A stretch of DNA of 39,638 nucleotides. Source: Oscillospiraceae bacterium (GTDB lineage Bacteria; Bacillota; Clostridia; Oscillospirales; Oscillospiraceae). Positions 1-39,638 of the stretch are shown piece by piece. Numbering within the stretch: position 1 is the stretch's first letter; each line of letters opens with the position of its first letter. The position numbers and the translations under genes were made by a program. The DNA is taken from NCBI GenBank assembly GCA_018053145.1, contig JAGPMA010000019.1, positions 1 through 39,638 on the forward strand, read 5' to 3'. Below the pieces are notes generated by a model. It saw only the letters and a program-made list of their open reading frames with translations. It ran no database searches and was not told the origin of the DNA.

Positions 1-1266
1 ATTTGATTTTGTACAGGGCGGAGTCCTTACGCCAAAGCTGCGAACATCAACTTCGACAGGCTCGTCAATAATTCTGGGAACCATATGTCTTGGAAGAACA
101 ACTCTGGGATTTGAGCAGGGCTTTCCGTCCGAATTGAGAGTGTGCTCCCAAACAAGACAGGTCGCGTTCGGTACGCCCTGTAAATTTAAAAATATAAGCG
201 GCTCCGACGGCTGAATAAATATCTTTTCGTACTGCGGGGATACTCCGTAGCTTTTGATGTTATCTACCCGTAAAAACCATCCGCATTCTGCATCCTTCAC
301 AACCAGCTTTTTGCTCTCGTTCTGTATTGCCGGATGGCAAAGTGCCATATCATCCGTTACAGGACGAAGCTCGCAGGTTTCATCAAGCTTGATATATGAT
401 TTTTCGTTGCTAAGGGTGTTTCGAGATAGGATAATTCTTCCATCAATTTCTCTGTGAACATCCTCCAGCATTTCACTTTTTCCGCTACCGGACGCACCCT
501 CGTGCATAATTACGATTTCGTTGTCATAGGGAGTGATGACTTTAACAACTGACGCGTGCGCTGTAATCCAGCCCTCTAGCTCACCAATGTTGAGAAGCAT
601 TCCATAAATACCCTTTTTGGCGCTTGGCCCGGGGTACAAATTGTATGCAAATATCTCGTGAGTGTCCTTAAGGCGATTGTGTACAACAATTTGCTTGCCA
701 TTAAAAGATGTGTGCCTGAACGGCGGGGCAAGAAAAACAAAGCCCTTTACGCTAAAATTATCTTCAAGCTCATCATAGTTGAGAAGGGCCTGCATATTAG
801 CAAGAGAATATGCAAAGAAAGCGGCGTTTCGCGGGGATATTAGCAGCGCATTATAGCCGTATACTTCGTCACCGGCTTTGAAGGGCATCGCAATTAAATC
901 CTGAGCTTTCAGCCATTCAAAAGTGTCTGTTCTCAGAGACTCAAAATCCTTGTCGTATACATCGCTGTATCGGGGTTTGTCAGTGGGGGAATCATCGGAG
1001 ACCAAAAGGCAATCGGGGTCACGCTTGCGCATATAGTCCTCTGGATAATTGACAGCAACTCCGTTTTTACAGCGTGTGACAGTCGCTTCGCAAACTTCAC
1101 CAAGATTTTCAATTTCATAGCTAACCTGAAAAACATCAGCTCCCGTATTTCCGAAGGAAAGGTCATAGAGCTCTCCTCTTGTTTTTGGAATGGTCAGACT
1201 TTTACAGTTTTCCAGTATTTTAATCACATCGTCAGGGAGAGAGAACTTTTTAATATTTTCTTTCAC
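1..1266 (-). CDS. P-loop, PEP-carboxykinase-like protein (DUF4914-like), C-terminus cut off
   Basis: An open frame runs without a stop from a GTG at 1266 to the window edge, giving 422 codons of an incomplete protein. GGAGG lies 5 bases upstream of the GTG, which decides the start. Residues 254-264 read MHEGASGSGKS, a Walker-A-type loop with the lysine at about 263; this form is seen in PEP carboxykinase/HprK-like nucleotide-binding folds. Just before the cut is a VRTPPCT segment. The overall look matches the uncharacterised DUF4914 family of roughly 600 residues, so about a third is probably missing. The substrate is unknown. The family name is recalled rather than searched; the P-loop is seen directly. 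It appears to be monocistronic, with nearly 600 bases of non-coding DNA upstream. Confidence 0.7.
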   Translation of the reverse strand, partial: MKENIKKFSLPDDVIKILENCKSLTIPKTRGELYDLSFGNTGADVFQVSYEIENLGEVCEATVTRCKNGVAVNYPEDYMRKRDPDCLLVSDDSPTDKPRYSDVYDKDFESLRTDTFEWLKAQDLIAMPFKAGDEVYGYNALLISPRNAAFFAYSLANMQALLNYDELEDNFSVKGFVFLAPPFRHTSFNGKQIVVHNRLKDTHEIFAYNLYPGPSAKKGIYGMLLNIGELEGWITAHASVVKVITPYDNEIVIMHEGASGSGKSEMLEDVHREIDGRIILSRNTLSNEKSYIKLDETCELRPVTDDMALCHPAIQNESKKLVVKDAECGWFLRVDNIKSYGVSPQYEKIFIQPSEPLIFLNLQGVPNATCLVWEHTLNSDGKPCSNPRVVLPRHMVPRIIDEPVEVDVRSFGVRTPPCTKSN

Positions 1267-1865
1267 AGTAACCTCCAATTTGCTTTACAGCAACATAAGC
1301 CCAAAATACTCCGGTATAAAAAATGACACTTAAGAAATGAAAAGTTGCAAAACATAGGCGAAAAGGATGCGCCCATTAATAAAGAGCCGACAAGCTTTAT
1401 TCGGCACATTATGTGATGTTAGAAATGTATGGAACATCTCGTATTATATCAATTATTTTAGATAATTGTCAATGTATAAATTTTTGTTATCGTCCAACAG
1501 TAATATATGTATAAAAGCCTTGGCGGGGCAGTCATTGAAATAGTGATAGGGCCATTAACAAGCTGGAGCTATGTAAAAAACCAATAATGCAAAACGCTTT
1601 GACAAAGGTGGATTTATATGGTACAAAATATACATCTTGATATGAAAGGACATTTTATAAATGCTTGATCCAATCTATCGCTAATTATCAAATTAAAAAT
1701 ATTGACGACGGCTATCAAGAATAGCCTTTGTTTGTTATACGTTTGAATAATAGTGAATAGTGGGAAAGCTGTGTGAAAAGCCTTTGTGCTGCACACTGAC
1801 TTGGTGTGCTTTTTTTATGGCTTTAGAACCGCAACTCACATAAAATTATGAATTGAGGTTTTATT
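1267..1865. other. Non-coding stretch between divergent genes
   Basis: About 600 AT-rich bases without a convincing gene. It contains a small hairpin at 1386-1405 (GCCGA/TCGGC), a second at 1710-1726 (GGCTAT/ATAGCC) followed by TTTGTTTG, and a T-tailed hairpin at 1791-1817. A 16-codon reading frame at 1618-1668 has a GGTGG upstream but no recognisable product. A small RNA or leader transcript is possible, but no strong promoter was found. Confidence 0.4.
1791..1817 (+). terminator. Intrinsic terminator-like hairpin
   Basis: GCACAC, a 7-base loop, GTGTGC and then seven T. It stands just upstream of the Cys-rich gene at 1866, so it may end a short upstream transcript or act in that gene's leader. 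Confidence 0.5.
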
Positions 1866-2423
1866 ATGTTTGATATACGAAAAATACAAGAGCAAGTAAT
1901 TTGTGGGGCTGTAAAGGCTGCCAGTGACGAGGCTACTGCCCTAGAGGTCGTTTTCGGCGAGCACAAACAAGCATCCGCACAGGACGATGCGGCATGGGTG
2001 AAGTCCACAATGAACAGATTGGAAAACCGCTTTGACAAGGCAGCTGTTAAGCAGATTAGAATGAGCTGTCAGTGTGAATATGGCATGGAGGAAAGGCTTC
2101 AACTATTAAATGAACTGCTTGAATCAGCTGCCAATCTGGAAGAATTTGCAAATCAAGACAAGGCAAAAGCGGCAGGGCTTTTTTGCAAGGAAGGAGAGCT
2201 TTATTTGCAATTTGGTTTCTGCCCGTGTCCGATGCTTGCAACGGTCGATAGATTAGCCACAGATACATGGTGCCAATGTACCACGGGTTATAGCAAGGTC
2301 CTTTTTGAAAAAGCCTTTGGATGTGAGGTATCTGTTGAACTGCAAAAAAGCATTAAAATGGGTGACGATATTTGTCTGATGAAAATCGTTCCGCTGGATT
2401 CTGTTCAAAGCTTTGCTAAATAA
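1866..2423 (+). CDS. Small cysteine-rich protein (DUF6144-like)
   Basis: 185 residues, no signal peptide and no membrane segment, so probably cytoplasmic. It has ten cysteines: C13, a CxC at 68/70, C107, CPC at 119-121, CQC at 136-138, C153 and C170. The paired CxC motifs suggest metal or Fe-S binding. The C-terminal half, WCQC..GYSK.LFEKAFG..V.VEL..SIKMGDD.C, resembles the uncharacterised DUF6144 / 4-vinyl-reductase-like group, in which the Cys-rich part follows a helical N-terminus. That family match is from memory. The ATG follows TTGAGGTTTT, a weak ribosome site. The gene is alone and ends at a strong bidirectional terminator shared with the LysR gene. The function is not known. Confidence 0.75.
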   Translation: MFDIRKIQEQVICGAVKAASDEATALEVVFGEHKQASAQDDAAWVKSTMNRLENRFDKAAVKQIRMSCQCEYGMEERLQLLNELLESAANLEEFANQDKAKAAGLFCKEGELYLQFGFCPCPMLATVDRLATDTWCQCTTGYSKVLFEKAFGCEVSVELQKSIKMGDDICLMKIVPLDSVQSFAK

Positions 2424-2478
2424 CGCTTTTTAATTACTCTGAAAGACAATAATCAAGCGGCCGAAATGTTCGATTTAA

Positions 2479-2517
2479 AAAAGGGCAGCCAAACACATTA
2501 CGTTTGGCTGCCCTTTT
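2479..2517. terminator. Bidirectional intrinsic terminator
   Basis: A perfect 16-base stem (2479-2494 with 2502-2517) and a 7-base loop, with A-rich and T-rich edges on both sides. It separates the convergent Cys-rich gene (+) and LysR gene (-). Confidence 0.9.
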
Positions 2518-2522
2518 GTTGT

Positions 2523-3437
2523 TTACAAGCAAGTGTCGAGCTTTGGCAAAGGCTCAAGCTCAAAATGACGTTTAACGTAATTTCGTAGTGCGGAGATTTG
2601 TTTTTCCTGCTTTACCTTGTGAGGGGTACAGCAAAAAACATATCCGGGTTCCGGCGTAAGCAGCCGATGAAACCTGATGTCGGGGTTAGTGATTTGATGT
2701 GCCATTGCACAGGTAACCGTTGCTATGCCGATGTTTTCTGTCATGGAGTTTACGTAGTTTATGCTGTAATTGGAGGAAACAATAATGTGTGGATTAATGT
2801 TTGTCAGTCTGCAAAAATAATCGAACAATCCACGCAAAGCATTTTGCGGCGAACCGGTTATTATGTTTTCGCTGCTGAGCAATGAAAAATCGATGGGAGC
2901 ATTACCCTCGGCAAGAGGATGGGTTTTGTGCATTGCTGCGTACATATAGCCCTCGGAAAGCAATATAGCATTAAACATAGACTTGTCGATGGGGTTAACG
3001 AGAAACGCCATGTCGATTTCCTTGTTAATCAGCTTCTGTATACAGACAGGCTGGGTGCTTTCCAGTATCTCAATGTTAATCTCCGGATGAAGCTTCTGGT
3101 ATTCAAAGATGAATTCCGCGCTTCCGCTATTAGAAATACCCTGCGCAAAGGCTACAGAAATACACTTTCTGTTGCGTTTCTTTTCCTCCTCGATGAGGGA
3201 CAAGGCGTTTATGTATTTTTCGTTCATTTGGAAAAACACCGGATACAGTGTTTCGCATATCTCTGTTGGGACAGCCCCCTGTTTTGAGCGCTCAAATAAA
3301 AGCAGGTCCAGTTCGTCCTCCAGCGCCTTAATTTGTCTGCTCAGACCCTGCTGAGTAATATATAGTTTTGCGCTCGCCCTAGAAAAATTTTGCTCCTCGT
3401 ATAGAGCTAAAAATGACGCAACAAACTTCATTTGCAA
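2523..3437 (-). CDS. LysR-family transcriptional regulator
   Basis: About 304 residues, the normal LysR length. Residues 1-60 form the winged helix-turn-helix (FSRASAKLYITQQGLSRQIK...LFER); the rest is the two-lobed effector-binding domain. It diverges from the Fe-S flavoprotein/DUF5692-like operon and the gap holds a LysR-type palindrome, so it most likely controls that operon and itself. The start is either TTG at 3437 or ATG at 3431; neither has a strong ribosome site, so the first two residues are uncertain. The inducer cannot be told from sequence. Confidence 0.9.
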   Translation of the reverse strand: MQMKFVASFLALYEEQNFSRASAKLYITQQGLSRQIKALEDELDLLLFERSKQGAVPTEICETLYPVFFQMNEKYINALSLIEEEKKRNRKCISVAFAQGISNSGSAEFIFEYQKLHPEINIEILESTQPVCIQKLINKEIDMAFLVNPIDKSMFNAILLSEGYMYAAMHKTHPLAEGNAPIDFSLLSSENIITGSPQNALRGLFDYFCRLTNINPHIIVSSNYSINYVNSMTENIGIATVTCAMAHQITNPDIRFHRLLTPEPGYVFCCTPHKVKQEKQISALRNYVKRHFELEPLPKLDTCL

Positions 3438-3473
3438 GGTAACTTACCGCCTTCATTGAACTCATCATCATTC

Positions 3474-3490
3474 TACAACAAATTGTTGTA
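3474..3490. promoter_or_regulatory. Candidate LysR operator
   Basis: TACAACAAATTGTTGTA is a 17-base palindrome with one central unpaired base, and it fits the T-N11-A form of LysR recognition sites. A related half-site, TTGTTGT, follows at 3503-3509. It lies between the LysR gene and the operon starting at 3620, upstream of the predicted -35. Confidence 0.65.
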
Positions 3491-3509
3491 GTTGTCCACG
3501 ATTTGTTGT

Positions 3510-3538
3510 TTTACCTGTACAAAAAATGGTGATAGAAT
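3510..3538 (+). promoter_or_regulatory. Predicted promoter of the flavoprotein operon
   Basis: TTTACC (3510-3515), 17 bases, then TAGAAT (3533-3538). The weak -35 next to a LysR palindrome is typical of an activator-dependent promoter. Confidence 0.5.
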
Positions 3539-3619
3539 TAATTCTATTATGGAGATATTATGCGAGAATTCGTGATAAAATTAACAAACAAGCGCGCAAA
3601 TTCTAGGCGGAGGAGAAAC

Positions 3620-6301
3620 ATGGCTGGAAGAAAGAGAATAATTAAGCTTGCAAAGAAAATCAGCGGAGCAACGGCACTGATGGTCAAAATCGATGAAAAC
3701 GCTCCGGAGTACTATGTGTTGGATTGCATAGTGACTGATGAAATGGCCGATGTCGGCCTTGCAATGGAGCTGAGGAAAACCCAAACTATCCCACAGCTTG
3801 CAAAAAAATGCGGTAAATCGCTCGAGGAAACCGAGAGGCTTGCACGTGAGCTGGCTCAAGTCGGAGCCTGCATTTTCCACGAGGAAAACGGAAAAGATGT
3901 TTTTGAGCTTACTGTATTTGTGCCCGGCGTTATGGAAAAGACAGTCGAAAATAAGGAGCTTTGCGAGAAATATCCTGCAATCCCAAAAGCCTTTGAGGAA
4001 TATGCCAGACTTCGCGGCGCAATGCTTGCTCCCGGAATGCCGGTTGGACTCGGACCCATGAGAGTAATTCCTATACAGTCTTCCATTGATGGCGACAGCC
4101 ACAGCATAAGTTTCGAACAGGTTTCAACAATCCTTAACAACGCAAAGCGTTTTGCGGTTGCGGACTGCACCTGCCGACGTTCCAGAAGACTTTTAGGACA
4201 GGGCTGCGGTCATCTTGAGCAGGATATGTGCATCCAACTGGATACGGGAGCCGAGTATTACATACGCACAGGCAGGGCAAGGGAATGCACGCGTGAGGAG
4301 GCCTTTGAGGTCATCCGCAAAGCCGAGGAAAATGGGCTTATGCACTCGATTCCAAACATTGACAACGGCGTAACCCACGCGGTTTGCAATTGCTGCGCGT
4401 GCGGCTGTTATTCCATGCGTAACGCGATTATGTTCAATTCCCCCGATATGATACGCTCAAACTATATATCCGAGGTGAACACCGAAAACTGCGTTGCCTG
4501 CGGACAGTGCGTAGAAAACTGCCCGACAAATGCACTTAAGCTCGGACAGAAGCTTTGCAGTACAAAACCGCTTGTCGTTGTGCCGGTCAAAACTGCGCAT
4601 GACCATGTTTTGAGGGAAAAGGATTGGAACGTTAATTACCGAGAAAATCGAAAGAACGTCGTTGAAAGCGGAACAGCCCCGTGTAAAACTGCTTGTCCCG
4701 CACATATAGCGGTTCAGGGCTATATTAAGCTCGCCTCTCAGGGCAAATATCTTGAAGCGCTTGAGCTAATCAAAAAGGAAAATCCGTTTCCTGCGGTCTG
4801 CGGACGTATCTGCCCGCACGCCTGCGAATCCGAATGTACTCGCGGAATGATTGATTCACCGATTGCTATCGACGAAATCAAGAAATTTATTGCCGATAAG
4901 GAGCTGCAGGCGGAAAGTCGTTTTGTACCCGAGAAAAGAAACGATTACGGCAAAAAAATGGCGATTGTCGGTGCAGGCCCGGCAGGACTTTCTTGCGCGT
5001 ATTACCTAGCACTTGATGGCTATAAGGTTACCGTGTTTGAAAAGCAGGAAAAGCTCGGTGGTATGTTGACGCTTGGAATCCCGTCCTTTCGTCTTGAGAA
5101 AGCTGTTGTAAACGCGGAAATCGAAATTCTTAGTAAAATGGGTGTTGAATTCAAGACAGGCGTCGAGGTCGGCAAAGACTTAAGCCTGAATGAGCTGCGA
5201 AACGAGGGCTTCAAAGCAATTTATCTCGCAATCGGGGCGCAGGGCGGACGTAAGCTCGGTATTGAAGGCGAGGAAGCCGAGGGCGTTATCGCGGGGGTTG
5301 AATTTCTCCGAAATGTTAATCTTGGGAGGGAAACAAAGCTTTCCGGCAAGGTCGTTGTTATCGGCGGAGGAAATGTCGCAATTGATGTAGCTCGAACGGC
5401 GACACGCCAAAATGCCGAAACGGTCAGTATGTATTGCCTTGAAAGCGCAAGCGAAATGCCGGCACTAGACGAAGAAATAGAGGAAGCAAGCTCAGAAAAT
5501 ATTTCTATCAACAACGGCTGGGGTCCGAAACGAATTATAACTGAAAACGGCAAGGTGACAGGCGTTGAGTTCCAAAAATGCGTTTCCGTGTTCGAAAACG
5601 GCAAATTCTCCCCGAAATATGATGAAAACGAAACTATCACTGTCCCTGCAGACTATGTTTTACTCTCTGTCGGACAGTCCATCGAATGGGGAGAGCTGCT
5701 TAACGGCAGTAAGGTCGAGCTGGGGCGCGGAAATACAGCGCTTGCAGACAGCTTCACCTATCAGACTGCCGCGCCGGATGTTTTCGTCGGCGGTGATGTC
5801 TTCACAGGCCCGAAATATGCAATTGACGCGATAACGGCCGGTAAGCAGGGCGCAATTTCCATGCACCGCTTTGTGTGGGAGGGGCAGAGTCTTGTTTTTG
5901 GCCGTGACAGGCGCGAATACACTTCGCTCGATAAGGATACTCTTGACGAGAGTGCTCTTACTATCGGCTTTGACAACACACCGCGCCAGAAGGCGGGGCA
6001 CAGTGCGGAGGATAAAAAATCCTTTAAGGACGTCCGAGTAACCTTTACAGAGGAGCAGCTTCGCAAAGAAACCGCACGCTGCCTTGGCTGCGGAGCGGTT
6101 CAGGTGGACACCACGATTTGTGTTGGCTGCGGAATGTGTACGACAAAGTGCAAGTTCGATGCTATAAAGCTTGTCAGGGCTTACAACGCATATGCGACTA
6201 CTTATGAGAAGCTGCCGATAAAAATGGCTCCGAACATGGTTAAGCGAGTTGGCAAAACAGCGGTAACCGCGATAAAAGAAACAATTAACGGTAGCAAATA
6301 G
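3620..6301 (+). CDS. Multi-cluster Fe-S/FAD oxidoreductase (GltD/NfnB-like core)
   Basis: 893 residues from the ATG at 3620, chosen because GGCGGAGGAG sits just upstream; an in-frame ATG at 3560 would add 20 basic residues. Order of parts: an N-terminal domain with Cys-rich segments DCTCRR (about 182-186) and VCNCCACGC (about 255-263); a 4Fe-4S motif CVACGQCVENCP (291-302); a GltD-type Fe-S region CKTACPAHI and CGRICPHACESEC (355-406); an FAD site VGAGPAG (450-456); a pyridine-nucleotide site GGGNVA (582-587); and C-terminal clusters CLGCG (821) and CVGCGMCTTKC (834 onward). The core matches the small subunit of glutamate synthase/NADPH-ferredoxin oxidoreductases. It therefore probably moves electrons between NAD(P)H and a ferredoxin or a membrane partner. 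It is followed after 72 bases by two membrane proteins. The natural substrate is unknown. Confidence 0.85.
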   Translation: MAGRKRIIKLAKKISGATALMVKIDENAPEYYVLDCIVTDEMADVGLAMELRKTQTIPQLAKKCGKSLEETERLARELAQVGACIFHEENGKDVFELTVFVPGVMEKTVENKELCEKYPAIPKAFEEYARLRGAMLAPGMPVGLGPMRVIPIQSSIDGDSHSISFEQVSTILNNAKRFAVADCTCRRSRRLLGQGCGHLEQDMCIQLDTGAEYYIRTGRARECTREEAFEVIRKAEENGLMHSIPNIDNGVTHAVCNCCACGCYSMRNAIMFNSPDMIRSNYISEVNTENCVACGQCVENCPTNALKLGQKLCSTKPLVVVPVKTAHDHVLREKDWNVNYRENRKNVVESGTAPCKTACPAHIAVQGYIKLASQGKYLEALELIKKENPFPAVCGRICPHACESECTRGMIDSPIAIDEIKKFIADKELQAESRFVPEKRNDYGKKMAIVGAGPAGLSCAYYLALDGYKVTVFEKQEKLGGMLTLGIPSFRLEKAVVNAEIEILSKMGVEFKTGVEVGKDLSLNELRNEGFKAIYLAIGAQGGRKLGIEGEEAEGVIAGVEFLRNVNLGRETKLSGKVVVIGGGNVAIDVARTATRQNAETVSMYCLESASEMPALDEEIEEASSENISINNGWGPKRIITENGKVTGVEFQKCVSVFENGKFSPKYDENETITVPADYVLLSVGQSIEWGELLNGSKVELGRGNTALADSFTYQTAAPDVFVGGDVFTGPKYAIDAITAGKQGAISMHRFVWEGQSLVFGRDRREYTSLDKDTLDESALTIGFDNTPRQKAGHSAEDKKSFKDVRVTFTEEQLRKETARCLGCGAVQVDTTICVGCGMCTTKCKFDAIKLVRAYNAYATTYEKLPIKMAPNMVKRVGKTAVTAIKETINGSK

Positions 6302-6373
6302 GGGGAAAAGCATACAGCTTTGTTTTGACTGTGTAACAAATTTAAATTAGTATAGAGAGTGAGAGGAAAAATT

Positions 6374-7294
6374 ATGTTTTTATTTGAAGCAATTCCCTGG
6401 TACGCATGGCTTGCGTGGGTTGGAATTTTGGCTGGACTTATGTTCTTTAATGAGGTAACTCGGTTCAACAAATGGACAGGTCTTGTGTTCTTTGTTGTAT
6501 TGCCGGTTATTCTAACAATTTTCGTTTGGCCGAAAACTTCCGGAATGGATGTCGGCGCACAAACCTCCAATTGGTTTGCGTGGATAAAAACCTATTCTGC
6601 TTTGCTTGGCTGCTACATCGGAATGGGTATGCGCTTTTCCAAGAAAATGCAGGCGACAAAATGGTGTTACACACTTGTGCCGGCAATTTTGGCGCTGAAC
6701 ATAATGGAAGCGGTTGTCCGCGAAGTCGAAGTAATGGGAATGCAGGGAACAATTGATGATATGTTCTACATGGGCGGACCGTGGAACGCAATGAATGCGG
6801 TTGCCGGCATACTCAGCGCAATTACCATCTGCGGTTGGTTTGGCGTTGTAATCAGCAAGGACAAGCACCACAGCTTTGTCTGGCCTGATATGATGTGGTT
6901 CTGGATTATCGCCTATGACCTCTGGAACTTTGCCTATGTCTACAACTGCGTGACTGACCGCGCATTTTATAGCGCCGCGCTCCTCATATCCTGCACAATC
7001 CCCGCGTTCACAATTAAAAAAGGCGCGTGGGCACAGCATCGGGTACATACTCTTGCGCTTTACATGATGCTGATGATGACAATTCCAAATTTCTTTGTTG
7101 ACAGCAAATTTGCTGTGGCTTCTTCGCACAGCCCGACAGCTTATTATGTGGTAAGTATAATAGCTTTGGCCTCTAATGTCGCGGTTGCTGTATATCAAGT
7201 CGTTACGATTATTAAGAATAAAAAGAACCCGCTTAAAGATGATCTTTATTCTCATCACAAGTCATATCAGGCTATAAAGGCTGAGAACATTTAA
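6374..7294 (+). CDS. Polytopic membrane protein, DUF5692-like, first copy
   Basis: 306 residues from the ATG at 6374, which is preceded by AGAGGAA; a GTG at 6359 is also in frame but has no ribosome site. About eight hydrophobic segments are visible, so it is an inner-membrane protein. It is rich in Trp and Tyr. Motifs shared with its neighbour include FNE..R..KW, FVWP.T, KTYSAL.GC, GPWN.MN..AGI, SKD, WPDM.W.WIIAYDLWNFAY.YNC and IKKGAW.QHR. This resembles the uncharacterised DUF5692 family (recalled, not searched). It lies between a Fe-S flavoprotein and its own paralogue, so it may be a membrane partner of that enzyme or a transporter for its substrate. No cofactor motif is obvious beyond a few conserved His, Asp and Trp residues. 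Confidence 0.8.
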   Translation: MFLFEAIPWYAWLAWVGILAGLMFFNEVTRFNKWTGLVFFVVLPVILTIFVWPKTSGMDVGAQTSNWFAWIKTYSALLGCYIGMGMRFSKKMQATKWCYTLVPAILALNIMEAVVREVEVMGMQGTIDDMFYMGGPWNAMNAVAGILSAITICGWFGVVISKDKHHSFVWPDMMWFWIIAYDLWNFAYVYNCVTDRAFYSAALLISCTIPAFTIKKGAWAQHRVHTLALYMMLMMTIPNFFVDSKFAVASSHSPTAYYVVSIIALASNVAVAVYQVVTIIKNKKNPLKDDLYSHHKSYQAIKAENI

Positions 7295-7345
7295 CAGACT
7301 GTTATAAAATGAAATAATGAACATAAATTTAGGGAGGAATTATTT

Positions 7346-8281
7346 ATGGGTGTTTTATACCAAGCAACAAGCCTGAGTGGTTGGGCAATCTGGCTGGCGG
7401 TACTCTTTGCGTTAATGGCGTTCAATGAATTTGGCCGCACAACAAAATGGGGAGGACTGGTGCTCTTCTTTGTCGTTCCGTTGGTACTTACACTTTTTGT
7501 TTGGCCGACAACAGCGGCGATGGGAAATGAATTCGGCACCGGCACGTGGTTTAACTGGGTAAAAACCTATTCGGCGCTGGCAGGCTGCCTCGGCTTCATG
7601 GCAATTCGGTATATACCCGCGCTTGCAAAGAAAAAATGGGCCTTGGCTTTTCCGGCTTTGATTCTGGCTGTCAACATTTTGGAAGCGGCAATCCGTGATT
7701 TTCAGTGCTTTTCATTTGCCGCTTGGGACGGCGCGTTTGTAGATAATCTTTGGGTTATGTCCGGCCCGTGGAATATAATGAACGGCATCGCCGGAATACT
7801 CAACATTGTTGTAATCTGCGGTTGGGCGGGAATTTTCGTATCCAAGGACAGAACAAAGGACATGATATGGCCGGACATGATATGGCCGTGGATTATAGCT
7901 TATGACTTATGGAATTTTGCCTATACCTACAATTGCATTGCCGACCATTCATTCTATTGCGGACTTGCGTTGCTCGTGTCCTGCACAATCCCCGCCTTCT
8001 TCATCAAAAAAGGCGCATGGCTGCAGCATCGTGCGCAGACTTTGGCCTTGTGGGCAATGTTCATTATGACAATACCCTCTTTTGCCGATCGTATAGCTCC
8101 AGTACCCACCACACACAACCCTGTCGCGTTTTTCGTGGTAAGTCTTGTGGCGTTGGCGGCAAACCTTACGCTGGTTATTTATCAGTTTATAAAAATCCGC
8201 AAGAATAAGCTCAATCCGTTAAAGGATGAAATATTCACTGAGACAAAAGCGTACAAGCGTGTGGTTGAAGAAAACAAATAG
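7346..8281 (+). CDS. Polytopic membrane protein, DUF5692-like, second copy
   Basis: 311 residues with a clear GGGAGG ribosome site. By eye it aligns along its whole length with the preceding gene and keeps all the motifs named there, including IIAYDLWNFAY and SCTIPAF.IKKGAW.QHR, so the pair arose by tandem duplication. About eight membrane segments. The 51-base gap and a hairpin after the stop suggest that it is the last gene of the LysR-controlled operon. The two copies differ mainly near the N-terminus and around residues 115-135, which may mean a heteromeric pair or different ligand specificity. The function is not known. Confidence 0.8.
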   Translation: MGVLYQATSLSGWAIWLAVLFALMAFNEFGRTTKWGGLVLFFVVPLVLTLFVWPTTAAMGNEFGTGTWFNWVKTYSALAGCLGFMAIRYIPALAKKKWALAFPALILAVNILEAAIRDFQCFSFAAWDGAFVDNLWVMSGPWNIMNGIAGILNIVVICGWAGIFVSKDRTKDMIWPDMIWPWIIAYDLWNFAYTYNCIADHSFYCGLALLVSCTIPAFFIKKGAWLQHRAQTLALWAMFIMTIPSFADRIAPVPTTHNPVAFFVVSLVALAANLTLVIYQFIKIRKNKLNPLKDEIFTETKAYKRVVEENK

Positions 8282-8285
8282 CGGA

Positions 8286-8319
8286 TTAAAGGAGCACTTG
8301 TAAAATAGTGCTCCTTTAA
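8286..8319 (+). terminator. Hairpin at the end of the flavoprotein/DUF5692 operon
   Basis: A perfect 13-base stem (8286-8298 with 8307-8319) with an 8-base loop, 5 bases after the stop codon. The stem ends in TTTAA, but there is no long T run. Confidence 0.7.
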
Positions 8320-8442
8320 CATATTCAAAACACTGACACATAAAACTACGAGCTGCAATACGGCACAAACAACAATAAGCAACGGGGCGAAGGTATTCGG
8401 CTCGTTGCTTTGTGTTTTATGGCAATTTTTCGTCAATAACTC

Positions 8443-8470
8443 TTGACATATGGGGGATAAGTGTTTTAAT
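8443..8470 (+). promoter_or_regulatory. Predicted promoter of the zinc-binding lipoprotein gene
   Basis: TTGACA (8443-8448), 16 bases, TTTAAT (8465-8470). Confidence 0.65.
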
Positions 8471-8482
8471 GTATAGATGCAA

Positions 8483-8499
8483 ATGCGAATTATTCGCAT
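8483..8499. promoter_or_regulatory. Candidate Zur-type operator
   Basis: ATGCGAATTATTCGCAT is a perfect 7-3-7 inverted repeat placed just after the predicted transcription start of the znuA-like gene. Its shape resembles Fur/Zur boxes of Gram-positive bacteria, and repression by zinc-loaded Zur would fit the product. The regulator is not in this window. Confidence 0.55.
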
Positions 8500-8522
8500 A
8501 TAGAATCGGAGGCGTTATAAAA

Positions 8523-9428
8523 ATGAAAAAAGCAACTGTTATTGTACTTATCTTATCACTGGTTTTCAGCCTTGTCGGCTGCGGTGCCGGGACTTCAGGC
8601 AAAGCCGACAGCGATAAAATCAAAGTGTCCGTTTCCTTCAACGCGCTGAAGGAGTTTACTTCCGCTGTCGGCGGAGATAAAGTTGAAATCTCAACGATTA
8701 TTCCAGACGGTACAGAGCCACATGACTTTGAGCCAAAGGCTCAGGACCTTGTTGCCCTCAGCGAAGCCAGCGTGTTTATTTATAACGGACTAGGGATGGA
8801 AGCCTGGGCGCAAGACGCAATTTCTGCAGCAAACAACGACGCTATGATAGTCGTGGAGGCTTCAAAGGGCATAACGCCCATTACCAATACGGACGAAGAG
8901 GAAATAAGTGAGCACGGGCAATATGACCCGCACATCTGGCTGAGCCTGAAATGCGCGGAGGCAGAAGTTGCAAACATCAAAGACGCTCTTGTAAAAGCGG
9001 ATCCGGAAAACAAGGACTATTATGAGGATAACAGCAGCAGCTTTATCGCTCAGCTTGAGAGTCTTTACAACGAATACAGTCAAAAGTTTTCCTCAGTTGA
9101 AAAAAAGGGCTTTGTTACCGGGCACGCCGCCTTTGCATATTTGTGCAAGGACTTTGGGCTCAGCCAAAACAGTGTTGAGGATGTCTTCGCAGAAGGGGAA
9201 CCCACTGCAAAGCAGCTTACCGAGCTTGTTGAGTATTGTAAGGATAACGGTGTAACCACGGTTTTTGCGGAAGAAATGGCAAGTCCCGAGGTTTCGGAAA
9301 CACTTGCAAACGAGGTCGGAGCGAAGGTCGAAACAATCTATACAATTGAAAGTGCAGAGGATGGTAAAACTTATCTTGAGCGTATGGGAGATAACCTGAG
9401 CGAAATATACGCCAGCATCTCCGAATAA
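8523..9428 (+). CDS. znuA: Metal ABC transporter substrate-binding lipoprotein, ZnuA/TroA family
   Basis: 301 residues. The start is the ATG at 8523 behind GGAGG; an in-frame upstream extension to 8412 crosses the promoter and operator and is rejected. The N-terminus is a lipoprotein signal with lipobox ending in LVGC, Cys20 being the lipid-anchored residue. Likely metal ligands are H67 (EPHDFEP), H137 (DPHIWLS) and H201 (GHAAF), plus an acidic residue in the C-terminal lobe, as in ZnuA/TroA/AdcA. The acidic loop before H137 is short and contains only one extra His. It would capture Zn2+ or Mn2+ outside the membrane. No permease or ATPase gene is next to it, so it must share a transporter encoded elsewhere. 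The Zur-like box favours zinc. Confidence 0.88.
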   Translation: MKKATVIVLILSLVFSLVGCGAGTSGKADSDKIKVSVSFNALKEFTSAVGGDKVEISTIIPDGTEPHDFEPKAQDLVALSEASVFIYNGLGMEAWAQDAISAANNDAMIVVEASKGITPITNTDEEEISEHGQYDPHIWLSLKCAEAEVANIKDALVKADPENKDYYEDNSSSFIAQLESLYNEYSQKFSSVEKKGFVTGHAAFAYLCKDFGLSQNSVEDVFAEGEPTAKQLTELVEYCKDNGVTTVFAEEMASPEVSETLANEVGAKVETIYTIESAEDGKTYLERMGDNLSEIYASISE

Positions 9429-9489
9429 AAGACTATTTCAAGTTGTGGAGTTCAGCAGGCGCAGCACTATATTTCAACCGATAACAAGA

Positions 9490-9520
9490 AGCCGCCGTTA
9501 AAAAACGACGGCTCCTTTTT
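9490..9520 (+). terminator. Intrinsic terminator after znuA-like gene
   Basis: A 10-base stem with one mismatch (AGCCGCCGTT with AACGACGGCT), followed by CCTTTTT. Confidence 0.8.
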
Positions 9521-9760
9521 GGAGAAGAACTGCGGAATGGAGTTATGGAGGATAGAGAGTTATTAAGCTTAGGTGGAAAACACGAGTTTTCCGTTGTGAA
9601 ATATGAATTTCCCTCACTATAATATCCTTTTTGGTAGGTGCATTTCCGTAACGGAAATGCACCTTTTGCTTGGGGTGAAAAAGGAGAAGGAAGAATTACT
9701 GAAATTATAAAATACGCTGTAGCTGCTTACGTATAAGTGCTTTGCTGGTGAAAAGAACAA
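9521..9760. other. Non-coding gap with a short possible reading frame
   Basis: A 25-residue frame (9545-9622) starts with ATGGAG after GGAATGGAGTT and contains a small hairpin, GGAAAAC/GTTTTCC. Its leader, GAGTTATGGAG..AGAGAG..TTATTA, resembles a stretch at 32927-32950 in another gap. Coding is doubtful; it may be a decayed dispersed repeat. A strong hairpin follows at 9636-9664. Confidence 0.3.
9636..9666. terminator. Strong hairpin between convergent transcripts
   Basis: AGGTGCATTTCCGT pairs perfectly with its complement, with one base between the arms (so a loop of a few bases in practice), followed by TTTT on the + strand. It lies about 95 bases beyond the stop of the last gene of the beta-oxidation operon on the other strand. 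Confidence 0.6.
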
Positions 9761-10537
9761 TTATTTATTTTGGAAGCCGTTTAGCTTCGTGTTGGTTACA
9801 AAAGAGTTCATGGCATTATATTGATCCTCGGTATCGCAGCATACGCCGAAAGCAAGTGCCTCATAATTTGCGGTTGAATGTATATCCGCCTGCATTCCGC
9901 GGTGGATACATTGCTTTGCAAAACGGACTGCAATTTGAGCCTTTGATGCGATGGCGTTTGCAAGCTCAAGGGCGGTTTCCATCAGCAGTTCGGGAGCGAC
10001 GACCTGATTTACAAGTCCGATTTCCTTTGCCTCGGCGGCGTCAATCGTTCTTGCGGAAAGTATCAACTCCATCGCTTTGCCAATCCCTACAATTCGAGGC
10101 AGACGCTGCGTTCCGCCAAAGCCCGGAATTATACCCAAACCAACTTCGGGTTGGCTGAACTTTGCCGTATCACTTGCTATGCGAATATCACAGGCCATCG
10201 CAAGCTCGCAGCCGGCGCCTAAAGCATAGCCGTTGACGGCTGCTATGACAGGCTTTGTGAGGTTTTCAATTCGAAGGAAAACCGAGTTTCCGTAATCGCT
10301 GAAAGCCTTGCCCTCAACAGCACCGAAATCACGCATTTGAGCAATATCCGCGCCTGCAACAAAGGAACGGCCTTTACCCGTAAGGATAACAACGAATATC
10401 TCGTCATTTGCCTCAAGCTCGTCCAAGGCTTTATTCAGGTCTGACAGCACCTCGGAGTTGAGAGAATTAAGCGCCTCAAAGCGGTTTACCGTTATGATTC
10501 CGATATGACCCTGCTGTTCGAGTATTATATATCCCAT
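9761..10537 (-). CDS. Enoyl-CoA hydratase / crotonase, second copy
   Basis: 258 residues, full crotonase length. It hydrates trans-2-enoyl-CoA to (S)-3-hydroxyacyl-CoA. The catalytic glutamates are E111 (GAGCELAMACD) and E131 (QPEVGLG), and the oxyanion-hole segment is AGADIAQM (61-68). It is a close paralogue of the crotonase at 13902-14678 in the same operon, conserved throughout except for the extreme ends. It is the last gene, 13 bases after the thiolase. Two copies suggest different chain lengths or branched and straight substrates; which one serves crotonyl-CoA cannot be told. Confidence 0.93.
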   Translation of the reverse strand: MGYIILEQQGHIGIITVNRFEALNSLNSEVLSDLNKALDELEANDEIFVVILTGKGRSFVAGADIAQMRDFGAVEGKAFSDYGNSVFLRIENLTKPVIAAVNGYALGAGCELAMACDIRIASDTAKFSQPEVGLGIIPGFGGTQRLPRIVGIGKAMELILSARTIDAAEAKEIGLVNQVVAPELLMETALELANAIASKAQIAVRFAKQCIHRGMQADIHSTANYEALAFGVCCDTEDQYNAMNSFVTNTKLNGFQNK

Positions 10538-10550
10538 TATCTTTTCGTCC

Positions 10551-11732
10551 TTAGCACTTTTCGAAGATTGTGGCTACGCCCATACCTCCGCCTATGCAGA
10601 GGGTTGCAAGTCCCTTCTTTGCGTCGTCTCTTTTTTGCAGCTCGTGGAGCAGAGATACAATGATTCTTGCGCCGGAGGCCCCGACGGGATGCCCCAGAGC
10701 GATAGCTCCGCCGTTCACGTTGACCTTACTCATATCAAAATTCAGCTCACGTGCAACAGCGATAGATTGAGCGGCAAAGGCTTCGTTTGCTTCAATAAGG
10801 TCCATGTCATGGATTGAAAGCTTGGCCTTTTCAAGTGCGTTTTTGGAGGCGGGTACGGGCCCAATGCCCATAATTTTCGGGTCAACGCCACCCTGACCCC
10901 AACCGATAAGCTTTGCCATCGGCTTAAGACCATAGTTCGCAACAGCCTCGCCCGAGGCGAGAATTATTGCCGCCGCACCGTCGTTGATGCCGGAGGCGTT
11001 GCCGGCGGTCACTCTGCCGTCTGCCTTGAACGCTGGCTTGAGCTTGGCAAGACCTTCCGCGTCGGTGTTAGCCTTCGGGTATTCGTCCACGGCGAAGTCA
11101 ACTGTTTCACGCTTGACCTTTACGGGGATAGGTACAATTTCGTCTATAAATTTACCCTCAGCCTGAGCCTTTGCGGTTTTCTGCTGAGAAAAGAGTGAGA
11201 ATTGGTCAAGCTCTTCGCGGCTTATGCCCCACTGGTCACAGATGTTTTCGGCAGTTATGCCCATGTGGTAATCGTTAAATGCGTCGGTTAGTCCGTCGTT
11301 TACCATGGTGTCCACCATTTTTGCGGGGCCCATGCGTGCGCCGAAGCGTGCGGAGGGGACGGTATAGGGAGCAGCGGACATGTTTTCCGCTCCGCCGGCC
11401 ACGATTATATCCGCGTCGCCTGCCAGAATTGTGCGTGCCGCCTCGATAACGCTCTTCATGCCCGAGCCGCAGACCATGCCGACGGTGTAGGCAGGCACCT
11501 CGATGGGTATTCCGGCTTTTATTGCCGCCTGACGGGCAGGATTTTGCCCAAGACCGGCTGTGAGGATGCAGCCGAACATGACTTCGTCCACCTGCTCGGG
11601 CTTAACATTTCCGCGAGCAAGAACTTCTTTGATTACTGCTGCGCCCATGTCGACAGCGGGAATGTCCTTAAGAGCGCCTCCAAAGCTGCCGATAGCCGTA
11701 CGGCAGCAGTTAACAACGTAAATGTCTTTCAT
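10551..11732 (-). CDS. thlA: Acetyl-CoA C-acetyltransferase (thiolase)
   Basis: 393 residues, typical of clostridial biosynthetic thiolases. It condenses two acetyl-CoA to acetoacetyl-CoA or cleaves 3-ketoacyl-CoA. Catalytic residues are C88 (VCGSGMKS), H348 (GHPVGASGA) and C379 (LCIGGGMG). Cytoplasmic. GGAGG lies shortly before the ATG. It sits between the acyl-CoA dehydrogenase and the second crotonase, completing a beta-oxidation set. Direction (butyrate formation or acid breakdown) is not decided by sequence. Confidence 0.95.
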
Positions 11733-11812
11733 TGCATTTTCCTCCGATTTTACAGTTTAAATTCGAAATATAAAATTTAGCGCCCTGCTAAGCGTCCGCA
11801 GGGCGCTGCTAT

Positions 11813-12955
11813 TTACTTAAGCCCCATCCAGGAGGAGACAACCATTCGCTGGACTTCAGATGTGCCTTCGTATATCTCTGTAATTTTGGCATCACGCATC
11901 ATGCGCTCAAAGGGGTAATCACGGGTATAGCCATAGCCGCCGATAAGCTGAAGTGTACGGCAGGTAACATTGCTCGCATTCTCTGAGGCAAAGAGCTTGC
12001 CCATTGCGGCAAGGTGGTTATACGGTTCGTGATCCTGCTTTGCCTGTGCCGCGCGGTAGATAAGAAGACGTGCAGCGTCTGTCTTGGTCTGCATATCGGC
12101 AAGCTGGAACTGGGTGTTCTGGAACTGGCTGATTTTCTTGCCGAACTGAACGCGCTCGGAAACATATTTTACGCACTCGTCGATGGAGCCCTGAGCTATA
12201 CCCAGTGCCTGCGCGCCGATGCCGATACGTCCGCCGTCGAGTGTTGTCATTGCAATTTTAAAGCCCTTGCCAACCTCGCCAAGCAGATTTTCCTTGGGAA
12301 CCTTGACGTTTTCAAAAATGAGCTCATATGTAGCACTGCCGCGGATACCCATTTTCTTTTCCTTTGTTCCAAAGGTAAAGCCATCCATACCCTTTTCGAG
12401 TATAAAAGCAGAGATACCCTTGTTGCCGAGTTCCTTGTCCGTCATTGCAAAAACGATATATGTGTCGCCGTAGAAGCCGTTAGTGATAAATATCTTACTG
12501 CCGTTTATGAGAAAATAATCCCCTTTGTCTTCGGCTGTGGTTTTCTGCATAGCGGCGTCTGTGCCGGCAAGGGGCTCTGTGAGAGCAAAGGCTCCGAGCT
12601 TCTCACCGGTTGCCAGAGGAACAAGATATTTCTGCTTTTGCTCCTCGGTGCCGTATTCAAAGATTGGCCAGCAGCAAAGGGAGCTGTGACCGGAAAGCAT
12701 AACGCTCGTTGTCGCGCAATACTTTGCAATCTCCTCGCAGGCTGCGATATACGCAAGGTAGCTAAGTCCGGCTCCGCCATATTCCTCGGGGACCCAGATA
12801 CCCATCATGCCCATATCTGCAAGCTTTTTGCGAGTTTCCGCCGGAAAGCGCTCCTGCTCGTCAATTTCTGCCGCAAGCGGCTTAACTTCCTTTAGACAGA
12901 AGTCATGCAGCATGTCCAATACTTCTTTTTCTTCTGCGGAAAACTTGAAATCCAT
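11813..12955 (-). CDS. bcd: Short-chain acyl-CoA dehydrogenase (butyryl-CoA dehydrogenase type)
   Basis: 380 residues, the usual length. FAD enzyme interconverting acyl-CoA and 2-enoyl-CoA. The catalytic base is E363 in YEGTSEVQR, the short-chain position; the flavin/substrate region AFALTEPLAGTDA and the SATYELIFENVKVP segment are typical. In clostridia such enzymes work with electron-transfer flavoprotein EtfAB, often by flavin-based bifurcation, but no etf genes are in this operon or window. Its electron partner must therefore be encoded elsewhere. It lies between hbd and thlA in the same transcript. Confidence 0.93.
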   Translation of the reverse strand: MDFKFSAEEKEVLDMLHDFCLKEVKPLAAEIDEQERFPAETRKKLADMGMMGIWVPEEYGGAGLSYLAYIAACEEIAKYCATTSVMLSGHSSLCCWPIFEYGTEEQKQKYLVPLATGEKLGAFALTEPLAGTDAAMQKTTAEDKGDYFLINGSKIFITNGFYGDTYIVFAMTDKELGNKGISAFILEKGMDGFTFGTKEKKMGIRGSATYELIFENVKVPKENLLGEVGKGFKIAMTTLDGGRIGIGAQALGIAQGSIDECVKYVSERVQFGKKISQFQNTQFQLADMQTKTDAARLLIYRAAQAKQDHEPYNHLAAMGKLFASENASNVTCRTLQLIGGYGYTRDYPFERMMRDAKITEIYEGTSEVQRMVVSSWMGLK

Positions 12956-12991
12956 AATAATACCAGTCCTTTTCAGTATATTTAATGCAAG

Positions 12992-13840
12992 TTATACGGA
13001 ATAGTCATAAAAGCCTTTGCTGGTTTTTTTACCCAAAAGTCCTCCGCGAACCATTTTGCGCAGAAGGAGGGATGCGCGATATTTGTTGTCGCCGGTTTCC
13101 GAATACAGGGTATCCATAATTGACAGGCACACATCAAGACCGATGAAGTCGCCCAAGGCCAGAGGACCCATTGGGTGATTGGCACCAAGACACATGGCTG
13201 TATCAATATCTTTAGCAGAGGCAACGCCTTGCTCTACCAAGCAGGCAGCCTCGTTTATCATCGGAATGAGAAGCTTATTGACAACAAAACCCGGAGCTTC
13301 GGCAACCTCAACAGGTGTTTTGCCAAGCTTGAGCGACAGATCATATATAGTGTTGAAGGTTTCGTCGGAGGTGTTAGCACCGCGAATGACTTCGATGAGC
13401 TTCATCACTGTGGCAGGGTTAAAAAAGTGCATTCCGATAAACTTGTCCGCACGTTTTGTGGCGGAGGCGATAGCAGTAATGGAAATGGAGGAGGTGTTAG
13501 TGGCAAGAATGGTGTCCGCCTTGCACACGCTGTCCAGCTCGGCAAAAATTTGCTTTTTAATATTGAGGTTTTCTACGGCTGCTTCAACCACCAAATCTGC
13601 GTCTGCAGCATCGTTTATATCTGTAGTGAATTTAATTTTCGATAGAACGGATTTTGCGTCTTCTTCACTCATCTTACCTTTTGCGACCAGTTTGTCAAGC
13701 CCTTTGCCAAGCCTTGCTGCTGAGGCCGCAATCAGTTCGTCGCTGACATCGCGCACGACTACGTCGAAAGCATTTTTAGCAAAAACTTGAGCGATATCCA
13801 GTCCCATAGTACCGCCGCCGATTACAACAATTTTGTTCAT
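12992..13840 (-). CDS. hbd: 3-hydroxybutyryl-CoA dehydrogenase
   Basis: 282 residues, matching the clostridial Hbd length. It oxidises (S)-3-hydroxyacyl-CoA or reduces acetoacetyl-CoA with NAD(P). The N-terminal Rossmann motif is GGGTMG (8-13). Catalytic residues are S117/S118, H138 (GMHFFNPA), E150 and N188 (FVVNKLL). The C-terminal half is the helical dimerisation domain. It lies between crt and bcd with short gaps, in the standard neighbourhood for these enzymes. Confidence 0.95.
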   Translation of the reverse strand: MNKIVVIGGGTMGLDIAQVFAKNAFDVVVRDVSDELIAASAARLGKGLDKLVAKGKMSEEDAKSVLSKIKFTTDINDAADADLVVEAAVENLNIKKQIFAELDSVCKADTILATNTSSISITAIASATKRADKFIGMHFFNPATVMKLIEVIRGANTSDETFNTIYDLSLKLGKTPVEVAEAPGFVVNKLLIPMINEAACLVEQGVASAKDIDTAMCLGANHPMGPLALGDFIGLDVCLSIMDTLYSETGDNKYRASLLLRKMVRGGLLGKKTSKGFYDYSV

Positions 13841-13901
13841 AGAAATGTTCCTCTCAATAATTATTAGTTGCAGCTGCTTCGTGCGTTAGCCAAAGCGGCG
13901 C

Positions 13902-14678
13902 TTATTTTCCTAAGAATTCTTTTTCCTTCCGTTTTTCCAAAAACGCGGACATGCCCTCGTTTTTATCCTCTGTACCGCAGGTTACACCGAAAGCCTCGGC
14001 CTCGAAAGCTGAGCCGGTGTGGATGTCGGTTTGCATACCCATGCGGATACAACGCTTGGACTCGCGGACGGCAAGAGGCGCATTGGCGGCGATGCTGTTG
14101 GCAAGTGTCAACGCTGTGGTCATCAATTCTTCGGGAGGACAGACATAACTGACAAGTCCGATGGAATTCGCTTCCGCGGCGCCGATGACCTTTGCCGTCA
14201 TTATCAGCTCCATTGCCTTTGAGATGCCTACAATACGGGGCAGGCGTTGAGTTCCGCCAAAGCCCGGGGTAATGCCGAGACCGGTTTCAGGCTGGCCGAA
14301 TTTGGCGTTTTCCGAAGCCAAACGTATATCGCAGGCCATCGCAAGCTCACAGCCGCCGCCAAGTGCAAAACCGTTTACGGCCGCAATTACAGGCTTGCTC
14401 ATGTTTTCTAGCTTTAAAAGAACCTCTCCGCCTCTTACGCCAAAGGCCTTGCCTTCCGCAGCGGAAAAATTCTTCATTTCGGCAATATCAGCTCCGGCAA
14501 CAAAGGCGCGTCCCTCGCCGGTTATAATTACGGCATATGTATCGGAATCACGCTCGACATCCAAAATCGCAATTTCCAAATCGGTAAGAACCTGAGAATT
14601 CAAAGCGTTGAGCGCCTCAGGCCGACAGATTGTAAGAACAGTCACGTGTCCCAAGCGTTCGGATTTAACGAATGACAT
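13902..14678 (-). CDS. crt: Enoyl-CoA hydratase / crotonase, first copy
   Basis: 258 residues. Crotonase fold with glutamates E111 (GGGCELAMACD) and E131 (QPETGLGITPGFGG) and oxyanion segment AGADIAEM. It hydrates crotonyl-CoA or longer enoyl-CoAs to the (S)-alcohol, which feeds the Hbd encoded next. It lies directly upstream of hbd, the usual clostridial order, so it is the likelier true Crt of the two copies. Close paralogue at 9761-10537. Confidence 0.93.
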   Translation of the reverse strand: MSFVKSERLGHVTVLTICRPEALNALNSQVLTDLEIAILDVERDSDTYAVIITGEGRAFVAGADIAEMKNFSAAEGKAFGVRGGEVLLKLENMSKPVIAAVNGFALGGGCELAMACDIRLASENAKFGQPETGLGITPGFGGTQRLPRIVGISKAMELIMTAKVIGAAEANSIGLVSYVCPPEELMTTALTLANSIAANAPLAVRESKRCIRMGMQTDIHTGSAFEAEAFGVTCGTEDKNEGMSAFLEKRKEKEFLGK

Positions 14679-14744
14679 TTATATCACTTCCTAATTATAT
14701 TGTAAGAAAAAATGCTGCTAATAAAAAACTAAATGACGTCTGGC

Positions 14745-15164
14745 TTAGGCTTTTGGAGGCATTACGGTTGCAAAACCTGTAATAACCGTCTCCCCATTCT
14801 GATTGACGACAACAGTTTCAAGCTTTAGGCGGTTCTTTTCCTCAATACGTTCAACAACAGTGCAAGTCGCGGTGACAGTGTCACCAAAATAAACGGGTTT
14901 AGTAAAACGAAGCTCCTGACCCATATATATTGTTCCGGGGCCGGGAAGCTGAGTTCCCAAAACAGTGGATATAAAGCCGGCAGAGAGCATTCCGTGAGCA
15001 ATTCGCTTACCGAACATGCCGTTTTCCGCCGAAACAGCGTCTATATGTGCGGGGTTAAAGTCTCCGCTGATGCCCGCAAAAAGAACAACATCTGCCTCTG
15101 TAACGGTTTTTGTAAAGGATGCGGAGTCGCCGAGCGCGATTTGAGAAATGTTACGTCCATTCAT
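14745..15164 (-). CDS. MaoC-type (R)-specific enoyl-CoA hydratase
   Basis: 139 residues from the ATG at 15164 with AAAGG upstream. A longer frame to 15209 would begin inside the operator and is rejected. It has a single hot-dog domain with the hydratase dyad D35 and H40 in GDFNPAHID and the motif GMLSAGFISTVLGTQLPGPG. This resembles PhaJ-type enzymes giving (R)-3-hydroxyacyl-CoA, the opposite stereochemistry to the two crotonases. It is the first gene of the operon. It may let the operon handle (R)-hydroxyacyl intermediates or epimerise hydroxyacyl-CoAs in pair with a crotonase; that role is inference. Confidence 0.88.
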   Translation of the reverse strand: MNGRNISQIALGDSASFTKTVTEADVVLFAGISGDFNPAHIDAVSAENGMFGKRIAHGMLSAGFISTVLGTQLPGPGTIYMGQELRFTKPVYFGDTVTATCTVVERIEEKNRLKLETVVVNQNGETVITGFATVMPPKA

Positions 15165-15198
15165 AATTATACGACCTTTCAAAAGTAACGTTAATAAA

Positions 15199-15218
15199 AC
15201 ATGAATCATCTTTCATGT
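15199..15218. promoter_or_regulatory. Operator site 1 (predicted TetR site, beta-oxidation operon)
   Basis: ACATGAA-N6-TTCATGT with spacer TCATCT. It covers the predicted transcription start of the minus-strand operon. Fifteen bases are identical to site 2 at 15347. Confidence 0.7.
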
Positions 15219-15221
15219 CAC

Positions 15222-15250
15222 ATGATAGTATACGAAATCCTGTTTGTCAA
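15222..15250 (-). promoter_or_regulatory. Promoter of the beta-oxidation operon
   Basis: On the minus strand, TTGACA (15250-15245), 17 bases, TATCAT (15227-15222). Near-consensus sigma-A promoter; the downstream operator overlaps the start. Confidence 0.75.
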
Positions 15251-15305
15251 CAAGAATATTATCTAAAATCACGATAATATTTCCGCAAGTTTCTTAAAAT
15301 TCCTC

Positions 15306-15334
15306 TTGACAAATCAGCTGATGGTCATTATGCT
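15306..15334 (+). promoter_or_regulatory. Promoter of the KASIII/ABC transporter operon
   Basis: TTGACA (15306-15311), 17 bases, TATGCT (15329-15334). Confidence 0.7.
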
Positions 15335-15346
15335 GTGGATAAGAGG

Positions 15347-15361
15347 TGAATCATCTTTCAT
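15347..15361. promoter_or_regulatory. Operator site 2 (predicted TetR site, KASIII/ABC operon)
   Basis: TGAATCATCTTTCAT, identical over 15 bases to site 1, placed a few bases after the predicted start of the plus-strand transcript. The left arm is shorter (GTGAA rather than ATGAA). Confidence 0.65.
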
Positions 15362-15453
15362 AATTGGTTACAATACAGCCATACTAAAACTGTGCAATAT
15401 CTACAACATGAACGACAATTCATATCAATTGGAGCGGACGGAGGAAACAAATA

Positions 15454-16488
15454 ATGACACGTGAAAACAATGTTGGCATTGTTGGGCTCGGCGTTTATCT
15501 GCCGGAGAACAGAATGACAGCTAAGGAAATTGCCGAAGCCACTAAAGGAAACTGGAGCGAAGAGGCAATTATTGACAAACTTGGTATTGTAGAAAAGCGG
15601 GTTCCCGGAAACAAGGAATGCGATGGCACACAGGAGATGGGCGCTTTGGCGGCGCTTGACTGCCTGAGCAGCACCGGCGTCGACCCGATGGAGATTGACG
15701 CAATACTCTGCTTTACCGAGGAATGGAAGGAATATCCCCTTACCACTTCCGCCTGCTATATTCAAAAGCGTATCGGTGCAAAAAACGCCTGGTGCATCGA
15801 TTTGCAAAACCGTTGCTGCACCAGCGTATCGGCAATGAAAATTGCCAAGGATATTCTTTTGTCGGACGACGAATGCAACACAATTCTCGTGGCGGGCGGA
15901 TACCGCAACTGCGACCTGATTGACTTCACTGACAACGGCGTTTCCTTCATGTTCAATTTGGCGGCAGGCGGCGGCGCAATTCTCCTTCGCAAGAACTATA
16001 ACAAGAATTTGCTGCTGGGCACTCACCTTATGAGCGACGGCTCCGTGGTTCACACCTGCGGCGTAAAGGTTGGCGGCATAAACGAGCCCGTTACAGCCGA
16101 GAACATTGATGAGTTCGGCAAGCTCCGCTTGATGGACTCCGCAACAATGAAGGGACTGCTCAATACAGTTTCAATGCCGAATTGGTACAACTGCATTGAT
16201 GAAGCTCTCAGAAAATCCGGCATGACAAGAAGAGACATCGGATTTCTTGATATTCTGCACATTAAACGGTCAGGACACCTGGGGATGCTCAAGGATTTGG
16301 GACTCACCGAGGACCAGACGGTTTATCTTGAAAACTTCGGACACGTTGGACAGGTTGACCAAATTCTCTCACTTAAGCTTGCTTTGGAGCAAGGAAAGGT
16401 GAAGGATGGCACGGTAATCTCAATGATAGCTGCCGGAATCGGTTATACATGGGCAGCCAACGTTATCAGATGGGGGGATATTGTTTGA
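15454..16488 (+). CDS. KASIII-like thiolase-fold acyltransferase
   Basis: 344 residues with GGAGG upstream. Beta-ketoacyl-ACP synthase III / HMG-CoA-synthase-like fold. C121 in RCCTSVSAM occupies the nucleophile position (DLQNRC against DINAAC of FabH). H269 in ILHIKRSGH matches the catalytic His. The expected Asn of the YGNTS motif is replaced by H297 in FGHVGQ, so the triad appears to be Cys-His-His. It is therefore unlikely to be the housekeeping FabH. It is the first gene of the LIV-transporter operon and overlaps the permease start by 3 bases, which ties it to the metabolism of the imported compound, for example condensation or thioester transfer. Exact reaction unknown. Confidence 0.85.
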   Translation: MTRENNVGIVGLGVYLPENRMTAKEIAEATKGNWSEEAIIDKLGIVEKRVPGNKECDGTQEMGALAALDCLSSTGVDPMEIDAILCFTEEWKEYPLTTSACYIQKRIGAKNAWCIDLQNRCCTSVSAMKIAKDILLSDDECNTILVAGGYRNCDLIDFTDNGVSFMFNLAAGGGAILLRKNYNKNLLLGTHLMSDGSVVHTCGVKVGGINEPVTAENIDEFGKLRLMDSATMKGLLNTVSMPNWYNCIDEALRKSGMTRRDIGFLDILHIKRSGHLGMLKDLGLTEDQTVYLENFGHVGQVDQILSLKLALEQGKVKDGTVISMIAAGIGYTWAANVIRWGDIV

Positions 16489-17360
16489 GCACTTTCCTGC
16501 AGCTGTTTCTAAGAAGCTTTGAAACCGGTGCAATTTACGCACTGGCAACACTTGGCATCATCATCGTCTTCCGCACAAATTTGGTAATTAACTTTGCACA
16601 GGGCGTAATGGGAATGTTTGGCGCCTACATAGTGACAGTCATTTTCACAAAAACAGGAATGCCGCTGTTATTGGCAATTCTCTTGGGGATCATTGCCGCT
16701 ATTGGCATCGGATTTGTAGTGGATTATGTCGTTATCCGTCGCACAAAGAAGGTCGGGGGAAGCGGAAAGGAAATCATTACACTTGGAATGATGATGGTCT
16801 TTCTGGGAATCGCACCAATGGTCTTCGGTGTTGACCCTCTGCGCTTGCCAAAAATCATCGAAACTGGCGCATTTACACTGGGAAATGCGAACTTGTCTCA
16901 CAACAGTTTGTTGAACATAGTTATTGGACTTACTCTTACCATCGGGCTGTTTTTGCTGTTACAGAAAACCAAGCTGGGGCTTGCAATCCGCACTACGGCA
17001 TCAAATGAGCGGACTGCGAGGATGCTCGGCATCCCCACAAAAAAGGTTACACTTTTTGCTTGGGCTTTCGCCATGGTGCTCGGCACCTTGGCCGGCGTTC
17101 TCATTGCTCCTTCAACCTCGGTCACGGTTAATCTGATGGACAGCGTACAGGTTAACGCCTTTATCGCCTGCGTTTTGGGCGGCTTCCAGACGTTTTACGG
17201 TCCGGTTATCGGCGCTTACATCCTTGCGATAGCAAACAATCTTTTATCCTATTATGTTTCGTCAGTGTGGGGCACGCAGATACTTTATCTGCTTGTTATC
17301 ATCTTCATTGTGATTAAACCAGTTGGCTTGATAGGAAAACGAGTCATTAAAAAAGTTTAA
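16485..17360 (+). CDS. livH: Branched-chain amino acid-type ABC transporter permease LivH
   Basis: 291 residues from a TTG at 16485 that overlaps the previous stop (TTGA), with GGGGGG 7 bases upstream; ATG at 16470 is a weaker alternative. About eight membrane helices and the family motifs FRTNLVINFAQG near the N-terminus and ASNERTARMLGIP around the EAA-like loop. It forms the membrane channel with LivM. Such importers also carry short acids, amides, urea and aromatic acids, so the name does not prove the substrate. Confidence 0.92.
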   Translation: MSTFLQLFLRSFETGAIYALATLGIIIVFRTNLVINFAQGVMGMFGAYIVTVIFTKTGMPLLLAILLGIIAAIGIGFVVDYVVIRRTKKVGGSGKEIITLGMMMVFLGIAPMVFGVDPLRLPKIIETGAFTLGNANLSHNSLLNIVIGLTLTIGLFLLLQKTKLGLAIRTTASNERTARMLGIPTKKVTLFAWAFAMVLGTLAGVLIAPSTSVTVNLMDSVQVNAFIACVLGGFQTFYGPVIGAYILAIANNLLSYYVSSVWGTQILYLLVIIFIVIKPVGLIGKRVIKKV

Positions 17361-17372
17361 AGGAGCGCTGAC

Positions 17373-18398
17373 ATGAAACAAGACTCCATCATAACGAAGA
17401 TTACAAAAAACACTTATCTTCGCTTTGTACTCTTCGGACTTATTCTTTCCTTGCTCCCGGCTCTGACGGGAGGCGGCATATTAAAAACATCGTGGCTCGG
17501 CATTATAGGCGGCACAATTATCTATAGCATCGCAGCGCTGGGGCTTAACCTCTTGCTGGGATATTCGGGACTAATTTCGCTGGGTACTGCCGGCTTTATG
17601 GGACTGGGTGCCTATATCAGCGCCTATGTAACGGGCAATCTCGGTCTTCCGTGGGAGATTGGCATTCTGGCAGCCGTTATCATCCCCGTTATTCTGGGAA
17701 TACTCATAGGCCTTGCCTCACTTAGAATGGAAGGCCTGTATCTGGGCATCGTCACGCTCTGCGTTTCTGAGGTGCTGCGAAAGACCTTTGACGAGCTCGA
17801 ACCCCTCACCGGAGGCTTTTCGGGCAAAAGTGCCGAATATCCGACACTGCTGGGAATGTTCAAGCTTAATCAGAGCACGACCTTCATTCTGCTGTGCGTT
17901 GTTCTCGTTCTCGTGATGATTCTGACGTATCATCTGGCAAACGGTCAGCTTGGCCGTGCCCTCAACGCCATGCGCGGAAGCAATGTTGCGGCACAGGCAA
18001 TGGGCGTTTCACTGCTTAAATATCGGCTCATAGCTTTTGCGTTGGCAACAGGCTATGCCTCGCTCGCCGGCGCTCTCTATGCTCACTTTATAAAATTCGT
18101 ATATCCCTCCACTTGGAACCTGCCGCTATCGCTGGTTATCCTCGCAATTATAGTCATCGGAGGGCTTAGGTCAATTTACGGAACCTTTATCGGAGCAATT
18201 ATCGTATACGCCCTGCCGGATCTCGTGCTCAAGCGTATTCCCGTCATAGGCGATATCAACGGCCTGTCATACGTGTTTTCGGGAATCCTGATTATTCTGG
18301 TGGTGCTCTTCTATCCGGGCGGCTGCGTAAATGTCTTCAGTGATATTAAGCGTTTGACGCAGAAGCTTTTCAAAAGGGAGGTGAAGGAAGATGTCTGA
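17373..18398 (+). CDS. livM: Branched-chain amino acid-type ABC transporter permease LivM
   Basis: 341 residues, about nine to ten membrane segments. Motifs LGLNLLLGYSGLISLGTAGFMGLGAY and the cytoplasmic loop RGSNVAAQAMGVSLLKYR are typical of LivM. It pairs with LivH. AGGAGCG precedes the ATG. It overlaps livG by 8 bases (ATGTCTGA), pointing to translational coupling. Confidence 0.92.
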   Translation: MKQDSIITKITKNTYLRFVLFGLILSLLPALTGGGILKTSWLGIIGGTIIYSIAALGLNLLLGYSGLISLGTAGFMGLGAYISAYVTGNLGLPWEIGILAAVIIPVILGILIGLASLRMEGLYLGIVTLCVSEVLRKTFDELEPLTGGFSGKSAEYPTLLGMFKLNQSTTFILLCVVLVLVMILTYHLANGQLGRALNAMRGSNVAAQAMGVSLLKYRLIAFALATGYASLAGALYAHFIKFVYPSTWNLPLSLVILAIIVIGGLRSIYGTFIGAIIVYALPDLVLKRIPVIGDINGLSYVFSGILIILVVLFYPGGCVNVFSDIKRLTQKLFKREVKEDV

Positions 18399-19212
18399 AC
18401 AGACTGCGCTAATTCCTCAGCTAAACGAGAATGAAATCCTTCGCGTGGAAAATCTCTCAATGCGGTTTGGTGGCTTAAAGGCTGTCGATCAGCTTTCCTT
18501 TTCCATCAACGAACATGAAATATTCGGCCTTATAGGGCCAAACGGCGCCGGAAAAACAACAGTGTTTAATTGCATTACGCAGTTTTACAAGCCGACCGAA
18601 GGTCGAGTGCTTTTCATGACCAACAAAAACCAGACGGAAAATCTCGTAGGTCAGAAGGTACATGACATAATCCGAAAGGGTTTGGTACGAACCTTCCAGA
18701 ATGTGGAGCTTGTAAGCGAGCTATCATTGATTGATAACGTACTGGTTGGCGGACATATCGATTTCAAATCCGGCGGATTCTCTCAGGCACTGCGTCTGCC
18801 CAAGGCACGCCGAGAAGAGAAGACCATGCGCGAAAAAGCAGAAAGCGTTCTCGACTTCATGGGAATAGCTCATCTCAAGGATGCGCTGGCCGGCGGACAG
18901 CCCTATGGTATAAGAAAAAAGGTCGAAATGGCTCGCACGCTGATGTGCTCACCGAAGCTTATAATCTTGGACGAACCCGCGGCGGGACTCAATGACGTTG
19001 AAACACAGCAGCTGGCGGAGACTATCCGCGAGGTAAGGGACAAATATAACTGCTCTATTCTTCTGGTGGAACACGATATGCGTCTTGTTATGGATATCTG
19101 CGATAGGGTTTGCGCGATATCCTTCGGAAAGTTTTTGGCTTGCGAGACCCCAGAGGGCATCCAGAAAAATTCACTCGTTCAGGAAGCCTATCTCGGCGAA
19201 AAGGAGGAATAA
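18391..19212 (+). CDS. livG: ABC transporter ATPase LivG
   Basis: 273 residues. Walker A GPNGAGKTT (49-57), Walker B LIILDEPAAGL, switch His in LLVEHDMRLV, and a signature AGGQPYGIRKKVE, which is the LivG variant of LSGGQ. The C-terminal extension ending VQEAYLGE is characteristic of the LivG/LivF family. It powers the LivHM channel from the cytoplasm. Confidence 0.93.
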   Translation: MSEQTALIPQLNENEILRVENLSMRFGGLKAVDQLSFSINEHEIFGLIGPNGAGKTTVFNCITQFYKPTEGRVLFMTNKNQTENLVGQKVHDIIRKGLVRTFQNVELVSELSLIDNVLVGGHIDFKSGGFSQALRLPKARREEKTMREKAESVLDFMGIAHLKDALAGGQPYGIRKKVEMARTLMCSPKLIILDEPAAGLNDVETQQLAETIREVRDKYNCSILLVEHDMRLVMDICDRVCAISFGKFLACETPEGIQKNSLVQEAYLGEKEE

Positions 19213-19213
19213 A

Positions 19214-19936
19214 ATGGGTAATCAAATAGCGTTATCCATCGAAGGGCTGAAAGTCAGCTATGGCCCAATTGAAGCGCTTAAAGGCATCAATATTGAGGTG
19301 CATGAGGGCAGTGTAGTTGCTCTTCTTGGCGCAAACGGTGCCGGAAAAACCACAACGCTTCAAACCATCTCCGGTTTGGTGCATGCCGCCGAAGGAAAAA
19401 TATCCTTCTTTGGAAAGAACATTACAAACATGGAGGCGGAAGCAATAGCCTCTCTTGGAATTGCTCAATCTCCTGAAGGACGGCAGATATTTGCTGACTT
19501 GACGGTGGACGAAAACCTGAGAGCCGGAAGCTTTACCGTCAAGGATAGAAAGACTGTCGAACACTGCTATCAGCGTGTGTACAGGCACTTCCCCTTGCTC
19601 AAGGAACGCGGAAAACAGCTTGCTGGCACCCTATCCGGCGGAGAGCTGCAAATGCTCGCTATCGCCCGAGCCCTGATGTCTGACCCGAAGGTTCTTCTGC
19701 TGGACGAACCCTCCTTGGGTCTTGCACCGCTAATTGTAAAGGATATTTTTAAAATTATCGGTGAAATTAAAAAAGAGGGAACAACCGTCGTAATAGTGGA
19801 GCAAAACGCCCTCCAAACATTAAAAATCGCGGATTACGGCTATGTGCTTGATTTAGGACGCATCAATATTTCGGGTGAAGCTTCCGCTTTAATCAAGGAT
19901 GAGCGTCTAATCGAGGCCTATCTGGGAACTAAATAG
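19214..19936 (+). CDS. livF: ABC transporter ATPase LivF
   Basis: 240 residues from the ATG at 19214, behind AAGGAGGAA; an upstream frame to 19085 lies in livG and is rejected. Walker A GANGAGKTT (39-47), signature LSGGELQMLAIARAL, Walker B LLLDEPSLGLAP, switch VIVEQNALQ. Second ATPase of the importer, starting 1 base after livG ends. Confidence 0.93.
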   Translation: MGNQIALSIEGLKVSYGPIEALKGINIEVHEGSVVALLGANGAGKTTTLQTISGLVHAAEGKISFFGKNITNMEAEAIASLGIAQSPEGRQIFADLTVDENLRAGSFTVKDRKTVEHCYQRVYRHFPLLKERGKQLAGTLSGGELQMLAIARALMSDPKVLLLDEPSLGLAPLIVKDIFKIIGEIKKEGTTVVIVEQNALQTLKIADYGYVLDLGRINISGEASALIKDERLIEAYLGTK

Positions 19937-20009
19937 AAGTTCCGTTATTTAATATGTATCATGTGTGCAAACGTACATGAGAATAAAAAACAAAATGAGG
20001 AGATTGATT

Positions 20010-21290
20010 ATGAAAAAAAGACTACTCCCCCTGCTACTTGCACTTTCAATGCTTTTCGCACTCGCCGCTTGCGGCAGCAACGGAGACTCCGCAGCTTCTG
20101 CAGACCCCGCTGCTACTGATTCCACAGTCGCTTCAGCCGCTCCCGTAGATGACGGAACTCAGGGAATTACAGATACCGAAATCAAAATCGCAAACACAGC
20201 AGCAACTTCCGGAGCCTACGCTCCTGTAGGCGTTCCGTTTAACGCCGGCATTCAGGCTTATCTGGATATGGTCAACGCCGCAGGCGGAATTGACGGACGT
20301 AAGATTACCTTCGTACATAAGGACGATGAATTCGACCCCGTTAAGGGCAAGGCTTATCTTCAGGAAATGGTCGAAGACGAACAGGTCTTTGCAATTGTCG
20401 GCGACTTCGGAACACCTGTAGTTGCAGCAACAGTTGATGATTTAAAGACCTATGGCATCCCCGTTGTTTATTTTGCAACAGGAATCGGACAGCTTTATTC
20501 CGAAAAAGCAACAACCAACGATGAAGGCTACAATCTCTTCCCCGTACAGCCCATCTATGTAACCGAGGGTAAGATCATGGTTGCACGCGGCGTCGGAAGC
20601 TTTGAAGCAAAAAAAATCGGTGTCATTTACACCTCCGATGACGCAGGAAAAGATATGCTCGCCGGAATCGAAGCTCAGTGCAAAGAGCAGAGCGTAGAAT
20701 TTGTTTCCGAGCAGGTCGCTGCCGGTGCTGCGGACGTTTCTGCCGCCGTCACCTCCATCAAGAACTCCGGCGCAGATTTCGTCATCGTTGCTGCTATTCA
20801 GGCAACCATGCCGACTATCGTAAAGGAAATGGCCGCTCAGGGTATGACAGTTCCCGCTATCACCACCTATGTTAACGTTTCCCCGAAAATTTCTGAGCAG
20901 ATTGCAACTGACATCGCCGGCAAGTTCGACGTTTATGGCGACGGCTGGGTATCCTACGAGGAAGACCGCGCTGAAAATTTGGCAGAGTTCCAGAAATGGG
21001 TTGCTGCAGACTATAAGGACAATGTTTATGCACAGACCGGCTGGATTGCGGCTTCCTTCTTCTGCGAAGGCTTGACACGTGTTGCTGCAAATGGCGAAGA
21101 ACTCACATGGACCAGCTACATGAAGGCACTCGAATCCGCTCCCATCCAGAACCCCTTTGGCGGAACTCTAAACTACGCAAATGGCCAGCGTCTTGGTACA
21201 CAGGAAATGAACATGTCCAAGGTCACCGCCGACGGCAAGTGGGAATTGGTTGACGGACTTAGCAGCATAGCTGACCTTTTAGGCAAATAA
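20010..21290 (+). CDS. livK: LIV-type ABC transporter substrate-binding lipoprotein
   Basis: 426 residues from the ATG at 20010 (GAGGAG upstream). Lipoprotein signal with lipobox LAAC and Cys21, then a Ser/Ala-rich linker, then a type I periplasmic-binding-protein domain of the Leu/Ile/Val family (TDTEIKIANTAATSGAYAPVG, QEMVEDEQVFAIVGDFGTP). The ligand-contacting region differs from typical Leu-binding proteins as far as can be judged by eye. In this operon, next to CoA-transferase and beta-oxidation genes, a carboxylic acid is a reasonable ligand guess. Last gene of the operon; a GC hairpin follows. Confidence 0.9.
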   Translation: MKKRLLPLLLALSMLFALAACGSNGDSAASADPAATDSTVASAAPVDDGTQGITDTEIKIANTAATSGAYAPVGVPFNAGIQAYLDMVNAAGGIDGRKITFVHKDDEFDPVKGKAYLQEMVEDEQVFAIVGDFGTPVVAATVDDLKTYGIPVVYFATGIGQLYSEKATTNDEGYNLFPVQPIYVTEGKIMVARGVGSFEAKKIGVIYTSDDAGKDMLAGIEAQCKEQSVEFVSEQVAAGAADVSAAVTSIKNSGADFVIVAAIQATMPTIVKEMAAQGMTVPAITTYVNVSPKISEQIATDIAGKFDVYGDGWVSYEEDRAENLAEFQKWVAADYKDNVYAQTGWIAASFFCEGLTRVAANGEELTWTSYMKALESAPIQNPFGGTLNYANGQRLGTQEMNMSKVTADGKWELVDGLSSIADLLGK

Positions 21291-21316
21291 GCATTTTTCA
21301 AGCTTGAAGCACCGGT

Positions 21317-21338
21317 AAGGGGGCGTTAACGCCCCCTT
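21317..21338 (+). terminator. GC-rich hairpin after livK
   Basis: A 22-base perfect palindrome (GGGGGCG, TTAA, CGCCCCC core), 26 bases after the stop. The following TTCCTGTG is only weakly T-rich, so some read-through into the CoA-transferase gene is possible. Confidence 0.65.
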
Positions 21339-21432
21339 CCTGTGTTATAATACAATGTATACTTCACTTTGATGGATCGTTGCGCCGCGCATTTGAGCAG
21401 CTTGAAACATTTTGATTGAATTCACGAGGCCG

Positions 21433-21444
21433 ATCCTATAGGAT
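21433..21444. promoter_or_regulatory. Short palindrome before the CoA-transferase gene
   Basis: ATCCTATAGGAT, a perfect 12-base palindrome 19 bases before the ATG. It could be an operator or part of a -10 region; the shared TetR-type site is not present here. Confidence 0.3.
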
Positions 21445-21463
21445 AATGTAACGGAGGTTAATT

Positions 21464-22771
21464 ATGGATTACAGAACAAAATTAGTCGATATTGATCAGG
21501 CGTTAGCGCTTGTTAAATCAGGGGATGTGATTGTGACCGGACTGGGTGCGGCAGAGGCCGGACTGTTTATGAGCCGCCTTCACACAATTGCAGACCGGGT
21601 CAGAAACGTAACCGTTACCAACTGCCTGCCCACACATCCGTCAGAAATATATGACGAGAAATATGCGGACTCTTTTTTCGTAGACGGCTGGTTCTATTCA
21701 CCTGAATTGCGTAAGTCTCATAAAAACGGCAATATCTCTTTTATCCCCAATCATCTTCACTTATCCGCATTAAAGCGCTTGGACTATGTTCGTCCGAACA
21801 TCTTTGTCGGCGCAGCCTCAATGCCGGACAAACACGGCTTTGTTTCGCTTTCTTTATCCAACACTTATGAGCGCCGGATGTTAGACGCCGCCGATATGGT
21901 AATTCTGGAGATTAATCCGAATATGCCATACACGCTGGGGTCCTATGTTTCGGTTGATGAGGTAGACTATTTTGTGCAGGCGGACTACGCAGCTCCCACC
22001 ATTGCTGAAGCTCCTTTCAGCGAAAAGGACGTAATCATCGGCAAATACATCGCCGACATGGTTCCGGATGGGTCCTGTATCCAACTGGGTATCGGAGGAA
22101 TTCCGAACGCTGTCGCCGCCGCATTGGAAAATAAAAATGATTTGGGCGTTCACACCGAGATGCTGACCACCGGCATGATGCGCCTTGCAAACATGGGCGT
22201 TATCAACGGAAGAAGAAAGCAGGCAGAAAAAGGAACCATGGTATGCGCTTTCGCCCTGGGCAGCAAAGAACTGTATGAGTTTATAGACTACAATCCCTCT
22301 GTTGCGGTCATGGACGGAGCTTGGGCAAACGACCCCTATGTTATTGGACGCAACGACGGACAGGTATCCATCAATACCACGCTGGAAGTCGATTTAACAG
22401 GACAATGCGCCTCTGAATCTCTTGGCTCCAGACAGTTCTCCGGAACAGGCGGACAATCGGACACAGCTGTGGGAGCACAGATTTCAAAGGGCGGAAAGTC
22501 AATTATTGCCCTGTACTCCAGCGCAATGGTAAAAAACCACGAAACAGGCGAAACCCGCATGGTATCCAAAATTGTACCCCAGCTCATGGCCGGTGCGGCT
22601 GTCTCGCTCTCTCGCAATGATGTCGACCGTGTTGTAACAGAATATGGTGTTGCCGAGCTGCGCGGAACAAATATCAGGGAACGTGTCAGACGCCTGATCG
22701 ACATTGCTCATCCGGATTTCCGCGAGCAGCTTCGGGACGAGGCTGTGCGCCTCGGCATTCTCGGACGCTAG
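21464..22771 (+). CDS. Acetyl-CoA hydrolase/CoA-transferase family (butyryl/4-hydroxybutyrate-type)
   Basis: 435 residues, the normal length for 4-hydroxybutyrate or butyryl-CoA:acetate CoA-transferases. The likely catalytic glutamate is E232 in GVHTEMLTTGMM; CoA-binding segments GIGGIPNAVA (209-218) and SRQFSGTGGQSD are present. It moves CoA from acetyl-CoA or another acyl-CoA to a free acid without using ATP. Strong GGAGG. It lies between the importer and the hydrolase/TetR genes, so it probably activates the imported acid or releases the product acid. Substrate not deducible from sequence. Confidence 0.9.
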   Translation: MDYRTKLVDIDQALALVKSGDVIVTGLGAAEAGLFMSRLHTIADRVRNVTVTNCLPTHPSEIYDEKYADSFFVDGWFYSPELRKSHKNGNISFIPNHLHLSALKRLDYVRPNIFVGAASMPDKHGFVSLSLSNTYERRMLDAADMVILEINPNMPYTLGSYVSVDEVDYFVQADYAAPTIAEAPFSEKDVIIGKYIADMVPDGSCIQLGIGGIPNAVAAALENKNDLGVHTEMLTTGMMRLANMGVINGRRKQAEKGTMVCAFALGSKELYEFIDYNPSVAVMDGAWANDPYVIGRNDGQVSINTTLEVDLTGQCASESLGSRQFSGTGGQSDTAVGAQISKGGKSIIALYSSAMVKNHETGETRMVSKIVPQLMAGAAVSLSRNDVDRVVTEYGVAELRGTNIRERVRRLIDIAHPDFREQLRDEAVRLGILGR

Positions 22772-22788
22772 GAAGAAAGGTCGTAATT

Positions 22789-23604
22789 ATGGCGGATTTT
22801 GTATATGAAAACAAATCAATTCATTTTGAGGAATACGGGCAGGGCGCTCCTATTCTGGTGCTCAACGGCATAATGATGTCCTGCATGAGCTGGAAAGAGT
22901 TTGTTGATCCCTTAAAGGAAAATAATCGGCTGATTTTAATGGACTTTTTGGATCAGGGTAAATCTCAGCGCATGACGGAGCCGTATTCTCAGGCCTTACA
23001 GGTCGAAGTCGTGTATGCACTTTTAAATCACCTAAACATAGACAAGATTAATCTGGTCGGAATTTCCTACGGTGGCGAGATTGCCCTTCAGTTCGCTGTC
23101 AAATTTCCGGAGCGCTTGGAGCGGCTTGCGCTGTTTAATACCACTTCAAAAACAGGCCCGTGGCTGAGGGATATCGGTGACGCATGGAATCTGGCCGCCG
23201 CCGATGCCGATGCTTACTACCTTACAACAATCCCCGTCATTTATTCCCCCGGATTTTACCTTAAGAACAACGATTGGCTAAATCGCCGCCGCGAGCTGCT
23301 TCGCCCCATTTTCGCCAATCCGGATTTTACTTCCGCTATGGAGCGTCTGGTTAACAGCGCCGCGGAATATGATGTTTCCGCAGAAATCCACAATATAAGT
23401 GCGCCTACGCTGGTTGTTTCCTGCGAGCAGGATTATCTCACGCCGATGGAGGAACAGCGCATAATTGCATCGCTGATTCCCGATAGTCAGCGTGTGATAC
23501 TGCCGAACTGCGGCCACGCATCAATGTATGAGCAGCCGATTTTGTTCACCTCGCTTATACTTGGCTTTTTCAACAATCTTAAGATGCGTTACGGTATAGT
23601 ATAA
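22789..23604 (+). CDS. Alpha/beta hydrolase (first of two)
   Basis: 271 residues, a single alpha/beta-hydrolase domain, no signal peptide. The nucleophile is S93 in VGISYGGE; the acid is probably the Asp of CEQDYLTP and the base the His of NCGHASMYEQP, in the usual order. The oxyanion region is LNGIMMS in place of HGxxx. Cytoplasmic esterase, thioesterase or C-C hydrolase; activity unknown. It starts 17 bases after the CoA-transferase stop, so the two are co-transcribed. Confidence 0.85.
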   Translation: MADFVYENKSIHFEEYGQGAPILVLNGIMMSCMSWKEFVDPLKENNRLILMDFLDQGKSQRMTEPYSQALQVEVVYALLNHLNIDKINLVGISYGGEIALQFAVKFPERLERLALFNTTSKTGPWLRDIGDAWNLAAADADAYYLTTIPVIYSPGFYLKNNDWLNRRRELLRPIFANPDFTSAMERLVNSAAEYDVSAEIHNISAPTLVVSCEQDYLTPMEEQRIIASLIPDSQRVILPNCGHASMYEQPILFTSLILGFFNNLKMRYGIV

Positions 23605-23610
23605 AAACAC

Positions 23611-23639
23611 TTGCAAAACAAACAAGTTGCCATTATAAT
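23611..23639 (+). promoter_or_regulatory. Promoter of the TetR gene
   Basis: TTGCAA (23611-23616), 17 bases, consensus TATAAT (23634-23639). No full copy of the ATGAA-N6-TTCAT site is present; arms ATGAA and TTCAT occur 13 bases apart, so autoregulation is uncertain. Confidence 0.65.
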
Positions 23640-23692
23640 GAATACCAAACCACGTTTCATATTATTCTACAATAACGCTTAGGAGGACGAAT

Positions 23693-24400
23693 TTGGAATC
23701 TCTTGTCAACAAACCACGTACTCAGCGAGGACGCACAACCTTGAATAACATCCTCAGCGCCGCAGCACAGGTGTTTTATGAGAAGGGATATCATGACGCT
23801 TCCATTAATGACATCACCCGCTTGGCAGGGGTCGCATCCGGAACATTTTATGTCTATTTCGATGGCAAATACAATTTATACAAATATCTTCTGCTGCAAT
23901 GCAGCCACATCATCCGTAAGCATCTGAGCCTTTCAGTCAAAGACTGCAAAACCCGCCGAGAGGTTGAACGGGTTGGTATGAAGGCTTGGCTGGAGTTTGC
24001 GCTCGAAAACCAATATATGTACAACATCATATGGGAATCTCTTTATGTTGACCGAGAACTGTTTGTTGACTATTATCAAACCTTCAGCAGAGAGTACATT
24101 AAAGGACTGGAAGCTGCGAAACTCACCGATGAAATCATCGATATAGACAGCGAGGTTTTGTCATACATTCTTATGGGTGCTTCGAACTTTCTGGGACTTA
24201 ATTGGTGTGTGTTTAAAGAAGACCCGGAGGCAATAGACCACGTTGTGGATGACTTTATGAAGATTCTAGACGGGGGTATTTTTTCAAAGGATTTCAAGGC
24301 TGAACCGGCTCCGATTGAGCACAAACCCACCGAAGTAAAGCAAAGATTTCGTTTTCAGGTTGTGATGGATGACGATGCGGCTGAAAAAGAACCTGAATAA
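23693..24400 (+). CDS. TetR/AcrR-family transcriptional regulator
   Basis: 235 residues, starting at TTG with AGGAGG 7 bases upstream. The N-terminal helix-turn-helix is clear (SINDITRLAGVASGTFYVYF, 37-56), followed by a helical ligand-binding domain and a charged C-terminal tail. TetR proteins of this type often sense acyl-CoAs (FadR/YsiA/PaaR-like). Its place among CoA-transferase, importer and hydrolase genes, and the three similar inverted repeats at nearby promoters, make it the candidate repressor of the whole region. The ligand is unknown. Confidence 0.9.
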   Translation: MESLVNKPRTQRGRTTLNNILSAAAQVFYEKGYHDASINDITRLAGVASGTFYVYFDGKYNLYKYLLLQCSHIIRKHLSLSVKDCKTRREVERVGMKAWLEFALENQYMYNIIWESLYVDRELFVDYYQTFSREYIKGLEAAKLTDEIIDIDSEVLSYILMGASNFLGLNWCVFKEDPEAIDHVVDDFMKILDGGIFSKDFKAEPAPIEHKPTEVKQRFRFQVVMDDDAAEKEPE

Positions 24401-24402
24401 AT

Positions 24403-24443
24403 AAAACAACCTGCCTGCAACTTAATTGCAGGCAGGTTGTTTT
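24403..24443. terminator. Bidirectional intrinsic terminator
   Basis: A perfect 18-base stem (24403-24420 with 24426-24443), 5-base loop, A-rich on one side and TTTTATTTT on the other. It serves the convergent TetR (+) and hydrolase (-) genes. Confidence 0.92.
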
Positions 24444-24483
24444 ATTTTAAGTCAAAGGAATAAAATCCAAAAACGCTAATTAG

Positions 24484-25374
24484 TTATGCGTAATGCCGGA
24501 CCAAATCTGTCAGGGCCGATAAATCATCGGTAATGATACTGTGGCTCAAACCGGCAAGAATATGCAGCTGTGCCTGCTCGCCAAAAAACTCTTTGGTTTT
24601 TCGCGCCTCGTCAATGGGGACGACCATATCCGCTTCACCGTGGATGATGGCTACTGGGCATTTTACGCTGCTTGCTCTTCCGTTGCCTGCGCACACCAGA
24701 TTCGACGTTTCAGATATGTTGAAGTGCACAAGGCTGTAGTCAACATCAACCAAATTACGCTGTTTTAAAATGGCTTCAAGATATAGCTCGTAATCCTCCG
24801 CAGGCGGCTGATTATTATGATATATAACCAAATTCCAGAGATAGCGGAAAAATTCCTTGTCATTGGAGTCATACGCACGCAGAGCCGGTGCAACCTGAAC
24901 GGGGTCGGCGGCAATTTCGTCCTTATTCAAAAGACAGTCACCAATAATCATTGCTCCGGACGAATCCTTGCGGAACATGGTATAACCCTGAATACCAACC
25001 GAACTAAGCAGAATAATTCCACGTACCTCGCTGCCGAGATCGGCAGCGATTTCCATTGCAATACCGCCGCCTGTGGACCAGCCCAAAATAACGGGCTTAC
25101 TAATGCCTTGAAGAGAAATGAATTCCTTAATATCGTCTGCGAGCTCATGCAGTGAATCGAAGCCATGATTAAAGCTGCTGTCACCAAAGCCTCGCAAATC
25201 CACTGCGTAAATGGTGAAATCCTTCTCAAGCTTTTCCATCAGCGTCTGATAATGCACGGAGCTGCTCATGTTTCCGTGAAGAAGCAGCAGAACCTTGTCC
25301 CCAACTCCGCATTTTCTGTATGCCAGAGTTTCTCCGCCGGAAATTGACTGGAATAGAATCGGATACTGTTTCAC
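24484..25374 (-). CDS. Alpha/beta hydrolase (second of two)
   Basis: 296 residues. HGNMSSS (33-39) is the oxyanion motif, S100 in LGWSTGGG the nucleophile, Asp in IHGEADMVVP the acid and His in AGLSHSI the base. Typical alpha/beta hydrolase with a cap around residues 130-210; cytoplasmic. AGGAGGA precedes the ATG. It is transcribed on its own, convergent with TetR, from a promoter carrying the same operator type as the beta-oxidation and transporter operons, so it probably belongs to the same regulon. It might hydrolyse an ester, lactone or thioester of the pathway substrate. Not a close copy of the first hydrolase. Confidence 0.88.
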   Translation of the reverse strand: MKQYPILFQSISGGETLAYRKCGVGDKVLLLLHGNMSSSVHYQTLMEKLEKDFTIYAVDLRGFGDSSFNHGFDSLHELADDIKEFISLQGISKPVILGWSTGGGIAMEIAADLGSEVRGIILLSSVGIQGYTMFRKDSSGAMIIGDCLLNKDEIAADPVQVAPALRAYDSNDKEFFRYLWNLVIYHNNQPPAEDYELYLEAILKQRNLVDVDYSLVHFNISETSNLVCAGNGRASSVKCPVAIIHGEADMVVPIDEARKTKEFFGEQAQLHILAGLSHSIITDDLSALTDLVRHYA

Positions 25375-25412
25375 AATTATTCCTCCTAATGAAGCGATAG
25401 TGTTAAATCAAT

Positions 25413-25428
25413 ATGAAGCATCGTTCAT
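25413..25428. promoter_or_regulatory. Operator site 3 (predicted TetR site, hydrolase gene)
   Basis: ATGAAGCATCGTTCAT: same arms, 6-base spacing and CATC core as sites 1 and 2, with two G for T changes. It covers the predicted start of the minus-strand transcript. Confidence 0.7.
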
Positions 25429-25432
25429 GTTT

Positions 25433-25461
25433 ATAATATATTTGTTTTTTATATTTGTCAA
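25433..25461 (-). promoter_or_regulatory. Promoter of the second hydrolase gene
   Basis: Minus strand TTGACA (25461-25456), 17 bases, TATTAT (25438-25433). Confidence 0.72.
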
Positions 25462-25512
25462 GTGCTGAGAATCAACATCCGACTGTTTGTCGACTATAGC
25501 ACAGAAGCGACT

Positions 25513-25541
25513 TTAACTTGATTTAACAAAACCAATATAAA
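25513..25541 (+). promoter_or_regulatory. Possible promoter of the UspA-like gene
   Basis: TTAACT (25513-25518), 17 bases, TATAAA (25536-25541). The remaining gap (25542-25675) holds no other visible feature. Confidence 0.35.
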
Positions 25542-25675
25542 AATATGATAGAAAGGTTTTTGTAAAACTATATACTAAAAATGTAAGCATTACAGACCCT
25601 TCGCATAAAATGGTTTGGGAAAGAATGAAACAGAGCGGTGACATTTTAACGATCAGAATTGGAAAGGTGATTTGC

Positions 25676-26149
25676 TTGAAAATACTTCTTCCTGTTGACT
25701 GCACAAATACTTCGATTTATGAGGCAAAGAAAGCTGCGGAGATTGCCAGAACATATAACTGTCCGATAAAATTCATCGGTTTTATCGATGACCGCGAGCT
25801 GCGGGAGTACAAAAGGTATATCAGATTATGGCGGCAGACAGACGGCTCGATTTTAAAACAGAATATCGGTCTAATGACAGGCAAATCCGCAAGCGCAAAA
25901 CTATGGAGCAAGGCTTTCTTTATGATTCATGAAATCATAAGCGAGATGGACTGCTCGGGCTGTCAAATTGAATCCGAAGTATTGGTCGGGAAAAGCTCTG
26001 ACAGTATTTTTAACATGGCGAAAAGTGATAACGCAGGCTTAATCATTATGAGCGATGTTTTTCTACGGCACTTCTTTTCAGGCGCTTTCACAGGAATAGC
26101 AATTTCGGAAGCACCATGTCCGGTGCTGGTGGTAAACTCTGATATGTAG
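25676..26149 (+). CDS. Universal stress protein (UspA-like)
   Basis: About 157 residues from a TTG at 25676 (AAAGGTGA upstream), chosen because the family's first strand, KILLPVDCTNTS, begins there; the frame is open further upstream to 25610. One Usp domain ending in the usual hydrophobic strand, CPVLVVNSD. The ATP-binding G-2x-G-9x-G(S/T) pattern is not clearly kept: the corresponding part reads MSDVFLRHFFSGAFTGIAIS, so nucleotide binding is uncertain. No partner genes. Confidence 0.7.
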   Translation: MKILLPVDCTNTSIYEAKKAAEIARTYNCPIKFIGFIDDRELREYKRYIRLWRQTDGSILKQNIGLMTGKSASAKLWSKAFFMIHEIISEMDCSGCQIESEVLVGKSSDSIFNMAKSDNAGLIIMSDVFLRHFFSGAFTGIAISEAPCPVLVVNSDM

Positions 26150-26176
26150 AGCTGACATTGAAAGACAATCTATGAT

Positions 26177-26204
26177 AATTGGGGCACAATTCTGTGCCCC
26201 AATT
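26177..26204. terminator. Bidirectional intrinsic terminator
   Basis: AATTGGGGCACA, loop ATTC, TGTGCCCCAATT, then TTATTTATA. Its last base is the first of the vanT-like stop codon read on the other strand, so it serves both convergent transcripts. Confidence 0.85.
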
Positions 26205-27337
26205 TATTTATACCTGCAAACACGGCCCAGCCTGCCGCCTAATCGGCTAAGTATTTCATTTGAAATCGTGCCGGATTGCAAAGCAATATCGCCAACGGTA
26301 ATTATTTCGTTTTCTGATTCACCGATAATAACAGCCACATCATTTGCTTTGACCTTGGGAATACCGCTTACATCAACAGTCATTTGGTCCATACATATGC
26401 GGCCGATAATTGGTGCTCTCTTGCCAGAAAGCAAAACGTATCCTTTACCGCACGACAAATTTCTCGGGATACCATCGGCATAGCCGATAGACAAAACAGC
26501 AATTTTCATGTTAACCGGTGCTTCGAAGGCCAGGCCGTAACCGGAAAATTCGCCGCCGGCCAAATTCTTGACCATACTTACGCGAGCCTTGACCGAGAGC
26601 ACGGGGCGCAAATCGGCATCGCACTTGTCAGTGTCCGCCTTAGTGCTCAGCATTCCGTAAAGAGCTATTCCAATCCGAGCATAATCACAGTTCGTTTTTG
26701 GGTAGTTAAATAAGCCGTAGCTGCTTTGAATATGCAGTTTGGGACACTTAAAGCCCTGAGCTTTAATTTTGTTAACAACACTGTCAAATAGGAGAATTTG
26801 AGCATTTGTATATTCCTGAAAGGGCGTTTCCCTTGAGTCCGAAGCACATAAATGAGTGAACATTCCGTCTATAACCAAGTTTTTGTACCTAAACATTTCA
26901 ATTATGCTATCAGTGTTTTCACAGCGCTCACCCAGTCTGTGCATTCCCGTGTCAATTCCAATATGAACATGAAGCTTATGCCTATAGCAGTTAAGCGCCT
27001 TGGCATATTCAGCGTCCAGCACAGTCTGTGTAAGGCGGTGCTTCTTTAAAAGATAAAACTCATTAGGATGAGTATAGCCCAGAATCAAAATTTCGCCCTT
27101 AATGCCGTTTTTGCGAAGCTCCACGCCCTCACACAGACTAGCGACACAAAAGGCGTTAACATCCATTGTATTCAGTTCACGCGCAATAGCAACTGCCCCA
27201 TGACCGTATGCGTTTGCTTTCAGTGCCGCCATCAAACGGCAATTGTCCGGCAAGAGTCCGCGCAGCAGCTCGCAGTTATGGCGAAGATTATCCATATCAA
27301 GTTCAATCCACGCTCTACCAGTTTTCGCTTCACACAT
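26204..27337 (-). CDS. vanT: Soluble VanT-like serine/alanine racemase
   Basis: 377 residues, a complete PLP-dependent alanine-racemase fold. The PLP lysine is K40 in ALKANAYGHG; the catalytic Tyr is in the SGYGLAF segment; ICMDQMTVDV is also typical. VanT of VanC/VanG-type clusters makes D-serine for D-Ala-D-Ser peptidoglycan. By my alignment N360 (TISNEI) sits where ordinary alanine racemases have Tyr354 (Geobacillus numbering) and where VanT has the Asn reported to favour serine. Unlike enterococcal VanT it has no N-terminal membrane domain. The GGAGG of this gene lies in the last codons of vanXY, and it is the last gene of the cluster. An ordinary alanine racemase remains possible. Confidence 0.82.
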   Translation of the reverse strand: MCEAKTGRAWIELDMDNLRHNCELLRGLLPDNCRLMAALKANAYGHGAVAIARELNTMDVNAFCVASLCEGVELRKNGIKGEILILGYTHPNEFYLLKKHRLTQTVLDAEYAKALNCYRHKLHVHIGIDTGMHRLGERCENTDSIIEMFRYKNLVIDGMFTHLCASDSRETPFQEYTNAQILLFDSVVNKIKAQGFKCPKLHIQSSYGLFNYPKTNCDYARIGIALYGMLSTKADTDKCDADLRPVLSVKARVSMVKNLAGGEFSGYGLAFEAPVNMKIAVLSIGYADGIPRNLSCGKGYVLLSGKRAPIIGRICMDQMTVDVSGIPKVKANDVAVIIGESENEIITVGDIALQSGTISNEILSRLGGRLGRVCRYK

Positions 27338-27341
27338 GCGC

Positions 27342-28097
27342 TTACCTCCAGACTGTTATTATAAAACCGTCGGCGTTATTACCGGATACGGTACAAAGTG
27401 CTCCGTCATCAACATCAATTTTGCTTAGACCCCTCTTGGCCGCTTTTCGAAATGAAATTTCGATTAGTCGTCCGCTCACATCGTAGGTAAAGGGATTTGC
27501 TCCGCAGCTGTTCTCTCTCAAGAAAAGGTGGTATTCCTCCAGAGTCATCTGTTCCTTAAGCATAATTGCCGAATGAGGATAGCCGACATAGCGGAAATGC
27601 CACGGCTCCCAAGCAATCCCTGTAATGCTCTCCTTGCCTTCGGGATATCGCTCAATAAATCCGAAGGCCGGGGCTTTCTCACGAAAGCTGTGGCAAATCC
27701 CACTGTACGGAAAATCAGGTCTTATAAAATCAATGTCAGGCTTGTTTATGGCAAGGTCAATCGCAAGACCGGTTTGGTGTTCGCTGCATCCCGGCAGGGC
27801 AACGTATTTGTTTGTAAACACCCTGCCGTTTTCTGCAATCGAGTCCTTATAAAGCTGCGTCTGTTCGGCTTTGGAGCGCCAACCGCTCACGGCAACAATT
27901 TGGTCGCGTATTTCAGCCTCTTCAATCAATCTATATAAAAGCCTTGCGCTCTGCCGTTCCATTAACGCGGCGGGGTTTTTCTCATCAACTGCGATAAGCG
28001 AGAGCTCGTCCTCATCCTCGCGGCAGGGATTGTTGCTGTTCACCAAGATAAGGCTGCCGCGGTAAACCGCCTTTTCTGGCAGCTCAAGCGTTTTCAT
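27342..28097 (-). CDS. vanXY: D,D-peptidase VanXY (VanXY_G type)
   Basis: About 251 residues from the ATG at 28097, inside the end of vanG (14-base overlap). Zn-dependent D,D-dipeptidase/carboxypeptidase of the VanX/VanY family. Ligands H108 and D115 in SEHQTGLAIDL and H168 in EPWHFRYVG, with E165 as catalytic base (numbered from the GTG three bases upstream). DFIRPDFPY.GIC and ISGNN-like C-terminal strands match VanXY_G closely. No signal peptide, so cytoplasmic, as for VanXY. It removes D-Ala-ended precursors so that D-Ala-D-Ser ones dominate. Confidence 0.92.
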   Translation of the reverse strand: MKTLELPEKAVYRGSLILVNSNNPCREDEDELSLIAVDEKNPAALMERQSARLLYRLIEEAEIRDQIVAVSGWRSKAEQTQLYKDSIAENGRVFTNKYVALPGCSEHQTGLAIDLAINKPDIDFIRPDFPYSGICHSFREKAPAFGFIERYPEGKESITGIAWEPWHFRYVGYPHSAIMLKEQMTLEEYHLFLRENSCGANPFTYDVSGRLIEISFRKAAKRGLSKIDVDDGALCTVSGNNADGFIITVWR

Positions 28098-29136
28098 CAC
28101 ACACCGCCAGATTAATTATCGCTGTAATCACCTCTGCAAAGCTTAAGCCAACAGCCTTCATCATGTTTGGGTATCGGCTGTGAGAGGTAAAACCGGGAAT
28201 GGTGTTGACTTCATTAAAAACAAGCTCTCCCGAGGGCTTGAGGAACATGTCCACTCGTGCAAAGCCCTTACAGCCAAGAGCTTTGTAAATCACTTTAGCC
28301 GCGGTCTTTATTTCCTCCGATTTATAAGCGGGAATCCTTGCCGGAACGTGGATTTTTGAACTTATCAGGTTATATTTTTCTGTAAAATCGAAAAAGCCAT
28401 CAGAAAGCTCAATTTCGTCAATTTCTCCTGTTAAAAGCTTTTCGTTGCCCATAACCGCGCAGCCGACCTCAAAGCCCTCAATATTTTCCTCCATTATCAC
28501 CTCGTTGTCGTATTCAAATGCGCGCGCTATTGCCGAGGGTAGATCTGCCAGTCTAGAAACTCTGGTTATTCCAAAAGAGGAGCCGGCTTTCACGGGCTTA
28601 ATGTACAAGGGGTATCCGAGAGTTTCTGTGTATTCTTCCGCAAGCTCCAAGGCTGACGCGTTTTTCAGCACAAACGAGCGCGGCACAGGAACTCCTGCTA
28701 AGTGCGCGAGCTGATGCGCTCTGAACTTGTCCATACAAAGAGCCGAGCACAAAACACCGCAGCCGATAACGGGTATTCCAGCAAGCTCTAATAGCCCCTG
28801 AACTGTTCCGTCTTCTCCGTTTTTGCCGTGCATTACGGGCATCGCGGCGTCCAACAAGACACCGTGAATAGAATCTCTTCCGATTTCAAGCAGACCATGC
28901 ATCTGACGATCCGGTGAAATCATAGCACGAACACAATCGCTTGGATTGCACCAAGTTCCGTTGGCAATTTTACGAATATCACCTTTAAACCGAAACCACT
29001 CGCCCTCAGGTGTAATTCCAATCATTATCGGGTTAAAGCTTCTTCTGTCAAGGGCTTCAATGACCGAATAAGCCGACTGAAGCGAAACCTCGTGCTCGCT
29101 CGATAAACCTCCAAAAATAATCCCAATATTCAGCAT
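28084..29136 (-). CDS. vanG: D-alanine--D-serine ligase VanG
   Basis: 350 residues, ATP-grasp ligase. Motifs: HGKNGEDGT (103-111), ATP region IKPVKAGSSFGIT (179-191), omega-loop FTEKYNL (251-257) and NEVNTIPGFTSHSRYPNMMK (308-327). The EKY omega loop followed by SSKIHVPARI and the C-terminal block are the VanG form rather than housekeeping Ddl. It joins D-Ala and D-Ser, lowering glycopeptide affinity of the wall precursor. Overlaps the acetyltransferase gene by 7 bases and vanXY by 14. Confidence 0.93.
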   Translation of the reverse strand: MLNIGIIFGGLSSEHEVSLQSAYSVIEALDRRSFNPIMIGITPEGEWFRFKGDIRKIANGTWCNPSDCVRAMISPDRQMHGLLEIGRDSIHGVLLDAAMPVMHGKNGEDGTVQGLLELAGIPVIGCGVLCSALCMDKFRAHQLAHLAGVPVPRSFVLKNASALELAEEYTETLGYPLYIKPVKAGSSFGITRVSRLADLPSAIARAFEYDNEVIMEENIEGFEVGCAVMGNEKLLTGEIDEIELSDGFFDFTEKYNLISSKIHVPARIPAYKSEEIKTAAKVIYKALGCKGFARVDMFLKPSGELVFNEVNTIPGFTSHSRYPNMMKAVGLSFAEVITAIINLAVCDENA

Positions 29137-29612
29137 ACGTTACTCTCCTTTGCTTCCTTAATCAGAATTCTGGGCGGCTGTGAAACCACCGTGCTGTTAT
29201 TCGGAACATCGGTAAAAATCACCGCGCCTGCCCCAATTTTCACGTTGTCCCCAACAATGATGTCTCCAATGATTACCGCACCTGCCCCGATAAGGCAGTT
29301 GCAGCCGATTTTGGGTGCTTTTTGCTCGATTTCACCGATGGTCACGTTTTGATAAATCCTGCAGCCTTCGCCAATGCTTGAATAACGCGAAATATAGATT
29401 CCGTGCAGTCCGTGGGGCAGGCTCGGAATTTTTTTAATAACCGCACCTGCTCCAACATAGCCGCCGTGTTTATGAGCTAAACGGCAGCACAAAAAAGTCA
29501 AAATATCCTTTGCGAGCGCAGGCTTTGCGTGTTCTCGCAGATAGAACACGCGCCAAAATAATTCGAGATTGTCTCCCCTTGAATAGTCGATAATTCTTTC
29601 TCTACAACTCAT
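29130..29612 (-). CDS. Serine acetyltransferase-like hexapeptide-repeat protein
   Basis: 160 residues. Left-handed beta-helix repeats run from about residue 75 to 140 (IGEGCRIYQNVTIG, IGCNCLIGAGAVIIGDIIVGDNVKIGAGAVI), ending in the SAT-like NNSTVVSQPPRI. The LPHGLHGIYIS segment carries candidate catalytic His residues. It is shorter than CysE at the N-terminus, so it may lack the helical domain that binds the sulfhydrylase. It is the first gene after the vanRS terminator, with GGGAG upstream, and overlaps vanG. A role in serine supply, or acetylation of a wall precursor, is inference; a sugar or xenobiotic acetyltransferase is an alternative. Confidence 0.82.
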   Translation of the reverse strand: MSCRERIIDYSRGDNLELFWRVFYLREHAKPALAKDILTFLCCRLAHKHGGYVGAGAVIKKIPSLPHGLHGIYISRYSSIGEGCRIYQNVTIGEIEQKAPKIGCNCLIGAGAVIIGDIIVGDNVKIGAGAVIFTDVPNNSTVVSQPPRILIKEAKESNVC

Positions 29613-29637
29613 TTGTTAAATCTCCCGCTTTTTGCAT

Positions 29638-29684
29638 AAAAAAGCTCCCAGCCTTGTACGATTATCGTAACAAAGCAGGGAGCA
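29638..29684 (-). terminator. Intrinsic terminator after vanS
   Basis: On the minus strand, GCTCCCTGCTTTGT...ACAAGGCTGGGAGC with small mismatches, followed by six T. It divides vanRS from the acetyltransferase-vanG-vanXY-vanT half. Confidence 0.8.
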
Positions 29685-29709
29685 TAATGTTTCCGGTTTT
29701 ACATAGCAA
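29681..29709 (-). promoter_or_regulatory. Possible promoter of the van effector genes
   Basis: Minus strand TTGCTA (29709-29704), 17 bases, TATGCT (29686-29681). The -10 overlaps the 5' arm of the terminator, so RNA started here would lack part of that arm and escape termination. A weak -35 fits dependence on phosphorylated VanR. Confidence 0.45.
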
Positions 29710-29727
29710 TTTATGACTTTTTTGGAA

Positions 29728-30852
29728 CTAGAATCTTACGTTTTTCTTACAATCGCGCGGAAGCAGCACAGAGAACACGACCTTTTCGTCCGCACTTTCG
29801 GCCTTAATCAAGCCGCCGTGGAGCGTGACAATCTCTTTTGCGATGGCAAGCCCAAGACCGGCACCGCCGGTTTCGCTTGCGCGAGAGGTATCCATGCGGT
29901 AGAACTGTTCAAATAGTCGGCTCAGCTTTTCTGCGGGGATTGTTCTTCCGCTATTTATGAAGCGAAGAATAACGACATCCTCAGCATAATCAACGATAAC
30001 CGAGATGGTGCTGTTCGGATAGCTGTAGTTAACGGCGTTACGAATTAGGTTATCAAAAACTCTCTGGAGCTTGTCCGCATCGCAGATGATTTCCATGTTG
30101 GGTGGCAGTGACAGATCCCAGTTAAGTCCCTTTTCGGCCAGTATGGGATTAAATTCAAAGGTGATTTGCTCAAGCATTCTAGTAAGGTTGACGGCTTCGG
30201 GTTCGAGTGTAAGGTGAGTAAGGCTAAAGCGTGTAATATCAAAAAACTCGTTGATTAGCTCCTCAAGCCGCTGGGCTTTATTCAGAGCTATCGCCGAATA
30301 CTTTTCCTGCAATTCGGCAGAGATTTCCTTCTCGTCACGAAGCAGGGTGAGATACCCTATAACGGAGGTAAGCGGAGTTTTGAGGTCATGAGCCAAATAG
30401 ACGATGAGGTCATTTTTTCGCTGCTCTGCGTCCTTTGCAGCTCTGGCGTTTCGGATGGATTCGCTTTTTAGCTGATTCATTTGCAGCTCGACCTGCTTCA
30501 GTGTTGTCGGAAGGGTAATCAGCGTATCGTCCTCGGTAACCATCGTTTTCACCGCGGAGGTTATATCCTGAAAATAACGGGTTATACGGTAAACATGAAG
30601 CAAAACGATAACAATAGCTCCAAGCAGCCAGATAACCAGGCTTGTAAGTACAGGTTCATAGAATAGGTTTTTGATAAGTAGATAGAACCACTCAGTACCC
30701 TGCCAAACGATGAAACGGCTGCAAATCCAATAAGCGCTGAAGAGGAATATTGCAAGTATCACTGCAAAAGCGACCTCGGTCACGAGCAGCCGTCCGACTG
30801 TTAATCGGAACACGTCACTTGTGACGGTGTGTTTTCTGTTCTCATTACGCAA
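29728..30852 (-). CDS. vanS: Sensor histidine kinase VanS
   Basis: About 374 residues from a TTG at 30852 that overlaps the end of vanR by 8 bases; G-rich GGGGTGGGG is its ribosome site. Two membrane helices (about 18-45 and 67-90) flank a short external loop, then HAMP-like linker, the phospho-acceptor H155 in YLAHDLKTPLTSVIGYL, and the ATP-binding domain with NLIRNAVNYS, GAGLGLAIAKEIV. It would sense a glycopeptide or wall stress and phosphorylate VanR. No upstream vanU is seen. Confidence 0.9.
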   Translation of the reverse strand: MRNENRKHTVTSDVFRLTVGRLLVTEVAFAVILAIFLFSAYWICSRFIVWQGTEWFYLLIKNLFYEPVLTSLVIWLLGAIVIVLLHVYRITRYFQDITSAVKTMVTEDDTLITLPTTLKQVELQMNQLKSESIRNARAAKDAEQRKNDLIVYLAHDLKTPLTSVIGYLTLLRDEKEISAELQEKYSAIALNKAQRLEELINEFFDITRFSLTHLTLEPEAVNLTRMLEQITFEFNPILAEKGLNWDLSLPPNMEIICDADKLQRVFDNLIRNAVNYSYPNSTISVIVDYAEDVVILRFINSGRTIPAEKLSRLFEQFYRMDTSRASETGGAGLGLAIAKEIVTLHGGLIKAESADEKVVFSVLLPRDCKKNVRF

Positions 30853-31537
30853 TTGTATACCCCACCCCCCACACTGTTTTGACAAATTTGGGTTTTCGGC
30901 TGGGCTCGTGCATTTTTTCGCGTAGACGAGCGACATGAGCCATTACAGTGTTGTTATTATCCAGATATTTCTCACCCCAAACGGTTTCAAAAAGCTCCTC
31001 GGAGGAAATAACAGTGCCCTTGTGCTCACACAAATGCCAGAGAATCGAAAACTCTATCGGTGTTAGTGGAAGCTCTTGTCCGTTAAGCGTACACCGGTGT
31101 GAGTCCTGACAGATATACAACCCCGAAAAATCATGCTCCTTGACCTCCTGAACAGAGGCCGACGCAGAGTTATAGCGATTGCAGCGTCGAAGCTGGGTTT
31201 TGACTCTGGCTATCAGCTCGAGCGGGTTAAAGGGCTTGGTAACATAGTCGTCTGCCCCCAAGGTGAGACCCATAATTTTATCCATGTCCTCAACCTTAGC
31301 GGTGAGCATTATAATCGGAAACAGGTGCTTTTCACGAATTTTCTGACAGAGCGTAAAGCCGCTCATGTCAGGCAGCATAACGTCCAAAATGGCAAGGCTG
31401 ACAGTGCTGCATTCAACACAGTTTAAAGCATCAGTCGCGTTATAGAATTTGAATACTTCATAATTTTCATTGCGAAGACAGACCTCAACAAGGTCCGCAA
31501 TCTCTTTCTCGTCGTCCACAACTAATATCTGTTCCAT
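30845..31537 (-). CDS. vanR: Response regulator VanR
   Basis: 230 residues from the ATG at 31537 (AGGAAG upstream; frame open to 31579). OmpR type: receiver domain with phosphorylated D52 in LAILDVMLPDMSG and lysine in VTKPF, then a winged-helix DNA-binding domain (SSEELFETVWGEKY...NNTVMAHVARLREK..VKTVWGVGY). It controls the van cluster together with VanS. First gene of the cluster. Confidence 0.92.
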   Translation of the reverse strand: MEQILVVDDEKEIADLVEVCLRNENYEVFKFYNATDALNCVECSTVSLAILDVMLPDMSGFTLCQKIREKHLFPIIMLTAKVEDMDKIMGLTLGADDYVTKPFNPLELIARVKTQLRRCNRYNSASASVQEVKEHDFSGLYICQDSHRCTLNGQELPLTPIEFSILWHLCEHKGTVISSEELFETVWGEKYLDNNNTVMAHVARLREKMHEPSRKPKFVKTVWGVGYTIA

Positions 31538-31627
31538 CGTAAAACTTCCTAACATAGCAGCATTGTTTTGCTTTCGCACAGCAGCGTGTCTAGGACGGAT
31601 AGCGGTGCCTCATATCGTCCGCAACCA

Positions 31628-31656
31628 ATTATACAGTACACTTGGTACTTATTCAA
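31628..31656 (-). promoter_or_regulatory. Promoter of vanRS
   Basis: Minus strand TTGAAT (31656-31651), 17 bases, consensus TATAAT (31633-31628). The spacer holds the inverted repeat AGTAC-CAAGT-GTACT, a possible VanR or other regulator site. Confidence 0.65.
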
Positions 31657-31739
31657 CATCTCACGGCGAAAAACACATATGTTCCGCTGCGCGCACAGTA
31701 TTATGCAACTATTAATTATATAAGGTCTGCCCAAGAAAA

Positions 31740-31749
31740 TGTATATACA
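31740..31749. promoter_or_regulatory. TGTATATACA palindrome
   Basis: Perfect 10-base palindrome 27 bases before the -35 of the EamA gene. The same 10-mer occurs at 36709-36718 upstream of PFOR, and TGTATATAT-type arms occur at 37018 and 39201. AT-rich, so chance is possible. Confidence 0.3.
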
Positions 31750-31776
31750 AATTCTACAACGATTTTCGTTAAGCTA

Positions 31777-31805
31777 TTGATAAAAAAAGCCCGGTATGCT
31801 ATTAT
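31777..31805 (+). promoter_or_regulatory. Promoter of the EamA transporter gene
   Basis: TTGATA (31777-31782), 17 bases, TATTAT (31800-31805). An AGCCCG/CGGGCT inverted repeat (31788 and 31828 region) spans the start and could form a leader hairpin. Confidence 0.65.
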
Positions 31806-31869
31806 TTTATAGCCGTCTGAGATAAAACGGGCTTCGTAAATACATATATACGTTTAGGAGAAATAGGCA

Positions 31870-32775
31870 ATGTTTTTTTTGCTGATTGCAGTGTTGTGTA
31901 CAACAAGTCTAACTGTCATCTTTAAAGTTTCCGAAAGCAAAAACTCCAACAGGTACGCTGTCACGGCATTTAATTGCCTTAGTGCGATGATTATCAGCTA
32001 TATATTCATCTTCGGGCAGAAGATTTTCGATACATCATGGTTTAGCGCACTGTTCAGTGAGTTTTCCGGCGCTGTCTCCTCCGGCGTAAAACTCAGCTCT
32101 GAAGCATCACCTGCCTTCGCAATTTTGCTGGCAATTCTCGGAGGTGTCGTGACATACATTTGCCTTTATATATTGCAGCTCTCAACCGCCAGAAACGGAA
32201 GCGCAATGACCATCACATTCAACAAAGTCGGAGTAATGATTCCGGCGATACTCTCGGTCATCTTTTTCAGAGAGGTGCCCAGAACAATGCAGATAATAGG
32301 TGTTGCTATCGCAATCCTATCCATTATCATGGTTTATTTCAAAAAAGAAGAAACCAGTGTCATCACATTAAAAATCGCTTTGTTTGGAACTCTGTTTTTC
32401 GGAGGATTCTTAGATTTCATTTCGAAGATATATGAATTTTATGGCACAGAAGAATTTCAAGGGCTATTCATTTTCTACCTTTACGTCTTCTCGTCAATTA
32501 TGGCATTCATATCGATGGTGAAGAAAGACAGAAAAATTAAACGCTCCGATGTGATTTTTGGCTTGATTACCGGTATACCGATGATGTTTATCTCAACATT
32601 CCTGCTAAAATCTCTCTCTACTGTACCGGCGTTTATTGTTTTCCCGCTTTATTCAGTTGGCGCAATTTTGCTTGTCAACCTCATTAATCTGTTCGTCTTT
32701 AAAGAAAAGCTAACCAAACAGCAGTTTGCCGCCATCGGAATGATGATTGTTGCAACCGTCTTTTTAAACCTGTGA
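31870..32775 (+). CDS. EamA/DMT-family transporter
   Basis: 301 residues with about ten hydrophobic helices in two similar halves, as in drug/metabolite (EamA) exporters. TTTAGGAG lies upstream of the ATG. The second helix pair ends in FNKVGVMIPAILSVIFFREVP and the last in LINLFVFKEKLTKQQFAAIGMMIVATVFL, both typical EMBx ends. Single gene with its own promoter and terminator. Exported solute unknown. Confidence 0.85.
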   Translation: MFFLLIAVLCTTSLTVIFKVSESKNSNRYAVTAFNCLSAMIISYIFIFGQKIFDTSWFSALFSEFSGAVSSGVKLSSEASPAFAILLAILGGVVTYICLYILQLSTARNGSAMTITFNKVGVMIPAILSVIFFREVPRTMQIIGVAIAILSIIMVYFKKEETSVITLKIALFGTLFFGGFLDFISKIYEFYGTEEFQGLFIFYLYVFSSIMAFISMVKKDRKIKRSDVIFGLITGIPMMFISTFLLKSLSTVPAFIVFPLYSVGAILLVNLINLFVFKEKLTKQQFAAIGMMIVATVFLNL

Positions 32776-32822
32776 TTCATTGAGGACTGCTTCTTATTCG
32801 ATGAGCTTATAATGTAATATGC

Positions 32823-32859
32823 AAAAAATCCTGCGTCTGTAAAAGACACAGGATTTTTT
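32823..32859. terminator. Intrinsic terminator after EamA gene
   Basis: A 16-base stem with one mismatch (32823-32838 with 32844-32859), 5-base loop, A run before and T run at the end. Confidence 0.85.
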
Positions 32860-32926
32860 GTAATAAAAACAGTGCAGGATAAAACCCGCACGCCACAATG
32901 AACGTACGGGCTTTACCTTGGAAAGA

Positions 32927-32999
32927 GGAATTATGGAGAGAGAGGATTATTATTGGAATCGCGAGCAGAAAGCTCGCGGCGCATACTTATGAAGTATGC
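32927..32999. repeat. Possible decayed repeat with two tandem hairpins
   Basis: GAATTATGGAGAGAGAGGATTATTA resembles a stretch at 9540-9565. It is followed by CGCGAGC-AGAAA-GCTCGCG (32960-32978) and GCATACTT-ATG-AAGTATGC (32981-32999), which ends directly at the PFOR stop codon. A 19-residue frame (32933-32992) exists but is read through the hairpins. On the minus strand the hairpins could stabilise or end the PFOR mRNA, although no T run follows. Confidence 0.35.
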
Positions 33000-35900
33000 T
33001 TATTCATAGAGCTTGGCAAGCTTCTCGAGGTGTTCGTATCTTGCCTTTGCGTTAGCCTCGGCGTCGTTGAAGAGCTCCTCGGCTCTTTCAGGGAAGGCGC
33101 GTGTCAGAGAGGAGTAACGAGCCTCGCTCATAATGAAGTCGCGGTAGCTGCCGGTCGGGGTCTTGCTATCGAGAATGAACGGGCTCTTGCCCTCGGCCTT
33201 GAGTGAGGGGTTAAAGCGGAACATGTTCCAGTAGCCGCAATCAACAGCCTTCTTCATTTCGCTCTGGCAGTTAACCATGCCGCCCTTGATGGAATGCATT
33301 TCGCAGGGCGCGTAGCCGATGACAAGCGAAGGACCGTGGTAAGCTTCAGCTTCGGCAATTGCCTTAAGTGTCTGAGAGGGGTTTGCGCCCATAGCAACCT
33401 GAGCGACATAGATGTATCCATAGCTCATTGCAATCTCGGCAAGACTCTTCTTTGCGACGGATTTACCTGCTGCCGCGAACTGTGCAACCGCGCCGATTTG
33501 GGTTGCCTTGGAGGCCTGTCCGCCGGTGTTGGAATACACCTCGGTGTCGAAGACCATGATGTTAACATCCTCGCCGGAAGCAAGCACGTGGTCAAGACCG
33601 CCAAAGCCGATGTCGTATGCCCAGCCGTCGCCGCCGAAAATCCAAACGGATTTCTTGCCCAGATATTCCTTGCTTGCGAGAATCTCCTTGGAGTAGGAGC
33701 ACTCGGAATCCTTTTCGAGCTCGGAGACAAGCGCCTCAACCGCAGCCTTGTTGGCTTCGCCGTCGTCCATGGTGGCAAGATAAGCTTCGCAGGCGGCCTT
33801 CTTGGTATCAACTGTGGTAATATCCATCAGTTCTTTTACCTTGGCGGCAAGACGATTGCGGATGGCCTTTTGACCCAGATATAGTCCGTAGCCGTGCTCG
33901 GCGTTATCCTCAAACAGGGAGTTAGCCCAAGCGGGGCCCTTGCCTGCCTTGTTAATAGTATAGGGGGAGGTAGCTGCCGGTCCGCCCCAGATGGAGGAGC
34001 AGCCCGTAGCGTTGGAGATATACATACGGTCGCCGCAAACCTGAGTGATAAGTCTAGCATAAGCGGTCTCAGCGCAGCCTGCGCAGGAACCGGAGAACTC
34101 AAGCAGCGGAGTCTTGAACTGGCTGCCTTTGACAGAAGTGATGTCTTCAACATCCGGCTTGGAGCTTGCCTTGGCAACCATGTAATTAAATACGGCCTGC
34201 TCTTTAAGCTCCTCTTCCTGCGAAACCATGGTTAAGGCCTTTGCAGGGCAGGTGCTTGCGCAAACTCCGCAGCCCATGCAGTCAAGCGGCGAAACCGCGA
34301 GTGCATAGGTATAAACGCCTTTGCCCTTGCCAGCCTTGAAGGGAGCGCTCTTCGTGCCTTCGGGTGCGGCGGAAAGCTCAGCCTCGGTGAGTGCATAGGG
34401 GCGAATGGTTGCGTGCGGGCAGACATAGGAGCACTGGTTGCACTGGATGCACTTTTCTGAGTCCCAAGTCGGAACGCTGACTGCAACGCCGCGCTTCTCA
34501 TAAGCAGATGCGCCCTGCTCAAAGGTTCCGTCAACATGCTCTTCGAAAGCGGATACCGGCAGACTGTCACCGTCCATTTTACCAATCGGTAGGGTGATTT
34601 CTTCAACCATTTTAACAAGCTTTGCTCCGCCCTCAAGCGAGGCTTTGGTGCATGCTTTTTCAGCGTTTGCCCAAGAAGCGGGGACATTGACCTTTACGAA
34701 AGCGGTGGCTCCGGCTTCGATAGCCTTGTGGTTCATGTCCACAACGTCCTGACCCTTTTTGAGATAGCTCTTGGTTGCGGCGTCCTTCATGTAACCTATA
34801 GCTTCTTCCTGAGGCATAACCTTTGCAAGGGTAAAGAATGCGGACTGGAGAATCGTATTAGTACGCTTGCCCATTCCCATCTTGATTGCAAGATCGATAG
34901 CGTTGATGGTGTATACATTAATGTTGTTGTTGGCAATATAGCGCTTGGCCTCGGCGGGCATATGCTCGTCAAGTTCTTCAGGTGTCCACTGGCAGTTAAT
35001 AAGGAAAGCGCCGCCGGGCTTAACATCACGCACCATTTTATAGCCCTTGAGAATATAGGACGGGTTGTGGCAGGCGACGAAATCGGCCTTATTAATATAG
35101 TAAGGGCTGCGGATGGGCTTGTCACCAAAGCGCAGATGGCTGATGGTAACGCCACCGGTCTTTTTGGAGTCATACTGGAAGTATGCCTGAACATATTTGT
35201 CGGTATGGTCGCCGATAATCTTAATCGAGTTCTTGTTTGCGCCGACAGTGCCGTCTCCGCCGAGGCCCCAGAATTTGCACTCGATGGTGCCGGGAGCAGC
35301 GGTGTTGGGGGCGGGCTTCTCTTCAAGTGACATGTTGGTAACGTCGTCCGTGATACCGATGGTGAACTGGCGGCGCGGTGCGTCGTTTTTAAGCTCTTCA
35401 TAAACAGCAAAAACGCTGGAGGGAGGCGTGTCCTTTGAACCAAGGCCATAGCGTCCGCCGATGACAGTGTTTGTCATGCCGGCATTAGCAAGAGCGGTAA
35501 CAACATCCATATATAGAGGTTCGCCAATAGCTCCTGGCTCCTTGGTGCGGTCAAGAACGGCAATCTTCTTTGCGGTCTTCGGAATAGCTTCAATCAGCTT
35601 GCCGGAAACGAAGGGACGATACAAACGGACTTTAATAAGACCAACCTTTTCGCCCATAGCGGTAAGATAATCAATAACCTCTTCCGCTACGTCGCAAATC
35701 GAACCCATTGCGATAATCACGCGTTCGGCGTCCGGTGCACCGTAGTAGTTGAAGAGCTTATAGTCGGTTCCAAGCTTTGCGTTGACCTTGCCCATATATT
35801 CTTCGACAATTCCGGGGACAGCCTCGTAATACTTGTTTATGGCTTCACGGTGCTGGAAGAAAACATCTCCGTTTTCGTGCGAGCCGCGCATTACGGGGCG

Positions 35901-36533
35901 CTCAGGGTTGAGTGAGCGTTTGCGGAATTCGTCAACAGCGGTCATGTCGCACATTTCTGCCAGATCTTCGTAGTCCCATGTCTCAATTTTCTGAATCTCG
36001 TGGGAGGTACGGAAACCGTCAAAGAAGTTTATGAACGGAACGCGGCTCTTGATTGCAGCAAGATGTGCAACAGCGGCGAGATCCATTACTTCCTGAGTGT
36101 TTGTTTCGGCAAGCATCGCAAAACCGGTCTGGCGGCAGGCCATAACGTCCGAGTGGTCACCAAAAATGTTGAGCGCCTGAGCCGCCACTGTTCTTGCGGA
36201 TACGTGGAAAACGGTTGGCAACAGTTCACCCGCAATTTTATACATATTAGGAATCATAAGCAGAAGACCCTGAGAGGCGGTGTATGTAGTGGTAAGAGCA
36301 CCTGCGGCGAGTGAGCCGTGAACAGTTCCGGCGGCACCGGCTTCTGACTGCATTTCAGCAACGTTGACTGTTGTACCGAATATGTTTTTTCTCCCCGCGG
36401 CGGACCACTGATCAACATAGTCTGCCATAGGGCTTGACGGTGTTATCGGATAAATGCCCGCCACTTCCGTAAACGCGTAAGACACGTGTGCGGCGGCGGT
36501 GTTGCCGTCCATTGATTTCTTTGTTCGTGACAT
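33000..36533 (-). CDS. nifJ: Pyruvate:ferredoxin (flavodoxin) oxidoreductase
   Basis: 1177 residues from the ATG at 36533 (GGAG upstream; a longer frame to 36656 has no ribosome site). It oxidises pyruvate with CoA to acetyl-CoA and CO2, reducing ferredoxin. Domain I starts with YPITPSSPMAD (28-38); domain III follows the KVRLYRPF linker; two 4Fe-4S clusters use C695/698/701/705 and C752/755/758/762; a further cluster uses Cys in SCAGC (about 817-820) and later Cys residues; the TPP site is GDGWAYDIG (968 on) to N1002 in SNTGG. This is a complete homodimeric PFOR. It supplies acetyl-CoA and reduced ferredoxin to the butyryl-CoA enzymes in this window. Confidence 0.97.
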   Translation of the reverse strand: MSRTKKSMDGNTAAAHVSYAFTEVAGIYPITPSSPMADYVDQWSAAGRKNIFGTTVNVAEMQSEAGAAGTVHGSLAAGALTTTYTASQGLLLMIPNMYKIAGELLPTVFHVSARTVAAQALNIFGDHSDVMACRQTGFAMLAETNTQEVMDLAAVAHLAAIKSRVPFINFFDGFRTSHEIQKIETWDYEDLAEMCDMTAVDEFRKRSLNPERPVMRGSHENGDVFFQHREAINKYYEAVPGIVEEYMGKVNAKLGTDYKLFNYYGAPDAERVIIAMGSICDVAEEVIDYLTAMGEKVGLIKVRLYRPFVSGKLIEAIPKTAKKIAVLDRTKEPGAIGEPLYMDVVTALANAGMTNTVIGGRYGLGSKDTPPSSVFAVYEELKNDAPRRQFTIGITDDVTNMSLEEKPAPNTAAPGTIECKFWGLGGDGTVGANKNSIKIIGDHTDKYVQAYFQYDSKKTGGVTISHLRFGDKPIRSPYYINKADFVACHNPSYILKGYKMVRDVKPGGAFLINCQWTPEELDEHMPAEAKRYIANNNINVYTINAIDLAIKMGMGKRTNTILQSAFFTLAKVMPQEEAIGYMKDAATKSYLKKGQDVVDMNHKAIEAGATAFVKVNVPASWANAEKACTKASLEGGAKLVKMVEEITLPIGKMDGDSLPVSAFEEHVDGTFEQGASAYEKRGVAVSVPTWDSEKCIQCNQCSYVCPHATIRPYALTEAELSAAPEGTKSAPFKAGKGKGVYTYALAVSPLDCMGCGVCASTCPAKALTMVSQEEELKEQAVFNYMVAKASSKPDVEDITSVKGSQFKTPLLEFSGSCAGCAETAYARLITQVCGDRMYISNATGCSSIWGGPAATSPYTINKAGKGPAWANSLFEDNAEHGYGLYLGQKAIRNRLAAKVKELMDITTVDTKKAACEAYLATMDDGEANKAAVEALVSELEKDSECSYSKEILASKEYLGKKSVWIFGGDGWAYDIGFGGLDHVLASGEDVNIMVFDTEVYSNTGGQASKATQIGAVAQFAAAGKSVAKKSLAEIAMSYGYIYVAQVAMGANPSQTLKAIAEAEAYHGPSLVIGYAPCEMHSIKGGMVNCQSEMKKAVDCGYWNMFRFNPSLKAEGKSPFILDSKTPTGSYRDFIMSEARYSSLTRAFPERAEELFNDAEANAKARYEHLEKLAKLYE

Positions 36534-36664
36534 TTTCAAGTCTCCTTTATTTATTGATTTTTCTATCGTAAGCAGAGAAGCATGATGTATTCGGTTGCAT
36601 ACACATATAAAAAGTTCTCTGGATGACTGAACAGACAGCATGATTGAGTATATCAAGCGGATTC

Positions 36665-36693
36665 ATTGTATCATATATATTATTTTATGGAAA
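36665..36693 (-). promoter_or_regulatory. Possible promoter of PFOR
   Basis: Minus strand TTTCCA (36693-36688), 17 bases, TACAAT (36670-36665), giving a leader of about 125 bases. Confidence 0.45.
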
Positions 36694-37001
36694 GAGTTTT
36701 TTTAACTTTGTATATACATTATAAATATCGTTGCGCATAATTGTAAGGAATAATCATATTTCATAAATTCGAATTATTGTAATGGATGAAAAGTTTGATG
36801 TTCCATCTTGACGCAAGGGAGCACGCGGTTAAAATAGTTGCAAATACGTACAATAGTTAAAAAATATCATTCAAAACTATCATAACAAGTGAGGCAAATT
36901 GATATAGTGCCGCAAGATGGCATTTTGATTGACTGCTTAAATTCCACTCATATGTCGATAAGCTCAAATCCGATAATTGGCCAAAAAACGCTCAAAATGT
37001 A

Positions 37002-37029
37002 TTGACAAATGGATAAATGTATATATAAT
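37002..37029 (+). promoter_or_regulatory. Promoter of the cysteine desulfidase-like gene
   Basis: Consensus TTGACA (37002-37007), 16 bases, consensus TATAAT (37024-37029). Confidence 0.78.
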
Positions 37030-37042
37030 TAACATATATACA
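37018..37042. promoter_or_regulatory. Operator-like inverted repeat over the -10
   Basis: TGTATATAT, 7 bases, ATATATACA: perfect 9-base arms covering the -10 of a consensus promoter, as expected for repression. The arm TGTATATAT recurs at 39201-39209 before the gene at 39235; the GntR protein at 38354 is a candidate binder. Confidence 0.45.
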
Positions 37043-37062
37043 GCAATGTTGAGGTGAATTGT

Positions 37063-38340
37063 ATGAAAAATACGGATACTAATTATGAAAAATGCCTAAA
37101 TGTACTTAAGGAAGAGCTTCTTCCAGCGATGGGATGTACCGAACCAATCGCGATTTCCTATTGCGCCGCAGTTGCAAGGGAGACTTTGGGAGATATTCCC
37201 GACCGCATAGTTATAGAAGCGAGCGGTAATATTATAAAGAATGTTAAAAGTGTAGTTGTACCAAACACAGGGAATATGAAAGGAATAACAGCCGCCGCTG
37301 CCGCTGGTGTAATTGCCGGAAATGCAGAAAAAAAGCTGGAGGTTATTTCAACGGTCTCTGAGAAACAAATCGAGGCAATAAAAGATTACCTTAACAACAC
37401 TGAGATTGAAGTTGTGCTTTCGGAGTCACCCTATATTTTCGATATATACATTACCGTTTATAAGAACGATAACTACGCAAAAGTTAGAATCGTGAATTAT
37501 CATACAAATATTGTCCATATCGAAAAGGACGGCAAAACCCTTCAGGAGTCCGTTATTTCCTGCGGAATGGAGAATGGGCTAACAGATCGTTCATTTCTTT
37601 CGGTTGAGCTTATTTTAGATTTTGCAAATTCTGTTGATATTTCCGATGTTAAGGACTTACTTGACACACAAATACAATACAATATTGCAATTGCCGAAGA
37701 GGGTTTGAAAAACAGCTATGGTGCTAATATCGGCTCTGTGCTTCTGGCTCACAACGAAAACTCGCTGCGGCTCAGAGCAAAGGCAATGGCAGCCGCTGGT
37801 AGTGACGCAAGAATGAATGGCTGTGATATGCCTGTTATTATTAACTCCGGCAGTGGAAATCAGGGAATTACGGCATCAGTTCCGGTAATCGTGTATGCTC
37901 GTGATATGAAGGTCTCTGACGAAAAAATGTACCGTGCGCTTGTGCTTTCCAACCTCATTGCTATTCATCAAAAAACCCGCATCGGCAGGCTTTCCGCATA
38001 TTGCGGGGCCATCAACGCGGGTGCTGCAGCAGGGTGCGGAATAGCTTACTTGATGGACGGATCGCTGGATGCGATTTCGCACACCCTGGTAAATGCTTTG
38101 GCTATTTCCTCCGGTGTGATATGTGACGGTGCAAAGGCCTCCTGCGCCGGGAAAATTGCGGTTGCTGTGGACACAGGAATACTCGGTTATGAAATGTATT
38201 GTGACAATCAGCAGTTTTACGGCGGTGACGGCATCGTTAAGAAGGGAGCTGAAAATACACTGGTTAGCGTTGGACGGCTCGGCCATGACGGCATGAAAGA
38301 AACTGACATCGAAATACTGAATATCATGATTGATAAATAA
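37063..38340 (+). CDS. cyuA: L-cysteine desulfidase-like Fe-S lyase (CyuA/UPF0597 family)
   Basis: 425 residues from the ATG at 37063 (GAGGTG upstream; GTG at 37054 also in frame). Related to the alpha domain of Fe-S L-serine dehydratases: GCTEPIAISY near the N-terminus with C25, NSGSGNQGITASVPV in the middle, and Cys in SAYCGAINAG, AGCGIAY and CDGAKASCAGKIA that can hold a 4Fe-4S cluster. Family members degrade L-cysteine to pyruvate, sulfide and ammonia; serine or another beta-substituted amino acid is possible. Cytoplasmic, oxygen-sensitive. Pyruvate made here would feed the PFOR encoded next door. Confidence 0.88.
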   Translation: MKNTDTNYEKCLNVLKEELLPAMGCTEPIAISYCAAVARETLGDIPDRIVIEASGNIIKNVKSVVVPNTGNMKGITAAAAAGVIAGNAEKKLEVISTVSEKQIEAIKDYLNNTEIEVVLSESPYIFDIYITVYKNDNYAKVRIVNYHTNIVHIEKDGKTLQESVISCGMENGLTDRSFLSVELILDFANSVDISDVKDLLDTQIQYNIAIAEEGLKNSYGANIGSVLLAHNENSLRLRAKAMAAAGSDARMNGCDMPVIINSGSGNQGITASVPVIVYARDMKVSDEKMYRALVLSNLIAIHQKTRIGRLSAYCGAINAGAAAGCGIAYLMDGSLDAISHTLVNALAISSGVICDGAKASCAGKIAVAVDTGILGYEMYCDNQQFYGGDGIVKKGAENTLVSVGRLGHDGMKETDIEILNIMIDK

Positions 38341-38378
38341 CCCGTGGCTGCTCTCAGATGGAAAAAGTGAGCAGCGGG
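38341..38378. terminator. Imperfect hairpin between convergent genes
   Basis: CCCG..CTGCTC pairs with GAGCAGCGGG across a 15-base loop and a 3-base bulge. It overlaps the 3' end of the GntR gene. Weak T content, so only a possible terminator. Confidence 0.35.
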
Positions 38379-39082
38379 ATATCCAACGAGGAACTGGGAT
38401 AAGTCGTATAGGTGGTAGCCAGCAGATGCATATTAACATCATAAACATCCGTGCTGAAAATTGACATGTCATCGGAGTTGTCAAGCAAAAAGTCTACGGA
38501 CTTCAAGAATTGATAGTGAGGTATGTTGACAAATATCTTTACAAATTTTGGATGTGCGTTTGGCAGAGTCTTCATATAATCGTAAACGAAATGCGAGCTC
38601 AGATAGTTAAGAGATTTTGTAATGTCGTCCACCAGCCTAACGGGGATGTAAGTATAGTCCAGCGATTCGTTTTTTTCCTTGGTTTTATTTACGAGTATTA
38701 TTTCGTAATACAACTCATCATCGGATACATTTGCTTTGCTGGCAAGCTCCGGATGTGCTTTTACAATTTTAAACTGTACGATCTGATGTCTGCGGCTTCC
38801 GCCTATGTCCAGCTTCATTGCGGAGCCAAAAGCCTTTGACTCAGTAGATACACTTTGATCAGAGCAAACAAATGTTCCGCGGCCGCGAACCCTGTCGAGC
38901 ACACCCATGACAGACATTTCTTTTATAGCTTTGTTTGCGGTGACGCGAGAAACTTCAAAAAGCTCAGCAAGTTCGATTTCTGATGGTATTTTGCTGCCGA
39001 GTGGGTATTCTCCGCTTTTAATTTTATCAAATACATAGTTTTGTATTTGCATATAGCTTGGTGTTGATTCCAGTTCAGACAT
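38354..39082 (-). CDS. GntR-family regulator with UTRA domain (HutC type)
   Basis: 242 residues. The N-terminal winged helix is classic GntR (YPLGSKIPSEIELAELFEVSRVTANKAIKEMSVMGVLDRVRGRGTFV, about 26-71); residues 85-240 form a UTRA effector domain. GAGGG precedes the ATG. It is convergent with the cysteine desulfidase-like gene and divergent from the uroporphyrinogen-decarboxylase-family gene, and probably controls one or both. Ligand unknown. Confidence 0.9.
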   Translation of the reverse strand: MSELESTPSYMQIQNYVFDKIKSGEYPLGSKIPSEIELAELFEVSRVTANKAIKEMSVMGVLDRVRGRGTFVCSDQSVSTESKAFGSAMKLDIGGSRRHQIVQFKIVKAHPELASKANVSDDELYYEIILVNKTKEKNESLDYTYIPVRLVDDITKSLNYLSSHFVYDYMKTLPNAHPKFVKIFVNIPHYQFLKSVDFLLDNSDDMSIFSTDVYDVNMHLLATTYTTYPSSSLDIPLLTFSI

Positions 39083-39101
39083 TGGGGCCCTCTTTTCGTC
39101 A

Positions 39102-39114
39102 AGTATTGTATACT
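39102..39114. promoter_or_regulatory. Possible GntR operator
   Basis: AGTAT-TGT-ATACT inverted repeat between the GntR promoter and its start codon. Contains GTATAC, in line with HutC-type sites; could act as an autoregulatory block. Confidence 0.4.
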
Positions 39115-39143
39115 GTCAATATTTTATGTTTACAACTTCTTCA

Positions 39144-39173
39144 ATTATATAGAACAACGCCAGGAATTGTCAA
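39144..39173 (-). promoter_or_regulatory. Promoter of the GntR gene
   Basis: Minus strand TTGACA (39173-39168), 18 bases, consensus TATAAT (39149-39144). Confidence 0.72.
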
Positions 39174-39194
39174 CACCAATTCCAACATTATGTT
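39167..39194 (+). promoter_or_regulatory. Possible promoter of the URO-D-family gene
   Basis: TTGTCA (39167-39172), 16 bases, TATGTT (39189-39194). Its -35 overlaps the -35 of the divergent GntR promoter, so one regulator bound here would affect both. A TGTATATAT arm follows at 39201-39209. Confidence 0.4.
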
Positions 39195-39234
39195 TATAAA
39201 TGTATATATCTTTTAAGCTTTAGGAGGAACAAAA

Positions 39235-39638
39235 ATGAACAGAAAAGAAAGATTGCAGGCGGTTATCAATGGTGTTGAGCCGGACAGAACCCCTGTAAGT
39301 ACATGGATGCATTTTTCAGAGCATGACCAAGATCCCCGTTCTTTAGCAGAAGCCATGGTTGACTTTAACGAAAGGTATGATTATGACTTCATAAAAATGA
39401 TGCCCTTCGGCGCCTATACAGTACAGGATTGGGGCGCAAAGCTTGAGGTATACTGCGATAAATTCAAAGAGGTCGAAATTGCCGCACCTGCGATTTGCGA
39501 GCTTGAGGATTATCTTAAAATTGAGCCGCTTTCTGCAACCTACGGCACTTGGGGGAAAACACTTCAGTTATCCCGCTTACTTTCCAAGATTGCAAAGCCC
39601 AACACTCCCTACATTCAAACGCTTTTCTCTCCCTTAAC
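39235..39638 (+). CDS. Uroporphyrinogen decarboxylase-family protein, 3' end cut off
   Basis: The frame opens at ATG 39235 behind AGGAGG and runs off the window after 134 codons, so roughly the first 40% is present. The start, MNRKERLQAVINGVEPDRTPVSTW, is the typical opening of the URO-D/MtaA/CmuA superfamily, followed by the usual DYDFIKMMPFG segment. In anaerobes without haem synthesis such proteins are mostly corrinoid-dependent methyltransferases for methoxylated or methylated compounds rather than haem enzymes. Which of these it is depends on the missing part and on neighbours outside the window. Another reading frame at 39443-39637 on the same strand is a shadow of it. Confidence 0.85.
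   Translation, partial: MNRKERLQAVINGVEPDRTPVSTWMHFSEHDQDPRSLAEAMVDFNERYDYDFIKMMPFGAYTVQDWGAKLEVYCDKFKEVEIAAPAICELEDYLKIEPLSATYGTWGKTLQLSRLLSKIAKPNTPYIQTLFSPL

Follow-up and report, generated by a model that had tools for sequence, protein, structure and literature searches.

One repressor gene related to the archaeal regulator FadR and matching switches at the surrounding promoters were found in the window, which is the whole stretch of DNA analysed here (39.6 kb of the 2.25 Mb genome scanned), and the regulon therefore looks real. We consider it likely, with a probability of roughly 85%, that a TetR protein of the Sulfolobus FadR type represses the local promoters and is released by acyl-CoA. 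Motif specificity, promoter placement, conservation in orthologous loci and regulator identity agree in supporting the original prediction of a TetR/acyl-CoA regulon, three details of which were changed. The regulon is of a known general kind; new is a bacterial member beside the archaeal FadR.

Putative operator sites and their promoters

Three inverted repeats had been claimed, and all of them are present. Operators 1 and 2 are indeed identical across 15 bases, and a further site in the KASIII leader had been overlooked. The sites, promoters and target genes are as follows:

15201–15216, − strand: operator 1, ATGAATCATCTTTCAT (ATGAAAGATGATTCAT on the − strand), beta-oxidation operon promoter
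15346–15361, + strand: operator 2, GTGAATCATCTTTCAT, KASIII/LIV operon promoter
25413–25428, − strand: operator 3, ATGAAGCATCGTTCAT (ATGAACGATGCTTCAT on the − strand), promoter of the second alpha/beta hydrolase gene
15408–15423, + strand: site four, auxiliary and operator-like, ATGAACGACAATTCAT, KASIII leader, 62 bases downstream of operator 2
15222–15250, − strand: promoter TTGACA-N17-TATCAT, beta-oxidation operon
15306–15334, + strand: promoter TTGACA-N17-TATGCT, KASIII/LIV operon
25433–25461, − strand: promoter TTGACA-N17-TATTAT, second alpha/beta hydrolase gene
23611–23639, + strand: candidate promoter of the TetR gene itself, TTGCAA-N17-TATAAT, with a similar stretch in locus L044
9761–15209, − strand: target operon 1, MaoC-type hydratase, enoyl-CoA hydratase, 3-hydroxybutyryl-CoA dehydrogenase, acyl-CoA dehydrogenase, thiolase, enoyl-CoA hydratase
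15454–21290, + strand: target operon 2, KASIII-type synthase (NF005308) and LIV-type ABC transporter (two permeases, two ATPases, binding protein)
21464–23604, + strand: CoA-transferase (4-hydroxybutyrate/butyryl-CoA:acetate type) and first alpha/beta hydrolase
24484–25374, − strand: target gene 3, second alpha/beta hydrolase, above the cut-off of NF050089 (intracellular short-chain PHA depolymerase)

The arms of operator 1 reach ACATGAA/TTCATGT (15199–15218). With the scoring matrix, the three reported sites obtained 20.7–22.6 bits and site four 16.1 bits; a match at 22005–22020 (12.5 bits) was not counted, since it lies inside the CoA-transferase gene. The core CATC, described earlier as shared by the repeats, is not invariant and is not essential, because site four has conserved arms and a diverged core. 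We propose the TGAA/TTCA arms as the most important part of the putative 16-base palindromic operator. The MaoC reading frame counted from 15209 runs over operator 1, and the ATG at 15164 is its likelier start.

Three copies of TTGACA-N17-TATNNT without mismatch occur in the window, and operators 1, 2 and 3 follow the −10 boxes of such promoters at distances of 5, 11 and 4 bases, as had been predicted for each site. Over the window and loci L044, L045, L047 and L048, this gap was 4–11 bases at all 10 promoter sites, site four and its counterpart being left out of the count. The TetR gene may have a promoter of its own, but no correctly spaced operator was found at it, which counts against the best explanation; ATGAA-N13-TTCAT, present there, was discarded for its wrong spacing. 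The start of the CoA-transferase gene was confirmed to lack an operator. Between LivK and the CoA-transferase gene, a hairpin with a weak T tract is located at 21317–21338.

As the repeats adjoin transcript starts, they might also work as hairpins of RNA leaders instead of DNA operators, and site 1 can in fact pair over 7 bp (−5.3 kcal/mol). However, sites 3 and 4 and that of locus L141 reach only −1.5 to −1.7 kcal/mol, the best fold of site 2 is another structure, and what is conserved at the divergent promoters is a single near-palindromic sequence. We rejected this explanation on the folding energies and rate it as very improbable.

Specificity of the motif and conservation in relatives

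In the genome scan suggested with the original prediction, the strict motif did not prove equally frequent elsewhere: all three genomic copies of RTGAANCATCNTTCAT lie in the window at the reported sites (control 0). The same holds for the composite of TTGACA-N17-TANNNT and, no more than 16 bases further on, NTGAA-N6-TTCAN, with 3/3 matches in the window and none in the control. ATGAA-N6-TTCAT was found at five places, three of them in the window (control 0); the other two, inside (L085) and at the end (L084) of long frames, were set aside. Of the sites with one mismatch, that before spoIVA (G000:C39:47681–47696, L020), at the gene start, was taken as chance, the adjoining stretch showing no suitably spaced TTGACA promoter and a sporulation gene being a poor fit; another (L019) lies within a long frame. 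Sites with two mismatches weigh little, since RTGAANCATCNTTCAT at this tolerance gave 30 rows on both genome strands vs 9 in the control. TGAA-N6-TTCA alone was not used as evidence, as it is too common (73 genome places vs 36 in the control). In a scan of 390 other genomes of the class with the CATC core, no match was obtained; this is a specificity control and no survey, as the one-sided pattern detects only 1/3 window sites and a related TetR gene is present in only 1/390 genomes.

Seen from the window alone, three A/T-rich repeats near promoters could be a chance product selected out of many: with up to one mismatch, ATGAA-N6-TTCAT occurs there five times vs 2.4 expected, and 9 of 100 shuffles equalled this count, which is weak evidence for the operators. 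Against the whole-genome counts, the promoter geometry and the cross-species conservation, we regard chance as an extremely remote explanation.

The comparison of orthologous loci, also suggested earlier, revealed that the sites hold their position not only in the sister species but also in relatives further away:

Operator 1 counterparts: L044:1385 (ATGAATCATCCTTCAT) and L045:671
Operator 2 counterparts: L044:1530, L045:809, L047:2251 and L048:2169
Operator 3 counterpart: L044:11770, ATGAATCTATCTTCAT

Relative to the sister species, 29 of the 32 bases of operators 1 and 2 and all 24 bases of the −35/−10 hexamers are identical, vs 132/220 in the remaining intergenic region. Site four keeps its spacing, with 10/10 identical bases in the arms and 2/6 in the core. 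The relatives yield the palindromic consensus ATGAATCATGATTCAT. In the held-out locus L141, whose TetR protein is 42% identical, ATGAAACATGATTCAT occupies the equivalent place, 4 bases past a TTGACA-N18-TATAAT promoter, and scores 22.9 bits (highest maximum among 200 simulated copies, 18.0).

It could be argued that the sites are bound by a regulator encoded elsewhere and that the adjacent TetR gene is coincidental, as the genome contains no fewer than four other TetR genes, all weakly related. Yet site and TetR gene co-occur in the window, L044, L045, L047, L048 and L141, the strict motif is absent from the rest of the genome, and the best site in 24 KASIII regions that lack a TetR gene of this kind has 15.4 bits and lies inside the LivF gene. 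We therefore judge a foreign regulator improbable.

Loci with TetR proteins of 22–40% identity mostly have no convincing site by the matrix, which counts against the repressor model: best sites scored 11.8 (L134), 9.9 (L139), 8.8 (L151), 11.1 (L157), 11.6 (L160 and L162) and 10.3 bits (L166), and the matrix scan gave no site above 8.5 bits in L154, L158, L159, L161, L163, L088 and L091. In L053/L091 (TetR 39%) the spacer has 5 bases instead of 6. The site of L167 (12.8 bits) was matched by chance in 31/200 simulated copies.

With a looser composite pattern, 5/8 matches in six relatives fell in the cluster and 3/8 outside, which also counts against the model; one outside match precedes an unlinked hydrolase gene and two seem unrelated. 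The latter two, G446:C221 (8.9 bits) and G027:C83 (0.6 bits), were set aside. Operator-like sites were present at the promoter of the unlinked hydrolase gene in both species; the 13.7 bits of the sister species site, under the best control region, count against it. The regulon is thus probably not strictly local: the three promoters around tetR stand as predicted, and the unlinked gene may belong to it as a weaker candidate target.

The regulator and its archaeal counterpart

Judged by its sequence, the TetR protein encoded at 23693 belongs to the Sulfolobus FadR type, as a bacterial representative:

23693–24400, + strand: TetR-family regulator assigned to the Sulfolobus FadR type, 235 amino acids, TTG start

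The TetR_N helix-turn-helix (PF00440) was detected with 53.6 bits (cut-off 24). Among solved structures, the closest relative is Saci_1107, the FadR of Sulfolobus acidocaldarius (PDB 5MWR, 6EN8, 6EL2), both by phmmer (E 2.6e-31; next 6.9e-9) and by profile search (7e-39; next 7.4e-12), and it occupied ranks 1–6 in Foldseek with a predicted fold of medium quality (pLDDT 69, pTM 0.66). The two TetR-fold proteins share 59 of 170 residues in a gap-free alignment; R73, R86, G48, Y51 and Y53 are kept, whereas Y47, L49, F52 and M101 are replaced.

In the archaeal protein, acyl-CoA makes the repressor dissociate from DNA, the CoA-contacting R73 and R86 matter for this response according to mutants, M101 is a ligand-responsive residue, and G48 matters for DNA binding, contacting the guanine of a YpG step (PMC6449355). 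The arginines correspond to R75 and R88 of the window protein. The R73 equivalent is present in 24/24 and that of R86 in 23/24 family members (window protein included; L152 dropped, as only its helix-turn-helix matched), and each in 0/24 control TetR proteins (27 control loci minus 3 without usable frame), which are so distant that the C-terminal alignment is uncertain and biased toward a low arginine count. The G48 equivalent, Gly50, is not diagnostic, since 23/24 control proteins have glycine there too; the invariant operator G is preceded by T or C in 10/10 training sites. Where the archaeal protein has M101, the window protein has Ala103 and the remaining 23 relatives have A, T, V, I, L or C; we regard this methionine as an allosteric peculiarity of a single protein and not as a defining feature of the type.

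Given that M101 and several acyl-pocket residues are not conserved, the ligand may differ. The same TetR might hence respond to a pathway-specific CoA ester or free acid instead of an ordinary acyl-CoA, such as a 3-oxo- or hydroxyacyl derivative on which the KASIII enzyme acts. F68, M101 and F111 are replaced by C, A and I, and in our judgement KASIII, the LIV-type importer and the hydrolases are not needed in an ordinary fatty acid pathway; on the other side, an aromatic residue is retained at F97 and F126, and the CoA-contacting arginines are kept, so that some CoA ester is likely as ligand. Such a non-ordinary inducer appears unlikely to us, though far from implausible.

The regulon of Sulfolobus FadR is one local cluster; there as here, the repressor gene lies within one local beta-oxidation/hydrolase cluster, and the few genomic sites are 16-bp dyads (PMC6449355). 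The window regulator is bacterial, however, its sites lie at the transcription start, whereas archaeal non-autoregulatory sites are at least 130 bp upstream (PMC6449355), and the tetR promoter here lacks the autoregulatory site that the archaeal FadR has. The main text of that paper contains no strings of the kind TGAA, TTCA, TTGA, TCAA or TGAC.

FadR of Bacillus (PDB 3WHB, 5GP9) is likewise a TetR-family regulator of fatty acid metabolism with an acyl-CoA ligand, as proposed here. The window protein reaches only 42.4 against the cut-off of 200 of the corresponding model NF053878, with only residues 18–68 aligned, and the PDB match (2.6e-7) is much weaker than that of Sulfolobus FadR. FasR of Mycobacterium (PDB 6O6N) shares the TetR fold and binds long acyl-CoA; the window protein scores 46.6 against the cut-off of 330 of NF053731. 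Unlike the repressor proposed here, FasR is an activator, and it regulates lipid biosynthesis (PMC7382501).

According to PMC6449355, the archaeal regulator shares no ancestry with bacterial FadR regulators. We tentatively suggest, as a rather doubtful reading, that Sulfolobus-FadR-type repressors form one family of archaea and Bacillota and in the latter control a recurrent, undescribed import-and-activation module for an unusual acyl substrate, e.g., a 3-oxo acid or hydroxyacyl oligomer, made up of a KASIII whose active site is Cys-His-His, an ABC importer of the LIV type, a CoA-transferase and alpha/beta hydrolases. If true, this would qualify the ancestry view, and the bacterial relatives of the archaeal FadR would be these proteins, not Bacillus FadR. 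Searches of open-licence papers listed no account of the cluster or its regulator in Bacillota.

Proposed switch

According to the preferred explanation, repression by the Sulfolobus-FadR-type protein, a TetR dimer would bind the 16-base palindrome at three strong promoters, beside the point where transcription starts, and thereby keep RNA polymerase from transcribing the beta-oxidation operon, the second hydrolase gene and the operon that runs from KASIII and LIV through CoA-transferase and hydrolase to tetR; the unlinked hydrolase gene would probably be repressed too, more weakly. Acyl-CoA formed from the imported substrate may bind the C-terminal domain via R75 and R88 and release the repressor, by which uptake, activation and beta-oxidation would be switched on together. 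CoA-transferase and first hydrolase genes are presumably read through from operon 2, as may be tetR. A degree of self-regulation is probable, since tetR is the last gene in the KASIII row and two sites are present in the leader of KASIII.

An acyl-CoA repressor described from archaea has bacterial relatives, and a catabolic KASIII/LIV-transporter/CoA-transferase cluster recurrent in Bacillota receives a testable operator code and regulator identity; the inducer of the repressor would reveal the substrate class of the cluster. The gene order of target operon 1 is unchanged in the sister genome.

Predicted operator sites and promoter architecture

The three inverted repeats of the original prediction were found in the window, together with a fourth site. 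The features concerned are:

15201-15216, operator 1, at the promoter of the MaoC/beta-oxidation operon
15346-15361, operator 2, at the promoter of the KASIII/LIV operon
25413-25428, operator 3, at the promoter of the second alpha/beta hydrolase gene
15408-15423, site four, ATGAACGACAATTCAT, with perfect arms
23693-24400, plus strand, TetR gene, predicted repressor of the local regulon

As the repeats were only mildly unusual when counted inside the window alone, the whole own genome (2,250,517 bases, 106 contigs) was used for motif counts, with the reversed pattern as control. RTGAANCATCNTTCAT occurs at three places genome-wide, all of them in the window (control: 0). With up to two mismatches, 30 rows were obtained versus 9 for the control; outside the window, no more than two sites have a single mismatch. 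The arms alone, ATGAA-N6-TTCAT, occur at five places, three of them in the window. Also, a one-mismatch operator-like site (G000:C39:47681-47696, L020), probably a chance occurrence, closely precedes spoIVA, a sporulation gene thereby seen to be present in this organism.

The sequence TTGACA-N17-TATNNT without mismatch is present in three copies in the window, located at exactly the three promoters named before. When TTGACA-N17-TANNNT was combined with NTGAA-N6-TTCAN following within 16 bases, three places were obtained genome-wide, all in the window (control: 0). The gaps between -10 box and operator are 5, 11, and 4 bases, and a bound dimer would therefore cover or adjoin the transcription start. 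The MaoC open reading frame listed from 15209 begins within operator 1; translation more likely starts at the ATG at 15164, which is preceded by a GAAAGG stretch, and operator 1 would then lie in the leader.

Conservation of the operators and a possible further target

In the loci of five relatives, the TetR proteins are 88% (L044, sister species), 68% (L045), 66% (L046), 68% (L047), and 64% (L048) identical to the window protein. The order KASIII, LivH, LivM, LivG, LivF, LivK, CoA-transferase, (hydrolase), TetR recurs in four of the five, L046 beginning inside LivF at a contig end; L045 has one additional hydrolase, and L047 and L048 have none at that place. The sister genome continues with the complete set of six beta-oxidation genes, again in the same order. 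L044 and L045 carry a site at both the MaoC and the KASIII promoter, L047 and L048 at the KASIII promoter. Window and sister species share 29/32 bases in operators 1 and 2 and 24/24 in the promoter hexamers, compared to 132/220 in the remainder; the expected conservation in orthologous loci was thus borne out. The distance from operator 1 to operator 2 is 145 bases in both species. Site four and its sister counterpart ATGAAGTCAAATTCAT each lie 62 bases beyond operator 2, a constant spacing of the two KASIII sites that would permit cooperation or a loop. In this pair, 10/10 arm bases but only 2/6 core bases are identical, and the sister hydrolase site ATGAATCTATCTTCAT likewise points to the arms. 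Hence, of the shared arms and CATC core originally proposed, sequence comparison supports the arms as the conserved part of the operator, not the core.

A matrix was built from ten promoter sites of the window, L044, L045, L047, and L048 (two, both from L045, are identical), leaving out site four with its counterpart as well as a repeat that precedes tetR in L047. Its consensus ATGAATCATGATTCAT is a perfect palindrome. The held-out scan comprised 40 regions that surround KASIII-family genes in 37 further genomes of the phylum, and covered 42 of the 43 matches outside the own genome. In L141 (TetR 42% identical), ATGAAACATGATTCAT reached 22.9 bits against a maximum of 18.0 in 200 simulated copies; it lies 4 bases past a TTGACA-N18-TATAAT promoter pointing away from tetR. 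The weak site ATGAGACATGGTTCAG in L167 (TetR 45%), 6 bases past a -10 box, is not significant alone, its score being matched in 31/200 copies. L164 and L165 (TetR 35-36%) carry GTGAATCATGTGTCAC at the tetR start (13.1 bits). No convincing site was present in most scanned loci with more distant TetR proteins. Where a similar TetR gene is lacking (24 regions, counting L152 with a helix-turn-helix match only), the best site (15.4 bits, L147) lies within the LivF gene.

A looser composite pattern gave eight matches in the genomes of six relatives, five in the cluster and three elsewhere (control: 0). One outside match (L096, sister genome, G007:C17) precedes a further alpha/beta hydrolase gene, with 32% identity to the window's first hydrolase. 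Two perfect-arm sites are present, ATGAACTATAATTCAT (15.4 bits) and ATGAATACTGATTCAT (14.7 bits), the latter 15 bases past the -10 box of TTGACA-N17-TAGAAT. Upstream of the own-genome counterpart (L173, G000:C95:8432-9238, 77% identical), TTGACA-N17-TAAACT is followed 14 bases on by TTGAATCATGAATCAT; this site has 2/16 mismatches to the consensus and, with 11.9 bits, is not significant alone. Apart from this, the two upstream regions show little similarity. As the location of the sites and the type of gene match between the two species, this unlinked hydrolase gene, identified after the fact, is somewhat more likely than not a further regulon member.

The regulator and its predicted mode of action

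The window TetR protein reaches no curated NCBIfam cut-off. Among solved structures, FadR of Sulfolobus acidocaldarius is the closest to it, whether compared by sequence, by profile, or by fold; 59/170 residues are identical without a gap. According to the FadR report (PMC6449355), the protein represses, from four sites in the genome, a 30-kb cluster of lipase and beta-oxidation genes; it has a 16-bp dyad motif and is released by acyl-CoA, R73 and R86 being important for the response and G48 for DNA binding. The equivalents of R73 and R86 in the window protein are R75 and R88; the two arginines are kept in 24/24 and 23/24 related proteins, respectively, and in 0/24 each of other TetR proteins of related genomes, whose distant C-terminal domains align poorly. 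The F97 and F126 positions are aromatic in 24/24 relatives, whereas M101 and F68 are not kept. When the Sulfolobus chain was scored against both sets, 23/24 relatives outscored every control; the remaining one (L157) scored below one control (L073).

Most likely, the predicted TetR repressor acts by block and release. Without substrate, its dimer would occupy the start sites and block initiation; imported acid would be activated by the CoA-transferase, and the resulting acyl-CoA would release the repressor, so that import, activation, and beta-oxidation would rise jointly. The invariant G of each arm is preceded by T or C in 10/10 training sites, as would be expected by analogy if Gly50 acts like the archaeal Gly48 on a YpG step. 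TetR seems to be made from its own promoter (TTGCAA-N17-TATAAT) as well as by read-through. The principle of a TetR repressor, an acyl-CoA, and a fatty-acid regulon is already known; as far as our searches go, the novelty lies in a branch of the Sulfolobus-FadR type in bacteria, the operator code of this branch, and its link to the KASIII/LIV module.

Gene content of the cluster

The cluster encodes a beta-oxidation set, a KASIII-type enzyme, a LIV-type importer, a CoA-transferase, and two hydrolases. The KASIII-type enzyme matches NF005308 (450 bits, cut-off 315), the nearest solved proteins to the CoA-transferase are 4-hydroxybutyrate CoA-transferases, and one hydrolase exceeds the cut-off for intracellular short-chain PHA depolymerases. 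Literature searches found no assigned substrate for the KASIII/LIV module. Of 398 genomes sampled from the phylum, 38 contain the KASIII family, the own genome among them. A LIV-type permease match was found in 33/40 KASIII regions, a CoA-transferase match in 28/40, and a TetR match with E 1e-30 or better in 14/40, with weaker ones in three more (L157, L158, L152). Across the sampled Bacillota genomes (L130-L169), the combination of KASIII, LIV-type importer, CoA-transferase, and alpha/beta hydrolase is seen repeatedly, with or without a Sulfolobus-FadR-like regulator.

In the KASIII-type enzyme (15454-16488), the catalytic Cys is kept, as is a His, one alignment column off, but the FabH Asn position is His in 47/51 aligned copies, window included. 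Since Cys-His-His is the set of KAS I/II, the enzyme may not be an ordinary KASIII.

Between LivK and the CoA-transferase gene, a G+C-rich hairpin of 9 pairs with a weak T tract (21317-21338) may reduce expression of the distal genes. The tetR gene and the second hydrolase gene converge on a strong, terminator-like hairpin of 20 pairs (24402-24444). The local set is not the only one, as another acyl-CoA dehydrogenase gene (41% identical) is located elsewhere in the genome (G000:C8:2936-4054). At 7346-8281, a DUF5692 protein (457 bits) is encoded by a gene adjoining that of a zinc-uptake binding protein.
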